From: Acidobacteriaceae bacterium
Lineage (GTDB): Bacteria; Acidobacteriota; Terriglobia; Terriglobales; Acidobacteriaceae
Assembly: GCA_025356095.1 (NCBI GenBank)
Contig: JANXUR010000081.1
Span: forward strand, 1-48,459
Reading direction: 5' to 3'
Length of the DNA stretch: 48,459 nucleotides
A program made the position numbers and the translations under genes. Positions 1 through 48,459 of this stretch are shown here, piece after piece (position 1 is the stretch's first letter; each line of letters opens with the position of its first letter). The notes beneath the pieces are model-generated. The model ran no database searches. It saw only the letters and a program-made list of their open reading frames with translations, and had not been told where the DNA came from.

Positions 1-938
1 GCAGCATCCTGCAGCTCTCTGGGGCCGGATATCGGGTGCAATTCGATGATCGAGCCGTCCTTGCCGACGATTCCCTTGAGTAGCACGGTTCCCTGAATGC
101 TGTACTGCCGCGCCTCTAGCGGATAAATCGGCTGAACCTTGCGAAGTAGAGATCCTGCCGCCACGCCAGAGCTAACGCGCACGCGTTGCGGAAGTTCCAG
201 TAGCGTGTTCTGCGTGAGTGGCGATGCGCGGGAGCCGGAGGGGGCCGATGGCTCGGCGACCATCACCCGGTCGCGGAAGGCGAAATTAAAGGGCACCGTG
301 GTGGCGAAAGAAGCGGGCTCTCCTTCATGAATGTAAGGCTTGAACTTCCACTTCTTCATCGCCGCCAAAGCCGCCTCGTTGAGGATCCCGTTGGTGCTGC
401 TGACCACCTCGGCTGACGTTACATTCCCGTCGTCGCTAACGTGTGCCCGCACAATCACCTGACCCTGCACCTGCGTTTCTTCCGCGCTCAAGGGATAATT
501 GGCTGACTCAAGGTGGGTCACATCCGCCTTGGTGGATTCCGGCAGGTTATCGGCGGCGGGATTGGGAAGGCGGAACTCGACGGTCTCGGGGACTCTGACC
601 TGCACGGGATGCCCGCCGCGATAGTAAGGCTTGAACTTCCAGTACTTGCGGACCGAATCCAGCGCTGCGGCCATAAGCATCGGGTCCCCAGACACGAAAT
701 CGCCTCCGATCACACTGCCGGTTTCGTCGAAAACGACCTTCACCTGAACAGGCCCTTTAATCCCCTTGTCAATCGCTTCCTGCGGATAGATGGCGCGACG
801 GCCCTCCACGCGCTCAGCCTTGGTGGAGTCGGGCGGTGGTGCAGGCGGGGTCGTTTGGGCGAGTAAGTTGCCAGACACGAGCAACACGAAGGGCAAGAAA
901 GATAGGCCGCGCATGCGGATGAGTCTAGCACTCGTCAT
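1..938 (-). CDS. Secreted protein with three TonB-C-like domains (3' end off the window)
   Basis: The reading frame enters from the left edge, so the C-terminus is missing; about 312 residues are visible. An N-terminal signal peptide starts MTSARLIRMRGLSFLPF and ends near LLAQ, followed by a Pro-rich linker. Three tandem domains then resemble the TonB C-terminal fold, with the recurring pattern YP..A...I.G.V...V..DG.V......G.....A.......WKFKPY: roughly residues 48-123, 138-225 and 250-312, the last incomplete. TonB-C domains normally contact TonB-dependent receptors, but this protein lacks the cytoplasmic/ExbB-contacting N-terminal helix of a true TonB, so a periplasmic adaptor role is only inferred. 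I chose ATG 938 over ATG 914 because it adds the basic n-region (R5, R8, R10). No clear Shine-Dalgarno is visible. Confidence 0.8.
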   Translation of the reverse strand, partial: MTSARLIRMRGLSFLPFVLLVSGNLLAQTTPPAPPPDSTKAERVEGRRAIYPQEAIDKGIKGPVQVKVVFDETGSVIGGDFVSGDPMLMAAALDSVRKYWKFKPYYRGGHPVQVRVPETVEFRLPNPAADNLPESTKADVTHLESANYPLSAEETQVQGQVIVRAHVSDDGNVTSAEVVSSTNGILNEAALAAMKKWKFKPYIHEGEPASFATTVPFNFAFRDRVMVAEPSAPSGSRASPLTQNTLLELPQRVRVSSGVAAGSLLRKVQPIYPLEARQYSIQGTVLLKGIVGKDGSIIELHPISGPRELQDA

Positions 939-1045
939 TTGGTTCTGCCGGGCTGCGGAGTGGAGGAGCAAACCGGGTAGGGATGCTTCGGCCAAGCGCG
1001 GCCTCAGCATGACAAGGATGAAAATGTGTCCCTCTGGCCTCCGAC

Positions 1046-1483
1046 TTATGGCGCCGTGATGAGCGCTTGTTGCTCCGGCGAGGCCAGGGCGCGGAAGTCG
1101 GTCAGGTTGAAGGTGTAGATGCGACTGGCGGCGCATTTTTGGGCACAGCGGAGAAGCAGGGCATCGTAGATCTTCGCGCCGGGATAGCCGGCAGCCGCAA
1201 CTTGTGCGAGGGCGGCGAGATAGTCGTCTGGGGTGATTTCGACCAGCGAGAAGTAGGGCAGGATGTTTTCGCGAAGGATGCGCTCGGCTTCGGTGGGGTG
1301 GAGGCGGGGCGTCACCGGCACCCGGGTGAGGCCGACGTAGGTTTCGGCGATGGAGTGCGCGGACATCGAGCCGCGAAACTCGCTGGCCACAGCTCGGCGA
1401 AAGACGGCGCGGGCCGGGACATGGTGCGGGTGGGTGGCAACCTGCGCCGCCACCAGAACCGAGGTGTCGAAGAATACCGTCAT
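1046..1483 (-). CDS. vapC: VapC-like PIN-domain ribonuclease toxin
   Basis: A 145-residue PIN-domain protein. The acidic metal-binding residues expected of the family are visible: D6 in FFDTS, E47 in IAETY, D107 in IYDAL and D129 in NLTDF. PIN toxins cleave RNA, often tRNA or rRNA, when the cognate antitoxin is lost. The ATG overlaps the antitoxin stop by four bases (ATGA), so the pair is translationally coupled. The upstream partner is an AbrB/MazE-like protein, the usual arrangement for vapBC. The length is typical. The RNA target cannot be read from the sequence. Confidence 0.9.
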   Translation of the reverse strand: MTVFFDTSVLVAAQVATHPHHVPARAVFRRAVASEFRGSMSAHSIAETYVGLTRVPVTPRLHPTEAERILRENILPYFSLVEITPDDYLAALAQVAAAGYPGAKIYDALLLRCAQKCAASRIYTFNLTDFRALASPEQQALITAP

Positions 1484-1755
1484 TCCGGCAAGCCGAGGGG
1501 CAAGCCGAGGATGGAGTGAAGGCGCTCTTCCCGGCCCTGCTCGATGAGGTCCCAGCGGGCATTCGGGTCGGCGGCACCCTTGTGAAGCCAGAGGCCATCT
1601 TCCTTCACCAGAGCCGGGGCCACGGCGACCGGCTTCAGCAGCAAGCCCTCGGGGCGCTCCACGAGCTCAAGCTCCGTACCCGGGCGCAGTCCCCAGCGCT
1701 CGCGCACGGGCTTGGGGAGTACGACGCGGCCGGCGCGATCAATCCTGAACGTCAT
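1480..1755 (-). CDS. vapB: VapB-like antitoxin with AbrB/MazE (SpoVT) fold
   Basis: A 91-residue protein with an N-terminal swapped-hairpin DNA-binding domain: TFRIDRAGRVVLPKPVRERW at residues 2-21, then GLRPGTELELVE. The acidic, amphipathic C-terminal tail (about residues 50-91, containing WDLIEQGREERLHSILG) is the part that normally occupies the toxin groove. It overlaps vapC by four bases. Two starts are possible: ATG 1755 (used here, giving the usual domain onset) and ATG 1779, which adds MVNGILNG. Neither has a recognisable ribosome binding site. The gene probably represses its own operon through the repeats at 1755-1790. Confidence 0.85.
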   Translation of the reverse strand: MTFRIDRAGRVVLPKPVRERWGLRPGTELELVERPEGLLLKPVAVAPALVKEDGLWLHKGAADPNARWDLIEQGREERLHSILGLPLGLPE

Positions 1756-1790
1756 ACCATTTAATATACCATTTACCATTTTACATGGTA
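1755..1790. promoter_or_regulatory. Putative vapBC operator: three TACCAT direct copies plus one inverted copy
   Basis: On the plus strand TACCAT occurs at 1755-1760, 1767-1772 and 1774-1779, and its inverse ATGGTA at 1785-1790, so 1774-1790 is an inverted repeat with a 5-base spacer. The cluster is AT-rich in a GC-rich setting and lies on the antitoxin start. Repeated short palindromic half-sites at this place are how AbrB-type antitoxins usually autoregulate. Binding is inferred. Confidence 0.55.
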
Positions 1791-1799
1791 GCAAGCCGT

Positions 1800-2240
1800 C
1801 TATCCCTCTCGTGTCCGGGGTGGAGGATAGTCCCGCGTGGCGTGCTTGGGCGAGGGGTGGAGAACTTTGGAGACGCGCCCTTCGGCTAAAAGGCGGCGAT
1901 GGGCTTCGGCCCAGGTGGGTTCGGCGGCAGACTCCTGCTGCCAGTGCAACACTGCGGCCTCGTCGCACCACTCCATCAACTTGGGCATCGCTGCCTAGTG
2001 CGCTCCGGCCAGCATGAACGCCCGCATGGCATCGGCGCTCTTCCAGACCGTGCGCGTCCAAAACACGTTGCCTTCTTCGCGCAGCAGTGAGAGCGCAACA
2101 TAACCCTTGGCAGCCTTCGCTTGTCGCGACGAGCCCATCGCGTACCAGAAGAAGGCGGGCAGTAGCCACCATCCCCGCAGCCGCAGCCGCGTGATGGAAA
2201 CAAAATAGCCTTCAGCAGGAGTGTGTGCTTGCGTCGCCAT
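1800..2240 (-). pseudogene. DUF3291/monooxygenase-like gene interrupted by an in-frame TAG
   Basis: From ATG 2240 the frame encodes 81 residues (MATQAHTPAEGYFVSITRLRL...AFMLAGAH), then TAG at 1995-1997, then continues in the same frame as AAMPKLMEWCDEAAVLHW... to a TAG at 1800-1802. Read through, it gives a 146-residue protein with the plan I recall for small antibiotic-biosynthesis-monooxygenase/DUF3291-like proteins. In those the segment GAH-[R/K]-x-AMPKL...WCDEAA is continuous, so one codon has become a stop (for example CAG or AAG to TAG). No frameshift or other damage is seen, which suggests a very recent nonsense mutation, a sequencing error, or suppression. Reinitiation at ATG 1988 could give a 62-residue fragment. 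vapBC follows on the same strand. Confidence 0.75.
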
Positions 2241-2410
2241 GGCTTGATGGTAGCAAAGCAACCCGCTGTGCCTGCCCGATACCACACCAGCATGGTTGCC
2301 TGCGCGGGTGCCACGCACCGGTGGCAGCTGCAGCCTTGAGGGATTCTTGCCCCTGTTCAGACTTCCTGCTTGTTTCCCTCAGGCCCAACAGGCTATGCTT
2401 TTGCCAACGC

Positions 2411-2438
2411 GCGTTTGCGAACACGCGTTTGCGAACAC
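2411..2438. repeat. Tandem 14-bp direct repeat (2 copies)
   Basis: GCGTTTGCGAACAC is repeated exactly twice without spacing, 16 bp before the deoxynucleoside kinase start. No function is evident; it could be a slippage product. Confidence 0.85.
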
Positions 2439-2454
2439 GCTTCCACAATCCCAC

Positions 2455-3102
2455 ATGGCCAAGCTTTTTGAACTGCCTCGATACATCGCGATTGAAGGTC
2501 CCATTCGGGTGGGCAAGTCCACCCTCGCGCGCGTGCTGGCCGAACGCATGAACGCCCAGCAGGTCACCGAGCCCGAGGATAATCCCTTCCTCGCCGGGTT
2601 TTATGCGGGCGAGCCGGGCGCAGCGTTTTCCACGCAGATGACCTTTTTAGCGCGGCGCTTTGAGCAGTTGATGGCGCTTAAAGTGGACCCCCATTCGCAC
2701 AAGGTGATCGTCGCCGACTACATCTTTGAAAAAGACAAGCTCTTTGCCTGCCTCAACCTCAGCGACGCCGAGCTAGACACCTACAACCGTTACTACGAAA
2801 ACTTCCGCAAGCAGGTGCCAGTGCCCGACCTGGTGATTTATCTGCAGGCTTCGCCCGACGTACTGAAAAAACGCCTGAAGAAAAAAAATGCTCCCGGCGA
2901 ACGTGCCCTGAGCGATGCCTATCTGGAGGAAGTCTCCAAGGCCTACGAACACTTCTTCTTCCACTATTCCGCGTCCGACCTGCTGATCGTCAACACCAGC
3001 GAAATTGACTTCGTCGAGCGCAATCAGGATCTGCAGGAATTGCTCAACAAAGTCAGCGAACCCATCCACGGCACTCAGTACTTCCTGCCGCTGGGCGGGT
3101 AA
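2455..3102 (+). CDS. Deoxynucleoside kinase family protein
   Basis: A 215-residue P-loop kinase. The Walker A is IEGPIRVGKSTLA (residues 13-25), with Arg where most homologues carry Gly. Family features further on are VADYIFEKDKLFA (in the place of the usual E/D-R-S segment), the dCK/dGK-like YLQASPDVLKKRLKKK (an arginine/lysine-rich lid), and a C-terminal YF.LPLG. Such enzymes phosphorylate deoxynucleosides for salvage in the cytoplasm. In some bacteria this type is fused to HPPK (FolK); here it stands alone. ATG 2455 is preferred because the conserved domain begins directly after it, although the frame is open further upstream. Substrate specificity (dA/dG versus dC) cannot be decided. Confidence 0.85.
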   Translation: MAKLFELPRYIAIEGPIRVGKSTLARVLAERMNAQQVTEPEDNPFLAGFYAGEPGAAFSTQMTFLARRFEQLMALKVDPHSHKVIVADYIFEKDKLFACLNLSDAELDTYNRYYENFRKQVPVPDLVIYLQASPDVLKKRLKKKNAPGERALSDAYLEEVSKAYEHFFFHYSASDLLIVNTSEIDFVERNQDLQELLNKVSEPIHGTQYFLPLGG

Positions 3103-3212
3103 GGGCGGATTTGCTGTTTAGCCTTTTGATACCCCAGAATATCTGCGGGCGGGCGTAGAAATGGTTGCAGCAGGATGACACCTTCTTGAGGCTCCTCACG
3201 CCTCGCCCCCGC

Positions 3213-3593
3213 CTACGCCCCCGGAATCTCCTCCAAGCTCCGGTAAATCTTCAACCCCAGGCTCTCCCCCACGCGCACCATCTCATCGGCACCAGCCGAG
3301 GGGCCGCCCACCCGCAGCACCGCGTCGCACTTTTGTTGCAAGCGCACTGCAATGGGATGGAAGATTTCATTGAACGCCTCGTCACCCAGTTGCCGTGAAC
3401 CTGCCAGCGCCACCAGAGGCAGAGCCAGCCACTCGCCCAGCAATGGAATGTGCCCCAGCCGAAAGATGGGCAGTGCGTAAGACTCCATCTCATGCAAGTT
3501 CTTGGCGATGAGCGCGGGGTCGTCATTGGTGCCCGAGCGGTAAGGCCCGGCAATCAGAATCATCATGGGAGATGGCTTGGCGGTGGTAGACAT
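3213..3593 (-). CDS. DUF4406 / nucleoside 2-deoxyribosyltransferase-like protein
   Basis: A 126-residue protein opening with MILIAGPYRSGTNDD, the N-terminal strand-loop of the nucleoside 2-deoxyribosyltransferase/DUF4406 fold. The C-terminal part CDAVLRVGGPSAGADEMVRVGESLG matches the region where those enzymes recognise a nucleotide-like ligand. A good ribosome binding site (GAGAGGA) precedes ATG 3593. It converges on the deoxynucleoside kinase gene, which fits a shared role in deoxynucleoside salvage, but this is contextual. The activity has not been shown for DUF4406 proteins in general, so the product should be treated as uncharacterised. Confidence 0.7.
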   Translation of the reverse strand: MSTTAKPSPMMILIAGPYRSGTNDDPALIAKNLHEMESYALPIFRLGHIPLLGEWLALPLVALAGSRQLGDEAFNEIFHPIAVRLQQKCDAVLRVGGPSAGADEMVRVGESLGLKIYRSLEEIPGA

Positions 3594-3917
3594 TGGTTTC
3601 CTCTCGATTGTGGCGAGCAGTCAGTATAGTGGGGCAGATGGTCTGAGTCCTGAGGGCTGTGGCGGGTTAGGGGTCTTTCACCCCTTCACCCGCATTCGCT
3701 TTGCTCACAATCACCCTGGGGTTTGCGGCGAGCGGCTTGACTGAGTTTGAGCCTTCCTGCTGGCCCAGCGCCCGCCCGTTCTGCACGCTTGCCGAGAGCG
3801 GCTTTTGCGACTAAACTCAGATTCTGCTCATCTCACTGTTGGTAAAGCGGTTGGTAAAGCAGTGTAGTGTGAGCGCGCAGGCTCCATCCGCTAGCCGGAG
3901 GGGCACTGGAGGGCAAC
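3594..3917. other. Intergenic region ahead of panB
   Basis: I see no gene here. It is the divergent upstream region of the DUF4406 gene and panB. It contains a GGGGT-CTTTC-ACCCC hairpin at 3670-3684 and a 12-bp near-exact tandem repeat GTTGGTAAAGC(G/A) at 3838-3861, 57 bases before the panB start. No confident promoter can be named. Confidence 0.5.
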
Positions 3918-4895
3918 ATGAGTTTCATTCCTGGCAAACCTGGCAACCCTGCTGGCAGCAGTCCCGGCACCTCACCGACTTCGTCCAGCAATGCCACCAG
4001 CAATCCCCCCGGCATCACTCCATTTGGCGAACCTCGCCGCAAAGTCACTATTGCTACTTTGCGCGAAAAGAAGCAGCGCCGCGAACCCATCACCTGCCTC
4101 ACCGCCTACGACTACTCTTCCGCGCGGCTGGTGGATGAAGCTGGTATTGACATGGTGCTGGTAGGCGACTCGCTGGCCATGACCGTGCTGGGCTACGACA
4201 ATACCCTGCCGGTAACGCTCGATGAGATGCTGCACCACACCCGCGCCGTGCGCCGTGCCGTGCGTCACGCCCTGGTGCTCGCCGATATGCCCTACGCCAC
4301 ATATCACGCAGGCGCGGATGAAGCCGTCCACAACGCCATGCGCTTTTTGAAAGAGAGCGGTGCCGAGGCGGTGAAGATTGAAGGCGGTGCCAAGCGCGTG
4401 GAACTGGTAGAACGTATGCTGGATGCCGAAATCCCCGTGGTTGGCCACATCGGCCTTACGCCCCAATCGGTCAACGTGATGGGCGGTTATAAGGTGCAAG
4501 GCAAGTCGCTGGAAGGCGTGGAGCAATTAATGCGCGATGCCATTGCGCTGGATCGTGCCGGAGTTTGTGCTCTGGTACTGGAAGGGATTCCGCGCGAAGT
4601 GGCTGCCATGATTACCGCCGAAGTCAGCACCCCAACCATTGGCATTGGCGCGGGCCCGGATTGCGATGGGCAGGTGCTGGTCTTCCACGATCTACTGAAT
4701 TTGACCTTTGCTCCGCCAGCGAAATTTGTGCGGCGCTACGCCGATGCCGCAGCGCTGATTAGCCGCGCGGTGAGTGAGTTCCGGGCGGACGTGGTATCGG
4801 GGCAGTACCCGTCGGAAGCCGAGTCGTATCACCTGCCGGAAGAAACGCGGTTGGCGCTGGAAGAGGCGCGGCGCAAGCGGATTGCAGGAATCTAG
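3918..4895 (+). CDS. panB: 3-methyl-2-oxobutanoate hydroxymethyltransferase
   Basis: PanB transfers a hydroxymethyl group from methylenetetrahydrofolate to 2-oxoisovalerate, giving ketopantoate for pantothenate and CoA synthesis. The 325-residue protein has the decameric TIM-barrel family pattern. Metal ligands are D84 (VGDSLAM), D123 (LADMPY) and E155 (KIEGG); the catalytic base is E222 (LEGIP). Their spacing matches the E. coli set D45, D84, E114 and E181. The first 40 residues are an extra Pro/Gly/Ser/Thr-rich, probably disordered extension. The start is supported by GGAGGG five bases upstream of ATG 3918. panC follows after a 94-bp repeat-rich gap, so the two are probably one unit. Confidence 0.97.
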   Translation: MSFIPGKPGNPAGSSPGTSPTSSSNATSNPPGITPFGEPRRKVTIATLREKKQRREPITCLTAYDYSSARLVDEAGIDMVLVGDSLAMTVLGYDNTLPVTLDEMLHHTRAVRRAVRHALVLADMPYATYHAGADEAVHNAMRFLKESGAEAVKIEGGAKRVELVERMLDAEIPVVGHIGLTPQSVNVMGGYKVQGKSLEGVEQLMRDAIALDRAGVCALVLEGIPREVAAMITAEVSTPTIGIGAGPDCDGQVLVFHDLLNLTFAPPAKFVRRYADAAALISRAVSEFRADVVSGQYPSEAESYHLPEETRLALEEARRKRIAGI

Positions 4896-4903
4896 CCACC
4901 CCG

Positions 4904-4975
4904 CCGCTTATCCGGCCAAGGCAACCGGCCAAGGCAAGCGGACTAAGGCAAGCGGATAACGAAAGCAGATAAGGA
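4904..4975. repeat. Degenerate direct and inverted repeats between panB and panC
   Basis: The gap holds two copies of CCGGCCAAGGCAA-like sequence (the second is ACCGGCCAAGGCAA), two copies of GGCAAGCGGA, and TTATCCG near the start facing CGGATAA near the end. The latter could form a long hairpin in the panB-panC message. No T-tract follows, so it is not an obvious terminator. Confidence 0.5.
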
Positions 4976-4989
4976 CGGGCACCCTGCTT

Positions 4990-5817
4990 ATGCAGATTCT
5001 CCGCAACATTGCCGCCGCACGCGCCGCGTTGCCGAGCCACGCGAGTTTGGGCCTCGTGCCCACCATGGGCGCACTGCATGAAGGTCACTTGGCATTGGTA
5101 CGCGCCGCGCGCGCCCGGTGCGCTACGGTGGTGGTCACCATCTTTGTGAACCCTCTACAGTTCGGCCCGCATGAGGATTTGTCGCGCTATCCCCGGCCCT
5201 TTGAGCGGGATTGCGCTTTGCTGGAAGCCGAGGGCGTGGATTGCGTCTTCGCGCCATGCGCCGAAGAGTTGACTCCGGCAGGCGAAATTACATTTGTGGA
5301 CGTGCCCAGCATCGCCGCGCGACTGGAAGGTGCGTCGCGGCCGGGGCATTTTCGTGGTGTGGCCACCGTGGTTAGCAAGCTGTTCCACATTGTGCAGCCA
5401 GAGTTTGCTTTTTTCGGGCAAAAAGATGCGGAGCAATGCGCCGTGTTGCGCCGCATGGTCCGCGAGTTGAACTTTCCGGTCGAACTGGTGATCTGCCCGA
5501 TTGTGCGCGAGCCAGACGGGCTGGCAATGAGTTCGCGCAACGTGTATCTCAATGCGCAGGAGCGGAAGCAGGCACTGGTGCTGCATCGAGCGATGCAGGC
5601 GATGCAGGCGGCATTTGCTGCGGGCGAGCGCAATTCGCTGGCGTTGCTTTATGCAGGTCGCGCTGAGTTTGCCCGCGAGCCCAACGTGCAGATGGATTAT
5701 TTAGAGGTCGTGAATCCTGACACCTTCGAATCAGCTTCCGAGGCAACGGGGGCGCTCATCGTCGTGGCGGCAAAGGTGGGCAATACACGCCTGCTGGATA
5801 ATGCCGCCCTCAGCTAG
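4990..5817 (+). CDS. panC: Pantothenate synthetase (pantoate-beta-alanine ligase)
   Basis: PanC joins pantoate and beta-alanine with ATP, by way of pantoyl-adenylate, to make pantothenate. The 275-residue protein shows the HIGH-type nucleotide motif VPTMGALHEGHLALV (about residues 23-37), FVNPLQFGPHEDLSRYPR for pantoate, FFGQKDAEQ near residue 142, and the KMSKS-equivalent AMSSRNVYL near residue 180. Length and motif order are standard. It is cotranscribed with panB in all likelihood. panD, which supplies beta-alanine, is not in the window. Confidence 0.97.
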   Translation: MQILRNIAAARAALPSHASLGLVPTMGALHEGHLALVRAARARCATVVVTIFVNPLQFGPHEDLSRYPRPFERDCALLEAEGVDCVFAPCAEELTPAGEITFVDVPSIAARLEGASRPGHFRGVATVVSKLFHIVQPEFAFFGQKDAEQCAVLRRMVRELNFPVELVICPIVREPDGLAMSSRNVYLNAQERKQALVLHRAMQAMQAAFAAGERNSLALLYAGRAEFAREPNVQMDYLEVVNPDTFESASEATGALIVVAAKVGNTRLLDNAALS

Positions 5818-5824
5818 CTCCCGT

Positions 5825-6472
5825 TCATGCCCGATTCAGCCACCGTGGTCCGCTGAGAAATTTGCTTCCGGCAACCACGTAGCGCAGGTTCCAGCTCGCC
5901 GCCGGTTGTGAAGTGATGCCGATGCGGGTGGTTTCTAGAACCTGTTTCGGCACAAATCCATCGTCGCCAATCCATAGGCCGCAGGCGGGGTCAAAATATC
6001 GCTTATTGTTGTGCTTTTCGCGGGTGATCCCGAGTGCTGTGCCCATGCGTCCCGGGCCTGCGGTTAGGTTTATCAACGTGCGGTCGCTACCGTCGAGTTC
6101 CACTTCGCGTGCGCGAGCCATCGCGGGCAGTCCGGCCAGTGGCTCGACGGCGCGAAACAGCACGGCACCGGGTTTGCCTTCGTGCTCGCACACGGCGTTC
6201 ACGCAGAAGTACATTCCATAAATTAAGTAAACATACGCGTGGCCGGGCGGGCCGAACATCACCTGATTGCGCGGCGTGGGCCCGCGATAGGCGTGCGAGG
6301 CGGGGTCGGCGAGCCCGAGGTAAGCTTCCACCTCTACTAGCCTTCCGGCCCGCAGAGTGCGGCCCCGGCCGCACACAAGAATCTTGCCGAGCAAGTCACG
6401 CGCCACCTCGCGCGGATCGCGCGCGTAAAACTTCTGCGGAATCGCCTGCGCGTGTTCGAGGTGAAAGTTCAT
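5825..6472 (-). CDS. 3-methyladenine DNA glycosylase (AAG/MPG family)
   Basis: This enzyme excises alkylated and deaminated purines from DNA, starting base-excision repair. The 215-residue protein carries the AAG hallmarks: LVEVEAYLG (its Glu corresponds to the human AAG catalytic E125), SHAYRGPTPRNQVMFG with the intercalating loop, the aromatic stretch GHAYVYLIYGMYFCVN, and a C-terminal TRIGI. ATG 6472 (MNFHLEHAQ) starts close to the domain. ATG 6493 and the furthest start at 6529 are in frame but add an unconserved tail. No ribosome binding site discriminates between them. It converges on panC with only 7 bp between stop codons. Confidence 0.93.
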   Translation of the reverse strand: MNFHLEHAQAIPQKFYARDPREVARDLLGKILVCGRGRTLRAGRLVEVEAYLGLADPASHAYRGPTPRNQVMFGPPGHAYVYLIYGMYFCVNAVCEHEGKPGAVLFRAVEPLAGLPAMARAREVELDGSDRTLINLTAGPGRMGTALGITREKHNNKRYFDPACGLWIGDDGFVPKQVLETTRIGITSQPAASWNLRYVVAGSKFLSGPRWLNRA

Positions 6473-6499
6473 GGTCGGGGACAATATTGGCATGATAAT

Positions 6500-6557
6500 G
6501 GACAAGACGCTGGCCGGGGCACTGGACAAGACACTGCCCCCCTGTGCTGTCTTGTCC
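6500..6557. promoter_or_regulatory. Triple GGACAAGAC element with a 10-bp inverted repeat
   Basis: GGACAAGAC occurs at 6500-6508 and 6524-6532, and its inverse GTCTTGTCC at 6549-6557. The outer pair GGACAAGACA (6524-6533) and TGTCTTGTCC (6548-6557) is a perfect 10-bp inverted repeat. It lies between the glycosylase gene and the divergent glycine-zipper gene, where an operator or an mRNA hairpin would be sensible. Confidence 0.45.
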
Positions 6558-6654
6558 TTTCCACTCGCCGTGCAAACATTTATCCTTATTCCGGCGCAGG
6601 TACCATAGTTGCGCGCAGTCTTGCTGGCGCGGTTTGCGGAATACGAGGAATGCT

Positions 6655-7239
6655 ATGTACAAGCTATCTATACTCTGGACGATCGTGCTGATGAATGCGC
6701 TCACCCTCGCGCTGACCCTCGCGATTCCCGGCGTGCTGCAAGCTGCACCGCCGGTCGTTATTCCTGCGGGCACAGAAGTGACGATTCGCGTTAACGCCGA
6801 GATTACTTCTGGCAAGGCCAAGACCGGCGACGTCTTCGAAGGTACCCTCTCCAAAGAATTGGTGGTGAACGGCGACACGCTCGCCAAAGTCGGCGACCCG
6901 GTGACCGGCACCGTCACCTATGCAAAATCCAGCGGACGCTTCCGCAAGTCAGGAAGGCTGTCGCTGCGCCTGGTGACGATCAACGGGGCAGACGTAGATA
7001 GCAACACCCTGGGTCGGCAAGGCAAGGGTCACGCCATGAGCAACGCCGCCAAAATTGGCGGCGGCGCGGTGGCAGGGGCGGTCATCGGCGGAGTGACCGG
7101 AGGCGCAACCGGCGCAGCAGTTGGCGCCGCCGCCGGTGGAGCGGCGGGCACGGGCGTAGCCGCCGCAACCGGCAAAGAAGAAGCCGCGATCGCCACCGAA
7201 GAGCAGTTGACCTTTAAGGTAGGCAGCAAGACCGAGTAG
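6655..7239 (+). CDS. Secreted glycine-zipper protein of unknown function
   Basis: A 194-residue protein with an N-terminal signal peptide (hydrophobic residues 5-28, ending near VLQA). The central beta-rich part begins VVIPAGTEVTIRVNAEI and continues through a V/DPVTGTV motif. It is followed by a glycine/alanine-rich zipper of about 45 residues (GGGAVAGAVIGGVTGGATGA...) that could insert in or associate with the outer membrane. The C-terminus ends TFKVGSKTE. GAGGAA five to six bases upstream supports ATG 6655. I recall similar proteins in acidobacterial genomes, usually annotated as hypothetical. An envelope role is inferred. Confidence 0.75.
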   Translation: MYKLSILWTIVLMNALTLALTLAIPGVLQAAPPVVIPAGTEVTIRVNAEITSGKAKTGDVFEGTLSKELVVNGDTLAKVGDPVTGTVTYAKSSGRFRKSGRLSLRLVTINGADVDSNTLGRQGKGHAMSNAAKIGGGAVAGAVIGGVTGGATGAAVGAAAGGAAGTGVAAATGKEEAAIATEEQLTFKVGSKTE

Positions 7240-7246
7240 GCCGGCG

Positions 7247-7927
7247 TCAAATCGCATTACACAAAGTGAGAATGACAAATCTCGGCGCTTCGTAGAATTC
7301 TAGCCACCAGATCGATGAACTTGGACTGTCGTCACAGAGACGAAAAGAGTATCGCAGGACGCCTCCTTCAAGGCAGATTTCCCTTGATTGATCTTTGAGA
7401 TCTGGGAACTCATCTTCTGAGCTGTCAGCCGATGTAGGATCCACGAAACTCGTTGTAAACGAGACGTCACCAATCAGGAGGCGGCAGTGATACCAAAACA
7501 ACCCCCTGACGATCTTCTCTAGGACACGTTTGACGCGGCCCGCATCGAACTGCACCTCAGACCCAAATCCCAGGAATTGACCACTGTCATCGTAGAACGG
7601 CACACGTCTCGCAGCCTCCTGGATGTTAGCCGCCAGCATGTGACGCTGCACTTGTCCGCGACGATCTAGGCTTCGCTGGACTGGCCCCTTCCATATGCCG
7701 GTCGCCAGTTTATTTCGATAGGCCGCCAAGGCCACAATGCACTGGCGGAAGTACTCTTCGTCTAGCGACAGACCCAGATTGCAAGCCTTGTGTGTTGGCA
7801 GGGTGAGGAGGTTTTGCGGCAATTCCTGAGGATTGAACAATTGCCGCGGCACGACGTGATCCCTTGTGGTCCCGCCGGCGAGTAGCTTCTCGCAGATGTA
7901 GCACGACGTGGGCTCTGCTGACATCAT
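7247..7927 (-). CDS. HNH-type zinc-ribbon protein, possible nuclease
   Basis: A 226-residue protein with an N-terminal CYIC (C9, C12), then TTRDHVVPRQLF (D23-H24) and HKACN (H46-C49-N50). This is the order of a zinc-bound HNH/His-Me-finger motif. The remaining 150 residues (ending WWLEFYEAPRFVILTLCNAI) match nothing I recognise. The ribosome binding site AAGGAG sits within the 9-bp gap after the RNase HI stop, so it is coupled to that gene. Its base composition is visibly lower in GC than its neighbours, suggesting acquisition. It could be a stand-alone nuclease, a domesticated mobile-element nuclease, or a defence effector. Function is not established. Confidence 0.65.
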   Translation of the reverse strand: MMSAEPTSCYICEKLLAGGTTRDHVVPRQLFNPQELPQNLLTLPTHKACNLGLSLDEEYFRQCIVALAAYRNKLATGIWKGPVQRSLDRRGQVQRHMLAANIQEAARRVPFYDDSGQFLGFGSEVQFDAGRVKRVLEKIVRGLFWYHCRLLIGDVSFTTSFVDPTSADSSEDEFPDLKDQSREICLEGGVLRYSFRLCDDSPSSSIWWLEFYEAPRFVILTLCNAI

Positions 7928-7936
7928 GTCTCCTTG

Positions 7937-8491
7937 CTACTTCTTCATTCCTCGATCCATCGCGGCGTTGGCTAGGCCATCAGCAACGCGGTTCTCGCCG
8001 CGTAGCACGTGGCGAATCTTAAACCAGTCCAGCCGCTTCACCATCGCCGTTGCTTCGGTGTACAGTTCCTTCAGCACCGGATGCTTCACCTTATAGATGC
8101 CGTTCACCTGCTTCACCATCAGCTCGCTGTCACTGACCACTTCCAGCGCGCTGCATTTGTGTTCGAGCGCATAACGCAGCGCCGCCAGCAGGCCGGAGTA
8201 TTCCGCGAAGTTGTTGGTCTGGTGGCCCAGATACTCACTAAGGTCAGCGACCTTGGCGGCAGTTTCGTCGCGCACGGCGACGCCGAATCCGGCAGGCCCG
8301 GGATTGCCGCGCGCGCCGCCATCAATAAACGCAACCCAATGTTGCTTGGGCTTGTTGGCCAGCTTGCGGCCCAGCGGCGACAGCTTGAATGCCGGTGAGC
8401 CAGCCACGGGCTTGCTCTCGTCGCTCGTGCGGGGTGCAGAGCCGCCAAATAGGGTGCCGCTGAATTCGTCTTTCACGTATGCCTTTCGCAA
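7937..8491 (-). CDS. rnhA: RNase HI-type ribonuclease H
   Basis: The RNase H domain occupies about residues 50-180 of a 184-residue protein. Catalytic residues are D57 (FIDGGARGNPG), E97 (NNFAEY), D121 (SDSELMVKQ) and D171 (RVADGLAN). RNase HI hydrolyses the RNA strand of RNA-DNA hybrids in the cytoplasm. The GARGNPGPAG variant and the missing basic protrusion resemble the archaeal/Sto-type or bifunctional RNase H group more than E. coli RnhA. The N-terminal 45 residues look unstructured. The furthest start is TTG 8491; GTG 8476, preceded by AAAGG, is an equally good or better start. The HNH gene follows 9 bp after the stop. Confidence 0.88.
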   Translation of the reverse strand: MRKAYVKDEFSGTLFGGSAPRTSDESKPVAGSPAFKLSPLGRKLANKPKQHWVAFIDGGARGNPGPAGFGVAVRDETAAKVADLSEYLGHQTNNFAEYSGLLAALRYALEHKCSALEVVSDSELMVKQVNGIYKVKHPVLKELYTEATAMVKRLDWFKIRHVLRGENRVADGLANAAMDRGMKK

Positions 8492-8506
8492 GGTGGAACT
8501 CGCTTT

Positions 8507-8546
8507 TCTTGGTGTCTTAGTGTCTTAGTGTCTTGGTGTCTCAGCG
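8507..8546. repeat. 8-bp tandem repeat, about five units
   Basis: Units TCTTGGTG, TCTTAGTG, TCTTAGTG, TCTTGGTG and TCTCAGCG follow without gaps, between the RNase HI and ABC transporter genes. Positions 8575-8630 then hold degenerate AACTCG/GAAACTCG repeats. The type CACTAAGACACCAAGA is a simple repeat seen in various bacterial intergenic regions. Confidence 0.85.
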
Positions 8547-8611
8547 CCTCGGTGGGCGTTTCTGTGCTTCCCGAAGCTAGAAGCTCGAAACCAGTGGCTC
8601 GCAACTCGCAA

Positions 8612-9667
8612 CTAGAAACTCGAAATTTTAAAACTGCTCTCCGGGCATCGCAGCCAATGTCCTGATTCTACTTCTACCAGCTCGGGCAACTGCTCACCGC
8701 ACTTCGCCACGCGGATGCCACAGCGCGGCTCGAACGGACATCCTCTTTGCATCGCCTTCAGCCCCGGCACCGAACCTTCCATCGTCGCCAGCGGCTGGCC
8801 GCGCGGAGTGCGCATGGTAGGCACACTCGCCAGCAGTCCACGGGTGTAAGGATGCCGCGCCCCGGTAAACAACTGCTCGCGCGAGCCCATCTCTACAATG
8901 CAGCCCCCATACATTACGGCTACGCGATGGGCCACACGGCTCACCACAGCCAGGTCATGCGAGATGAACAGCATGGCCAAATTGTGTTTGGCCCGGAGCG
9001 CGGCGAGCAATTCCAGAATCTGCGCCTGAATGGTTACATCGAGTGCCGTGGTCGGCTCATCGGCAATCAGCAGGGCGGGCCGATTCACAATCGCCATGGC
9101 AATCATCACCCGTTGGCGCATGCCTCCACTGAGTTGATGCGGATAGTCGCGCGCCCGCCGTTCCGGCTCGGGCACCGCGACTTCGCGCAGTGCCTCGATC
9201 GCGCGCTCCAAAGCTTCCCGTTTTGAAAGCTTGCTGTGCGCCAGCACCGCTTCGGCCACTTGGTCGCCCACGCGCATCACCGGATTGAGCGCCGTCATCG
9301 GCTCTTGAAAAATCATGGCAATGCGACGGCCCCGCAGGGAGCGCAGGGCCTCACCAGCAAGGCCAGCGCGCCCAAGCAACTCTTGCGTCGGGCGTCCGTC
9401 ACCATCGCACAGTTTCACGCTGCCGCCGACTCTGCCTTCCGGTGGCAGCAGCCCCATCAGCGCCAGCGAGGTAACGCTCTTGCCCGAGCCGGATTCACCC
9501 ACCAGCCCCAGTACCTCGCCGGGAGCGATTGCGAAGCTTACGTCGCGCACGGCCGTAGCCACGTGCGCCACGTGCGCCACGTGCCGCGCGCCGCCCGGGG
9601 ACATCCCAGCCCCTCCGCTAAGCGGAAACTCCACCGTCAAATTGCGCACATCCAGCAACAGGCTCAC
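8612..9667 (-). CDS. Peptide/nickel-type ABC transporter ATPase (DppD/OppD family)
   Basis: A 351-residue ATPase that would energise di- or oligopeptide import at the inner membrane. It shows Walker A GESGSGKS (57-64), a Q-loop FQEP, the signature LSGGMRQRV, Walker [14 protein letters not shown] and the H-loop FISHD. The family's C-terminal extension is present, [11 protein letters not shown]...GCPFEPRC, with the cysteines that often bind an iron-sulfur cluster. No permease or solute-binding protein lies nearby, so it is an orphan subunit here. The start is GTG 9667. Residues 29-37 read HVAHVAHVA, encoded by a perfect triple 9-bp repeat (9558-9584) in the loop after the first strand. Confidence 0.9.
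9558..9584. repeat. In-frame 9-bp tandem repeat (3 copies) inside the ABC ATPase gene
   Basis: GCCACGTGC is repeated three times exactly, adding HVA units to the protein. Unit changes would keep the frame and alter only loop length. Confidence 0.9.
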
Positions 9668-9900
9668 CGGGTCATCTTAACAACTTCAGCAGTAAGGGGC
9701 CGATGCGATTACACTTTGCGCGGCTGGGCTTAACGCTCAATGCGACGCTCCACTACCCAGAAACTACCCCAGCCCAGCTCCAGCCCAACCCCAACCCACC
9801 CCACGCGTCGGTTCCATTCGTCCATCCGCGCCCCCACCGTTGCTAGAATAGAGTGTCAACTCTGAACCGGAACTGATACCGAACCAGATTTACCATACCC

Positions 9901-10581
9901 ATGACTGAAACGCCTCAAACGCCCCAGACGCCCGAATCACCCGCCCAGACCAACTTCTACGTCACCCGCACCGGCCTGCCCATCACCATCGAGTTGCATT
10001 GGCCCTTTAAGCTTTCCGGCTCCGGAGCCGACTTTTGGGTGCTCCACGCCAACGTGGACTTAGTCAGCCAACCCGAGCTTAACGCATTCGTTTCCGTCAA
10101 CATGGCGGTGACGCTGCATGAGGCCCTGAATGGTGACGTGTCGCCGCAGCGTGTGGAATCGCCCGCCGTCAACGCCATCCGCAAAGAGGTGGACAACCAT
10201 CAGGTCGAGTTTCTCAAGTCCAGCAAGCTGATCCCTATTCCCTTTGGCAGCCGCCACTACAACATCAAGCGTGGCGAGTGGCAGTTTGGCGCGGTGCAAC
10301 CGGGCGACGCGGCCACGTTGCTCACCCGCACCGCCTATTGGCTTGGTAAATCCGGCCAGCGCGCTTGGATGGCCAACCCCGCCGACGCGCTCTACCTTGC
10401 CACAACGACTGAAGCGTTAATGGCGGAAGCGGGAACGCTCGCCGCCGCAGGCCTGATTGAACTGGAAGGCGAGTGGGCCACTGCCACCCCCGCGCTGCTG
10501 AACTCAGGCACCCAGATCGAAAGCGCCGCCGCCAAAGCTCTGGAAGAGTTACAACTCAAGCACGCCTACGAACGGGGATAA
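9901..10581 (+). CDS. Conserved-looking protein of unknown function
   Basis: A 226-residue soluble protein that I do not recognise. A Thr/Pro/Gln-rich N-terminus (TETPQTPQTPESP) precedes a compact domain with YVTRTGLPITIELHWPF and FWVLHANVDLV. It has no signal peptide, membrane segment or obvious catalytic motif. The C-terminal third is Ala/Glu-rich and helical (ALMAEAGTLAAAGLIELEGEW). Codon use and composition match its neighbours, so it is probably a real, resident gene. A strong terminator follows 19 bp after the stop. It stands alone, and nothing around it suggests a role. Confidence 0.75.
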   Translation: MTETPQTPQTPESPAQTNFYVTRTGLPITIELHWPFKLSGSGADFWVLHANVDLVSQPELNAFVSVNMAVTLHEALNGDVSPQRVESPAVNAIRKEVDNHQVEFLKSSKLIPIPFGSRHYNIKRGEWQFGAVQPGDAATLLTRTAYWLGKSGQRAWMANPADALYLATTTEALMAEAGTLAAAGLIELEGEWATATPALLNSGTQIESAAAKALEELQLKHAYERG

Positions 10582-10600
10582 GCTCGAACTCTCCACCCGA

Positions 10601-10632
10601 CAAAAAGGGCACCCGCATGGGTGCCCTTTTTG
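10601..10632. terminator. Bidirectional intrinsic terminator
   Basis: A perfect hairpin with a 13-bp stem, AAAAAGGGCACCC / GGGTGCCCTTTTT, and a GCAT loop. It is T-rich on both strands, placed between the convergent genes ending at 10581 and 10651. Confidence 0.95.
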
Positions 10633-10650
10633 CTGCGTGAAGCCTGCGGC

Positions 10651-11364
10651 CTACTTGATCTTTTCGATCACCGCATTCAGGCCGGTGCTGTCAAAAAGGT
10701 TGTTGCCGTTGGCGCCGTAACCCACTTCGAAGTCCAAGGTATTACCTACCTTCAGGGCAAAGGTCTTGCAGCTGAAGCTGGCAAACTTGGCACCGGTTGA
10801 GTAGTTAATCTGCGCCGTGTAAATGCTCACGTTGTTACGCACCAGAGCAACATCGCTGGTGGTACCCCCCTGATTGTCGTCGAGCGCATAGAACTGCCCG
10901 CACACCTGGTACGTGCCGACGAAAGGGGCTGTGAAGCGCACGACTGCATACTCGCCCGTCGGGCTGGGGCTCATCCCAAGTGCATGCGGGGGAATAGTCA
11001 CAGGGTATGGATAGGTAGCGGGTCCGGTGATCGCGATTGGATTCACGTTGTGCGCAATCGAGACAGTGCTGGTGCTCTGCCACCCCTTCACATCATTGCC
11101 CCAGCCGTACGGGGGCGCGACATAAATGAGAGGAGTGGTAATGGTCGCACACGTCGCACTGGTAACTGTCGCTTTGGAGCAATAAGTCCAAACGCCGCTC
11201 GGGTTGGTTGTATCGTTGAATTCCGAAGCCAGTTCCCACGAAGGGAAATTAGTAATGGGCGAGGGCGGGGCCTGCGCTACCATCTTTACCGGGCTCAGGG
11301 ACATCATTACAGCAAGGCTCGCCGCAGCGGCCATGCTGAAAAGGCGCGAATAGTTAGCTTTCAT
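10651..11364 (-). CDS. Secreted beta-sandwich protein of unknown function
   Basis: A 237-residue protein with a signal peptide (residues 1-31, ending MVAQA). The mature part is Ser/Thr/Asn/Tyr-rich. It contains WELASEFN...NPSGVWTYCS near the start and later a module, GEYAVVRFTAPFVGTYQVCGQF...TTSDVALVRN, ending in TLDFEVGYGANGNNLFDSTGL. This resembles a jelly-roll module found at the C-terminal end of some secreted and PEP-CTERM proteins, but no sorting signal is visible. Four or more cysteines may form disulfides. AGGAGA eight bases upstream supports ATG 11364. It ends at the bidirectional terminator. No enzyme activity can be assigned. Confidence 0.8.
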   Translation of the reverse strand: MKANYSRLFSMAAAASLAVMMSLSPVKMVAQAPPSPITNFPSWELASEFNDTTNPSGVWTYCSKATVTSATCATITTPLIYVAPPYGWGNDVKGWQSTSTVSIAHNVNPIAITGPATYPYPVTIPPHALGMSPSPTGEYAVVRFTAPFVGTYQVCGQFYALDDNQGGTTSDVALVRNNVSIYTAQINYSTGAKFASFSCKTFALKVGNTLDFEVGYGANGNNLFDSTGLNAVIEKIK

Positions 11365-11680
11365 CTCGGTTCTCCTGTTAGTGCGATTTTGTTTTGCTGA
11401 GTGCTCACAGGACCGAGAGTCTGAGTGCCCGATGAGAGGAACTGCCTCTCGGTCACTGCCCTATATTGCACGTGCCGCGCCAAACGTATAACTGCCACCG
11501 ATTACCCGTGCAGACTTATATGTAAGTAGTAGGTTTTGCAGGATGTTACAGAGTGGGCGGCACACGCGAAACTAGCGTGGACCGAGCGGTTACTGCTTGC
11601 AAGCAACTCACTTACAAGATAGACACAGGGGTCAAGACTACCCGTTCGGATAGACCCCATAAGAGTACGCACCAGTAAGA
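11365..11680. other. Intergenic region upstream of the 11364 secreted-protein gene
   Basis: I see no gene. Together with the terminator at 11681-11702 it fills the gap to the M23 peptidase gene. The sequence is less GC-rich than its surroundings and probably holds the promoter of the secreted-protein gene. No motif is clear enough to name. Confidence 0.45.
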
Positions 11681-11702
11681 AGGGCACCCTCGCGGGTGCC
11701 CT
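11681..11702 (-). terminator. Probable terminator of the M23 peptidase gene
   Basis: AGGGCACCC-TCGC-GGGTGCCCT forms a perfect 9-bp stem, followed on the minus strand by TCTTAC. It lies 28 bp after the peptidase stop. Its stem is the same sequence as that of the terminator at 10601-10632. Confidence 0.7.
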
Positions 11703-11730
11703 GTTCATGATGCCTCAATCAACCTTGCGC

Positions 11731-12636
11731 TTACCCGGCAAACCCCGTGCCGCTCTCTACAAACGTGGTCCGCAGATACTTATAGGGATTCACCGGGATA
11801 TCGTGGATGCGGACTTCATAGTGCAGATGCGGCCCCGTGGAGCGGCCGCTGGAGCCGGAGTACCCAATCGTTTCGCCGCGATGCACCGGCTGGCCGGGAT
11901 GCACCACAAACGCGGAAAGGTGTCCGTAGCGGGTGGTGATTCCGTTGCCATGGTCAATGGAAACGCAGCGGCCATAACCACCGGTAAACTCGGCTTCTGC
12001 AATCACACCATCGGCGGCTGCAATGACTCGCGTGCCGATCGGTACACTAATGTCCACGCCACGATGGAAGGCACCTTCTCCACTAAACGGATCTTCGCGC
12101 TGCCCAAACGAGCCGGTCAGCGAACCTTCCACCGGCCACAGTGCGGGTACTGACGACGCCCTCATCCAATCGGCCAGCGTTGCGTTGCGAATGCCAAGGC
12201 CGATGCCGAGCGTGGTCGCTCCGCTCATCGCCGTATATTTAAGGGCTTGAAAGCGCTGAAGGGAGGAGGCGACTTGCTCATCTTGCAATTGCGGTGCGGT
12301 GGGTTGGGTCAAAATCGGTTCGGCTTTGAGCCCGTAAATCATCGAAATCTCGCCTGCCAGCGAACCCAGTGATGCCACTTGCTGATCCCGCTGCTGCGCC
12401 ACCTGCTCCAGTTGCGAATATCGGTTGCGGAGGTCTTCACGCTCGGTGCGCACTTCATTAAAGTGCGAAACCTTCTGCAACATACGTGTGTAGGAGCCGA
12501 CCATGCCGGTCAAGGTCAACAGACCAACCAGCAGTCCGACCGCAAAAATGTGGAAGTAGGGCAGAGGAATTGAGATCTTTTTTAGCTCACCCTGTTCGTC
12601 ACGGGCCACGAACAGAATGTAATATCGCTTTTGCAC
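11731..12636 (-). CDS. Membrane-anchored M23 (LytM-like) peptidase
   Basis: A 301-residue protein with a short cytoplasmic N-terminus, one membrane segment (about 28-48), a coiled coil (about 55-95) and a C-terminal LytM domain. Zinc ligands are H191 and D195 (FHRGVDI) and H272 of HLH; H239 and H270 complete the active site. All are present, so it should be an active peptidoglycan endopeptidase, or an activator of one, in the periplasm. Start is GTG 12636 with AGGGG upstream. The gene is divergent from thiL and ends at its own hairpin. Confidence 0.92.
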   Translation of the reverse strand: MQKRYYILFVARDEQGELKKISIPLPYFHIFAVGLLVGLLTLTGMVGSYTRMLQKVSHFNEVRTEREDLRNRYSQLEQVAQQRDQQVASLGSLAGEISMIYGLKAEPILTQPTAPQLQDEQVASSLQRFQALKYTAMSGATTLGIGLGIRNATLADWMRASSVPALWPVEGSLTGSFGQREDPFSGEGAFHRGVDISVPIGTRVIAAADGVIAEAEFTGGYGRCVSIDHGNGITTRYGHLSAFVVHPGQPVHRGETIGYSGSSGRSTGPHLHYEVRIHDIPVNPYKYLRTTFVESGTGFAG

Positions 12637-13061
12637 GGTGAACGCCCCTTAGCCAAAAATGTTCATGCCACTGGGCGCGAAGCCAGTTTCGTGTGGGTTT
12701 GCCAGATACGGATTCCCTTGGGAAATTCTGGGGGAGGCAAATCCGTGGGCTCCTTGTGCATACAGAGCGCCAGCGGCTACAAAAAATAGAATTCTTGAAT
12801 GACTGAGGCTACCAAACGAGGGATAACGTGTCAATGGCCAAAGGCGATCTTCGGCCCTAATGATTTTCCGTTTTCCCATCTCGGCACAGGGCATATATGC
12901 CAACTGCCAGAACTCATTTGTTAGCGGATATAGTGGAGGAACGCTATCCCATTGTTTTGCGGACTGGCTGCGGGGCAGGCTTACAGTTGCTGCGGAGCGG
13001 TTTTACAAACGTTGCGGCACAGTTCTGCGGCGGATTTGCTTGATAAGAAAGGTCTTTCGTA
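12637..13061. other. Divergent intergenic region (M23 peptidase / thiL)
   Basis: No supported gene. On the minus strand a frame at 12649-12903 would encode 84 residues with a hydrophobic stretch (RILFFVAAGALYAQG). It has no ribosome binding site and no recognisable domain, so I leave it as a possibility only. Promoters for both flanking genes must lie here. Confidence 0.4.
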
Positions 13062-14186
13062 GTGAAGCCTGAGCGCGAGTTGATTCGGAAAATTCGTGAA
13101 GCGGCGCAGGCCGGTGCCGGCAGTAGGCGGGCCTCCGGTGGGTCGGGTAAAGCGTCCGCAGCCACGCAGGCCGCGGGCTTTCTGCGCACGGGTATTGGCG
13201 ATGACTCCGCCGTGCTGCGCCCCCGGGCTGGCGAAGAACTGCTGGTCACCACTGACTTCTCAATCGAAGGCACACACTTTCGTCGCGACTGGCACCCGCC
13301 CGAAAGCGTGGGGCATCGCTGTCTGGCGCGCGGCCTCAGCGACATCGCTGCCATGGGCGGTCGCCCGCTGGTTTACTTTCTTTCTCTCGCCATCCCCGCC
13401 AATCTGCCATCACGCTGGCTCAATGGCTTTCTTAAGGGTATGTTCTCACTGGCTGACTGCGCTGGTGTGCAGCTCGCGGGCGGCGATACCTCCACTTCTC
13501 CACCTCCTTCGGGCCTGGTGGCCGACGTGATTGTGATCGGCGCAGTGCGCCGGGGTCGTGCCATTCTGCGCAGTGGTGCCCAACCCGGTGACCACCTCTA
13601 CATCACCGGCACTCTAGGAGGCTCGGCAGCGGTGTTGCATCGCCTAATCGCTAAGAACCTCGCTCTGACTACAGAATTAATTATAGGCGAAAAGAAAGCG
13701 AATGTCAAGCGCGCCCCGAATCCCAAGCCCCGCACGACGGACGCCAAGCATTTTTTCCCCCAGCCTCGCCTGCACGCAGGTCAAGCCATAGCCCGCTTCG
13801 CCACCTCTATGATTGACGTCAGCGACGGTCTTTCCACTGACTTGAGCCACCTGTGCGAGGAAAGCGCCGTGGCCACCGAGGTGGACTCGGCTGCGCTGCC
13901 CATCAGCCCGGGCGCGCAGCTCGACGAAGCCTTGCACGGCGGCGACGACTACGAGTTGCTATTTACCGCGCCCGCCAAAGCTCGTGTGCCGCAGCAAATA
14001 GATGGGGTCGCCGTCACCTGTATTGGACGAATGGTCGCCGCGAACCTGGGCCCGCCAATGACTCTGTTACTCAGCAACCGCAGGCTGCCGCTGAAAGCGC
14101 ATGGCTGGGAGCACTTCCGCAATCCGGCTCCGAAGAGTGACATTTCAAAGAGTGAAAATCCGGGAGTCGAAAATAGTGGCAACTGA
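13062..14186 (+). CDS. thiL: Thiamine-monophosphate kinase
   Basis: ThiL phosphorylates thiamine monophosphate to the active cofactor thiamine diphosphate. The 374-residue protein has the AIR-synthase-like fold signatures: GIGDDSAVL, VTTDFSIEGTHF, ARGLSDIAAMGGRP, LAGGDTS, SMIDVSDGLSTDL and LHGGDDYELLF. It is about 50 residues longer than E. coli ThiL. One addition is near the N-terminus (residues 18-40, Ala/Gly/Ser-rich) and one is mid-protein (about 207-240, basic, EKKANVKRAPNPKPR). Start is GTG 13062. Its end overlaps rsmG by 11 bases, indicating coupling. Confidence 0.93.
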   Translation: MKPERELIRKIREAAQAGAGSRRASGGSGKASAATQAAGFLRTGIGDDSAVLRPRAGEELLVTTDFSIEGTHFRRDWHPPESVGHRCLARGLSDIAAMGGRPLVYFLSLAIPANLPSRWLNGFLKGMFSLADCAGVQLAGGDTSTSPPPSGLVADVIVIGAVRRGRAILRSGAQPGDHLYITGTLGGSAAVLHRLIAKNLALTTELIIGEKKANVKRAPNPKPRTTDAKHFFPQPRLHAGQAIARFATSMIDVSDGLSTDLSHLCEESAVATEVDSAALPISPGAQLDEALHGGDDYELLFTAPAKARVPQQIDGVAVTCIGRMVAANLGPPMTLLLSNRRLPLKAHGWEHFRNPAPKSDISKSENPGVENSGN

Positions 14187-14862
14187 CTTCGAATTTACTG
14201 CGCGCTTGCTGGCTCCCTACATAGCCGCCTCGCCCGGGCCTGATAATTTGCGGCCGGAGATCGTAGGCGGGGTGGTAAGCCATTTGGATCTTTTGCAAAA
14301 GTGGAACGCACAGATCTCGTTGACCGCCATTAAAGGTGAGGGCGAGATTGTGATGCGGCATTTTGGCGAGTCGCTGTTTGCGGCGCGGGTATTGCTGCAC
14401 GGGGCGCAGTATGGGCGAAGTGTTGTGCGCTTTGCCGACCTAGGCTCCGGTGCAGGTTTTCCGGGGATGCCGCTAGCGCTCTATGCAGAATGGAGTGGTA
14501 TTACGCTGGATGCAACGCTAATCGAATCGAATCAGAAGAAGGCGACATTCTTACGCGAGGTGGCACGGGCGCTTACACTGCCGGGGGTGCGGGTGGCGGC
14601 GACGCGGGCAAGCACCTTCGGTGCTGGGGGTGCGGCCGCTGGCAGCTTTGATTTGGTGACGATGCGGGCGGTGGAACGGTTTGAAGAAGCGTTACCGGTG
14701 GCGGTGGCGCTGTGTGCGCCGGGTGGCAAACTAGGAATTCTGATCGGCGCTGCACAAATGGAGCGGGCGCGGGAGCTGGTTCCGAGTGTGGTGTGGGATA
14801 GTCCAGTGGCGATTCCGCAGTCGCGGGATCGGGTTCTGTTGGTAGGAAAAATAGGCAGATAG
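14176..14862 (+). CDS. rsmG: 16S rRNA (guanine527-N7)-methyltransferase
   Basis: RsmG (GidB) methylates G527 of 16S rRNA using S-adenosylmethionine. The SAM-binding motif is FADLGSGAGFPGMPLAL, followed by LIESNQKKATFLREV and TMRAVERFEE. The 228-residue length is close to the family norm. GTG 14176, preceded by GGGAG, fits best; upstream starts would lie inside thiL. In many bacteria rsmG neighbours parA and parB near the replication origin, as seen here. Confidence 0.93.
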   Translation: MATDFEFTARLLAPYIAASPGPDNLRPEIVGGVVSHLDLLQKWNAQISLTAIKGEGEIVMRHFGESLFAARVLLHGAQYGRSVVRFADLGSGAGFPGMPLALYAEWSGITLDATLIESNQKKATFLREVARALTLPGVRVAATRASTFGAGGAAAGSFDLVTMRAVERFEEALPVAVALCAPGGKLGILIGAAQMERARELVPSVVWDSPVAIPQSRDRVLLVGKIGR

Positions 14863-14878
14863 AGGGGTGGCAGCGGAA

Positions 14879-14894
14879 TGTTCCACGAGGAACA
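14879..14894. promoter_or_regulatory. parS site 1 (one mismatch)
   Basis: TGTTCCACGAGGAACA differs from the perfect palindrome TGTTCCACGTGGAACA at one central base. It lies 16 bp after the rsmG stop and is a likely ParB loading site. Confidence 0.8.
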
Positions 14895-15143
14895 TTCTGG
14901 CATAAGTTCCCACTTCTGTTGCGGTATTCATGGTTCTGCATCTGGTGGTGCTCCATTGCACGATATATATCGTTCGTTCCGCAAAGCCTACGCTCCACTT
15001 TGCGGATTTGTTGGCTAGAGTGGAATACGTCGGTGGCGGGGTTGCCTCTTTCCTTTAGTCTGAAAGTTCTTACCGCAAGTTGGCCTGATTTATATTCGGA
15101 TTCGGGTTCGACTTCGGATTCGGCTTCCGATTCATCGAGTGAG

Positions 15144-15159
15144 TGTTCCACGTGGAACA
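15144..15159. promoter_or_regulatory. parS site 2 (perfect palindrome)
   Basis: TGTTCCACGTGGAACA is a perfect 16-bp palindrome, and the symmetry extends three bases each side (15141-15162). It matches the chromosomal parS consensus closely and lies 409 bp ahead of parA. ParB should nucleate here. Confidence 0.93.
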
Positions 15160-15568
15160 CTCGAAGCCCCACCATCGCCCGGTACCCTCTACAGCAATCT
15201 TCTTTGGGTGCCCCGCATGAACGCTTAAGCCGCGCCGTTTGCGGTGCGCTGTATGGCGGAATGCAAACGGTACCGCCTGCAACAGGCCCAAACCAAAACT
15301 TCACGTCTACACCTCAAGATCGCAGAGAGCACGAATTTGGAGTGCGAGATTGATCTGAGGCATTTTATTTGTAGTGGCTTCGCCGTCGCCTGAGGATATT
15401 TCTGCCTACGGCACAGCACACTTGGGCCGCTTCTGCACAATATCCGCGCTTTCCACAATTTGCGCACAAGCACGCGAAGCGCTATCCTCGGCAGTCGCTG
15501 GCATAGTCGGTGGAATGCGTCCGCACCAATCGCAGCCAAAATGTTTCAGCCTCTTGCAAGGAGCTTTT

Positions 15569-16375
15569 ATGGGACGGGTGATCGCGGTAGCAAACCAGAA
15601 GGGTGGCGTTGGTAAGACGACCACCGCTGTTAACCTTGCTGCGTCGTTCGCGGCGGCGGAGGTAAACACGTTGCTGATTGACTGCGATCCCCAATCGAAC
15701 TCCACTAGCGGGTCAGGAGCTGGCCGTTCTGACGAGCGTCACTCCACTTACGATGTGTTATTGGGCAACGCAACCATAGATCAGGCCAAATTGGCCACCG
15801 ATCTGCCGCAGCTTTGGGTGCTGCCCGCGCACAAAAACCTGATTGGTGCCAATATTGAACTGGTAGCAGAGGAGGATAGGGCGCTCTGCCTGCGCAAGGC
15901 GCTGGAAGCGGTGCGCGATCAGTATGAGTTTATTGTCCTGGATTGTCCGCCCGCGCTCGATCTGTTGACCTTGAACGCACTGGTAGCCGCAGATTCGGTG
16001 CTCATCCCCATGCAGGCCGAATATTACGCGCTCGAAGGCATTAGCCAATTGATGGATACGATTGAGCGGGTGCGCGAGTCGTTCAACCCCGGTTTGGCCA
16101 TTGAGGGCGTGGTGCTGACCATGTATGACGACCGGACGAATCTGGCGCAGCAGGTGTCGGCAAATCTGCGCGAGTATTTTGGCGACCGGCTGTTGGAGAC
16201 GACGATTCCGCGGAACATCAAGGTGGCCGAGGCGCCGAGTTTTGGCAAGCCGGTGCTGTTATATGACGTGAGGTCGCGCGGGGCCGAGGCCTACATCCGG
16301 CTGGCCAAGGAGATTATGGAGCGGATGGAGAATCCGCCGCAGGGAAACTTTCTGGCCTCGGCAGTATTGGGGTAG
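15569..16375 (+). CDS. parA: Chromosome-partitioning ATPase ParA (Soj)
   Basis: A 268-residue deviant-Walker ATPase: QKGGVGKTT at 10-18, LLIDCDPQSNST for the A' motif and FIVLDCPPALD for the B motif. ParA binds DNA non-specifically as an ATP dimer and is released by ParB, moving parS-ParB complexes and segregating the chromosome. The short N-terminus, without a helix-turn-helix domain, marks the chromosomal type. ATG 15569 is chosen because AAGGAG lies 6-7 bases upstream and the domain starts at once; the frame is open to 15374. parB follows 115 bp on. Confidence 0.96.
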   Translation: MGRVIAVANQKGGVGKTTTAVNLAASFAAAEVNTLLIDCDPQSNSTSGSGAGRSDERHSTYDVLLGNATIDQAKLATDLPQLWVLPAHKNLIGANIELVAEEDRALCLRKALEAVRDQYEFIVLDCPPALDLLTLNALVAADSVLIPMQAEYYALEGISQLMDTIERVRESFNPGLAIEGVVLTMYDDRTNLAQQVSANLREYFGDRLLETTIPRNIKVAEAPSFGKPVLLYDVRSRGAEAYIRLAKEIMERMENPPQGNFLASAVLG

Positions 16376-16490
16376 ATAATAACCGAGTAGTACATACGTG
16401 GAGCAGTATCCACCTTTTGACTCCGCAAACTGCGCGGGAGGAAGGCGGGCACCAATCGGTTCGACGATATTTTGGTATTGAGGCTTAGCG

Positions 16491-17444
16491 ATGGCGGAGA
16501 CGACGATGACAGCACCGAGCGGCGGCGACAAGCGGAAGGTTTTAGGACGTGGATTGGAGTCACTACTGCCCTCGAAGCCGCATTCGGCAACGGCGGCGCA
16601 GGCTGCGCCAAATGGCACGAATGCGCCCAGCGCGGCTTCGTCGGTGGTAAAAATCGAAGATCAGGTCCAGCATCTGGACGTGAACCTAGTGGATCCGAGT
16701 CCGTACCAGACGCGGTCGGCCATGAGCGAGAAATCGCTGGCTGAGTTGACCGGCTCGGTACGGGAGAGCGGCGTGTTGCAACCGATCACGGTGCGCGCGG
16801 TGGGCGACCGTTACCAGTTGATTACGGGTGAGCGTCGCTTGCGGGCGTCCATTGCGGCGGGACGAGGGACGATTCCGGCAATTGTGCGGGTGGTGGCCGA
16901 TCAGGTGGCAGCGGAGATGACCATCATCGAAAACCTGCAACGGGCGGACCTGAATCCGATTGAGCAGGCTCGCGCCTATCACCGGCTGAGCGAACGCTTT
17001 CGCCTGACGCAGGAGGAGATTGCCAAGCGGATGGGGGTGGAGCGGCCGAGTGTGGCGAACTATCTGCGGCTGCTGCGGCTCTCGGCGAAAATTCAGGCGT
17101 ATGTGGAAGCTGGCGAACTGGCTTTTAGCCACGCTCGTGTGCTGGCCACGCTCGATGACAGCATGACGTTTGCCGACGATCTGGCCGAGTCAGCCGTGCG
17201 CGAAGGCTGGAGCGTGAAGCGGCTGGCGAATGAGATTGAAAGCATCCTCGTGCCCAAGCCGAAGGCGGAGCCCAAGCCCGAAAAGCCGCTTGACCCAAAT
17301 GTGAAAGAAGCGCAACGCGAGATGGAACGCGCGCTGGGTGTGCGAGTGAAAATTGATGACCGCAAGGGCAAAGGCAAGATCGTGATTGAGTATGCGTCGC
17401 TGGATGACTTTGACCGCGTGGTGGCGGCGTTGAGCGGGCGGTAA
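16491..17444 (+). CDS. parB: Chromosome-partitioning protein ParB (Spo0J), CTPase
   Basis: A 317-residue ParB. The N-terminal KVLGRGLESLLP (residues 16-27) is the ParA-ATPase-stimulating peptide. A linker leads to the CTP-binding domain with VDPSPYQTR and the GERRLRA box (113-119), then ENLQRADLNPIEQA and a helix-turn-helix (TQEEIAKRMGVERPSVANYLRLLRL) for parS. The C-terminal dimerisation part ends at VVAALSGR. ParB loads at parS and slides as a CTP-bound clamp. Its sites lie just upstream of parA. The start codon has only a weak ribosome binding site. Confidence 0.96.
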   Translation: MAETTMTAPSGGDKRKVLGRGLESLLPSKPHSATAAQAAPNGTNAPSAASSVVKIEDQVQHLDVNLVDPSPYQTRSAMSEKSLAELTGSVRESGVLQPITVRAVGDRYQLITGERRLRASIAAGRGTIPAIVRVVADQVAAEMTIIENLQRADLNPIEQARAYHRLSERFRLTQEEIAKRMGVERPSVANYLRLLRLSAKIQAYVEAGELAFSHARVLATLDDSMTFADDLAESAVREGWSVKRLANEIESILVPKPKAEPKPEKPLDPNVKEAQREMERALGVRVKIDDRKGKGKIVIEYASLDDFDRVVAALSGR

Positions 17445-17718
17445 GGGGCGTGTTGGCTTGAGTCGAGCACGCGGAGCACAGCCGAGCACGCCAGGACCTT
17501 GTCGGTCACGCCGATCTCGCACGACGGGTTATTCTGTTGATGTTGAACTTGGAAGTAAGTGAGAAACGTTGGACGCGTTCTGCCAGCGTGTGCCAAGCGT
17601 GTGCGCGCAATTTCCATGATGCCATGATGCATGGCACCGCCGTGCGGTTCAGACGGCGTTCTAGAATTCAATCACTCGTCGTCTTCACTCGTGGTTCTCA
17701 CGCGTGGCGTTACCCCTT

Positions 17719-19014
17719 TTACCCGGCGGCGGCGGCGAATGCCTCTTTTGCTGCGGCGATGGTGTGGCCTATGTCGGATTCGGTGTGTGCGGCGCTTAGG
17801 AATGCGGCCTCGAACTGCGAGGGGGGCAGGTAGATGCCGCGGTCGAGCATGGCGCGATGGAATCGGCCAAAGGCGGCGGTGTCGGCTTTGGCCGCGGAGT
17901 CCCAATCGGTGACTGGGCCGGGGCAGAAGAACCAGGTGAACATGGAGCCAACGCGGTTGGCGGTCATGGTGATGCCCGCGTGGTGAGCTTCGATGGCGAT
18001 GCCTTGCACCAGGGCTGTGCTGTTGGCTTCCAGATGTTTGTAGATTTCGGGATGCTCTTTGAGGTGGGTGACGGCGGCGATGCCTGCAGCCATGGCGAGC
18101 GGATTGCCGGAAAGCGTGCCAGCTTGATACATCGGCCCGAGTGGCGCGACGAGGTTCATGATGTCGGCGCGGCCACCGTAAGCGCCGACGGGGAGGCCGC
18201 CGCCGATGATTTTGCCCAGAGTGGTGAGGTCGGGACGGATGCCGTAAAGCTCTTGCGCGCCGCCGAATGCCAGGCGGAAGCCAGTCATCACCTCGTCAAT
18301 AATCAGCAGCGCGCCGTTGCGGGTGGTGAGGTCGCGCAGGGCTTGTAAGTAGCCATGCCCGGGCGGGACGAGTCCCATGTTGCCGACGACCGGTTCGAGG
18401 ATGATGGCGGCGATTTGGCCGGGGAAATTGGCAAAAGCCTGCTCCACGGCAGCGATGTCGTTATAAGGCAGCGCTAGGGTGAACTGCACTACTTCTTCAG
18501 GAACGCCAGCGGAGCCGGGGATGCCGAGAGTGGCAACGCCAGAACCAGCTTTGACCAGCAGGGCGTCGGCATGGCCGTGGTAACAGCCTTCAAACTTGAT
18601 GATGTATTTACGATTGGTAAACGCGCGCGCCAGGCGAATGGCCGTCATGGTGGCTTCGGTGCCAGAGCTGACGAAGCGGATTTTTTCAGCAGCGGGAAAG
18701 GCCGACTGGACGAGCTCGGCGAGATCGGCTTCGGAGGGGGTGGAGGCTCCGAAGCTGGTGCCATTTTGGGCCGCGCGGGTGATGGCTTCTACGACCGGGG
18801 GGAAGGCGTGGCCGAGAATGAGCGGACCCCAAGAGCCAACGTAGTCGAGATACTCGTTGCCGTCAGCGTCCCAGAGGCGGGAGCCGGAACCGCGGACGAG
18901 GAAGGGTGCATCGCCGCCGACCGAGCGGAAGGCGCGGACCGGCGAGTTGACGCCGCCGGGGATGAAGGCTTCGGCACGGGCTTGCAAGCGGCGGGATTCG
19001 GTAAGAGTGCGCAT
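17719..19014 (-). CDS. hemL: Glutamate-1-semialdehyde 2,1-aminomutase
   Basis: HemL converts glutamate-1-semialdehyde to 5-aminolevulinate in the C5 route to haem and cobalamin. The 431-residue PLP enzyme shows [15 protein letters not shown], the PLP-contacting [10 protein letters not shown], and the Schiff-base lysine K268 in [17 protein letters not shown] 19014 is preferred because GGAG lies about eight bases upstream; a GTG at 19044 is in frame but less likely. Length is standard. It converges on parB across a 274-bp gap, which holds a GCCATG-ATG-CATGGC hairpin at 17621-17635 and no gene. Confidence 0.97.
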
Positions 19015-19189
19015 GGGGATCTCCGCGAAACTGAGAAAGGTCACGACTTTTTACTATAGCAATGGTGCGGGATGCGCGAGGTGATGTAGCGCACGTCACA
19101 AGCGATTGCGCGGCGGGGCGAGTACAATTTTGCCAAAGAATTTAATCTCGCAGATAATTCTTGCAGCACCGAATGAGGAGAACGAAACG

Positions 19190-19702
19190 ATGAATCGTAG
19201 GCAGATTTTTGTGACTTTGGGGTTGATGGTAGTGATGGTGGCTTCTGCCTTGGCGCAGAAGGCGGAAATCAAGGCGGGTCTGCTGACGGCGGAAGAAGTC
19301 AAGACGCTGGCTCCGGCGACGTACTACTTCCGTGGGCAATCGGCTACGGTGCAGACGCGCAACACAGCGGGCTTTAGCGTCGGCGGCAGCAAACTGGTGC
19401 TGGCCGGGCTGGTAGATACTTCCGGGTACTCCAGCTCGGTGCAGGAAAAGTATCAGGGCTTGTTCATTACAGAAGTGAAGCTGAGTATTGGTGGCAAGAC
19501 GCTGGCTCCGGGGCAGTATGGATTCGGGTTTCTGGCCGATGGCAGCTTCCTGATTCAAGATGTAGGCGCGAATGACTTGTTTACGGCCGCGACCAATGTG
19601 GATGACAAGTTGAAGCGTCCGGTGCCGCTGAAGTTTGTGGCCGAAGGCGGAGCGTATCGTCTGTATGCGGGCAAGAAGTTTGTGACGGTAAAGCCTGAGT
19701 AG
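19190..19702 (+). CDS. Small secreted protein of unknown function
   Basis: A 170-residue protein with a clear signal peptide (MNRRQIFVTLGLMVVMVASALA, cleaved after ALA). The mature domain is beta-rich, with TYYFRGQSATVQTRN, LAGLVDTSGYSSSVQEKYQG, TLAPGQYGFGF and a C-terminal AYRLYAGKKFVTVKPE. I recognise the general type from acidobacterial genomes but not a function. GAGGAG eight bases upstream fixes ATG 19190. A hairpin at 19818 probably ends its transcript. It should be periplasmic or surface-exposed. Confidence 0.8.
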   Translation: MNRRQIFVTLGLMVVMVASALAQKAEIKAGLLTAEEVKTLAPATYYFRGQSATVQTRNTAGFSVGGSKLVLAGLVDTSGYSSSVQEKYQGLFITEVKLSIGGKTLAPGQYGFGFLADGSFLIQDVGANDLFTAATNVDDKLKRPVPLKFVAEGGAYRLYAGKKFVTVKPE

Positions 19703-19817
19703 GTTCAGTCGCCGAGGCGAACCAGATTCTGCCACGCCCTTTCACACAATATTTACCAAGTTGCAACGCCTGCGCAATGAGCCGCCGTTAGGCTAAAGAA
19801 GTAACATCCCCTTCTAA

Positions 19818-19866
19818 CCGGGAGGGAGGACAGCTGCGGAGGGCTCCCGGCTGTCCGTTTCTGTTT
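19818..19866 (+). terminator. Hairpin with two mutually exclusive pairings, then a T-rich run
   Basis: GGACAGC (19828-19834) pairs with GCTGTCC (19850-19856), followed by GTTTCTGTTT. CCGGGAG (19818-19824) can instead pair with CTCCCGG (19844-19850). The two share base 19850 and interleave. It is most simply the terminator of the 19190-19702 gene, possibly an attenuator. Confidence 0.5.
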
Positions 19867-19956
19867 GGGGCGAAGGTCTCCGCCAGACGGCCTCCGCCAG
19901 ACGATCTTTGCGGCCTCTGCGGTCTCTGCAGTTTGCCACTTCCATGATGGGTACAT

Positions 19957-19974
19957 ATAGTTAACTATAGTTAA
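19957..19974. promoter_or_regulatory. AT-rich operator-like element upstream of the porin gene
   Basis: ATAGTTAA occurs at 19957-19964 and 19967-19974, exactly one helical turn apart, and ATAGTTAACTAT (19957-19968) is a palindrome. It is a sharp AT island in GC-rich DNA, 106 bp before the chosen porin start. It is a promoter/operator candidate. Confidence 0.4.
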
Positions 19975-20079
19975 TATGCGGTCGTTTGTGCGATGGTGGT
20001 GATGAGGTGGGAGGCGAGAGCCTGCCGCAGTCCTTCCAGAGCCTCTGCGCTGCTTGCCAGTTCTTGTGATACGTCCGAT

Positions 20080-21507
20080 ATGTTTTGTTTTAAGCCCCAA
20101 TTCGCGGCTGTTTGGTGGCGGTTGCTGAGCTGTGTGCTGATGCTCGCCAGCGGGGAAGCAGTGCGGGGACAGACGCAGACTGGGACAGAAGCCCCGTCAA
20201 CGGGTGCATCGGAAACAAGTGAACCGGCGGTCACCTTTTTTCGGCACGCTGACCAAAATCGCTGGTGGGTGAGCGGGCAGATGAATTACATTTTCCAGGC
20301 GCATGGCGACTTTCCAGCGAAGTACAGTGGGCCGAATAGCCTGAGCGCGAAGAGCGAGACCGCGTTTTCGCGTCTTATGTCGCTGTATCTAGGCGTGGAA
20401 CTGACCAAGACGACCGAGATTACAGTGACGGTGGAGAGTGCGGGGGGAACGGGAATCAGCAGCGCGTTGGGCTTGGGCGGGGTGACCAATGTGGACGTGG
20501 TGCGGAACCCAACGCTAGGCTCAACGCCGTACCTTGGGCGGGCGGTGATCCGGCAGACCATTGCGCTGGGCAAGAATCAGAAGCTGGTGGACGGGGGGCG
20601 CAGCTTTCTTTCGCTGGCGCCGGAAGTGCCCGAGCGGCGGCTGGAGCTGCGCTTTGGCAAGCTGGGCATGGTAGATTTTTTCGACAATAACGGTGTGGGC
20701 AGCGACAGCCACTATCAGTTCACCAATTGGACGACGGCGCAGAACGGTGCCTATGACTTTGCGGCAGACACGCGCGGCTACACGATTGCGTTTATTGCGA
20801 CCTACTTTTCACCCAAGTGGGTGGTGCGATTTGGCGAGGCGTTGATGCCCAAGGTGGCGAATGGCATTGATCTGGACTACAACTTGACGCGAGCGCGGGC
20901 GGAGAACTATGAGGTGGAACTGCATCGAGAGCCGTGGAAGGGCCATACCAGTATTCTGCGGCTGCTGAGCTATGGGAACCACGCGAACATGGGCGACTAT
21001 CGGCAAGCGGTGCAGTCGTTTGAGTCGGGTGTAGACGCCAAGGCGGATGTAACGGCGCATCGTGCGCAGGGACGCATCAAGTATGGGTTTGGCGTAAATG
21101 CGGAACAGATATTGACCCGGGATATGCGCGGCTTTGCGCGCTGGGGGTGGAATGAGGGGCGCTATGAATCGTTCGCATACACCGAAGTGAATGAGACGCG
21201 AGCGCTGGGCGCGGACTATGCGGGCACCAGTTGGCATCGCAAGCAGGATAAAGCTGGCGTCGCATTTGTGACGAATGGCATCAGCAAAGACCACCAAAAC
21301 TATTTGAAGGTGGGCGGCAGCGGATTTTTGCTGGGCGACGGCACGCTGAACTATAGTCGCGAGACGATTTTAGAGACGTATTACAACGCACACTTGTGGC
21401 GTGGGCTGTTCGGGGCGGCGGGTGTGCAGCATGTGTGGAATCCGGGCTACAACCGCGACCGCGGCCCGGTGACGGTGCCGACGCTCCGCCTGCACGTGGA
21501 GTTTTAG
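20080..21507 (+). CDS. OprB-like carbohydrate-selective porin
   Basis: An outer-membrane beta-barrel of about 475 residues. The signal peptide (residues 1-31, ending AVRGQ) is followed by an extracellular/periplasmic segment and a WWVSGQMNYIFQAHGDFPAKYSGPNSL motif region (about 63-89). SAGGTGISSALGLGGVTNVDVVRNPTLG is the family's most recognisable stretch. The C-terminus ends in the barrel signature LRLHVEF with a terminal Phe. The family lets sugars and other small solutes cross the outer membrane. ATG 20080 gives a sensible signal peptide; the frame also opens at 19993. No ribosome binding site is obvious for either. Substrate unknown. Confidence 0.8.
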   Translation: MFCFKPQFAAVWWRLLSCVLMLASGEAVRGQTQTGTEAPSTGASETSEPAVTFFRHADQNRWWVSGQMNYIFQAHGDFPAKYSGPNSLSAKSETAFSRLMSLYLGVELTKTTEITVTVESAGGTGISSALGLGGVTNVDVVRNPTLGSTPYLGRAVIRQTIALGKNQKLVDGGRSFLSLAPEVPERRLELRFGKLGMVDFFDNNGVGSDSHYQFTNWTTAQNGAYDFAADTRGYTIAFIATYFSPKWVVRFGEALMPKVANGIDLDYNLTRARAENYEVELHREPWKGHTSILRLLSYGNHANMGDYRQAVQSFESGVDAKADVTAHRAQGRIKYGFGVNAEQILTRDMRGFARWGWNEGRYESFAYTEVNETRALGADYAGTSWHRKQDKAGVAFVTNGISKDHQNYLKVGGSGFLLGDGTLNYSRETILETYYNAHLWRGLFGAAGVQHVWNPGYNRDRGPVTVPTLRLHVEF

Positions 21508-21612
21508 AGAGCAGTTTCAAAGCCCCAATTTCCGCAACACCGCGGAGCGGCGGGTATTTGGCGCGACTCGCCTCGGCGGCAGGGGAAAGCCCGCTGTGGC
21601 ATTCTGGAAGAC

Positions 21613-22509
21613 ATGAACCTCAATGTGAATCAGATGACCGCGCCTTTGGCGCGGGTGATGGTGTGTCCGCCAGAGCATGCGGGATGGAATGATGGGGCGC
21701 GGGCCGGAGAGTGGCAGGGGTTGACGTATATGCATCCGTTGAATTTTGAAGTAGCGGCACAGCAGCACGCGGCGCTGGTGGCTGAGCTGGAGCGCGCGGG
21801 CGCGGAGCTGGTGGTGATGCCCGCATCGGCGGACCCGAATGTGGAGCTTTCGATTGATGCGGCTTATGTGCATGATTCATCGCTAACGACGAACTGGGGC
21901 GCGATCATCCTGCACACTGGCAAGGCAAACCGGCAAGTGGAAGGGCCGCTGGTTCGGCGATTCTACGAGAGCATTGGGTATCCTGTGTTGGGTGAGGTGA
22001 GTGCGCCGGGACTGGCAGAGTCAGGCGACATGTTGTGGGTGGACGAGCGAACGCTGCTGGTGGGGCGCGGCTTCCGTACGAATGGCGCAGGGATTGCGCA
22101 GTTGCGTGCGCTGCTGGAGCCGAAGGGCGTGGAAGTGATTGCAAGCGGGCTGCCCTATGGCAATGGCCCGGCGTATTGCCTGCATCTACTCTCGAATATG
22201 AGCCCACTGGATGCCAGTACCTTGCTGGTAGATTTGCCGATGATTCCGGTAGAGACGGTGGAGTTGCTGCACGAGCGCGGGTGGAAGTTGCTGGAGATTG
22301 ATGCGAGTGAGCGCGAGACGTTGGCGTGCAATGTGCTGGCGCTGGGCGAAGGTCGCCTGCTGGCGATTGCGGAAAACGAAAAGACGAACGCACGATTGCG
22401 CGCAGCGGGGTTTGACGTGCGGACGTTTGCGGGGAGTGAGATTTGCATCAACGGCGGTGGGGGGCCAACTTGCTTGACGCGGGTTTTGGTGCGAGGACAG
22501 GTGGGGTGA
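21613..22509 (+). CDS. Dimethylargininase/citrullinase-like amidinotransferase-fold hydrolase
   Basis: A 298-residue protein of the arginine-deiminase/DDAH superfamily (five-bladed beta-alpha propeller). Catalytic residues can be placed at C287 (GGPTCLTR), H191 (YCLHLLS) and E136 (LAESGDM), with substrate-binding D88 (VHDSS). DDAH hydrolyses methylarginines to citrulline and an amine; related members act on arginine, citrulline or other guanidines or ureas, so the substrate is open. Length and motif spacing are complete. It follows the porin after 105 bp on the same strand and may share its message. Confidence 0.85.
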   Translation: MNLNVNQMTAPLARVMVCPPEHAGWNDGARAGEWQGLTYMHPLNFEVAAQQHAALVAELERAGAELVVMPASADPNVELSIDAAYVHDSSLTTNWGAIILHTGKANRQVEGPLVRRFYESIGYPVLGEVSAPGLAESGDMLWVDERTLLVGRGFRTNGAGIAQLRALLEPKGVEVIASGLPYGNGPAYCLHLLSNMSPLDASTLLVDLPMIPVETVELLHERGWKLLEIDASERETLACNVLALGEGRLLAIAENEKTNARLRAAGFDVRTFAGSEICINGGGGPTCLTRVLVRGQVG

Positions 22510-22522
22510 GCGAACGCCATCT

Positions 22523-22600
22523 GAAGCCAGCTAAACCAGGTAAACCGGCGAAACTTAGCTAACCACATCGAAACCCAGCTAAACCCTATCTAAACCGGCC
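22523..22600. repeat. Degenerate AGCTAAACC-type repeats after the DDAH-like gene
   Basis: Five or six irregular copies of (A)GCTAAACC / GGTAAACC / CGAAACC / TCTAAACC follow the stop codon. They end at a GC hairpin. Confidence 0.5.
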
Positions 22601-22610
22601 CGTGGGCCGG
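22595..22610. terminator. GC hairpin CCGGCC-CGTG-GGCCGG
   Basis: A perfect 6-bp stem between convergent genes. It has no T-tract, so termination is possible but uncertain. Confidence 0.4.
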
Positions 22611-22671
22611 ATGCAGGTGGGGCACCACTACGCACCGATGGCTGAGACGGCGCTATTCCAACCACCGACCG

Positions 22672-23037
22672 TTACAGGGAGTGCAGGTAGGCGATCAGGT
22701 CGGCGATTTGCTGCTGGTTCATACGGTCGGCAAAGCCGGGCATTTTACTGCGGCCCCGGACGATTAAGTCGGTCATGCGCTCGTCGTTGGCCGGGGTGCC
22801 GCTGGGGAAGTATGGCTTTTTGAAAACATTCTTGAGTGACGGGCCGTTTTCTGCGTGGGACGAATAAGCCTCATGGCAGCGCAGGCAGTAGGCGTCGTAG
22901 GAGGCGCGTCCGACGGACTGCTGGGCGGTGAGGCCGAGTTCGGCATCGGATTTGGGCGGCTCGCGGCGGTCGCAGGCAGTGAGGGTGAAGGCAACGATTG
23001 CGGCGGCGGAGATCAGCAGGCACGAAAGACGATTCAT
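22672..23037 (-). CDS. Small lipoprotein c-type cytochrome
   Basis: A 121-residue class I cytochrome c. The haem site is CLRCH (C51, C54, H55) and the likely axial methionine is M99 in KMPGF. A lipoprotein signal (LTAC, C22) should anchor it to the membrane on the periplasmic side. The domain ends in the usual terminal helix QQIADLIAYLHSL. ATG 23037 is supported by AAGGAAAA upstream. No oxidase or dehydrogenase gene is adjacent, so its electron partners are unknown. Confidence 0.9.
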   Translation of the reverse strand: MNRLSCLLISAAAIVAFTLTACDRREPPKSDAELGLTAQQSVGRASYDAYCLRCHEAYSSHAENGPSLKNVFKKPYFPSGTPANDERMTDLIVRGRSKMPGFADRMNQQQIADLIAYLHSL

Positions 23038-23228
23038 AGCATTTTCCTTGGCTTGGGCAGCGCATTGCAAGTCGCTACATGCCACCAGCCGACATGCCAG
23101 CATAGCAAAGTGAACCGGGCGAAGGTGTGCCGGGCATCACGGAGGGCGCGAGCGTACTGCCTGCGGGGGCGCGGGTTTGCTACCGTGGGGGTGAGGCGAT
23201 AGACTGCCGATGCTGCTCAACACCAACT

Positions 23229-24311
23229 ATGTCTAAACAAGTTTTGTATCGCGGGCGCCGCGCGGTGCACGCGGAGAATGAACGGATTCGGGTGACCGTG
23301 ACGGCAGAAGGCGGTCATATTGCCGAGCTATTCCACAAGCATTCAGGGGTGAATCCGCTGTGGATGCCGCCGTGGGATTCGATGGAGCCTTCGCAGTACC
23401 GCCGCGAATTGCATCCGCAGTTTGGGCCGGATGCGGAAGCGAATTTGATTGCCGGAATCATGGGACACAACCTGTGTCTGGATACATTTGGCGCGCCGAG
23501 TGCGGAAGAAGCAGCGGCGGGAATGCCGGTGCATGGCGAAGCTCCGGTGGTGCCTTGGGAGGTAGAGGCGGACGCGCTTTCGATTCAGCAGCGGGCGGTG
23601 TTCCCGCTGGCGCAAATGCGAATGCAGCGGGATCTCCAACTGACCGAGCATGGCGCGACGATTCAGATTGAGGAGAGGCTGGAGAATCTTTCGCCGACCG
23701 ACCGCGCCATTGCCTGGACGCAGCACGTGACGCTAGGCCCGCCATTTTTGGAACGCGGCGTCACCCGCTTCCGGCTCAATGCCACGCGATCCAAGGTGCT
23801 GGAGTCGGAGTTTAACGGCGGATTGGGCAGGCAAACGGCAGGGGCGGAGTTTGTGTGGCCGCTGTGTCCGATGAAGGGCGAAAAGCTGGAGGACTTGAGC
23901 GTATTTCCGCTGGCCGAGGCCTCGGGCGGTTATACCGCACATCTGATGAATCCGGCGCAGGAGTATGCGTACTTTGTGGCGTGGTCCCAACGCTACAGGC
24001 TGGCAGCGGGGTATGTGTGGCGGCGGGCAGATTTTCCGTGGCTGGGCCGTTGGGAAGAAAATTGTTTGCGAACGCAGACGCCGTGGAATGCGCGGACCAT
24101 GGCCTGCGGCATGGAGTTTGGGGTATCGCCGATGCTGGAGTCGCGGCGCGCGATGGTGGAGCGGGGCAGTCTGTTTGAGACGCCAGCGTACCGTTGGCTG
24201 CCCGCGAAGTCGCAGGTGGCGGTGCGATATTGTGCCTTTGTGATGGAGGCAATGGCCATGCCAGCGTCGGTGTACTGGAACGGCAAGGGCGACGTGCACC
24301 TGGCGTTTTAG
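23229..24311 (+). CDS. Aldose 1-epimerase-like (galactose mutarotase fold) protein
   Basis: A 360-residue protein with the beta-sandwich mutarotase fold pattern: ENERIRVTVTAEGGHIAELF at the start, HGEAP...PWEV in the middle, and paired features such as ERLENLSPTDRAIAWTQHVTLGPPF. It probably acts on a sugar or recognises one. The exact His/Glu catalytic set of GalM cannot be aligned with confidence, so the activity is uncertain. ATG 23229 (MSKQVLYRG) begins the conserved part; the frame is open to 23127. folP lies 58 bp on. Confidence 0.8.
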   Translation: MSKQVLYRGRRAVHAENERIRVTVTAEGGHIAELFHKHSGVNPLWMPPWDSMEPSQYRRELHPQFGPDAEANLIAGIMGHNLCLDTFGAPSAEEAAAGMPVHGEAPVVPWEVEADALSIQQRAVFPLAQMRMQRDLQLTEHGATIQIEERLENLSPTDRAIAWTQHVTLGPPFLERGVTRFRLNATRSKVLESEFNGGLGRQTAGAEFVWPLCPMKGEKLEDLSVFPLAEASGGYTAHLMNPAQEYAYFVAWSQRYRLAAGYVWRRADFPWLGRWEENCLRTQTPWNARTMACGMEFGVSPMLESRRAMVERGSLFETPAYRWLPAKSQVAVRYCAFVMEAMAMPASVYWNGKGDVHLAF

Positions 24312-24369
24312 AAGCGGTGATTGTAAAACGCTGCTTGTAAAGCGGTGATTGGGAAATGAGGGAAAGCAT

Positions 24370-25269
24370 TTGAAGCGAGCAAGATTTCAGTGGGAGACAG
24401 GCGCCCGCAAGCTGCGGCTGGGTGAGCGCACGCTGGTGATGGGTATTGTGAACGTCACGCCGGATTCGTTCTCCGATGGTGGCAAGTATTTGAAGCCGGC
24501 AGCGGCGGTGGCGCAGGGGTTGCGGCTGCTGGAAGCGGGTGCCGACATTCTGGATATTGGGGGGGAGTCTACCCGCCCGGGCGCAAGTGCGGCGGTGACT
24601 GCCGAGCAGGAAGCTGAGCGGGTGCTGCCGGTGATTGCCGAATGGAAGCGGCGTGTGCCGGAGTGCGTGATTTCGGTGGACACCTACAAGGCTTGGGTGG
24701 CAGAAGTGGCGCTGGCCGCGGGCGCAGAGATTGTGAATGATGTAAGCGGCTTGCGCGGCGATCCGGCGATGGCCGCGATGGTGGCCCGCGCCAAGTGTGG
24801 CGTGGTGGTGATGCAGATGCGGGGGCGACCAGCAGAGTGGAAGTCGCTGCCGCCGCTCAAGAATCCAGTCGCGCTGGTAAAGCGCGAACTGGCCGAATCG
24901 GTGGCAGTTGCGCTGGAGGCAGGCATTGCGAAAAAGCGCATTGTGCTGGATCCGGGCATTGGCTTTGGTAAGCGCTTTGAAGAGAATTATCCGCTGCTGG
25001 CTCGGCTGGATCAGCTGGCGGTGTTGGGCTATCCGCTACTGGTGGGGACGTCACGGAAGTCATTTATTGGGCGGACGGTGGCGAAGGCGCGTGGCATACT
25101 CGACAAGGATGGCAGAGAGATGGTGCCGCCGGATGAACGCGTGTTTGGTACGCTAGCCAGCGAGGCGGCGGCGGTGATGGGCGGCGCGCATATTCTGCGT
25201 ACGCATGATGTGCGTGCTTGCGTGGATGCGGTGCGGGTGGCGGATGAAGTGATGAAGGCGCAACAATAG
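24370..25269 (+). CDS. folP: Dihydropteroate synthase
   Basis: FolP condenses 4-aminobenzoate with hydroxymethyl-dihydropterin diphosphate in folate synthesis and is the target of sulfonamides. Signatures are MGIVNVTPDSFSDGG, ILDIGGESTRPGA, ISVDTYKA, IVNDVSG, LDPGIGFGKRFEENYPLL and LVGTSRKSFIG. I place the start at TTG 24370, because GAGGGAAA lies five bases before it; the frame also opens at TTG 24349. That gives 299 residues. The alpha/beta hydrolase gene follows 30 bp on with its own site. Confidence 0.96.
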   Translation: MKRARFQWETGARKLRLGERTLVMGIVNVTPDSFSDGGKYLKPAAAVAQGLRLLEAGADILDIGGESTRPGASAAVTAEQEAERVLPVIAEWKRRVPECVISVDTYKAWVAEVALAAGAEIVNDVSGLRGDPAMAAMVARAKCGVVVMQMRGRPAEWKSLPPLKNPVALVKRELAESVAVALEAGIAKKRIVLDPGIGFGKRFEENYPLLARLDQLAVLGYPLLVGTSRKSFIGRTVAKARGILDKDGREMVPPDERVFGTLASEAAAVMGGAHILRTHDVRACVDAVRVADEVMKAQQ

Positions 25270-25299
25270 ACCGAGGCAGCGAAATCTGGAGGTTCCAAC

Positions 25300-26160
25300 A
25301 TGCGTTTTGCAATTTTTTGCATTGTGATGGCGGTGGCTACGACTGCGGGAGCGCAGTCGGTTCCCTCTGCGATCTATACCGATCCGCCGGTAGACCACGC
25401 CCATCCGGCGGCGATGACAGTGATCCACGTTCCGACGCATGGGGTGATGATCAACGGTCTGGTTTATTCGCCGTCGGGGGCGGGGCCGCACCCGACGGTG
25501 GTGATTTGCCACGGGCTGCCGGGAAACGAAAAGAATCTAGACCTGGCGCAGGCCTTGCGGCGCGCGGGCTGGAATGCCGTGACCTTCAACTACCGCGGTT
25601 CATGGGGCAGTCCCGGGGTGTACCGGTTTACGCAGGATACCGATGACGCACTGGCGGTGCTTGCTTATCTGCGTGACCCAGCGAACCTAGCGGCGCTGGG
25701 GGTGGATGCCACGCGGATGGTGATTATCGGGCACAGCATGGGTGGATGGGTGGCAGTACGAACGGCCGCCCGCGATGGTCATCTGGCGGGGGCAGTGATG
25801 ATTTCGGCGGGAGACATGGGCCGCGTCGGGGGGTTGGAACGAGTGGAAGCGATTGCCAACATGGCGGACAACATGGAGGGTCTGGCGGGGGTGACGGCGG
25901 AGAGCATGGTGGACGAGCTGCATGTTCATGCGTCGGAATTTCTGTTGAAGAATGAGGCAGCCGGGCTGGTGCACCTGCCGTTGCTGGCGCTGACCTCAGA
26001 CGACGGATTGGCAGACCACACCGACGCACTGGTCAGCGCCATCAAGGCGGCGGGAGGAAAGCGAGTGACGGCTGAGCACGTCGCGACGGATCACGCCTGG
26101 TCCGACCACCGCATCGCGCTAGAGAGCATGATTCTGGGATGGCTGGGGAACTTGCGCTGA
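25300..26160 (+). CDS. Secreted alpha/beta hydrolase
   Basis: A 286-residue protein with a signal peptide (residues 1-18, ending AGA). The hydrolase fold has the oxyanion HGLPG (71-75), the nucleophile S146 in GHSMGG, an acid near D234-D235 (TSDDG) and a base at H265 or H270 (DHAWSDHR). The pattern fits esterases or dienelactone-hydrolase-like enzymes acting in the periplasm. GGAGG seven bases upstream supports ATG 25300. Substrate unknown. Confidence 0.88.
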   Translation: MRFAIFCIVMAVATTAGAQSVPSAIYTDPPVDHAHPAAMTVIHVPTHGVMINGLVYSPSGAGPHPTVVICHGLPGNEKNLDLAQALRRAGWNAVTFNYRGSWGSPGVYRFTQDTDDALAVLAYLRDPANLAALGVDATRMVIIGHSMGGWVAVRTAARDGHLAGAVMISAGDMGRVGGLERVEAIANMADNMEGLAGVTAESMVDELHVHASEFLLKNEAAGLVHLPLLALTSDDGLADHTDALVSAIKAAGGKRVTAEHVATDHAWSDHRIALESMILGWLGNLR

Positions 26161-26176
26161 GAGGTGAGGCGAGCAC

Positions 26177-26650
26177 TTAGAAAATCTTGGCCGAATCCAG
26201 CAGAATGGTGACCGGGCCTTCGTTCACCAACTCGACGCTCATCGTGGTCTGGAAGCGGCCGGTTTGGCAGCGCAGTCCAGCGGCGCGGACGCGTTCTACG
26301 AAGTATTCATACAGAGGATTGGCGATCTCGGGCCGCGCGGCTGCGTCGAAGGATGGGCGCTTGCCGCGGCGGACGTCGCCATAGAGCGTGAACTGCGAGA
26401 CCACCAGAATACTTCCGCCAACGTCAGCCACGGAGAGGTTCATCTTGCCGGCACCGTCCTCGAAGATGCGTAAGCCGACGATCTTGTCGCAGAGATAGTC
26501 AGCGTCGGCGGGGGCATCGGTGGCGGCGACGCCGAGCAGCACTAGCAGGCCGAGGGTGATGGCTCCGGTAATCTCGTCTACGGTTTCGTCTTCGATTTGG
26601 GCGGCGACGGTGACTTGGGCGCGGCTGACTCGTTGGACGACGGCTCGCAT
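26177..26650 (-). CDS. dtd: D-aminoacyl-tRNA deacylase
   Basis: Dtd removes D-amino acids from mischarged tRNA, and glycine from tRNA-Ala, protecting translation. The 157-residue protein starts [15 protein letters not shown]. It contains SQFTLYGD (85-92) and NEGPVT (143-148), whose Gly-Pro forms the cross-subunit chiral selection site. An insertion of about eight residues follows [10 protein letters not shown] compared with E. coli. ATG 26650 is where the family begins; the open frame continues upstream without homology. It converges with the preceding hydrolase, with 16 bp between stops. Confidence 0.95.
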
Positions 26651-26801
26651 GGGGTCAGTGTAAATGGTAGGGGTGTCTCGTTGCTCTTGCGGCCTGATAG
26701 GGATTCTTCGCGCGGTCAGAATGACAATTTCAAAAATGTTTTTGCGTTGACGCAAGTGCGGCTGGCCCTTAGAATCGGCTAGCTCTTCGGGAGGAATATT
26801 T

Positions 26802-28127
26802 ATGCCTAGATGCAATGGACCACGCGCCTGTACAGGAGGCGTCTTGGGGTTCGCCGCACTGCTGCTTACGATTTGCGCTGCCGCCCCGGCGTCGGCTGCG
26901 GACGCGGCGATGCCGCACAGTGAAGTGCTGATTACCAACGCGACGATTCTTACCGCGACGCATGGCCGCATCGAGCATGGCAGCGTTTATGTGAGGGACG
27001 GCAAGATTGTTGCTGTGGGCACGAATGTGAAGGCGCCGAAGTCGGCCAAGGTGATGGACGCGGGCGGGCGGTACTTGACGCCGGGCATTATTGACGCGCA
27101 TTCGCACTCGGCGCTGGATGGCGACGTAAACGAGGCGACTAGTCCGGTGACGCCGCACATGATGATGGCCGATGCCTTCGATTATCAGGACGAAGATTTG
27201 TACCATTCGTTGGCGGGAGGGGTGACTACGTCACTGCTGCTGCATGGCTCGGCCAACATGATTGGCGGGCAGGCAGTGGTGATTAAGCATCGCTTTGGCA
27301 AAGGGCGGGACGAGATGCTGTTTGCTGGCGCTCCGCGCTCCATTAAGTTCGCCAGCGGCGAGAACCCTAAACGCGTGTATGGCGAGCGGGATCAACTGCC
27401 CTCGACTCGGATGGGCAACTTCGCAGTGCAGCGTGAGGCGTTGCAGCAGGCCCGCGAATATCTGCGGGATTGGGATGCGTATGACGCCAAGGTGAAGCGA
27501 GGCGACAAGGACCTGACGCCTCCGCACAAGGACTTGAAGCTGGAGGCGCTGGCCGATATTTTGCGGGGCAAGCTGCTGGTGCAGATTCACTGCTATCGCG
27601 CCGATGAGTTCCAGACCGAGATGGCGATGGCGCGCGAGTTTGGTTACAAGGTGCGGGCCTTCCACCATGCGCTGGAAGCTTACAAAGTGCCAGAAAAGTT
27701 GGCGGCAGAGGATGTTGCCATCGCAACGTTTGCGGACTGGTGGGGATACAAAGAAGAAGCCTGGGACGCGATTCCGTGGAATGCGGTGATGTCCATGCGC
27801 AAGGGGGTGCGGGTGGCGATTAAGAGCGATTCGGACGACTTTGCCCGGCGGCTGAATCAGGAAGCGGCGAAGATGATGCGCTACGGTGGAGCGACCGAGG
27901 AAGAGGCGCTGCGGATGGTCACCCTGAACCCGGCATGGATCATCGGTGTGGACGACAAGGTGGGCTCGATTGATGTGGGGAAGGATGCGGATTTGGTGCT
28001 GTGGAGCGCGTATCCGTTTTCGACGTTTGCCTTGGCAGACATCGTGATGATTGATGGCGATACCTACTTTGACCGCTCGGCCAAAGGTATGGGCATGCCG
28101 CAAGTGGCGGCCAAGGAGGGCAACTAG
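26802..28127 (+). CDS. Exported metal-dependent amidohydrolase
   Basis: A 441-residue amidohydrolase with a signal peptide (residues 1-33). Metal ligands are visible: H100 and H102 in IDAHSHS, K182 in [10 protein letters not shown] (probably carboxylated), H263 in VQIHCYRA, H288 or H289 in AFHHA, and D343 in IKSDSDD. The imidazolonepropionase/dipeptidase-like layout, with a C-terminal [11 protein letters not shown] segment, indicates hydrolysis of a cyclic amide or N-acyl peptide in the periplasm. GGGAGGAA supports ATG 26802. It abuts the next gene directly. Substrate not known. Confidence 0.9.
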
Positions 28128-29480
28128 ATGAAGCTGACAAAATCGAAAAGCCGCGCGGTATGCGCCAGGGTGCTTCCGGGGCTGGTGATTGCGATGGTTG
28201 CTGGTGCCACAGCGGTCGCTGCGGCGCAGGATGGAAGCAAGGCAATTGTGCTGAAGGGTGGCACCGTGCTGACCATCTCTCACGGCACGATTAAAAATGG
28301 TGTGGTGGTGATGCAGGGCGGCAAGATTGTTGCCGTTGGCGGCGCGGGAACTGCGATTCCTGCGGGTGCCGATGTGCGCGACGTGAGCGGGATGACGGTG
28401 TATCCGGGGCTGATTGATTCGGAGACGCAGTTGGGCCTGGTGGAGATTTCGGCCGAGAAGATGACAGTGGATACCTCCGAGCCGAGTGATGAAATTATGC
28501 CGCACATGCATGTGGCGGATGCGTTCCATGCCGAGTCAGAGCTGATTCCGGTGACGCGGATGAACGGCATCACCAACGTGATTGTGGCACCGGACAGCGA
28601 AAATACGCTGCCGGGGCAGGATGCATTTGTGCAGTTGGCGGGGCGGTCGGCTGAGGAAATGCTGCTGATCCGCGACATCGCGCTGCCGCTGAACTTTGGG
28701 CCTGACCAGCGGCGCCGAGGGCAGGGCCGCAAGTTTCCTTCTACGCGCATGGGTTTGATTACACAGATGCGGCAGTCCTTTTTTGATGCGCTCGACTATC
28801 GCCAGAAGTGGGCCGACTACGACAAGAAGAAAGCCGACTTCAAGCCGGAAAACGACAAAGAGGGCAAGCCCAAAGATCCGCCGAATCCGCCCAAGCGCGA
28901 CTTGCGGCTGGAAGCGCTCGTGCCGTATCTGGAAGGTAAGAAGCCAGTGATTCTGCACACAGAGGATGCCAGCGACGTGCAAACTGCGGTGCGCATGGCC
29001 AATGAATTCCACTTGAAGCTGGTGCTGGCAGGGCTGACGCAGGCACAGCCGGTGCTGGATTGGGTGGCGGCGCAGAAGCTGCCCGTAATTGTGGGTTCCA
29101 TTTACAACGACCCCAAGAAGGGCACGCGGTATGACTCAGTATTCACACTGCCTGCGGAGTTGCAAAAGCGCGGCGTAAAGATTGCGTTCGCCAGTTATGA
29201 TGCTCATAACGTGCGGAACCTGCCCTACGCCGCAGGATACGCAGTGGCGTATGGACTGCCGCATGATGAGGCTATGAAGGCGATCACTCTGAATCCGGCA
29301 GAGATTTGGGGAGTGGCCGATCAGTACGGGTCGCTGGACCCGGGTAAAGTGGCCAACGTGGTGGTAGCCGATGGCGACCCCCTGGAACTTCGCACCGACG
29401 TCAAGCATCTCTTTATTCAGGGGCAGGAGGTTCCGCTGACCAGCAAGCAGACGCGGCTGCGGGATCAGTACTCCCATTGA
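28128..29480 (+). CDS. Amidohydrolase-like protein lacking the metal ligands
   Basis: A 450-residue paralogue of the preceding gene, starting at the base after its stop. It has a signal peptide (residues 1-33, ending AAAQ). The expected H-x-H is replaced by IDSETQ (E99, Q101), the lysine segment by ALPLNFGPDQRR, and the aspartate loop by FASYDAHN. H in ILHTEDA remains. The fold and the C-terminal composite strand (DPGKVANVVVADGDPLEL) are kept. I infer a non-catalytic or differently acting partner, perhaps forming a heteromer with the upstream enzyme. The two are surely cotranscribed. Confidence 0.85.
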   Translation: MKLTKSKSRAVCARVLPGLVIAMVAGATAVAAAQDGSKAIVLKGGTVLTISHGTIKNGVVVMQGGKIVAVGGAGTAIPAGADVRDVSGMTVYPGLIDSETQLGLVEISAEKMTVDTSEPSDEIMPHMHVADAFHAESELIPVTRMNGITNVIVAPDSENTLPGQDAFVQLAGRSAEEMLLIRDIALPLNFGPDQRRRGQGRKFPSTRMGLITQMRQSFFDALDYRQKWADYDKKKADFKPENDKEGKPKDPPNPPKRDLRLEALVPYLEGKKPVILHTEDASDVQTAVRMANEFHLKLVLAGLTQAQPVLDWVAAQKLPVIVGSIYNDPKKGTRYDSVFTLPAELQKRGVKIAFASYDAHNVRNLPYAAGYAVAYGLPHDEAMKAITLNPAEIWGVADQYGSLDPGKVANVVVADGDPLELRTDVKHLFIQGQEVPLTSKQTRLRDQYSH

Positions 29481-29596
29481 GTTTATTGCGTTCGGCGCGT
29501 TGGTATGGCGGCTGTAGTCGGTTTTAGGAGTTTGACGGGTTCGGCGAGTTTCGGGCGAGTTTGACCTGTACAGGGGTGCAAGGTAGCATTGAAGGA

Positions 29597-29640
29597 GTGC
29601 CCGCGTGTCATGCAGTTGCATGAGCGGGCACCGTTGCTTT
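29597..29640 (+). terminator. Long bulged hairpin after the amidohydrolase pair
   Basis: The outer stem GTGCCCGC (29597-29604) / GCGGGCAC (29624-29631) encloses a 3-base bulge and an inner stem TCATGC-AGTT-GCATGA. CGTTGCTTT follows. It is a probable terminator, or a leader structure ahead of acpP. Confidence 0.6.
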
Positions 29641-29762
29641 ACAGGACTTTTTGACATCTTTACACTAGGGAGTCACCCTGCGCGGGCGATTTGCTGTTAG
29701 CGCGGGAGAGTGGCTGGTTTGTCCGAGGCCTTCAGGCTTCCGGAAAAATTCGAGGAGAGACA

Positions 29763-30008
29763 ATGGCAGCAGGCGTGGAAGAAAAAGTTAAGCAGATTAT
29801 CGTAGAGCAGCTTGGCGTGGATGAAGGCGAAGTGACGTCCAATGCATCGTTTGTAGACGATTTGGGCGCTGACTCGCTGGACACCGTGGAACTGGTGATG
29901 GCCTTTGAAGAAGGCTTCAACATCGAGATTCCGGACGAAGACGCCGAGAAGATCCGCACCGTTCAGGATGCGGTGGAATACATCAAAAAGCATTCGAAGG
30001 GTAACTAA
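29763..30008 (+). CDS. acpP: Acyl carrier protein
   Basis: AcpP carries growing fatty-acyl chains on a phosphopantetheine arm. The 81-residue acidic protein has the modification serine S38 in [12 protein letters not shown], and helix 2/3 residues [16 protein letters not shown] typical of the family. GAGGAGA lies directly upstream of ATG 29763. fabF begins four bases after the stop, so the two are translated together, as in many bacteria. Confidence 0.98.
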
Positions 30009-30012
30009 CGCC

Positions 30013-31251
30013 TTGGTTCGCCGGGTTGTGGTTACTGGAATCGGACTGATCTGTGGGGTGGGCAATACCACAGAGGCGGTCTGGCAGGGCGTGCAGGCGG
30101 GCAAGAGCGGCGTGGGACGAATTACGCAGTTCGATCCCGCAGAGTTCGCCTGTCAGATTGCTGCGGAAGTCCATGGCTTCGATCCGCGGCAGTTCATCGA
30201 AAAAAAAGAGATCAAGAAGATGGGTCGGTTCATCCATCTGGCCTTGGCGGCGGCATCGGAAGCCATGGCAATGTCTGGCTTGGTGATTACCGATGCCAAC
30301 TCAGAGCAGGTGGGGGTTTACATCGGCTCGGGCATTGGTGGCTTCGACGTGATTGAGCGCGAGCACAAAGAGTTGCTCAAGGGCGGGCCGCGCAAGATTT
30401 CTCCGTTTTTTATTCCAGCCTCCATCATCAACCTGGCTGCGGGACATGTGAGCATACGTTTCGGCGCAAAGGGGCCGAATGAGGCGACCGCCACCGCTTG
30501 CACCACCAGCGCGCACGCGCTGGGCGATGCTTACCGCATCATTCAGCGGGGCGATGCGGATGCCATGATTGCAGGTGGATCCGAAGCTGCGATTACGCCC
30601 ATGGGCGTGGGTGGCTTTGCCGCCATGCGGGCGCTTTCCACGCGCAACGACCAGCCGGAACGGGCGAGTCGTCCTTGGGATAAAGACCGCGACGGGTTTG
30701 TGGTGGGCGAAGGTGCGGGCATTCTGGTGCTCGAAGAGTTGGAAATGGCCAAGGCGCGTGGGGCCAAGATTCTGGCGGAAGTGGTCGGCTACGGTATGAG
30801 TGGAGATGCCTTCCACATCACCTCGCCAGCGCCGAATCACGATGGTGCGTTCCGGGTGATGAACAACGCGCTAAAGAGCGCGGGTCTGCCGCCCGAAGCG
30901 ATCGGTTACGTCAACGCACACGGCACCTCTACCGATATTGGCGACAAGCTGGAAACGATTGCCATTCGCAACAGTTTTGGCGCACATGCCTACAAGATGG
31001 CAGTGAGTTCTACCAAGTCCATGACCGGGCACCTGCTGGGTGGCGCAGGTGGGCTGGAGGCAGGGCTCACGATTTTGGCGCTGCGGGATCAGATTCTGCC
31101 GCCGACCATCAACTTGGATAATCCTGACGAAGGCTGCGACTTGGACTACGTGCCCCATGTTGCCCGCAAAGCCACGTTTGAATATGCGCTGAGCAACTCG
31201 TTTGGCTTCGGCGGAACGAATGGTGCACTGATCTTCAAGCGCTGGGAGTAG
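30013..31251 (+). CDS. fabF: 3-oxoacyl-ACP synthase II
   Basis: FabF elongates acyl-ACP by decarboxylative condensation with malonyl-ACP. Counting from TTG 30013 gives 412 residues with the triad at C163 (TACTTSAHA), H303 (AHGTSTD) and H340 (TGHLLGG). These are the same numbers as in E. coli FabF, which strongly supports this TTG start over the earlier in-frame starts inside acpP. GAAGGG near the acpP stop can serve as ribosome binding site. A DUF374 acyltransferase gene follows 11 bp on. Confidence 0.97.
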   Translation: MVRRVVVTGIGLICGVGNTTEAVWQGVQAGKSGVGRITQFDPAEFACQIAAEVHGFDPRQFIEKKEIKKMGRFIHLALAAASEAMAMSGLVITDANSEQVGVYIGSGIGGFDVIEREHKELLKGGPRKISPFFIPASIINLAAGHVSIRFGAKGPNEATATACTTSAHALGDAYRIIQRGDADAMIAGGSEAAITPMGVGGFAAMRALSTRNDQPERASRPWDKDRDGFVVGEGAGILVLEELEMAKARGAKILAEVVGYGMSGDAFHITSPAPNHDGAFRVMNNALKSAGLPPEAIGYVNAHGTSTDIGDKLETIAIRNSFGAHAYKMAVSSTKSMTGHLLGGAGGLEAGLTILALRDQILPPTINLDNPDEGCDLDYVPHVARKATFEYALSNSFGFGGTNGALIFKRWE

Positions 31252-31262
31252 CTTCTCAGTCG

Positions 31263-32054
31263 GTGGGGAGCCGAGCGATCCCTAAGCCTCGCTACAATGG
31301 TTCTGTGAATTCCACCCCAGGTTCTGTGACTTCCAACCCACCACCGGAAGGCCAAGGGTCGGTGCTGCGCCCGTTTACTTTGCGGCAGCGCATCTTGCTT
31401 TGGCTGGCATCGTGGGCGGGGTATTTCGCCATTCGCGCCATCTGCGCCACGCTTACTTTTGAACATTCGGTGGAAGAAGGCGGCACGGAGGACTTCTTCG
31501 GCACGCCGATCATCTACAGCTTTTGGCATTGCTGTGTGATTCCGGCGGCGTACTGTTTTCGCGATCGCAATATTCAGGTGATGACCAGCGCCAGCTTCGA
31601 TGGTGAGATCATCGCGCGGGTGATTCAGCGGCTGGGATTTGGCGCGGTGCGGGGTTCGAGCAGCCGGGGCGGTGCGGTGGCGCTGGTGGGGATGCGGCAG
31701 CAGGTGGAAGCGGGCCGCACCGTCGCCTTTACGATTGATGGTCCGCGCGGTCCGAGATTTGTTGCGAAACCCGGGCCGGTGGCGCTGGCCCGGGCTACGG
31801 GCCGCCCGATGGTGGGGTTCTACATCGCGGTAGATCGCGCCTGGGTGCTGGACTCGTGGGACCGCATGGTGATTCCTAAGCCATTCGCGCGTGCGTACTT
31901 TCGGGTGAGCAAGCTGATGCCAGTGCCTGAAGATGCCGGTAATGAGGAAGATCGGGCGAAGTATCTAGCTGAGTTGCAGGCCGCGCTGGAGCGGGTGCGG
32001 CGGTATGCGAATGACGAGGTAGGATGCAGCGAAAGCGGCGTTTGCCAGATGTAG
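31263..32054 (+). CDS. DUF374 lysophospholipid-acyltransferase-like protein
   Basis: A protein of up to 263 residues. One hydrophobic helix (about 45-62) precedes FWHCCVI and the family core SFDGEIIARVIQRLGFGAVRGSS, SRGGAVALVGMRQ and TIDGPRGPRF. DUF374 proteins belong to the LPLAT/LpxL-related acyltransferases and are often found beside lipid A genes, so a role in acylating an envelope lipid is likely. The classic HX4D motif is represented by the FWH region only loosely. GTG 31263 is the furthest start; GTG 31305 is also plausible. Confidence 0.82.
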   Translation: MGSRAIPKPRYNGSVNSTPGSVTSNPPPEGQGSVLRPFTLRQRILLWLASWAGYFAIRAICATLTFEHSVEEGGTEDFFGTPIIYSFWHCCVIPAAYCFRDRNIQVMTSASFDGEIIARVIQRLGFGAVRGSSSRGGAVALVGMRQQVEAGRTVAFTIDGPRGPRFVAKPGPVALARATGRPMVGFYIAVDRAWVLDSWDRMVIPKPFARAYFRVSKLMPVPEDAGNEEDRAKYLAELQAALERVRRYANDEVGCSESGVCQM

Positions 32055-32214
32055 AGCGTCAGGCCGGGCTGAATTGGGCTGAGGCGCCTCCCGAGATTTT
32101 TTGGCAAAGGGTGTTTTGACCAAGGGGCAGCCCCGCCGGTTTGACTTAAGCCGCTTCAGCCTTCAAACTAAGAGTGGCAGGTAAGAATATTCACTTGATT
32201 TTTACTGCTAATCA

Positions 32215-32420
32215 CAACTTGCGGTGTGTGGCACTCCCAACCAGATCAGTTGGGGAGTGATTCGGGAAGCGGGTGAGAATCCCGCGCTGACGCGCAACTG
32301 TAAGCGAGGAAACAGGCTGTAGTCACTGGGCGACGAGCCCTGGGAAGGCTATGGCTGGAAGCGAACGCAGCTTCTGCGTTCTGACTCGCGAAGCCAGGAT
32401 ACCGACCGCGCACTGTGTGC
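32215..32420 (+). promoter_or_regulatory. Cobalamin (adenosylcobalamin) riboswitch
   Basis: The conserved elements are in order: GCGGGTGAGAATCCCGCGCTG, CGCGCAACTGTAAGCG, CACTGGG...CTGGGAAGGC, then the B12 box GAAGCCAGGATACCGACCG (about 32392-32410). It lies just upstream of the BtuB-like gene, whose ribosome binding site follows 32 bp after the box. High cobalamin should reduce expression. End points are approximate. Confidence 0.95.
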
Positions 32421-32454
32421 TTTTCACCTTCTTCGCGTCTAAGGAGGAAACTTG

Positions 32455-34761
32455 ATGCGCATTTTTTTGTTGCCCTTTGTTGTTTTGCTTTTGCTGCTGC
32501 TGTCGTTGAATCCCCTGCTAGCCCAGAGTGCAGGGCCTGCTGCGGCTGGTGCCGCGCCCCCAACTGTTGCTGCTGTTCCCGCTCAGCCCTCTCACCCATT
32601 GATTGTGACTGTTACCGACCCCTCTGGCGCGCTGGTAGGAGGAGCGCGGGTAGAACTGCTGGCGGAGGGCGGTGCGGTGGTGTCTGTGCGTTCGACTTCG
32701 GCGATTGGCGATGCGCTGGTGCCGGGATTGCATACTGGCAAGTTCACCTTGCGCGTACTGGCGGCGGGCTTTGCTGAAAAAGTGCTGCCGCTGAATGTGA
32801 GCGGAGGGCCCGTGCCCAGCGGAGGCGAACGTTTCGCGGTGCAATTGGAGGTGGCAAACCCGGGCGAGGTGGTAGTGGTCAGTGCGACTCGTCTGCCCGC
32901 AACGGAGTCCGAGGGAATTGGGCAAGTGTCGGCGCTGAATGCAGATCAGCTTTTGCTGATGCAGCCGGTGGCTGCGAATGATGCCGTGCGCTTTCTGCCG
33001 GGAGCGGTTGTGAACACCACGGGCCAGCGCGGCGGTTTGGCGTCGCTGTTTGTGCGCGGCGGCAACTCCAATTACAACAAAGTGCTGGTGGATGGCGTTC
33101 CGGTAAACGAGCCGGGCGGCATCTTCAACTATGGCGATGTGCCGCTGGCGTCGGCCGACCGCATCGAATTGCTGCGCGGAGCGCAAAGCGCACTCTATGG
33201 GTCGGACGCCATCACCAGCGTGGTGCAGGTGTTTTCGGCGACGGGCAAGAGCGAAACGCCAGAGCTGAATCTGACTTCCAGCGGAGGCAACTTTGGCACG
33301 GCAACGGGCAACGTCAACCTTTCACAGGCGGTGGGGCGATTTGATTACAACCTGTTTGCCGATGAGCTGCACACGAACGGGCAAGGAGCGAACGATGGTT
33401 ATAGTGCGTCGTCGCAAGGGGTAAATACCGGCGCTGTGTTGAATGATTGGGCGTCGGCGCGTTTTCGTCTGCGCCACAACAACACGCGCACGGGCGTGCA
33501 AGGCGGGTGGGACTTCAACGGCACACGTCTGCTGGCACCGGACGCCGACCAATATGCGCGGCAGAATTCGACCTTGGGCAGCTTGGAGTTTATGCTGCAT
33601 CCTGGCAAGCGCTGGCAGCACCGCATTGCTGGTTATGACTACTACACCAATCGGCTGAACGCGGATAGAGTGGCCGACCGGGGATGTGACGGTGCAAGCG
33701 TATTCATTGACTGCGCCTTTCGTACCGTCGGCGACATCAACCGCTCAGGCTTTCAGTATCAGGGTGAGTACACGCCGCGTGCCTGGGCGAAGTCAGTTTT
33801 CGGGTATGAGTTTGAGGACGAGAACGCGTTCTACAACGCGAGTTCGGCTTTTGGCGACTCGCCAACGCACGGGTTGCGGCGAAACCACGCGCTCTATGGC
33901 GAAGAGTTGCTGTCTTGGAAGAAGCTGTCACTGGTGTTGAGTGGAAGGTACGTGCACAACGAAAGTTTCGGGGACAAGGCTGTGCCCAGAGTGGCGGCGA
34001 GCTATGTGTTGCGCGATGGCACGGGGCTGGTGGGGGCGACGCGCCTGCGCTTTGCGTATGCCACGGGGATCAAGGCGCCGAGCTTTGAAGAGTCATTTGG
34101 CAATGGCGGCGGCTTTCCTACGCTGCCGAATCCGAATCTGAAGCCGGAAGAGACGCGGTCATTCGAGGCAGGGTTTACGCAGGCTTTGGCGAGTGACAAG
34201 GTGGTCTTTTCGTCTACCTATTTTCGCAACCGCTTCCGCAACCAGATTGATTTCGCCTTTCTCGACTGCGCTCCTTACTGTGGGCAGTATGTGAATGTGA
34301 ATCAGGCGCTGGCGCATGGGGTGGAAAGCGAACTGCAAGGCCGGGTGAGTGCGAAGCTAACGTGGTCGCTCTCGCATACCTACACTTCCACGCGGATTGA
34401 AAGCGCGCCCTTTGCGTTTGATCCCTTGTTAAGCGAAGGCAAGCCGTTGCTGCGGAGGCCCCATCATGCGGGGTCGGCGCAGGTGACGTACGTGGCGCAG
34501 AAGTGGGGAGCAAACTTGGGCGGCAGCTTGGTGGGTCGGCGAGCCGACTCTGACTTTCTGGGCTATGGCATTACCCACGCTGCGGGTTACGCGCTGGTGA
34601 ATCTGGGCGGCTGGTATGCGGTGCATCCGAACCTGACGGCATTTGTAAACGTAGACAATGCGCTCAATCGCCATTACAACGAGGTGGTGGGCTATCCGGG
34701 CCTGAGTGCGAACTTTCGCGCAGGTCTGCGGATTCGCATTGGCAAGGAACGGGAGCACTAG
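32455..34761 (+). CDS. btuB: TonB-dependent receptor, BtuB-like, cobalamin-regulated
   Basis: A 768-residue outer-membrane receptor. The signal peptide covers residues 1-22. A carboxypeptidase-regulatory-like domain follows (about 45-130, VTDPSGALVGGARVEL), unusual for BtuB of enterobacteria but common in this phylum. A TonB-box-like EVVVVSATR comes next, then a plug (VRGGNSNYNKVLVDGVPVNEPGG...DRIELLRGAQSALYGSDAI) and a 22-strand barrel with APSFEESFG and NLKPEETRSFEAG. The riboswitch makes vitamin B12 or a precursor the likely ligand. The perfect AAGGAGG fixes ATG 32455. No BtuCDF genes are in the window. Confidence 0.9.
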   Translation: MRIFLLPFVVLLLLLLSLNPLLAQSAGPAAAGAAPPTVAAVPAQPSHPLIVTVTDPSGALVGGARVELLAEGGAVVSVRSTSAIGDALVPGLHTGKFTLRVLAAGFAEKVLPLNVSGGPVPSGGERFAVQLEVANPGEVVVVSATRLPATESEGIGQVSALNADQLLLMQPVAANDAVRFLPGAVVNTTGQRGGLASLFVRGGNSNYNKVLVDGVPVNEPGGIFNYGDVPLASADRIELLRGAQSALYGSDAITSVVQVFSATGKSETPELNLTSSGGNFGTATGNVNLSQAVGRFDYNLFADELHTNGQGANDGYSASSQGVNTGAVLNDWASARFRLRHNNTRTGVQGGWDFNGTRLLAPDADQYARQNSTLGSLEFMLHPGKRWQHRIAGYDYYTNRLNADRVADRGCDGASVFIDCAFRTVGDINRSGFQYQGEYTPRAWAKSVFGYEFEDENAFYNASSAFGDSPTHGLRRNHALYGEELLSWKKLSLVLSGRYVHNESFGDKAVPRVAASYVLRDGTGLVGATRLRFAYATGIKAPSFEESFGNGGGFPTLPNPNLKPEETRSFEAGFTQALASDKVVFSSTYFRNRFRNQIDFAFLDCAPYCGQYVNVNQALAHGVESELQGRVSAKLTWSLSHTYTSTRIESAPFAFDPLLSEGKPLLRRPHHAGSAQVTYVAQKWGANLGGSLVGRRADSDFLGYGITHAAGYALVNLGGWYAVHPNLTAFVNVDNALNRHYNEVVGYPGLSANFRAGLRIRIGKEREH

Positions 34762-34819
34762 GGTGATGCTTGATGCTGGTGGCGGGCGCTGGTGGCGGGT
34801 GTAGGTGCCGCAAGCGGTG

Positions 34820-35494
34820 CTAGGCCTTTACCAAGCCACCAGAAAGGTAAATCTGTTTCACTGCGTGGAGCTTGCGGAGGTCGTCATCTTCTAGAGGGCG
34901 GCCACCGCCAAGCAGATGGGCGACAAGTGCAATGCGGGCGAACTGCTCGACGGCTTCCATCTTAAAGTAGGCAGCTTCAAGGCTAGAGCCGAAGGTGACG
35001 ACGCCGTGATTTTGTATGAGGATGGCATCGAACTCGCCGACCAGTGGTTCTAGGGAACGGGCGAGATCTGGGGTGCCGGGGGTCGCGTAGCGGGCCAAGG
35101 GCACTGAGCCAAGACCGACCACGACTTCAGGCAGCAGCGGCTGATCGAGCGCGAGCCCCGCAGCGGCAAAGCCTGTGGCCGTGGGAGGGTGGGCATGCAC
35201 GACGGCGCGAACGTCAGGGCGGTTGCGGTAGATCATCAAGTGCATACCGATTTCGCTGGAGGCGTTGCGGCGCCCTGCCAGACGGCGGCCGCACAAATCC
35301 ACGGTCACCACGTCCGAGGGGCGCATCATGCCCTTGCAGACCAGCGTTGGGGAAGTGAGGACGCGGCCATCGTCGAGGAGCACGGAAAGATTGCCCTCGG
35401 TGGCCGCGATCAGGCCGCGATCGTAGAGCATCTTGCCGAAGCGAACCAAGTCCCGGCCATGGTCGCGCCGCTGCAGTTGTGGATTCTGTCTCAT
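34820..35494 (-). CDS. Class II aldolase/adducin family protein
   Basis: A 224-residue zinc-dependent aldolase-type protein. Metal ligands are H100, H102 (VHAHPP) and H163 (QNHGVV), with catalytic E81 (SSEIGMH). GNLSV near residue 35 binds the substrate phosphate in relatives such as FucA, AraD and MtnB. The exact sugar phosphate cannot be told. ATG 35494 is chosen because the open frame beyond it lies antisense to queA and shows no homology. The gene is divergent from queA with a 123-bp shared promoter region. Confidence 0.9.
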   Translation of the reverse strand: MRQNPQLQRRDHGRDLVRFGKMLYDRGLIAATEGNLSVLLDDGRVLTSPTLVCKGMMRPSDVVTVDLCGRRLAGRRNASSEIGMHLMIYRNRPDVRAVVHAHPPTATGFAAAGLALDQPLLPEVVVGLGSVPLARYATPGTPDLARSLEPLVGEFDAILIQNHGVVTFGSSLEAAYFKMEAVEQFARIALVAHLLGGGRPLEDDDLRKLHAVKQIYLSGGLVKA

Positions 35495-35617
35495 TTCCGT
35501 GCAAGTTTTCCGTGTAAGAAAATGTTGGCGTATGGTATCGTACCCGGCGCAGCAAAACAATGTGCAATTGGGCACGATTTGGTAAATCTTGAATTCTGAG
35601 GCGGAATTAGGACCAAA

Positions 35618-36736
35618 GTGCTGGTTTCGGACTTCCATTTCGACTTGCCGGAGCGGCAGATTGCCCGGCATCCGCTGCCCGGGCGGGCGGATTCCCGGCT
35701 GCTGCACGTGAGTCGCAGCGGCGGCTGGCAGGATCGCAGATTCGCTGAGCTGCCCGCTTTGCTGCAGGCGGGTGACCTGCTGGTGGTGAACAACACCCGG
35801 GTGATCCCGGCACGTCTTTATGGCCGCAAGGTTTCGCAGGGCGAGACGGCAGGTGTTGGCCCCAAGATCGAAGTGCTGCTTACCAAGCAGCTTGCCAGCG
35901 ACGCAGCGGAGTGGCAGTGTCTGGTGCGGCCGGGGAAGAAAGTCGCCGTTAGCGACCGTCTTATCTTCGGTGAAGATCTGACGCAGAATTCGCGTCTGGT
36001 GGCGGAAGTGACGGCTCGCGCGGATTTTGGCGAGCGCCGCATCTGCTTTGAGCGCGTCCCAGATTTTTGGCAGCGGCTGGAGGGGTTGGGTCACATTCCG
36101 CTGCCGCCGTACATGAGTCGCGAAGACGAACCGGAAGATCGCGAGCGTTACCAGACTGTGTATGCGCGGGAGCGGGGGTCGGTAGCGGCACCAACTGCCG
36201 GTTTGCACTTTACGCCTGAAGTTTTGGCAGAACTTGCGCAGCGCGAAGTTGACATGGCGGAAATCACTCTGCACGTGGGCTTGGGAACCTTTCAACCGGT
36301 GAAGGTAGAGGTGGTAGAAGAGCACAGTTTGCACGCGGAAGCCTATTCAATTGCGCCAGAGGCGGCAGAGAAGATTAATCGAGCCTTGGCTGAGGGTCGG
36401 CGGATTGTGGCCGTAGGCACGACGACGGTACGAACGCTAGAGTATGCGGTGCGGCAGGCTGGCGCTGCGGGCGGGGTAGCACAACCGCGGCGTAAAGCGC
36501 TGCGTACAGCGCTGCGTGTGGAGGCTGGTTCGGGTGAGACGAGTTTGTTCATTTATCCCGGGTTTGAATTTCGCGCTGTCGGTGCGATGATCACCAACTT
36601 TCATCTACCGGAATCCACGTTACTGATGTTGGTGTGCGCGCTGGCGGGGAAGGAAAATGTACTGGCTGCTTACCGTCACGCGGTGGGCGCGGAATATCGG
36701 TTTTATTCGTATGGCGACTGCATGTTGGTGGAGTAA
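35618..36736 (+). CDS. queA: tRNA preQ1(34) S-adenosylmethionine ribosyltransferase-isomerase
   Basis: QueA transfers and isomerises the ribose of S-adenosylmethionine to preQ1 in the anticodon wobble position, making epoxyqueuosine. The 372-residue protein has SDFHFDLPERQIARHPLP, NNTRVIPARLYG, APTAGLHFT, HVGLGTFQPV, GTTTVRTLE and NFHLPESTLLMLV in family order. The start is GTG 35618. About 15 extra residues lie near 275-295 (GAAGGVAQPRRKALRTALRV). Queuosine modification in this organism is implied. Confidence 0.96.
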   Translation: MLVSDFHFDLPERQIARHPLPGRADSRLLHVSRSGGWQDRRFAELPALLQAGDLLVVNNTRVIPARLYGRKVSQGETAGVGPKIEVLLTKQLASDAAEWQCLVRPGKKVAVSDRLIFGEDLTQNSRLVAEVTARADFGERRICFERVPDFWQRLEGLGHIPLPPYMSREDEPEDRERYQTVYARERGSVAAPTAGLHFTPEVLAELAQREVDMAEITLHVGLGTFQPVKVEVVEEHSLHAEAYSIAPEAAEKINRALAEGRRIVAVGTTTVRTLEYAVRQAGAAGGVAQPRRKALRTALRVEAGSGETSLFIYPGFEFRAVGAMITNFHLPESTLLMLVCALAGKENVLAAYRHAVGAEYRFYSYGDCMLVE

Positions 36737-36817
36737 AGCCCGCGGGCTATTGACCTGACTCGCGAAAGAGCATAGTTTGTTGCATCGTTGGCGATTTTTT
36801 GGGATGGCGGTTCGGGA

Positions 36818-36893
36818 GTTGAGCGCAAGTTCGGTGCAAGTTGAGCGCGAGTTCGGCGCGAGTTGAGCGGCAGTTAAGCGAAAGTTGAGAGGG
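36818..36893. repeat. 22-bp tandem repeat (3 units plus part) upstream of cysteine dioxygenase
   Basis: Units start at 36818, 36840 and 36862, each beginning GTTGAGCG and containing AGTT(C/A); a fourth partial copy, GTTGAGAGGG, begins at 36884 and supplies the ribosome binding site of the next gene. Half-unit similarity (GTTGAGCG versus GTTCGGCG) makes it an 11-bp, helix-phased pattern. Confidence 0.85.
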
Positions 36894-36900
36894 AAGCGTT

Positions 36901-37500
36901 ATGAGCATTGCGGTTTCGTCGCGCCTATACACTGTGCAAGAGCTGGTCGCTGGCTTGCGCGCGTTGCCAGAGGCTGGTTTCGACATCACCGAGCCGGTAC
37001 GCGCGTTTCTGGAAGCGCATCCGGTGGATCCGGTGACGCTCGCGCCGTATCTTACTTGGGACGCGCAGCACTACACGCGCAACCTGATTGACCGCACTTC
37101 GATTTATGAGCTGATGGCGATTTGCTGGAGCGCAGGACAATCCAGCTCGGTGCACAACCACAAGAACCAGAACTGCTGGATGGCGGTGCCGGTGGGCAGG
37201 CTGATGGTACAAAACTATCGGGTCGAACTGGAAGATGTGGCTACAGGAGTATGCTCCTTAGAGCCGACCGACTTGATAGAAATGAATCCGGGCGCGCCTG
37301 CGGCGGTGAATCCGCAAGAACCGGTGCATAAGGTAATGAACCCGCGCGAGTGGAATGACCCGGCGGTGAGCCTGCACATTTATTCGCGTCCGTTTGATAC
37401 GTGCATTGTGTATTCGTATGAGCAGGGCACATGCGGCGAAATCAAGCTGCATTTCAATACGGAGTATGGCCTGCCGCTGAAGCAGCCGTTGATGCACTAG
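36901..37500 (+). CDS. Cysteine dioxygenase
   Basis: This non-haem iron enzyme oxidises cysteine to cysteine sulfinate. In 199 residues the rat-enzyme set is all present: iron ligands H85, H87 (SSVHNHKNQ) and H143 (PVHKVMNP), R60, and the pair C92 and Y161 that can form the Cys-Tyr cofactor. H159 is also conserved. It is therefore expected to be active on L-cysteine, though bacterial relatives can prefer mercaptopropionate (those usually lack C92). GAGAGGG lies upstream of ATG 36901, inside the repeat array. Confidence 0.94.
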   Translation: MSIAVSSRLYTVQELVAGLRALPEAGFDITEPVRAFLEAHPVDPVTLAPYLTWDAQHYTRNLIDRTSIYELMAICWSAGQSSSVHNHKNQNCWMAVPVGRLMVQNYRVELEDVATGVCSLEPTDLIEMNPGAPAAVNPQEPVHKVMNPREWNDPAVSLHIYSRPFDTCIVYSYEQGTCGEIKLHFNTEYGLPLKQPLMH

Positions 37501-37615
37501 GGGGCGTCGCCCTCGCTGAACTATTTTGGTGCCGCATCTTTCATCCGGCGCACGCTGCTGGATTGATGCTGGGGTTCCCCGTCGTTCTGGGACGACGCCT
37601 GCTAAACTTTGCATC

Positions 37616-40495
37616 GTGCCTGAAAAACCAACCACCCCGACTCTGGCTGTTCCTTCCGCCACCGACGCCGCGCCGGTGTACACGGCTGTAGTCCCGGAAG
37701 GCCCGCGCATCTTCCTGCTGGATACGATGTCGTTTATTTTTCGCGCCTATCACGCCATGTCGCGGCAGCGGCCCATGTCCACGCGGGGCGGAGTGCCAAC
37801 GGCCGCGGTGTTTGTGTTCGTGAATATGATTCGCAAGCTGCGCGAGGATTTTGCCCCCGAATACATTGCGGCGGCATTTGATCTTTCCGGCCCGACCTTC
37901 CGCGACGAGCAAGCTGCGGCCATGCCGGTGCACCGCAAGGTGGATGGCAAGACGGGCGAAGTGACGAAGGTGGAATATGCGGGCTACAAGGCCCATCGTG
38001 CGGCGATGCCAGAAGACTTGGCGCAGCAGATTCCGTACATCCGCCGCGCGCTGGAAGGCTATCGCATTCCGATTCTGGAATCGCAGCGTTATGAAGCTGA
38101 CGATGTGATTGGTACGCTGGCGCGGCGGGCTGCGAAGGACCATGTGGTGTTGGTGGTGTCATCGGACAAAGACATGATGCAGCTAGTCACCGACCGCGTG
38201 CTGATTCTGAATCCGATGAAGGAGAACCTAGTCAGCGATCCGCGCAAGGTGGAGGAAATTTTGGGGGTGCCGCCAGAGCGTGTGGTGGACGTGATGGCGC
38301 TGCGCGGCGATTCAGTGGATAACATTCCGGGTGCGCCGGGCATTGGTGACAAAGGCTCGGTGGAGCTGATCAAGCGCTTTGGCAGCGTGGAGGCGGCGCT
38401 GGATCGCGCCAACGAAGTGGAGCGCAAAACGTATCGGGAATCGTTGCAGCAAAACCGCGAGATGGTGCTGCTGAGCAAGCAACTGGTGACCATTGATACT
38501 GATGTGCCGGTCGAGTTTGACCTAGCGAAAATGCGCTCGCAAGAGCCGGACGACGAGGCGCTGCGAATATTGTTTGGTGAGCTGGAATTCACTTCACTGC
38601 TGAAGGCGGTGACGCCTGCCCAACCCGCCGAGTCGGTGGAGTATGCGAAAGCTGCGGTTGCTGGGGACGTGGATGCAGTTCTGGCCGAGGCGCAGGGCAA
38701 TGCACACATCAGTGCGCAGAGTCTGGCGGTTGCGCTGGCATTCGGTACGCCGAGGTTTGTCGTCGCCGACGGCAGCGACGCACCCAACGGCAGCGACGCA
38801 CCCAACGCAAGAGTGGTTGCAGAGGAACCGACGCAGATGAGCTTTGTGGCCGAGCCAGTGCAGTCAACGTCTGCTGCGGTCGCGCCTGTGGTTGCTGTGG
38901 TGGAATCGGCGGCGGTGGCAATCTCCGCCAGCGGCGGCAGCGCGCTCACCATTGCGATGGAGTCCGGCGCCTGGCTGCGGATGCGCGATGTGCTGGCGGA
39001 TGCGGCGATACCGAAGGCCATCACTGGTTACAAGGCTGCAATCCACGCCGCGCGCGAGCAGGGCTTGGAGATTGCTGGGGTGCACGACGACCCGATGTTG
39101 TATTCGTACTTGCTGAATCCGACTTACACCTCGCACGCGCTGCCGGAGCTAGCGCTGCGCGAACTGAACGCCAAGGTGGCGACGGACGCGGCCACAGCGG
39201 TGCCACAGGCAGCAGACTTTACGGGCCGCCTGGCAAAGAAGCTGCGCGGCGAAGTGGAAGCAGCCGGACTGCTTGGGCTTTACGAGACCATGGATCTGCC
39301 GCTGATTCCTGTGCTGGCACGCATGGAGCAGGCAGGTGTAAAGGTGGATACGGCTGTACTGGCCGAAATGTCGTCGCGGCTGGAACGCGCGGCCGACGCC
39401 AAGGCGCGCGAGATTTTTGAGATTGTCGGCACCGAGTTCAACATTAATTCGCCCAAGCAGCTTGGCGATATATTGTTTCATCGTTTGCAACTGGTGCCGC
39501 CGGGGCGCGGCCCCAAGGGTAAGCAGGCGTCCACTGCGGCCGACGTGTTGGAGTCGTTGGCGCTGGTGCATCCGGTGCCAAAGCTGGTGATTGAGTTTCG
39601 CCAGTTCAGCAAATTGAAATCCACTTACGTGGACGCGTTGCCACAATTGATTGACCCGCGCAGCGGACGCTTGCACACGACGTTTGACCAGACGGGGACG
39701 GCGACGGGGCGTATCTCGTCGTCTGATCCGAACCTGCAAAATATTCCGATTCGTACCGAGTTAGGCCGCGAAATTCGTGCCGCGTTCGTGGCCGAGCCCG
39801 GGCATGTGCTGCTGGCGGCGGACTATTCACAAATTGAATTGCGTTTGCTGGCGCACTTTTCGCAAGACCCGATGCTGGTGGAGGCCTACCGGCGGGGCGA
39901 CGACATCCACACACTTACGGCGGCGGAAGTATTTGGCGTGCCGCCGATGATGATCACGAGTGAACATCGCCGGCAAGCGAAGGCCGTGAACTTTGGTATT
40001 GTTTACGGACTCTCGCCGTTTGGCCTGGCCCAGCAGTTGGGGATCGAGCAGAAAGAGGCCAAGCGCTATATTGAAGCCTACTTTGCCAAGTACGCTGGAG
40101 TGCGGGCGTTTATCGAACGCACGCTGGAAGAGGCGCGCCGCGACAACAAGGTGCGCACGCTCTTCGGGCGCATTCGGCCGATTCCGGATATCCACTCCAA
40201 GAACCCTAACCTGCGTGGCTTTGCCGAGCGCACGGCGGTGAACACGCCGCTGCAAGGCACCGCCGCCGACTTGATCAAGGTCGCGATGATTCGCTTGGAT
40301 GCGGTGATACGCGAGCGAGAGATGAAGTCGCGCATGACGCTGCAGGTGCATGATGAACTGGTGTTTGAGGTGCCTGCAGCAGAAGTGGAAGAGATGCGCA
40401 CGCTGGTGCAGCAGCAGATGGAAGGCGCCTGTGAGCTGAGTGTGCCGCTGGTTGCGGAAGTGGGCGTGGGCGCAAACTGGCGAGACATGGAGTAG
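37616..40495 (+). CDS. polA: DNA polymerase I, with degenerate proofreading domain
   Basis: A 959-residue polymerase for Okazaki-fragment maturation and repair. The 5' nuclease domain (about 30-320) keeps YEADDVIGTLA and SSDKDMMQLV. Polymerase motifs are A (LLAADYSQIELRLLAH), B (RRQAKAVNFGIVYGLSPFG) and C (LQVHDELVFEVP). The middle 3'-5' exonuclease region has no DxE motif, and where relatives have NxKFD it reads GYKAAIHAAREQG (471-483), so proofreading is predicted lost. An Ala/Val-rich linker (385-440) holds an 18-bp duplication. GTG 37616 is used; an upstream in-frame start at 37526 adds non-conserved sequence. Confidence 0.95.
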   Translation: MPEKPTTPTLAVPSATDAAPVYTAVVPEGPRIFLLDTMSFIFRAYHAMSRQRPMSTRGGVPTAAVFVFVNMIRKLREDFAPEYIAAAFDLSGPTFRDEQAAAMPVHRKVDGKTGEVTKVEYAGYKAHRAAMPEDLAQQIPYIRRALEGYRIPILESQRYEADDVIGTLARRAAKDHVVLVVSSDKDMMQLVTDRVLILNPMKENLVSDPRKVEEILGVPPERVVDVMALRGDSVDNIPGAPGIGDKGSVELIKRFGSVEAALDRANEVERKTYRESLQQNREMVLLSKQLVTIDTDVPVEFDLAKMRSQEPDDEALRILFGELEFTSLLKAVTPAQPAESVEYAKAAVAGDVDAVLAEAQGNAHISAQSLAVALAFGTPRFVVADGSDAPNGSDAPNARVVAEEPTQMSFVAEPVQSTSAAVAPVVAVVESAAVAISASGGSALTIAMESGAWLRMRDVLADAAIPKAITGYKAAIHAAREQGLEIAGVHDDPMLYSYLLNPTYTSHALPELALRELNAKVATDAATAVPQAADFTGRLAKKLRGEVEAAGLLGLYETMDLPLIPVLARMEQAGVKVDTAVLAEMSSRLERAADAKAREIFEIVGTEFNINSPKQLGDILFHRLQLVPPGRGPKGKQASTAADVLESLALVHPVPKLVIEFRQFSKLKSTYVDALPQLIDPRSGRLHTTFDQTGTATGRISSSDPNLQNIPIRTELGREIRAAFVAEPGHVLLAADYSQIELRLLAHFSQDPMLVEAYRRGDDIHTLTAAEVFGVPPMMITSEHRRQAKAVNFGIVYGLSPFGLAQQLGIEQKEAKRYIEAYFAKYAGVRAFIERTLEEARRDNKVRTLFGRIRPIPDIHSKNPNLRGFAERTAVNTPLQGTAADLIKVAMIRLDAVIREREMKSRMTLQVHDELVFEVPAAEVEEMRTLVQQQMEGACELSVPLVAEVGVGANWRDME
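38770..38805. repeat. 18-bp exact tandem duplication inside polA
   Basis: CGGCAGCGACGCACCCAA is repeated twice, giving GSDAPN-GSDAPN in the inter-domain linker of DNA polymerase I. It is in frame and harmless to the fold. Confidence 0.95.
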
Positions 40496-40508
40496 GTTGG
40501 CTCTACTG

Positions 40509-40556
40509 CTGGCCCTCGTGCTGGCCCTAGTGCCGGCCCTGGTGCCGGCTGTTGCG
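40509..40556. repeat. 12-bp tandem repeat (about 3.5 units) at the end of the small membrane gene
   Basis: CTGGCCCTCGTG, CTGGCCCTAGTG, CCGGCCCTGGTG and a partial unit. The single A in unit two creates the TAG stop of the minus-strand gene at 40527. Confidence 0.85.
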
Positions 40557-40790
40557 CAGTGCAGCTTCGCGCAATTCGCGAGCCTCGCGGAAGCCGCGAA
40601 TGCGGCGGGCGCGCCAGAGCTTACGGCCTACGGCCACGAACACAAACCATCCCAACACGCCGACGCCAAACACGTACAGCAGCAGGTCAGCCACGCCAAG
40701 CAACTTCCATCCATAGCCGTTGCTGAGCGCGTACAAAATGCCTTCCACCAGCAGGAAGAACACGATCAGCGTTAACTGGTTCGACCGCAT
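40527..40790 (-). CDS. Small two-helix membrane protein
   Basis: An 87-residue protein with two hydrophobic helices (about 6-26 and 31-54), then a basic tail (GRKLWRARRIRGFREARELREAALRN). It lies 19 bp after glmM and on the same strand, so it is probably the last gene of the cdaA-cdaR-glmM unit. I recognise no domain. Its last residues are encoded by the 12-bp repeat, which also supplies the stop. Confidence 0.7.
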   Translation of the reverse strand: MRSNQLTLIVFFLLVEGILYALSNGYGWKLLGVADLLLYVFGVGVLGWFVFVAVGRKLWRARRIRGFREARELREAALRNSRHQGRH

Positions 40791-40809
40791 CCCCGAGCTC
40801 CCGTAGCGG

Positions 40810-42189
40810 TTAGATTCCGACCGCTGTTTGTATGGCTAAGACAATCGCATCGGCCAGTGTGTGCATCTCGGCTTCGGATTCTGCCTCAATCATGACCCGC
40901 GCCAACGCCTCGGTGCCAGAGTAGCGGATCACGACGCGCCCACGCGCAAGCAACTGGGCCTCCGCTGCGTCTATCGCTTCGCGGACGGCAGGAATGTCGC
41001 GCAAGGGTGCTTTCTCCCGCACCCGCACATTCTTAATCACCTGGGGAAACACTTTCAAATCCACGACCAGCTCGGCCAGGGATTTGCCTGAGCGCACCAC
41101 TACATCCATCACGCGCAGCGCGGTGAAAAGGCCGTCGCCAGTAGTGGCTTCGCTGTCGCGGAAGAGGATATGGCCGGACTGCTCGCCGCCCAGAGTGGCG
41201 CCCGTCTTCTGCATCATTTCCAGCACATACTTGTCGCCAACGTCGGCGCGCAGCATCGCAATACCCGAGGTGCGCAGAGCGACTTCCAGTCCCATGTTAG
41301 ACATGGTGGTGGCGACGACTGTGTCGCCGGCAAGCCTTCCGCGATGGTGCATATCGCGCGCCGCCAGCAGCAGCACGCCGTCCCCGTTGATCACGTTGCC
41401 GCCAGCATCACAGAAGAGCGAGCGGTCGGCATCGCCGTCAAAGGTTGCTCCAAGGTCATAGTGCTCACCGCGCGCTGCCGCTGCTTGCATGGCATTGCCC
41501 AGCGTCTTGGGGTGCAGCGCGCCGCAGCCGTCATTGATATTTCGGCCATTGGGTGAGGCGTGCAGAATTGTTGCCGCCACGCCGCAGGCGTGGAATAACT
41601 CTGCGGCTTCTGCGGCGGCGGCACCGTTGGCGCAATCCACCAGAATGCGCAAGCCGCTCAAGTCTGCCGCCACCTGACTGCGCAGCCAAGCGATGTAGTC
41701 GTGGCGCAGCGAATCGTCTTCGACAATATCTGCCATGGATGTGCTGGCTGCTGCTGCGGTGCCGTTGGCGATCTGCGCAAAGATCTCGCGCTCAATTTCT
41801 AATTCTTCCGCATCGGGTAGCTTGTAGCCGGTGCCAGAGAATACCTTAATGCCGTTGTCAGTCCACGGATTGTGCGATGCAGAAAGCACGACGCCCGCAT
41901 CGAAGCCGCGAGTGCGCGCTAGAAATGCCACGCCGGGGGTGGTGATTACGCCCGCGCTACTCACTTCCGCGCCGCACGAGCGTAGGCCAGCCGCCAACGA
42001 TGCGGCGATCCAGCAAGAGGACTCGCGGGTGTCTTGGCCCAGAAGCACACGCGGCACGGGTCGCGAGCGTTGCAGGTCATGCGCCAGGGCGCGCCCAATG
42101 GCGAATACGGTGTCGCGGTTCAGGGGGAAGTCGCCGGCGACTCCGCGGATGCCGTCGGTGCCGAAAAGCTGTCGTTTGGTTTGCGTCAT
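40810..42189 (-). CDS. glmM: Phosphoglucosamine mutase
   Basis: GlmM interconverts glucosamine-6-phosphate and glucosamine-1-phosphate for peptidoglycan and lipid A synthesis. The 459-residue protein has FGTDGIRG at the start, the phospho-serine site VLSASHNP (S105), the metal loop FDGDADR, GGEQSGH and the phosphate-binding RYSGTEALARVM. ATG 42189 begins at the conserved MTQTKRQLFG; TTG 42216 is also in frame. In c-di-AMP bacteria GlmM binds CdaA and restrains it; the linked genes are just upstream. Confidence 0.97.
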   Translation of the reverse strand: MTQTKRQLFGTDGIRGVAGDFPLNRDTVFAIGRALAHDLQRSRPVPRVLLGQDTRESSCWIAASLAAGLRSCGAEVSSAGVITTPGVAFLARTRGFDAGVVLSASHNPWTDNGIKVFSGTGYKLPDAEELEIEREIFAQIANGTAAAASTSMADIVEDDSLRHDYIAWLRSQVAADLSGLRILVDCANGAAAAEAAELFHACGVAATILHASPNGRNINDGCGALHPKTLGNAMQAAAARGEHYDLGATFDGDADRSLFCDAGGNVINGDGVLLLAARDMHHRGRLAGDTVVATTMSNMGLEVALRTSGIAMLRADVGDKYVLEMMQKTGATLGGEQSGHILFRDSEATTGDGLFTALRVMDVVVRSGKSLAELVVDLKVFPQVIKNVRVREKAPLRDIPAVREAIDAAEAQLLARGRVVIRYSGTEALARVMIEAESEAEMHTLADAIVLAIQTAVGI

Positions 42190-42248
42190 GCGAATCAGAA
42201 ATTCTTTCGACTGCAAGTTCTGTGGTGTCTGCGCTCTGGCTTTTGCGC

Positions 42249-42968
42249 TTAGTGCCGCGCATGGGACACGCGAGGTTGTTTGGACTCTTCTTGCATCACG
42301 ACCGTGACGTGAATGGGTTGCGGGCTTGAAATTTGAACCAGCGGGTCGGCCACGTAGGCGCGAGTGACAAAAGATTCGAGCGCCATGGCGCCGCTCGCGT
42401 CAATCGGATCGGTGGAGGCGGCTTGCACTTCCGCAACTCGGCTTGCCGGGCCCGCGATGGTGACCCACGACGGGTCGGTAGTGACGCTGGCGATGTGCCG
42501 GTCAGAGGCAAAGGTGCCCACAACGTGCGGCCGCACCTCTACCCGCTTCACGGCGTGATGGTCGAGGCTGATGCGGTACTGCGCGGGCAGCACCTGCACC
42601 ACGTCAATCCCGGCGGGGAGTTGTACTTGCCCCGGTGCCAGCTCGTAGGTGTGCTCACCCGAAGGCGAACTGGCCAAGTCAAGTTCCACGTGAACCTCAC
42701 GCGGGCGGAGTTCGCGCATCTTGCTGGCCGGGCCGCGCAGCCGCAATTGGACCTCTGAAATCGTCTCCGAACTAATCTCCAGCCCATCGGGAATGCGATG
42801 CAATTCCAGGGGCACGTTCATGGTGATTTCGGCGCGAGGGTCATTTGCCACCGACCACCAGAAGGCGAAGGCCAGCAGCACGGCCACCAGCTTCAGCCAA
42901 AAATCGGCGAAGAAGACGCCGTAAAATCCGCGTCCCACCTTGCGTGCCCGAGTGCGGCGGGAACTCAT
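42249..42968 (-). CDS. cdaR: CdaR-like YbbR-domain protein
   Basis: A 239-residue protein with an N-terminal membrane anchor (about 20-42, FADFWLKLVAVLLAFAFWWSV) followed by two YbbR-like repeats (about 50-135 and 140-225; V.L.L.G.AS......V..DL). YbbR/CdaR proteins sit on the outer side of the membrane and modulate the diadenylate cyclase CdaA. The ATG overlaps the cdaA stop by four bases (ATGA), so they are coupled. Firmicute CdaR usually has four repeats; this one is shorter. Confidence 0.9.
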   Translation of the reverse strand: MSSRRTRARKVGRGFYGVFFADFWLKLVAVLLAFAFWWSVANDPRAEITMNVPLELHRIPDGLEISSETISEVQLRLRGPASKMRELRPREVHVELDLASSPSGEHTYELAPGQVQLPAGIDVVQVLPAQYRISLDHHAVKRVEVRPHVVGTFASDRHIASVTTDPSWVTIAGPASRVAEVQAASTDPIDASGAMALESFVTRAYVADPLVQISSPQPIHVTVVMQEESKQPRVSHARH

Positions 42969-43876
42969 ACGCGGCCCTCGTGATGACGCTCGCCCGCTGC
43001 GGCCAGAGGAGTTGCGCTTTCTGGGCTCACGTTCATCGAAGGCACGTAGCGAGGTACCAGTTGGGCCAGGCGCTGCTGCAGTTGCGCCGTAGAGAGTTGA
43101 CGCTCCAGTTGGCCGCCGTGGGCCAAGCTGATCCAGCCAGTCTCTTCGGAAACAATCACCACTACCGCGTCCGTTTCTTCGGTCAGGCCGATGCCTGCAC
43201 GATGGCGCGACCCCAATTCTTTGGCAAGCGCTGGCTTGGTAGAAAGGGGAAGAAAGCAAGCTGCAGCGGCGATGCGGTCGCCCTGAATGATGGCTGCACC
43301 ATCATGCAACGGCGCCACCCGCTGAAAAATGGTAACCAGCAAGTCGTAGGAGATCAGCGCGTTCAGAGGCACGCCGCTTTCCAAGTAGGTGCGCAAGCCG
43401 ACTTCGCGCTCAATTGCGATGAGCGCACCGATTCTTTCTTCTGCAAAGCGTGCCGCAGCCAGAACAATGTCGTCATAGACGTCCGGTGCGGTGCCCATGG
43501 AGCGGTTGAAGCTCAAAATGCGACCTAGCTTTACCAGACCTTGACGAATTTCGTACTGAAAGATCACGATCATCGCAAACATGGCGTAGGGCAATATCGC
43601 CCCCAAAAGCCAATTCAGTGTGCTGAGTCCGGCAAAGCGCGAGCCGTAGAAAATCGCAGCCAGAATGCCAACACCCACCAGCATGGGCTGGCCTCGGGTG
43701 CCGCGAATCAGCACCAGAAAGCCATAGATCAGCAGCGCCACCAGCACGATGTCAATCACTGACAGGAGCGACATTTGCGGGAGATGGCCTAGCAGACTGG
43801 GCGGGTTGGGCAAACTTGGCAAGTGGGTCCTTTCGCGGAGTGCCCGCAATGGCGGGAAGCAAACGGGTTCTTTCAT
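42965..43876 (-). CDS. cdaA: Membrane diadenylate cyclase CdaA
   Basis: CdaA makes cyclic di-AMP from two ATP. Three membrane segments (about 38-58, 66-82, 92-108) precede the DAC/DisA-N domain, whose catalytic motifs are D192-G193-A194 (LHDGAAI) and R224-H225-R226 (GSRHRAGIG). ATG 43876 gives 303 residues, but the first 34 are Pro/Leu-rich and unlike the family; ATG 43774 (MSLLSVIDIV) may be the real start. Neither has a good ribosome binding site. The order cdaA-cdaR-glmM is the one known from Firmicutes and controls osmotic and cell-wall state. Confidence 0.95.
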   Translation of the reverse strand: MKEPVCFPPLRALRERTHLPSLPNPPSLLGHLPQMSLLSVIDIVLVALLIYGFLVLIRGTRGQPMLVGVGILAAIFYGSRFAGLSTLNWLLGAILPYAMFAMIVIFQYEIRQGLVKLGRILSFNRSMGTAPDVYDDIVLAAARFAEERIGALIAIEREVGLRTYLESGVPLNALISYDLLVTIFQRVAPLHDGAAIIQGDRIAAAACFLPLSTKPALAKELGSRHRAGIGLTEETDAVVVIVSEETGWISLAHGGQLERQLSTAQLQQRLAQLVPRYVPSMNVSPESATPLAAAGERHHEGRV

Positions 43877-44033
43877 TCTAATGCACTGGCGCGGCGCGGA
43901 GGAGGGCTGTGCCGGTGTGCAACTGTTGCCGCACCTCGCTCAGTGGAGGGTTGACGGCGCTTTCGGCAAGCCGCCGGGTAAGATGGAAGGGCGACCTCCG
44001 AGGCAACTCGGACAAAAGACCAAGGCTTTCCGT

Positions 44034-45083
44034 ATGACGCAGGAAGATCAAAACGCGAGTGTTGCAGGCAAGGTGGCTGTTCTAACCGCCGCTGCTGAGC
44101 CTAATCTGCCGGCATGGCTGCGCGAGTTATATCCGTTCGTGACGCGCACGGCGATCCTTGGCTCGGATGCGAACGCACGGCGCATGAGCTTCGTGGAACT
44201 CGGCTCGCCGCTGGCACCGCCGGTGGTACTGCTGCATGGCAATCCGACGTGGTCATTTCTGTGGCGGAGTCTATTACCGCGTCTGGCCGAGCGCTATCGT
44301 GTGATTGCGCCGGACTGGATCGGCTTTGGGCTATCTGACAAGCCTACGGACGCCGCATACCACAGCATGGCGCAGCACTCTGCGGATTTGGCGGCGCTGT
44401 TGGCGGCGCTTGAAGCAGAGAACTCGGCGTTTCGCGCGCAAAAAATCATGCTGGTGATGCACGATTGGGGTGGCCCCATCGGCCTCGACTATGCCGCACG
44501 CCATCCGCAGCGCATCCGCAAGCTGGTGCTGGCAAATAGCTGGCTCACCCCGTCGCCGGTTGCCGGGCAAATCCGCTTGAAGCCCGCGCAGCGATTGGGC
44601 ATCGGCGGCCCGCTGGCTCGCTGGATGGATGGTGCGCTGAATCTGGCCATTCCCGCCGTCGTCAGCAGCACGGGCACCCAGGCGCTGCCCGCGAATGTGG
44701 TGGACGCATATAAATTTCCGTTTGAAGCGAAGCAAAGCAAGCCTCGCACCGCCCCCCGCGCCTTCTTCCTTATGACCGATGCGTGTGAGAAGGGCTGGTG
44801 TGGCAATGGCCGTCCCGCCGAGCAAAGCGAGATAAGCAATCCATTCAACGTGGTGGGCCTGACCGCGGTGAGCGCACCCGCTGAAATCCTTTGGGGAGGC
44901 AAAGACGCGCTCAGCGGCAAGCTCGCCGCCATGACCCTGCACCGCGGCCTGCCCGGTGCCCGCGAACCTCTGTGCCTCGACTACCACGGCCACATGCTGC
45001 CGGAAGAAACACCCGAGGCGCTGCTGACCCGCATTTACGAAGAGCCCGCCAAGCCGCAGCCCGTGTTACGGATTCTGCTGTAG
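44034..45083 (+). CDS. Haloalkane dehalogenase-like alpha/beta hydrolase
   Basis: A 349-residue hydrolase of the HLD/epoxide-hydrolase branch. The nucleophile is Asp: D144 in VMHDWGGPIG. N70 and W145 (HGNPTW, HDWG) are where halide-stabilising residues lie. The acid is D291 (GGKDAL) and the base is H320 (HGHMLPEE). Such enzymes replace a halogen on an alkane with hydroxyl, although members lacking the exact cap residues may act on other substrates. ATG 44034 is placed before the first conserved residues; an earlier frame, open to 43749, overlaps cdaA. Cap residues 165-255 are not clearly classified. Confidence 0.82.
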   Translation: MTQEDQNASVAGKVAVLTAAAEPNLPAWLRELYPFVTRTAILGSDANARRMSFVELGSPLAPPVVLLHGNPTWSFLWRSLLPRLAERYRVIAPDWIGFGLSDKPTDAAYHSMAQHSADLAALLAALEAENSAFRAQKIMLVMHDWGGPIGLDYAARHPQRIRKLVLANSWLTPSPVAGQIRLKPAQRLGIGGPLARWMDGALNLAIPAVVSSTGTQALPANVVDAYKFPFEAKQSKPRTAPRAFFLMTDACEKGWCGNGRPAEQSEISNPFNVVGLTAVSAPAEILWGGKDALSGKLAAMTLHRGLPGAREPLCLDYHGHMLPEETPEALLTRIYEEPAKPQPVLRILL

Positions 45084-45125
45084 TAGGCCAAAGTGTGCGA
45101 AGGGGCAGCGGGTTGCACCGGCTGG

Positions 45126-45170
45126 GCGGGTTGACCGGGTTGAACGGGTTGAACGGGTTGAACGGGGTGA
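45126..45170. repeat. 9-bp tandem repeat (5 units) at the lpxK 3' end
   Basis: CGGGTTGAC, CGGGTTGAA three times and CGGGGTGAA run without gaps, five bases from the lpxK stop. They lie between convergent genes, where termination could be affected. Confidence 0.9.
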
Positions 45171-45174
45171 AAAA

Positions 45175-46200
45175 TTACAGGTGCCCCGCCACAGGTACTC
45201 GCCTACCCCGCTCGGTCAACGTTCGCAGCAGTTGCTCCACGCACTCGTCCGCTAGCAGCAGTTCCACCTGCAAGCGCGCCACCCACAGTGGATGCAACTC
45301 CGCCGCCAGCTTGCCCAAATTCACTAAATCCTTTTCCGTGGTCACAAACCCATCCGCCGCATTCGCCAACCGCTTCAACTCAGCCACGTCGCTCGCAGCA
45401 TAGCGGTGATGGTCCGCAAACGCGCGCTCGGCGACGGGCCTCATGCCCAACCCATGAATCTGCTGGAAAAACGCATTGGGGCGTGCGACACCACAAAATG
45501 CCACAGGCTGCAAAAGCGCCAATGCAGGTTCCTCCGCGCTGGCATTGGTGGAGTTGACCGGTTCCAGTACGAGCGCACGCTTTGTCTGCCACACCCACTT
45601 CGGAATTGCGGGAAAGCGTGTGAAGTCGGTCGTCGCATCGCCCACCACGGTATCGGCGCGTGCCAGCGCAGTCAACGGCTCACGCAACCGCCCTGCGGGC
45701 AGCAGCCGCTCCTGCGCATCGCCCTCGCGCACCAGCACAATGTCAAAATCCCGCGCCAGTTGCCGATGCTGAAAGCCATCATCCAGCAGATGCAGCCGCA
45801 CCCCATATTGGGATTCGGCGAACTGGCCTGCTGCCAAACGATCTTCGCCCACAATCACTGGAATCCCCAGCGAACTTAACCGCTGTGCCATGAGCAGTGG
45901 CTCGTCGCCAAATTCAGCCACCGTGCCCTTGGGATGTACCGCAAACACCCCGCGCGTTTTGCGGCGGTAGCCGCGCGAGAGCACATCTACTGCAATGCCC
46001 CGTGCGTGCAACAGCCCGGCCAGCAGCATCACAAACGGCGTCTTGCCAGTGCCTCCGGCGGAAACGTTGCCCACACTCACCACCGGCCCCTGCAAGCGCC
46101 GTGCCGGACGAGTACCCGAGTCGAACTGCGCATTCTTTGCTTCCACTACCGCGCCATACAGGCGGGAAAGCGGCGCAGCCCAGCGGCCCAGCGGCCTCAT
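45175..46200 (-). CDS. lpxK: Tetraacyldisaccharide 4'-kinase
   Basis: LpxK phosphorylates the lipid A precursor at the 4' position on the inner face of the membrane. The 341-residue protein has the membrane-associated N-terminus and the P-loop GNVSAGGTGKTP (44-55), then LSRGYRRK, GDEPLL, LLDDGFQHRQLARDFDIVLV and the C-terminal TTEKDLVNL. It overlaps waaA by four bases (ATGA) and so is coupled to it. The organism therefore makes a phosphorylated, Kdo-bearing lipid A. Confidence 0.96.
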   Translation of the reverse strand: MRPLGRWAAPLSRLYGAVVEAKNAQFDSGTRPARRLQGPVVSVGNVSAGGTGKTPFVMLLAGLLHARGIAVDVLSRGYRRKTRGVFAVHPKGTVAEFGDEPLLMAQRLSSLGIPVIVGEDRLAAGQFAESQYGVRLHLLDDGFQHRQLARDFDIVLVREGDAQERLLPAGRLREPLTALARADTVVGDATTDFTRFPAIPKWVWQTKRALVLEPVNSTNASAEEPALALLQPVAFCGVARPNAFFQQIHGLGMRPVAERAFADHHRYAASDVAELKRLANAADGFVTTEKDLVNLGKLAAELHPLWVARLQVELLLADECVEQLLRTLTERGRRVPVAGHL

Positions 46201-47567
46201 GCGCGCACCCGCGCTTCTGTTGCCTCAGCCTCTGCCGGAGCGGCCAACTCTTCCAGCGCCGCCAGTGTGCGTTCGGAGGCGCCCCGCTGCTGTTGTAGTA
46301 CCTGCTGGCCGCGCTCGCCCAGTGCGGCAAGTTCCGGATCGCGCAACATTCGCAGCCAGGTTGCCGCAACTACCGTCCCCGCTTGCAAGCTGTCGTCGCC
46401 ATCGAGCGCCGCTTCGCGCATCACTTCCACGGCGCGATCCAGCTCAAACAGCCGCATCATGTCGCGAAAATTTTCTGTATGCGGCCCCACCACAATGGGC
46501 ACCGCGAAGTGCGCAGGCTCCAAGATGTTGTGCCCCCCGCGCGCCACCAGACTGCCTCCCACAAATGCCACCTTCGCCAGCGCGTACACCGGCGCCAATT
46601 CCCCAATCGAATCCAGCAGCAACACTCCGCCGGATAAGGCTGCGTCAGGATGCAACTGCGACCTCCGCCACCAGCGCAGCCCACTGGCCTGCAGCATTGC
46701 CGCCACTTCGCCAAAGCGTTCTGGATGCCGCGGTGCCAGCACCATCACCGCCGCCGGAAGTTCACGCAGTAACTCCGCGAAGGCGGCCAGCAGAACCACC
46801 TCTTCACTTGCAATCTTCGCGCCCGCAGGCGCTGCCGTGGTGCTGCCACATACCAGCACCGGCCCAGCTTTCGCTGTACAAAACCGCGCGTGCAGTTCGT
46901 CCGCAAGTGCGCTCGCTTGCGGAGGCCGTGCGTCGAATTTCAAATTCCCGCTGACTCGGACTCGCGCGCTGGCCACGCCAACCTTCTGCAGCCGCGCGGC
47001 ATCGGTGGCGCTCTGCGCCAGAAACACATCCACATTCGCCAACACGGGAGCCAGCCACCTTCGCCATCGCAGATATCCCGGCAACGAGCGATCTGAAATT
47101 CGCGCATTCACCACCGCAACCCGGGCTCCGCTACGCCGTGCCAGCCGCAAAAAGTTCGGCCAAAACTCCGTCTCCGCCATCACCACCAAATCAGGCCGGA
47201 TGCAGCGCAGCCAAGGCCCAATCGCAAAGCCAAAATCCAGCGGAAAGTAGAACACCCGTTTTTCGCCAAAACGCTCTCGCGCCAGTTTCTGTCCGGCTGC
47301 CGTGGTGGTGGAAATATATACTGCCCACTCAGGATGCCGCGCCCGCCACAGTTCCACCATCCCCGCGACGGCTAGTACCTCACCCACCGAAACCGCATGC
47401 ACCCACATAGCTTGAGCGGCATCACGCTGCACCCGCGCGGGCACCCACCCCAGCCGCTCGCCCAGCCCGGCGCGATACTTGCCCACGCTGACCATCTTCC
47501 ACAGCCAGTAGGGCAGGCTCAGCAGCAGGCCTGCCGCCAGCAGCGCGTTGTATGCAAGGTAGAGCAC
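46197..47567 (-). CDS. waaA: 3-deoxy-D-manno-octulosonic acid transferase
   Basis: WaaA (KdtA) adds Kdo to lipid A precursors. The 456-residue GT30 protein begins with a membrane-anchor helix (residues 1-25), then has HAVSVGE with the catalytic base E63, MAETEFWPN, VNARISDRS and the C-terminal donor-binding GGHNILEPA. The segment at GSTTAAPAGAKIASEEVVLL is longer than the usual GST..GEE by several residues. The start is GTG 47567. It is followed by lpxK on the same message. Whether it adds one, two or more Kdo units cannot be told. Confidence 0.95.
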   Translation of the reverse strand: MLYLAYNALLAAGLLLSLPYWLWKMVSVGKYRAGLGERLGWVPARVQRDAAQAMWVHAVSVGEVLAVAGMVELWRARHPEWAVYISTTTAAGQKLARERFGEKRVFYFPLDFGFAIGPWLRCIRPDLVVMAETEFWPNFLRLARRSGARVAVVNARISDRSLPGYLRWRRWLAPVLANVDVFLAQSATDAARLQKVGVASARVRVSGNLKFDARPPQASALADELHARFCTAKAGPVLVCGSTTAAPAGAKIASEEVVLLAAFAELLRELPAAVMVLAPRHPERFGEVAAMLQASGLRWWRRSQLHPDAALSGGVLLLDSIGELAPVYALAKVAFVGGSLVARGGHNILEPAHFAVPIVVGPHTENFRDMMRLFELDRAVEVMREAALDGDDSLQAGTVVAATWLRMLRDPELAALGERGQQVLQQQRGASERTLAALEELAAPAEAEATEARVRA

Positions 47568-47742
47568 TGGTTGGATATTCTACTGACCACGAGGCGCATT
47601 CCGCGCATCCAACTCTGTAAGTCCGGTGGAACGCCAGGTGGAACGTCGGTGTAACGCTGGTGGAACATCGCGGGTGCCAGCGTCGCAGGGCAATGACTTT
47701 CCAAGGCCGGGAGTGCCAAGGCCATCGCGCCACTATACTTTT

Positions 47743-47781
47743 AATTGCCCATTTTAATTGCTCATTTTAGTTGCCCATTTT
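47743..47781. repeat. 13-bp tandem repeat (3 units) upstream of the last gene
   Basis: AATTGCCCATTTT, AATTGCTCATTTT and AGTTGCCCATTTT run in tandem, AT-rich in GC-rich DNA, six bases before the ribosome binding site of the 47802 gene. They could space promoter elements or the leader. Confidence 0.9.
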
Positions 47782-47801
47782 GCTGCGGAGGTATTCGAGC
47801 T

Positions 47802-48458
47802 TTGACTGGCACATTTTCTATCCATCGCGGGTGGTCTTCTTCGCGTATCGCCGCGATCGCTCTATTTGCAATTGCTCTGGCCGCTGCCTCCGCTGCCTTT
47901 GCCCGCAAAGAGTTTGCCATGCCCGCCGTGCAGCCTGCTGCCACCTACGCCGCGCATGAGGCCCACACCGACGAAAAAGTCACCGTAGCCATCGAGCCTT
48001 ACAACGCCCCGCCCCTGAGTGACATTTTCACCATCAAGTGGGCCGACCACGATATGCTCCCCATCCTGGTCGTCATCACCAACGATGGTGACCAGCCGGT
48101 CACCGTCAGCAGCCTTCAGGTGCAATTCATCACCGGGGCGCGCGAGAAGCTTGCCGTCGCCACCAGTGACGACATCTACCGCCGCCTTTCCAGCCCCAAA
48201 GACCCGCAGCGTAAGCTGCCGATTCCGCTGCCCACGGGCCGCGCCAAAGGCAGCGTGAACCACGACCAATTAGACGAAATGGATCGCTCGCAGTTCGCCG
48301 CCCGCGTCGTAGAACCCCATACCACCCGCGCTGGCTTCTTCTTTTTCGATATACGTGACGTGGAACATCCACTCGCAGGCGCACGAGTGGACATCACCGG
48401 CCTGAAAGACTCTCATGGCCATGAACTGTTTTACTTTGACATCCCGGCAGGCAAGTAG
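47802..48458 (+). CDS. Secreted protein of unknown function
   Basis: A 218-residue protein with a signal peptide (hydrophobic residues about 16-35, ending AAFA), then an acidic, beta-rich mature part containing IFTIKWADHDMLPILVVITNDGDQPVTVSSLQVQFI (an immunoglobulin-like or copper-fold type of strand pattern). It ends ELFYFDIPAGK. I do not recognise a family. TTG 47802 is chosen because GGAGG lies ten bases before it; a TTG at 47745 within the repeat array is also in frame. The gene is complete just before the window ends. Confidence 0.75.
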   Translation: MTGTFSIHRGWSSSRIAAIALFAIALAAASAAFARKEFAMPAVQPAATYAAHEAHTDEKVTVAIEPYNAPPLSDIFTIKWADHDMLPILVVITNDGDQPVTVSSLQVQFITGAREKLAVATSDDIYRRLSSPKDPQRKLPIPLPTGRAKGSVNHDQLDEMDRSQFAARVVEPHTTRAGFFFFDIRDVEHPLAGARVDITGLKDSHGHELFYFDIPAGK

Positions 48459-48459
48459 A

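Follow-up and report, generated by a model that had tools for sequence, protein, structure and literature searches.

The window analysed here (the whole stretch of 48,459 nucleotides of an Acidobacteriaceae bacterium, contig JANXUR010000081.1) contains, on its minus strand, a monooxygenase-like reading frame that meets a TAG and then continues unchanged. Does this stop reflect a mutation of the gene, an error in the consensus sequence, or a codon that is in some way translated? We addressed this question by examining the frame and its family, then the same position in homologues, and finally the explanations that compete for the stop.

The interrupted frame and its family

The gene (1800..2240, minus strand) starts with an ATG at 2240-2238 and runs for 81 codons up to a TAG at 1995-1997, which is codon 82; 64 sense codons follow before a second TAG at 1800-1802. 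The first-pass annotation had reported a single in-frame TAG at 1995-1997 with 64 further open codons, and these coordinates are confirmed, on the minus strand. An open frame beyond a stop is by itself weak evidence, because in the window, whose DNA is 60% GC, 156 stops over the six frames are flanked on either side by 50 or more open codons; homology is the strong evidence. A scan of codon usage along the window did not single out the internal TAG: it is one of 25 window stops passing a loose filter, several of which are the ends of long ORFs lying before another long ORF. The scan for promoters and terminators gave no signal above chance.

Read through the stop, the frame scores 29.8 bits against PF11695 (DUF3291, cut-off 23.5) and 24.2 bits against PF03992 (ABM, cut-off 23.1). 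It thus belongs to the DUF3291 family, as had been proposed. Neither part reaches the PF11695 cut-off by itself: the pre-stop part alone scores 16.1 bits to ABM, below the cut-off, and nothing in Pfam matches the isolated post-stop part at E <= 1. Against models built from the homologues, with the window's copy excluded, the pre-stop half reaches 104.4 bits (E 1.8e-34, one-sequence search) and the post-stop half 106.6 bits (E 2.6e-35), bearing out the earlier statement that both sides of the stop are family-like.

The structure of the read-through protein was modelled from a 36-row alignment. The model (mean pLDDT 92.4, pTM 0.83) is that of a DUF3291/ABM-type alpha+beta protein. Foldseek returned 82 matches to it in the PDB at E <= 0.001, which points to an ABM-like dimeric alpha+beta fold; the solved ABM-type structures SnoaB, LsrG, IsdI and PG130 match with a probability of 1.00. 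A sequence search of the PDB with the protein gave a best E of 0.12. From Pfam and the model, the pre-stop part (81 codons, 1998..2240, minus strand) would carry strands 12-21, 47-55 and 59-66, helices 24-43 and 69-76 and the start of helix 79-91. The post-stop part (64 codons, 1803..1994, minus strand) would carry the remainder of this helix, strand 92-102 and the C-terminal helices. In the model, translation would therefore end after 81 residues, within helix 79-91 and before the fourth core strand, with loss of strand 92-102 and the C-terminal helices. Such a product would be unable to form the alpha+beta core and, lacking the fourth core strand, should not fold.

Codon 82 in homologues and the state of the frame beyond it

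Homologues were drawn from three sources: a search of 100 related genomes (match in 15, including the window's genome), a profile search of 398 family genomes (match in 56, including the window's genome, some being weak or partial) and a scan of a named genome collection (best 80 of 184 loci kept). The comparison set contains 126 loci, same-gene repeats included. Codon 82 is a sense codon in 123 of them, two have no match there (L013 and L015) and the last one is the window's own copy. Once this copy, the partial or weak matches and the identical proteins were removed (25 loci), 101 distinct full-length proteins remained. All 101 have a sense codon at this position (R 41, K 24, L 15, G 12, A 7, M 1 and V 1). 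The first-pass annotation had suggested looking for a sense codon in close relatives and considered that homologues ending at this position would refute its reading: none of the 101 ends there. Codon 82 is a variable position located between H81 and M85, both invariant in alignments of 9 and 36 rows. With a stop absent from the homologues and homology on both sides of it, the gene would, judging from sequence, be classed as a nonsense pseudogene.

The frame shows no decay beyond the stop. Where a column shows 90% conservation or more among homologues, the window's copy keeps the residue in 20/20 cases before the stop and in 18/18 beyond it. When the homologues are ranked by leave-one-out profile scores, the window's post-stop part falls at the 50th percentile and its pre-stop part at the 17th; the former is thus not the more decayed of the two. 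By the rule of three, the 38 conserved codons, with about 88 nonsynonymous sites, limit the change elapsed since the stop arose to about 0.034 per site, a bound which presumes that the whole gene has been neutral since then. With all conserved columns kept, the stop would be of very recent origin, erroneous, or tolerated; the lack of any sign of relaxed selection past it agrees equally with a very recent mutation, an error and continued use of the gene. It speaks against a recent mutation that in the gene tree the window's copy lies on a long branch (0.73 versus a median of 0.22), though the branches of L006, L009 and L088 are longer still and these loci have no internal stop. A second genome of the same genus was not found among the genomes searched (100 related and 398 family genomes). 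Eight of 46 loci, all eight being from the window's family, contain 200-base pieces identical to records that include Granulicella, Edaphobacter and an Acidobacteriaceae MAG, and the window would belong to the family of these genera.

Origin of the stop

We consider it probable that the TAG is a real and very recent nonsense mutation, which inactivated a dispensable DUF3291/ABM-like gene of patchy distribution; the remaining frame would still be gene-like, the time elapsed having been too short for it to decay. Such inactivation is commonplace among bacteria. In this reading we infer that the base is real, that function is lost and that the gene is dispensable. The genome gave no sign of a functional second copy: PF11695 has one match only at E <= 0.001, and the searches returned one DNA match and one protein match, both being the window itself. 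The gene is accessory, with a match in 56 of the 398 family genomes including the window's, and in the gene tree its members are scattered over phyla, with many unresolved forks. Other copies are also broken. In the profile search of the family genomes, matches spanning at least 130 of the 136 profile positions make up 46 rows. Two of them contain a single internal stop, TAG in both cases: they are the window's copy and that of G217, interrupted at different codons. The G217 homologue (L157, minus strand) has its TAG at 1606-1608 in a frame otherwise readable. L035 (match 3001-3405) is a homologue interrupted once, by a TAA located at matched codon 58 of 135, and in G030 and G053 the gene is in two pieces lying in different frames, which look frameshifted. 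Stops are also present in weak or partial matches (the second matches of G412 and G030, and those of G373, G419 and G319). Those of L046, near the match end, and of L065, before the likely start codon, were taken as natural boundaries. The stops of G217 (630 contigs, 87% complete, 5% contaminated) and L035 (a MAG) could be errors too, given the fragmentary assembly and the MAG origin. The presence in a minority of genomes, the scatter over phyla and the single lesions in several genomes fit a dispensable gene that moves horizontally.

The retention of every conserved site does not by itself favour this mutation, as a base error or a gene in use would explain it equally well. A consensus error, the gene being intact in the organism, is rather unlikely but deserves to be weighed: the assembly is a 120-contig draft, every conserved site is kept as in an intact gene, and no loss of function is required. 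Against it, the TAG is a lone substitution outside any homopolymer, the assembly is rated 100 complete and 0.01 contaminated, and the same gene carries different lesions in other genomes. As a control, ribosomal protein S9 was searched in the 398 family genomes (365 matched) and no internal stop appears among the matches listed; this control is suggestive only, as the matches are listed by score and a few weak ones (for example G138, G383 and G346) are not among them.

The alternative that the codon is used in some way appears improbable. Partial readthrough of the TAG, or a restart at the ATG located 6 bases further on (possible re-initiation ORF of 62 aa, 1800..1988, minus strand, from ORF reading and alignments), would give a low-level or two-piece product. 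It would agree with the post-stop half being without sign of decay, at the 50th percentile of leave-one-out scores, and with a study reporting that in-frame stops in genes with dN/dS below 1 are widespread in bacteria (PMC7918605). But this ATG codes for the Met invariant in the aligned family (M85), which accounts for its presence without any re-initiation, and a cut within a helix, as the model would place it, is a poor split site for a two-piece product. No CUA anticodon was found among the 43 tRNAs of the genome (42 tRNAs and one tRNA-Sec, whose anticodon is TCA), a set that is incomplete since tRNA-Ile, Ala-TGC, Leu-CAA and Ser-TGA were not called. None of the 101 homologues shares the stop, in contrast to the conserved stops of programmed readthrough, and the RNA past it folds no better than shuffled sequences (z -0.03), so a recoding hairpin was rejected. 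Altogether we obtained no positive evidence for readthrough or re-initiation. Still less probable is that the TAG is a newly gained attenuator, slight readthrough or restart keeping some full-length or two-piece DUF3291 protein under selection.

Conserved programmed recoding at codon 82, or a reassignment of TAG throughout the genome, is very improbable. Its only argument is the single in-frame TAG, and it is opposed by the variable sense codon in 101/101 homologues and by the tRNAs found, none of which is cognate. Moreover TAG is not avoided: among 38 window ORFs (non-overlapping, at least 150 codons, chosen mechanically) it is the commonest terminator, closing 20, while TAA and TGA close 9 each. 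This frequent use of TAG also speaks against readthrough. Genome-wide suppression is thus unlikely and genome-wide recoding was rejected, as was selenocysteine at the internal TAG, the tRNA-Sec of this genome having the anticodon TCA. Of the three origins named by the first-pass annotation (fresh nonsense mutation, base-call error or suppression), a young stop or an error holds up; suppression does not, with no CUA tRNA found and TAG a common terminator. The recent nonsense mutation is the reading that we retain.

Neighbourhood and comparison with known systems

Downstream of the gene, and outside the lesion, lie a vapB-like antitoxin gene (PF04014; 1480..1779) and a vapC-like PIN-domain gene (PF01850; 1046..1483), both on the minus strand. 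The Pfam matches show that the vapBC pair had been correctly recognised on the same strand. According to which ATG is taken, vapB starts 20 or 44 bases past the second TAG. A conserved pairing of DUF3291 with vapC was not found by tblastn of the window's vapC against the 125 homologue loci (E 1e-4), whose flanks extend over 1.5 or 3 kb at the most, and the kinase-like ORF 2296-3102 gave no match at E 1e-4 against the same loci.

Two short repeats were observed in this region. The 10-mer TTGCTACCAT is present at 1785-1794 and 2247-2256 (minus strand), closely flanking the DUF3291 gene. The 3.53 Mb genome has 9 occurrences of it, two of the 9 being these flanks, and 3 of the reversed pattern. 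Possible explanations are a shared VapB operator half-site and the trace of an insertion; the repeat was noticed after the fact and is possibly due to chance. ATACCATTTA is present twice around the vapB start, in identical copies 12 bases apart (window 1754-1775), and is possibly the operator of an AbrB/MazE-type antitoxin, a candidate function deduced from sequence. Further away, a cobalamin riboswitch (window 32212-32424, 90.7 bits) closely precedes a 769-aa ORF that begins at 32452 and looks like a putative TonB-dependent receptor. Elsewhere in the genome, the tRNA-Sec (anticodon TCA) is located at 317-413 of L171 (G000, contig C66).

An annotation of this locus should name a probable pseudogene, or follow a re-check, instead of listing two small proteins; beyond this the case has little wider weight. 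Several homologues have single lesions in otherwise readable frames, and this accessory gene could suit the observation of gene loss in the bacterial family. Judged by titles and the beginnings of abstracts, a literature search on pseudogenes and Acidobacteria gave nothing on this subject, and one on DUF3291 gave one database paper.

Compared with PF11695, the read-through frame passes the family cut-off and differs by the single TAG at codon 82. With PF03992 and the dimeric alpha+beta fold it shares a score of 24.2 bits and a predicted fold; the likeness to the solved ABM structures would reside in this predicted fold only, sequence identities being 7-21% over the 50 fold matches listed. With the in-frame stops under purifying selection described by Belinky et al. 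(2021, PMC7918605), the gene shares the conserved residues kept past the stop. It differs in that its stop is private to one copy and present in no relative, so that there is no relative in which to see selection acting on an already interrupted frame. The gene can also be compared with the young bacterial pseudogenes of Kuo and Ochman (2010, PMC2916853). Its youth is deduced from one genome, without close strains; the likeness lies in a newly disrupted gene, of a sort reported in that paper to be removed fast in Salmonella.
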